Positions 1 through 6,420 of a stretch of 6,420 bases of DNA are shown piece after piece. The stretch comes from a bacterium UBP7_UBA7824 (lineage in GTDB: Bacteria > UBP7 > UBA6624). The first letter of the stretch is position 1. Each line of letters opens with the position of its first letter. The notes under the pieces are model-generated. The model did not search any database. It saw only the letters and a program-made list of their open reading frames with translations, and was not told where the DNA came from. The DNA lies in assembly GCA_002501535.1 (NCBI GenBank), contig DLTY01000052.1:2272-8691 (forward strand), in the 5' to 3' direction. The translations under genes and the position numbers were made by a program.

Positions 1-75
1 GGATGTAGCGCAGCCTGGTAGCGCGCTGCGCTGGGGGTGCAGAGGTCGGAGGTTCGAATCCTCTCGTCCCGACCA
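1..75 (+). tRNA. tRNA-Pro (anticodon GGG), lacking its first two bases
   Basis: The cloverleaf folds directly. The D stem is GCGC/GCGC around the AGCCTGGTA loop. The anticodon stem is CTGCG (26-30) with TGCAG (38-42), closing on a G-T pair. The seven-base loop CTGGGGG (31-37) puts GGG at 33-35, after the invariant T32, so it reads the proline codons CCC and CCU. The T arm is GGAGG-TTCGAAT-CCTCT. The 3' acceptor strand CGTCCCG (65-71) pairs with GGATG at 1-5, so two bases (expected CG) lie outside the window. The 3' ACCA (72-75) is encoded. The sequence closely resembles common bacterial tRNA-Pro genes. Confidence 0.95.
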
Positions 76-87
76 TTTTTTTATCTT

Positions 88-91
88 AGGA
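88..91 (+). promoter_or_regulatory. Weak ribosome binding site of the first M14-family gene
   Basis: AGGA lies about 10 bases before the ATG at 102, a rather long spacing. The ATG at 91 is out of frame with the gene and would give only a four-codon ORF (MYVL) whose TGA overlaps the ATG at 102. The whole gap between tRNA and gene (76-101) is 26 bases. It begins with a run of seven T and shows no recognisable promoter. Confidence 0.4.
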
Positions 92-101
92 TGTACGTAT
101 T

Positions 102-1682
102 ATGAAAACAATACTCATCTTTATTTTTTTTCTGACTGCAAGCAGTCTTGACCTCAAAGCAAATCTTGAATCTGCCCCAAGCCTGATTACCAAAAGTTTC
201 ACGACTTCATTAGGTGATGAGGGTCATCTGTGGGAGGTTTCAGGATTACCCGTAGACGATTCAAAGCCCGTTATTTTCCTTATCGGCGGATTGAGAGGCG
301 ATGAGCCTTATTCAGTTGCTGCAATAGAGCATTTCATGATCAGTCTTGATCAGGATTATAGAAATGGTGATGCTGCTGCTGTTGAGCTTTTGAGCAGGGT
401 TACCTTCAGGGCTATTCCAGGATTAAACCCATCAGGCCTAAAGCTTGCTGCAGGCATTTCGGAAATGTTCCCATGGAATGGTGTTCCCTGGGATGATGAT
501 GATGATGGCTTCAAAGATGAAGACCCACCTTTTGACCTTAATGGCGATGGGGTGATTGGTTCCGTCAGGATAGAGAAGCCTTGGGGGGAATGGAAAGAAG
601 TGTTGCCAAAAGACGATTTAAAAATAACAAAAATGAAAAAAGCTGACTTCGTAAAAGGAGAGAAAGGCGGATGGATACTTCGTGATATTGAAGGTGACGA
701 CTCTGATGGAGATGGTTTATATGGAGAGGATGGATTGGGAGGAATCTCATTGGACAGGAATTTTCCTTACAACTGGCAGTTCCCCTATTCCAATTCTGGC
801 GGAGGCCCTTTTGCTGTTAGTGAGAGTGAAGTAAAGTTTGTTGTAGATGAATTGCTGGCTTCTCCTGAGGTTGCATTTATTGTTAACGTTAGAGATCTAG
901 GAGCAGGCATGGCTTATCCGATGAGTAATGAATCTTCTGATAAAACCCCTCAAAAAGACAAGAAAATATTTGAGGCAATTGGAGAAAGGTTTAAACAACA
1001 AACACCTTATGAGTCATTCTTCATGGCTAAAGATGGACCTGAATCATGGTCCAAGAAGGGAAATTTTTTGGATTGGGCTTACGCGGGTTTGGGCAGATGG
1101 TCAGTTTCTGTTGGATTATGGGGCTTGCCAAAAGAGCATGAGGAAACTGGTGAGTTAATTTTTGAAAAAGCATGGCACCAGGTTTCAGAAAAGGAGTGGT
1201 TCGACGTTGTTGGCTACCAGGATTGGACAAGCTACAAAGAGGGAGAAGATTCCTCAGGATGGCCAATTTATGGCAAAAGCAGGATTCCAGATGGTGAAAC
1301 AAGATTAACAGGCATTCTCGATAGTTGGCTGAAATCTTTGGTTGGAGAATTGCCAATTCTCAATATAGCTATTGAGGAATCTGAAAGGCTCAGTTCAGAA
1401 ACTGTAAAAGTTAAATTGAGAGTATGGAATAGTGGTTTGTTGAGTACAGATTCAGACATGTCATCGCGAATCAGGGAATCATCAAATGTTTGGGTTCGTT
1501 TTCCCGAAAGTGATTCAATGCTGGTTGTAGGTTTGCCGCAAATTAATTTAGGTTCACTTGAACCTGGAGAAAGCAAGTCTTGGGAGTGGGTGCTCAAAGG
1601 CAGGAAGAAGATTGAAGTATCACCAACACACCCCCGATCGTTTGTCAATTCTTTAACAATTGACCCAAAGGAGATTAAATAA
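102..1682 (+). CDS. Exported M14-family carboxypeptidase homologue with a destroyed active site (probable pseudopeptidase)
   Basis: This 526-residue protein is a homologue of the zinc carboxypeptidase encoded just downstream. Residues 1-20 form a signal peptide (Lys2, then a hydrophobic stretch rich in I, L and F; plausible cleavage after LKA). The M14-like core spans about 50-345. The zinc motif HxxE is replaced by RGDE (R65-E68), the second zinc His by R264, the catalytic Glu by G338, and the active-site Tyr by W316. The N-R substrate pair reads D218-R219, so the Arg that would bind the substrate carboxylate remains. The N-terminal helix and GQSxEGR segment of its neighbour are missing. Asp-rich loops resembling Ca sites lie at 131-149 and 199-210. 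A beta-rich C-terminal domain follows from about 415. The family membership and substitutions are seen by comparison with the neighbour. A binding, regulatory or scaffold role is inferred. The stop overlaps the next start by one base, suggesting translational coupling. Confidence 0.85.
   Translation: MKTILIFIFFLTASSLDLKANLESAPSLITKSFTTSLGDEGHLWEVSGLPVDDSKPVIFLIGGLRGDEPYSVAAIEHFMISLDQDYRNGDAAAVELLSRVTFRAIPGLNPSGLKLAAGISEMFPWNGVPWDDDDDGFKDEDPPFDLNGDGVIGSVRIEKPWGEWKEVLPKDDLKITKMKKADFVKGEKGGWILRDIEGDDSDGDGLYGEDGLGGISLDRNFPYNWQFPYSNSGGGPFAVSESEVKFVVDELLASPEVAFIVNVRDLGAGMAYPMSNESSDKTPQKDKKIFEAIGERFKQQTPYESFFMAKDGPESWSKKGNFLDWAYAGLGRWSVSVGLWGLPKEHEETGELIFEKAWHQVSEKEWFDVVGYQDWTSYKEGEDSSGWPIYGKSRIPDGETRLTGILDSWLKSLVGELPILNIAIEESERLSSETVKVKLRVWNSGLLSTDSDMSSRIRESSNVWVRFPESDSMLVVGLPQINLGSLEPGESKSWEWVLKGRKKIEVSPTHPRSFVNSLTIDPKEIK
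1667..1673 (+). promoter_or_regulatory. Strong ribosome binding site of the second M14 gene
   Basis: AAAGGAG lies 8 bases before the ATG at 1682, inside the last codons of the preceding gene. It fixes the start, and the TAATG stop-start overlap supports translation of both M14 proteins from one mRNA. Confidence 0.85.
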
Positions 1683-3403
1683 TGAAGTTTTTTATGTATT
1701 TTTTGATTTTTACCTTGTGTGCTTTTACTCCCCCAAGAACAATCGAGCCCAAAGTCAATATTGATTTTTCAACTTACTATGATTATGAGGAGATGAGGGA
1801 CATATTAATAGATTTAACAGATGCTTATCCGGAACTTTTGACCCTGGATGTTATGGGTCAAAGTCGTGAAGGCAGGGATATATGGATCGTTACCGTGAAT
1901 AATCCTTTGACAGGTGAGCATTCGTCAAAGCCCGCAATGTACATTGATGCTAATACACATGGTAATGAGATACAGGGGAGTGAAATTTCAATTTTTACAA
2001 TTTATTACCTGGCAACAAGGTTTAACAAGGACGAATGGGTAACACAGTTGTTAAATGATTATTCTTTTTATATTGCTCCAACTGTTAACCCTGATAGTCG
2101 GCATAGATTTTTTCACGAACCTAATACCCCACATAGTCCAAGACAGAATATAAGGCCTTTTGACAATGATAGAGATGGTTATTTTGACGAGGATGGTCCT
2201 GAAGACCTAAATGGAGATGGTGAGATAACACAGATGAGAAGAAAGAGCATTTACGGCAACCAGGTGTCCTCAATTGACCCTAGGGCAATGGAGGGCAAGG
2301 AGTTTGATGCTTATGGTGAATGGGAGGTTTTTTGGACGGAAGGTATTGATAATGATTCTGATGGATCAATAAACGAAGACGGCCTTGGAGGTGTAGATTT
2401 AAACAGGCAGTGGCCTTGGGATTGGGCTGCAGATCACAAGCAATATGGCGCAGGCCCATACATGCTTTCGGAACCAGAGGCACATATAACAGCTGCTTTT
2501 ATTCGTGAACATCCAAACATTGCAGCTGTGCAAAGTTACCACAATGCAGGCAATATGATTTTGCGTCCTCCAGGCACCAAGGAGTCTTCTGAAAGGGGGT
2601 TATCTTCAAAAGATAAAAGAGTTATGGATTTTATGGCTGAGAGGGCTGAGAATTTTCTTCCTGAGTATGAGTATCTTGAGGTTTACAGCGGTCTTTATCC
2701 TGTTAATGGTGGTTTTTTTGATTGGACTTATGGTGAGTTGGGTATTTTTTCTTTCACGAATGAGCTATATAGCTTTAATCCTGACTATGATGGCGATGGG
2801 TACTCTTCACAAATAGAAAAATTGAAATGGAACGATGATGTTGCTCATGGAACATGTTTTGCTGATTGGGAACCTTACAATCATCCAGAATTAGGAGAAA
2901 TTGAAATAGGGGGTTGGAAATCTTTTTGCACAAGAACACCTTTACCAGATGAACTTTTTGACATGGCGATGCAGAATACATTATTTACGCTTATGCATGC
3001 TTCATTTATGCCAAAGGTTGAATTTGGCGAAATAGACATTGTTGAGATAGACAGAAATTTTTGGAGGGTTGATGTTCAGCTGAAAAATGTGTCAGCAATG
3101 CCAACAGCTTCATCGCAGGGTGTTAGAAGTGGTTATGCTCATTCTGATAAGATTTGTTTGGAAGGTGCCGATTTGTCGGTTGCTGGGGCTAGAGAAAAGA
3201 ATTTAAGGCCTGGACAAAGTCTTCTTTTTATTGCGTCACAATTTGAAATTAGAGATAATTGTGTCCATCTTGGACATGTTGATTCATACAGTCAAAAATG
3301 GGTAACAATGTTTGTTGAGGGAAAGAGAAACAAGAAGGTAAATATGATTTTTTCTGCACAAAAAGCAAAATCCATTAATAGCAATTTCAATTTAAAAGAT
3401 TAG
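1682..3403 (+). CDS. Exported M14-family zinc carboxypeptidase, active site intact
   Basis: This 573-residue metallocarboxypeptidase is expected to remove C-terminal residues from peptides outside the cytoplasm. A hydrophobic signal peptide covers about 1-16. Cys13 is preceded by T-L, which is a poor lipobox. The M14 catalytic domain spans about 30-440. It shows GQSREGR (59-65), the zinc motif HGNE (H93, E96), the N241-R242 pair that binds the substrate carboxylate in carboxypeptidase A, the third ligand H287 in SYHNAG, a Tyr at 339 before GGFFDW, and the catalytic E361 in FTNEL. Asp-rich loops of the DxDxDG type at 161-171, 175-181, 223-233 and 366-374 look like Ca-binding inserts. The C-terminal part (about 445-573) is beta-rich and of unknown function. 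Four Cys outside the signal (392, 416, 492, 527) could form two disulfides. It is co-transcribed with the inactive paralogue upstream. Specificity cannot be read from sequence. Confidence 0.93.
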   Translation: MKFFMYFLIFTLCAFTPPRTIEPKVNIDFSTYYDYEEMRDILIDLTDAYPELLTLDVMGQSREGRDIWIVTVNNPLTGEHSSKPAMYIDANTHGNEIQGSEISIFTIYYLATRFNKDEWVTQLLNDYSFYIAPTVNPDSRHRFFHEPNTPHSPRQNIRPFDNDRDGYFDEDGPEDLNGDGEITQMRRKSIYGNQVSSIDPRAMEGKEFDAYGEWEVFWTEGIDNDSDGSINEDGLGGVDLNRQWPWDWAADHKQYGAGPYMLSEPEAHITAAFIREHPNIAAVQSYHNAGNMILRPPGTKESSERGLSSKDKRVMDFMAERAENFLPEYEYLEVYSGLYPVNGGFFDWTYGELGIFSFTNELYSFNPDYDGDGYSSQIEKLKWNDDVAHGTCFADWEPYNHPELGEIEIGGWKSFCTRTPLPDELFDMAMQNTLFTLMHASFMPKVEFGEIDIVEIDRNFWRVDVQLKNVSAMPTASSQGVRSGYAHSDKICLEGADLSVAGAREKNLRPGQSLLFIASQFEIRDNCVHLGHVDSYSQKWVTMFVEGKRNKKVNMIFSAQKAKSINSNFNLKD

Positions 3404-3405
3404 TT

Positions 3406-4737
3406 TTATTTGTAGACAGGCAGTTCTCTGTATTTTTCAAATAGGTAATCTTGTCTTGATTTGAGATCTACCCAATTTCCGCCAACCATTAAAGATTCAA
3501 GTCTTCCCCTGTATTCAAATGGATGATCTGTCCAAAGTGCCACATCTGCCCTCATGCCTTTTTCGATCCTTCCTGAATAATTATCAAGCCTAAGTGCAGC
3601 TGCAGGATTTTCAGTTATGGCCGCTAATGCATCCCCCTCGGATAAACCATTTGCCCAAGCAATGCCAGCCTTGAAACGGATCCTTTGAAGATTGTGTGAA
3701 CTAAATGCAGAAAAAATAACATTAACTCCATACCTAGTCATAATCTGACTATTTTTCAATGTTGCCCCCATTGAATCAAAACCACCCAAAAGGTTTGCTT
3801 CACTATCTATTAGCACAGAATATTGACTTTCAGCAATTTCTTCAGCCACGACCCATCCTTCATGCACTCCTTGGAGTATCAGATCCATACCCCACTCTTT
3901 ACCAATTTTTATTACATCAAGAATTGCTTTTGCATCAGAAACTGAAACAAATACAGGAATCTCTCCCTTGAAAGCTTTAAAAAGAACTTCAAGTTCTTCG
4001 AAAGGCAGAGACAGTGTATGTAGCTCGCCTATAGAGAATTTTTCGGAATTATTTATGTAAAAGTCAGCATCTTCTTTCCATTTTTTCCAAAGCTCTTTAC
4101 CTTTTGATCCACCTTCCCAAGGAAGAGATATTGACTGCACATCACTACATTTTTCTGCATAGCCTGGAATTTGTTTGTTGTCTGAAAGACAAACAACCCC
4201 ATTCAATCCACTTCCCCTTATCAAAGCCAAAGCCACACCACCTCTTCTTGCCAGCTTGACATGACTTGCATCAGGTTTGAAATCATCAATATTCTCTTTA
4301 CCAAACCCTCTTTCTTCTTGTATACCTGACACCGAGGAGGCTGTATGTTTATGGGAATGACCGTGACTGTGGGTAGATTCAAGATCCATGATATCGGAGC
4401 CACTTATTGAAGGTAACCCTATTGATGTACCAATATCAAAAAATCCAATTGTTGCAATTAGTCCCAAACCATCTTTGACAATATATCCTTCTGAGTTTGT
4501 TCCTTGCCATCCAACATAACTGCTTTCAGAAATGCTTTCTATAAGGCCATTTTTGATGAGTATTACTGCATTTGGAATTTTTTTTATGCATTTTTGAGCA
4601 GGGTTATCGGTGCATTTTTCAGTTCCAACCCATGCTTCAATGTTCTGGATAGCAATTTTTTCTTCAAACTCCATAGTTACTGGAGAAAGCCATATTAGGT
4701 TAAAAAAAGAACTAAATAACAGTATTAAAACATTCAT
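3406..4737 (-). CDS. Exported amidohydrolase-superfamily protein lacking all metal ligands (probable pseudoenzyme)
   Basis: This 443-residue protein is a paralogue of the amidohydrolase encoded immediately upstream. Residues 1-18 form a hydrophobic signal or anchor. The beta-sandwich and TIM-barrel layout is retained, ending in the family motif GMRADVALW (394-402). Where the neighbour has D-I-H-S-H-M-G, this protein has D-I-G-T-S-I-G (101-107). The beta-5 His is S265, the beta-6 His is Q289/G290, and the beta-8 Asp is F345. No metal centre of the usual kind is therefore possible. A His-rich loop (H123, 125, 127, 129, 131) follows the lost HxH. Cys42/Cys50 and Cys183/Cys197 could form disulfides, as suits an exported protein. 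The ATGA overlap with the upstream gene (4 bases) indicates translational coupling. Paired or fused amidohydrolases with one HxH-less copy are, as far as I recall, found in Bacteroidota. A structural partner or regulatory role is inferred. Confidence 0.85.
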   Translation of the reverse strand: MNVLILLFSSFFNLIWLSPVTMEFEEKIAIQNIEAWVGTEKCTDNPAQKCIKKIPNAVILIKNGLIESISESSYVGWQGTNSEGYIVKDGLGLIATIGFFDIGTSIGLPSISGSDIMDLESTHSHGHSHKHTASSVSGIQEERGFGKENIDDFKPDASHVKLARRGGVALALIRGSGLNGVVCLSDNKQIPGYAEKCSDVQSISLPWEGGSKGKELWKKWKEDADFYINNSEKFSIGELHTLSLPFEELEVLFKAFKGEIPVFVSVSDAKAILDVIKIGKEWGMDLILQGVHEGWVVAEEIAESQYSVLIDSEANLLGGFDSMGATLKNSQIMTRYGVNVIFSAFSSHNLQRIRFKAGIAWANGLSEGDALAAITENPAAALRLDNYSGRIEKGMRADVALWTDHPFEYRGRLESLMVGGNWVDLKSRQDYLFEKYRELPVYK

Positions 4738-6146
4738 TTCAAACTCCTGTCAAAAGTCCATTGTCCTGTTTCAAAATCACTCCAACCCGAGAAACCTTTG
4801 TTGACATCCCACATTATTTCACCATCTATGATTGTTGTTTCTGATATAGCCCTAATCGACAAGGGATGATGGCTCCAGATAACTAGATCAGCCATTTTTC
4901 CAGGCTTCAAGCTTCCTGTTTGTTCATGTATGTCTAGCCCCCAGGCTGCATTGTATGTAAACCAATCAATAGCTTCTTCTTCCTTTATATCCAAACCTTT
5001 CTCGATAGCTTCATAATAGATCTGAGCTGCGCGTTGGTTAAGCCTTTGTATGTCAATCGCACTATCACTATGAATAATTACATTTACACCTTCAGTGTGA
5101 GACAAGCCTGGACCAGCTGTTGTAGCGTCATATGCTTCATATTTAAAACCCCACCAATCTGCCCAAATCCCAACACCCGTATTGTTTTTTGCCAAAATGT
5201 CTCTAATTTTGTAAGATTCAATGGCATGATGAAAAACCCTCAAATGCCAATTGAATTCATGTGACAGGTCTATCATGTGCAGCAAATCATCAGCTCTATA
5301 GCAATGAACTTGAGCTAAAATTTCGCCATCCATTAGTCGCATCAAGGTCTCCATCGTTAAATCTCTTGATGGGGGACTTGGCTCTTCCCCTTTTTGGTTA
5401 TTGCTCCATTCTTCCCATTCCTGTTCCCATTTTTTCCAGTTTTTTGAATATTCAACGGCATTTATCCAAACTTGCCTATTTCGATAAAGGTTACCCATCC
5501 TTGTTTGAGGACCACCCCTGTCTCCATAAACCCTTTTAGGGTTTTCCCCACACGCCATTTTTAGGCCATCTTTAGCTTCTGGAAACCTCATGTCTTGCGG
5601 TGTCAACCTTGGGTGCAGCTTCAAAGTTGCAGCATGTCCACCTATGAGGTTTGCAGAACCAGGAAGTACTTGGATTGTTGTTGTACCTCCAGCGACAGCC
5701 CTTTCAATAGCGATATCTTGTGGCCAAAATGCATGTATGGTCTCAATCCCAGCTGTTATAGGGCTAACCATCTCATTTCCATCACTATGTGCTGCTGGTC
5801 CAGGGTTGGCATATACACCCATATGAGAATGGATATCAACCATACCAGGTGTTATGTATTTGTTTTGAGCATCAATAACGGTAACATTATCATCAATAAT
5901 ACCAGTAAAATTTCCCTCTCCGATAGAGTGAACAAGTCGATCTTTTAAAAGTATCCAACCTTTTTCAATAACCAATCCTTCGCCTTGGAATATTTTTGCA
6001 TTTTCAATCAGTATTGGGTTTGCATCATTTGCAAATTTAAGCTCGCCCCTGATTTCTTTCCATGGGGGTTGAACTTCAGCAATTGATTCTTTTTCCTTTG
6101 AGAAAAGATTTCCTATTCCAAGAATAACAGCTAAAAAGATTCCCAT
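4734..6146 (-). CDS. Exported imidazolonepropionase-like amidohydrolase, metal site intact
   Basis: This 470-residue metal-dependent hydrolase belongs to the amidohydrolase superfamily, in the HutI-like group. A hydrophobic signal segment covers about 2-15. An N-terminal beta strand region leads into TPGMVDIHSHMG (99-110), which supplies metal ligands H106 and H108. Further ligands are H281 (VHCYRADD, beta-5), H306/H307 (beta-6) and D361 (HSDS, beta-8). AGGTTTIQVLPGSANLIGG (152-170) and GKMADLVIW (416-424) are family signatures. A Trp- and charge-rich insert (about 232-255) has a shorter echo in the downstream paralogue. Characterised relatives include imidazolonepropionase and Xaa-Arg/Lys or Xaa-Pro dipeptidases. 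Export makes histidine catabolism unlikely and peptide or amide hydrolysis more plausible, but the substrate is inferred. No Shine-Dalgarno is visible before this ATG, whereas the downstream gene has one. It is the first gene of a two-gene operon. Confidence 0.92.
   Translation of the reverse strand: MGIFLAVILGIGNLFSKEKESIAEVQPPWKEIRGELKFANDANPILIENAKIFQGEGLVIEKGWILLKDRLVHSIGEGNFTGIIDDNVTVIDAQNKYITPGMVDIHSHMGVYANPGPAAHSDGNEMVSPITAGIETIHAFWPQDIAIERAVAGGTTTIQVLPGSANLIGGHAATLKLHPRLTPQDMRFPEAKDGLKMACGENPKRVYGDRGGPQTRMGNLYRNRQVWINAVEYSKNWKKWEQEWEEWSNNQKGEEPSPPSRDLTMETLMRLMDGEILAQVHCYRADDLLHMIDLSHEFNWHLRVFHHAIESYKIRDILAKNNTGVGIWADWWGFKYEAYDATTAGPGLSHTEGVNVIIHSDSAIDIQRLNQRAAQIYYEAIEKGLDIKEEEAIDWFTYNAAWGLDIHEQTGSLKPGKMADLVIWSHHPLSIRAISETTIIDGEIMWDVNKGFSGWSDFETGQWTFDRSLK
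4744..4748 (-). promoter_or_regulatory. Ribosome binding site of the second amidohydrolase gene
   Basis: On the - strand AGGAG lies 6 bases before the ATG at 4737, within the end of the upstream gene. It selects this start, which overlaps the upstream TGA as ATGA. The other nearby ATG (4733-4731) is out of frame. Confidence 0.8.
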
Positions 6147-6179
6147 CTATATTGATTCTATTTACAATCAAACAAAACA
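6147..6179. promoter_or_regulatory. Compact divergent promoter region with possible leaderless starts and a dyad
   Basis: Only 33 bases separate the divergent start codons at 6146 (-) and 6180 (+). A -10-like TAGAAT reads leftward at 6160-6155, about 8 bases from the amidohydrolase ATG. A -10-like TACAAT reads rightward at 6163-6168, about 11 bases from the HAD ATG. Each matches TATAAT at five of six positions. No convincing -35 boxes or Shine-Dalgarno sequences are present. A perfect inverted repeat, TTGATT (6152-6157) and AATCAA (6166-6171), overlaps both -10 candidates and could be an operator. In AT-rich DNA each element could arise by chance. Confidence 0.35.
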
Positions 6180-6420
6180 ATGACTCTTCTTTTATTTGAT
6201 ATTGATGGAACATTAATGCTAACTGGTTTTGCTGGAGTGGACGCTTTTGAGCACTCGGTAAAAAAAATGTATCAAAAATCACCTGGAAGTATTGATTTTG
6301 CAGGCGGCTTGGATTCAGAAAACGCAAGAGCTTGGATATCCGGCATAGGAGAAAACCCAAGCAGTAAAGATTTGAGAATTTTTAAATCTTATGTTGAAAA
6401 AAGAATGCCGACCTCTTTGA
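6180..6420 (+). CDS. HAD-superfamily hydrolase (phosphatase-like), N-terminal 80 residues, truncated by the window end
   Basis: The frame is open from ATG at 6180 to the window end (80 codons plus one base). Residues 4-12 read LLFDIDGTL, the HAD motif I: D7 is the expected nucleophile that becomes aspartyl-phosphate and D9 the general acid/base. The following TGFAGVDAFEHSVKKMY and AGGLDSENARAWIS resemble the helical cap start of phosphoglycolate-phosphatase-like HAD proteins. Motifs II to IV are beyond the window. No signal peptide is present, so it is cytoplasmic, unlike the four exported neighbours. It is transcribed away from them and is probably functionally separate. The ATG has no Shine-Dalgarno, but no better start is visible before motif I. 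The substrate cannot be told from this fragment. Confidence 0.9.
   Translation, partial: MTLLLFDIDGTLMLTGFAGVDAFEHSVKKMYQKSPGSIDFAGGLDSENARAWISGIGENPSSKDLRIFKSYVEKRMPTSL

What the first reader, a model, noticed from the sequence alone, without database searches (positions are those of the whole stretch)
102..6146. Two convergent operons, each pairing an active enzyme with an inactive paralogue
Two unrelated hydrolase families in one 6-kb block show the same architecture: an overlapping tandem pair, one copy catalytic, one copy dead, and all four exported. In the M14 pair the dead copy is first; in the amidohydrolase pair the live copy is first. The repetition suggests heteromeric hydrolase complexes working together on peptides outside the cytoplasm. 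I do not know of a described system with both pairs together.
Basis: inference. Interest (0 to 1): 0.75.

Follow-up and report, generated by a model that had tools for sequence, protein, structure and literature searches.

The report
Enzymes paired with ancient dead twins
This 6-kb block carries two enzyme genes, likely for breaking down peptides, each next to a sister copy that has lost its active-site residues; relatives of these disabled copies lie beside their intact partners in many bacterial lineages and likely serve as lasting partner subunits rather than decaying leftovers.

Summary
The window has an M14 carboxypeptidase-like pair (dead copy first) and an amidohydrolase pair (live copy first), overlapping by 1 and 4 bases and converging 2 bp apart. 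Both belong to wider modules. Of 20 dead M14 copies found in 18 genomes (12 families), 18 lie beside a live copy on one contig (17 dead-first, 1 live-first), one is split over two contigs and one runs into a contig end; no solo dead copy was seen, though the surveys scored few candidates per genome. The amidohydrolase metal site is intact in 30 of 30 live domains read and in 0 of 53 dead ones; 37 of 38 C-type dead copies lie beside a live one. In 20 of 30 loci another dead domain is fused to the live one; in one, all three are fused. Both dead genes of the window are under purifying selection. The two operons are neighbours only in the window's lineage (3 of 3 genomes, one resting on two contigs), in 0 of 7 others that hold both. 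Best reading: two separately evolved hydrolases, each likely a heteromer with a dead subunit, comparable to M16 peptidase pairs. That the two work together remains weakly supported.

The parts
1..75 (+). tRNA-Pro (ggg), its first two bases outside the window; also directly upstream of the M14 pair in both related genomes (context, not part of the enzymes)
   Evidence: L003 2270-2346 = window -1 to 75; L004 427-503; L061 11795-11870
102..1682 (+). M14 pseudopeptidase (dead copy), 526 aa, predicted exported; catalytic columns R-E-R-G
   Evidence: fold like carboxypeptidase T; dead clade
492..551 (+). first Asp-rich DxDxDG loop of the dead M14 copy (residues 131-150), kept although the zinc site is lost
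   Evidence: invariant columns
690..743 (+). second Asp-rich loop of the dead M14 copy (residues 197-214)
1682..3403 (+). M14 carboxypeptidase-like enzyme (live copy), 573 aa, predicted exported; catalytic columns H-E-H-E
   Evidence: partner clade
2156..2221 (+). first Asp-rich loop of the live M14 copy (residues 159-180)
2339..2392 (+). second Asp-rich loop of the live M14 copy (residues 220-237)
3406..4737 (-). C-type pseudo-amidohydrolase (dead copy), 443 aa; metal-site columns G-S-C-S-G-F
   Evidence: best fit to the C-dead profile built without this lineage (110 bits against 65 live and 63 N-dead)
4734..6146 (-). amidohydrolase (live copy), 470 aa; metal-site columns H-H-K-H-H-D
6180..6419 (+). 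start of a HAD-family hydrolase gene, cut by the window end; flanks the block in G000, G001 and G002
   Evidence: frames; Pfam match on the full-length copy in L060

Best explanation
Each of the two gene pairs encodes a hydrolase with an intact metal site together with a conserved homologue that has lost the metal site, and the dead homologue likely acts as a lasting partner subunit of the live one outside the cytoplasm. Shown: the motifs, gene order, near-universal co-location among the copies found, one main dead M14 clade, purifying selection, retained Asp-rich loops of the M14 dead copy, and natural dead-live fusions of the amidohydrolase. Predicted: the retained carboxypeptidase fold of the M14 dead copy. 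Inferred: export; that dead and live chains bind each other; that the dead chain stabilises, positions or gates the live chain, or adds substrate-binding surface, as the inactive subunit of M16 peptidases does. The M14 enzyme would clip C-terminal residues and the amidohydrolase would cleave small peptide-like amides; no substrate was tested. The two modules are separate in origin and in the other genomes seen. Their adjacency in the window is a feature of one lineage and may reflect co-use on the same peptide pool.
Against: No complex was modelled between separate chains; the structure tool folds single chains only. The surveys with profiles scored only the best 3 (M14) or 4 (amidohydrolase) candidates per genome, so dead copies without partners could be missed; one further M14 pair (G322 C23), with the opposite order, live first and dead second (R-E-Q-S), came to light only when I fetched left-over hits. 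So the gene order is not universal, and loss of catalysis may have happened in more than one branch. One genome (G198) has its C-dead amidohydrolase on another contig than the live one. The window's lineage lacks the N-dead domain that most others have (assemblies 62 to 86% complete). Its dead amidohydrolase sits on a very long branch (2.6) and is not placed with the other C-dead copies in the tree. The three dead M14 copies of this lineage keep one of four residues that the 12 others lost. Live relatives without a dead partner exist in other M14 clades. Long-branch attraction could exaggerate the single dead clade. Correlated distances are expected for any two genes inherited together.
Confidence: 0.65

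Rival explanations
1. The dead copies are stand-alone binding proteins (for peptides, cell-wall material or metal) that share an operon and a substrate with the live enzyme but form no complex with it.
For: Separate genes in every M14 pair read; M14 pseudopeptidases interact with collagens according to the abstract of the review PMC11266112 (passage seen).
Against: Dead and live amidohydrolase domains are fused in 20 of 30 loci; near-strict adjacency and matching divergence.
Confidence: 0.2
2. The dead copies have a different chemistry, using other residues or another metal.
For: They are conserved and under purifying selection, and the M14 dead copy is predicted to keep its fold.
Against: Metal-site columns are replaced by many different residues; no shared new catalytic set was apparent in the columns read, which is not a full search for one.
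Confidence: 0.08
3. All four proteins form one extracellular peptide-degrading machine.
For: The four genes stay together in 3 of 3 genomes held for this phylum although the order and direction of the pairs differ between genera; the modules co-occur more often than expected; a DUF885 gene, which by my recall may be peptidase-like, lies nearby.
Against: In 7 other genomes with both modules they were not seen adjacent; 6 of the 15 surveyed M14-pair genomes had no amidohydrolase match at E <= 1e-60; in the genome with the other gene order the link crosses two contigs whose ends match over 150 bp at only 81%.
Confidence: 0.15
4. The dead copies are decaying pseudogenes or assembly artefacts.
For: None found beyond the lost motifs.
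Against: Intact frames in many genomes, dN/dS near 0.09, confident fold prediction.
Confidence: 0.01

Closest known systems
M16B peptidases: mitochondrial processing peptidase and its bacterial two-gene homologues (review PMC11266112, section 13 read)
   Same: An active and a homologous inactive chain of about 500 residues; in bacteria a two-gene operon; in M16A and M16C both halves fused into one chain of about 1000 residues, as seen here for the amidohydrolase.
   Different: Unrelated folds (M14 carboxypeptidase; amidohydrolase barrel); here a complex has not been shown; the amidohydrolase has two kinds of dead partner.
Pseudomonas aspartate transcarbamoylase with pseudo-dihydroorotase (PMC7053772, abstract and outline seen)
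   Same: A dead amidohydrolase-superfamily chain needed by an active partner chain (that dihydroorotase belongs to this superfamily is recalled).
   Different: There the partner is an unrelated enzyme; here the partner is a live paralogue and export is predicted.
Trypanosoma AdoMetDC and prozyme (PMC5201418, start of abstract seen in the listing)
   Same: An active enzyme in functional complex with a catalytically dead paralogue.
   Different: Other enzyme family, eukaryotic; regulation was shown there, not here.
M14 pseudopeptidases AEBP1, CPXM1, CPXM2, CPD domain III and Ecm14 (PMC11266112, passages seen)
   Same: M14 fold with lost catalytic residues.
   Different: Those are animal or yeast proteins; the passages seen describe no bacterial M14 pair with a live copy.
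Carboxypeptidase T of Thermoactinomyces (PDB 1obr, 6f79)
   Same: Closest solved M14 relative by sequence and fold.
   Different: About 323 residues against 526 to 573 here, so it lacks much of the added sequence; a dead partner was not looked for; its calcium binding is recalled, not tested.
Thermotoga maritima amidohydrolase, PDB 3ooq
   Same: Closest solved relative of the live amidohydrolase (E 3.8e-89; target TM-score 0.87 to 0.89 against a fused relative).
   Different: About 385 to 396 residues; whether it has a dead partner was not checked; no paper in the library names it.

Membership tests
Peptidase family M14 (live copy, 1682-3403) | Two His and one Glu as zinc ligands and the catalytic Glu | tested here: met
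   H-E-H-E in aligned columns; Pfam PF00246, 151.8 bits against cut-off 21.6
Peptidase family M14 (live copy) | Carboxypeptidase activity | not testable with these tools
   no assay
Peptidase family M14, as an active peptidase (dead copy, 102-1682) | Zinc ligands and catalytic Glu | tested here: not met
Amidohydrolase superfamily (live copy, 4734-6146) | HxH, Lys, His, His, Asp metal site | tested here: met
   H-H-K-H-H-D; PF01979 49 bits against 25
Amidohydrolase superfamily, as an active enzyme (dead copy, 3406-4737) | HxH, Lys, His, His, Asp metal site | tested here: not met
   G-S-C-S-G-F
Xaa-Pro dipeptidase NF051886, HutI TIGR01224, PhnM TIGR02318 (live amidohydrolase) | NCBIfam curated cut-off score | tested here: not met
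   39.9 bits against 500, 39.8 against 298.15, 26.6 against 390.55 (25 of 37 matching families were shown, none of those above its cut-off)
Active plus inactive paralogue pairs of the M16B kind (as a kind, not a family) | Co-encoded live and dead homologous chains, conserved as a pair | tested here: met
Active plus inactive paralogue pairs of the M16B kind (as a kind, not a family) | Physical complex in which the dead chain is required | not testable with these tools
   indirect only: natural fusions and a confident single-chain model of a fusion

The most novel reading that the evidence does not exclude
Two large, undescribed classes of secreted bacterial hydrolases are obligate heteromers built around ancient dead paralogues: a carboxypeptidase T-like M14 enzyme with a pseudopeptidase subunit that shares its Asp-rich, probably calcium-binding loops, and a dead-live-dead amidohydrolase triad that exists as three genes, as fusions or as one chain. 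In the window's lineage the two have been merged into one locus that encodes a joint peptide-processing assembly.
Probability: 0.3. Interest if true: 0.8.

Novelty: new variant of a known kind. Interest (0 to 1): 0.6.

Why it matters
Active-inactive enzyme pairs are a known principle, but the passages of the 2024 review seen here name M14 pseudopeptidases of animals and yeast only, and searches of one open-access library for bacterial M14 or tandem amidohydrolase pairs listed nothing on point. If the dead copies are subunits, two large groups of proteins now annotated simply as carboxypeptidase or amidohydrolase are parts of larger enzymes, and single-gene assays of them could mislead. The split, partly fused and fully fused forms of one module in different bacteria make it directly testable why evolution keeps a dead half.

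Tried and rejected
Decay of the dead copies: rejected by dN/dS and conservation. The idea that the four-gene block is itself a widespread system: not borne out; adjacency was seen only in the window's lineage. Filing the live amidohydrolase as Xaa-Pro dipeptidase, HutI or PhnM: rejected by curated cut-offs. An N-dead domain elsewhere in the window's lineage: not found (weak matches fell on the known genes and one weak match elsewhere in G001). A terminator between the converging operons: none listed by the scan, and the counts of promoter-like and terminator-like sites were at or below chance level. Naming the organism: the closest named record is PBAU01000013.1, bacterium isolate SP4379; taxonomy and literature look-ups under that name gave nothing. 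Papers naming 3ooq or TM0814 (a locus tag that I recalled): none in the library. Two protein searches with the dead M14 copy or its profile listed 23 proteins each, out of about 8000 candidates, the number at which candidates are cut off. An attempt to widen the linkage survey through the phylum of G057 reached only 6 genomes. The first gene-calling script took a wrong-strand frame over one M14 gene in L109; one search used all frames.

Full report
What is there. The window holds two overlapping gene pairs that converge with 2 bp between their stop codons. On the plus strand a dead M14 peptidase homologue (102-1682) precedes a live one (1682-3403). On the minus strand a live amidohydrolase (6146-4734) precedes a dead one (4737-3406). 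Live and dead are read from aligned catalytic columns: H-E-H-E against R-E-R-G for M14, H-H-K-H-H-D against G-S-C-S-G-F for the amidohydrolase. A tRNA-Pro lies at 1-75 and a HAD hydrolase gene begins at 6180. Each of the four proteins has its most hydrophobic stretch at the N-terminus, which fits export but does not prove it.

The window's lineage. The genome is a 0.94-Mb assembly, 62% complete. Three genomes of its phylum are held. G001, whose contig matches the record PBAU01000013.1 in length, has the same order at 88 to 96% protein identity. In G002, of another genus, the order is live amidohydrolase, dead amidohydrolase, tRNA-Pro, dead M14, live M14, HAD, all in one direction (the HAD gene there is assigned by eye). 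This rests on two contigs whose ends match over 150 bp at 81%, so linkage there is likely but not proven. A FAD synthetase gene lies on the far side in G002 by Pfam; in G000 the matching frame at the contig edge is assigned by eye.

The amidohydrolase pair is part of a wider dead-live-dead module. Of 386 genomes, 66 had a match to the live profile at E <= 1e-60, of which I treated 40 loci in 39 genomes (E <= 1e-135) as the same class. In 30 of these 40 loci read in detail, 30 of 30 live domains keep all six residues, 0 of 27 C-type and 0 of 26 N-type dead domains do. Layouts among the 30: N-dead fused to live, with a separate C-dead gene as a rule, 20; three separate genes 5; all three in one chain 1; cut by a contig end 1; live plus C-dead only, 3, all from the window's lineage. 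One further genome has N-dead, live, live, C-dead in a row (G387). Of 38 C-dead copies called by profile, 37 lie beside a live copy; the exception is G198. In the tree live and N-dead copies each form one clade; C-dead copies do too except those of the window's lineage, which sit on a long branch and are unresolved, though a C-dead profile made without them fits best. A protein search with a fused relative scored a capped set of 7999 proteins, all passing E <= 1e-30; names among the 120 listed include Latescibacteria, KSB1, Planctomycetes, Gemmatimonadota and an archaeon. The fused form is predicted with confidence as one body (pLDDT 89.1, pTM 0.86); its best solved match is 3ooq.

Selection. 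Between G000 and G001, dN/dS is 0.094 (dead M14), 0.049 (live M14), 0.088 (dead amidohydrolase) and 0.064 (live amidohydrolase). All four are maintained.

Do the two pairs belong together? In the 386-genome survey 15 genomes hold the M14 dead-live pair and 39 the amidohydrolase class; outside the window's lineage 6 hold both, 1.1 expected (p = 0.0003 by genome, 0.002 by family with an assumed 259 families, without correction for kinship). G387 from the later search adds a seventh. In none of the seven were they seen adjacent, and no amidohydrolase of these types lies on the fetched stretches around their M14 dead-live pairs (the second, live-first pair of G322 is not in these genomes); the G200 contig (4.6 kb) is too short to exclude it. 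So linkage appears lineage-specific, with a hint of shared use elsewhere.

How it likely works. The dead chain most likely binds its live paralogue and stabilises it, shapes its active-site entrance or binds substrate. The reasons are close co-location, matched divergence, selection, a predicted intact fold, and natural fusions. This is how M16 peptidase pairs work according to PMC11266112 (section 13 read). None of the binding steps is shown here. That M14 pairs and amidohydrolase triads of this kind are not in print rests in one open-access library, by listings only.

Noticed in passing
L221 6576-10755 (G322 C23): A second M14 pair in G322 with the opposite order: a live copy (H-E-H-E, 666 codons) followed by a dead one (R-E-Q-S, 728 codons); possibly an independent case of the same arrangement.
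   Followed up: partly
L068 (G008 C2), L118 (G156 C14), L214 (G387 C215): Tandem M14 pairs in which both copies keep the catalytic residues (in L118 the upstream copy is cut and only two of four are visible); in the G008 pair the upstream copy groups next to the dead clade (86/85, long branch) and the downstream copy within the live clade, so these may resemble the state before the upstream copy died.
   Followed up: partly
window 102-1682 against L060 11398-12978: The dead M14 gene has a much lower synonymous distance (0.16) between G000 and G001 than its three neighbours (0.61 to 0.73), which suggests recent exchange of this stretch next to the tRNA-Pro gene.
   Followed up: no
L060 4094-5800: A DUF885 protein with an HELIPGHH motif lies beyond the HAD gene, another possible peptidase-like protein in the neighbourhood.
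   Followed up: no
L067, L070, L094, L117 and L222 6116-8257: M14 proteins in which the third metal-ligand column is Asp instead of His (H-E-D-E); the first four form one clade.
   Followed up: no
L215 1534-4290 (G387 C34): Two live amidohydrolases in a row between an N-dead and a C-dead copy.
   Followed up: no
L148 (G119 C218): All three amidohydrolase domains, dead-live-dead, in one open frame of about 1400 codons; a 1493-codon frame in G274 may be another, not read.
   Followed up: partly
L061 end and L062 start (G002 C75 and C57): The contig ends overlap in the dead amidohydrolase gene over 150 bp at 81% identity, so they may come from two strains or two gene copies.
   Followed up: partly
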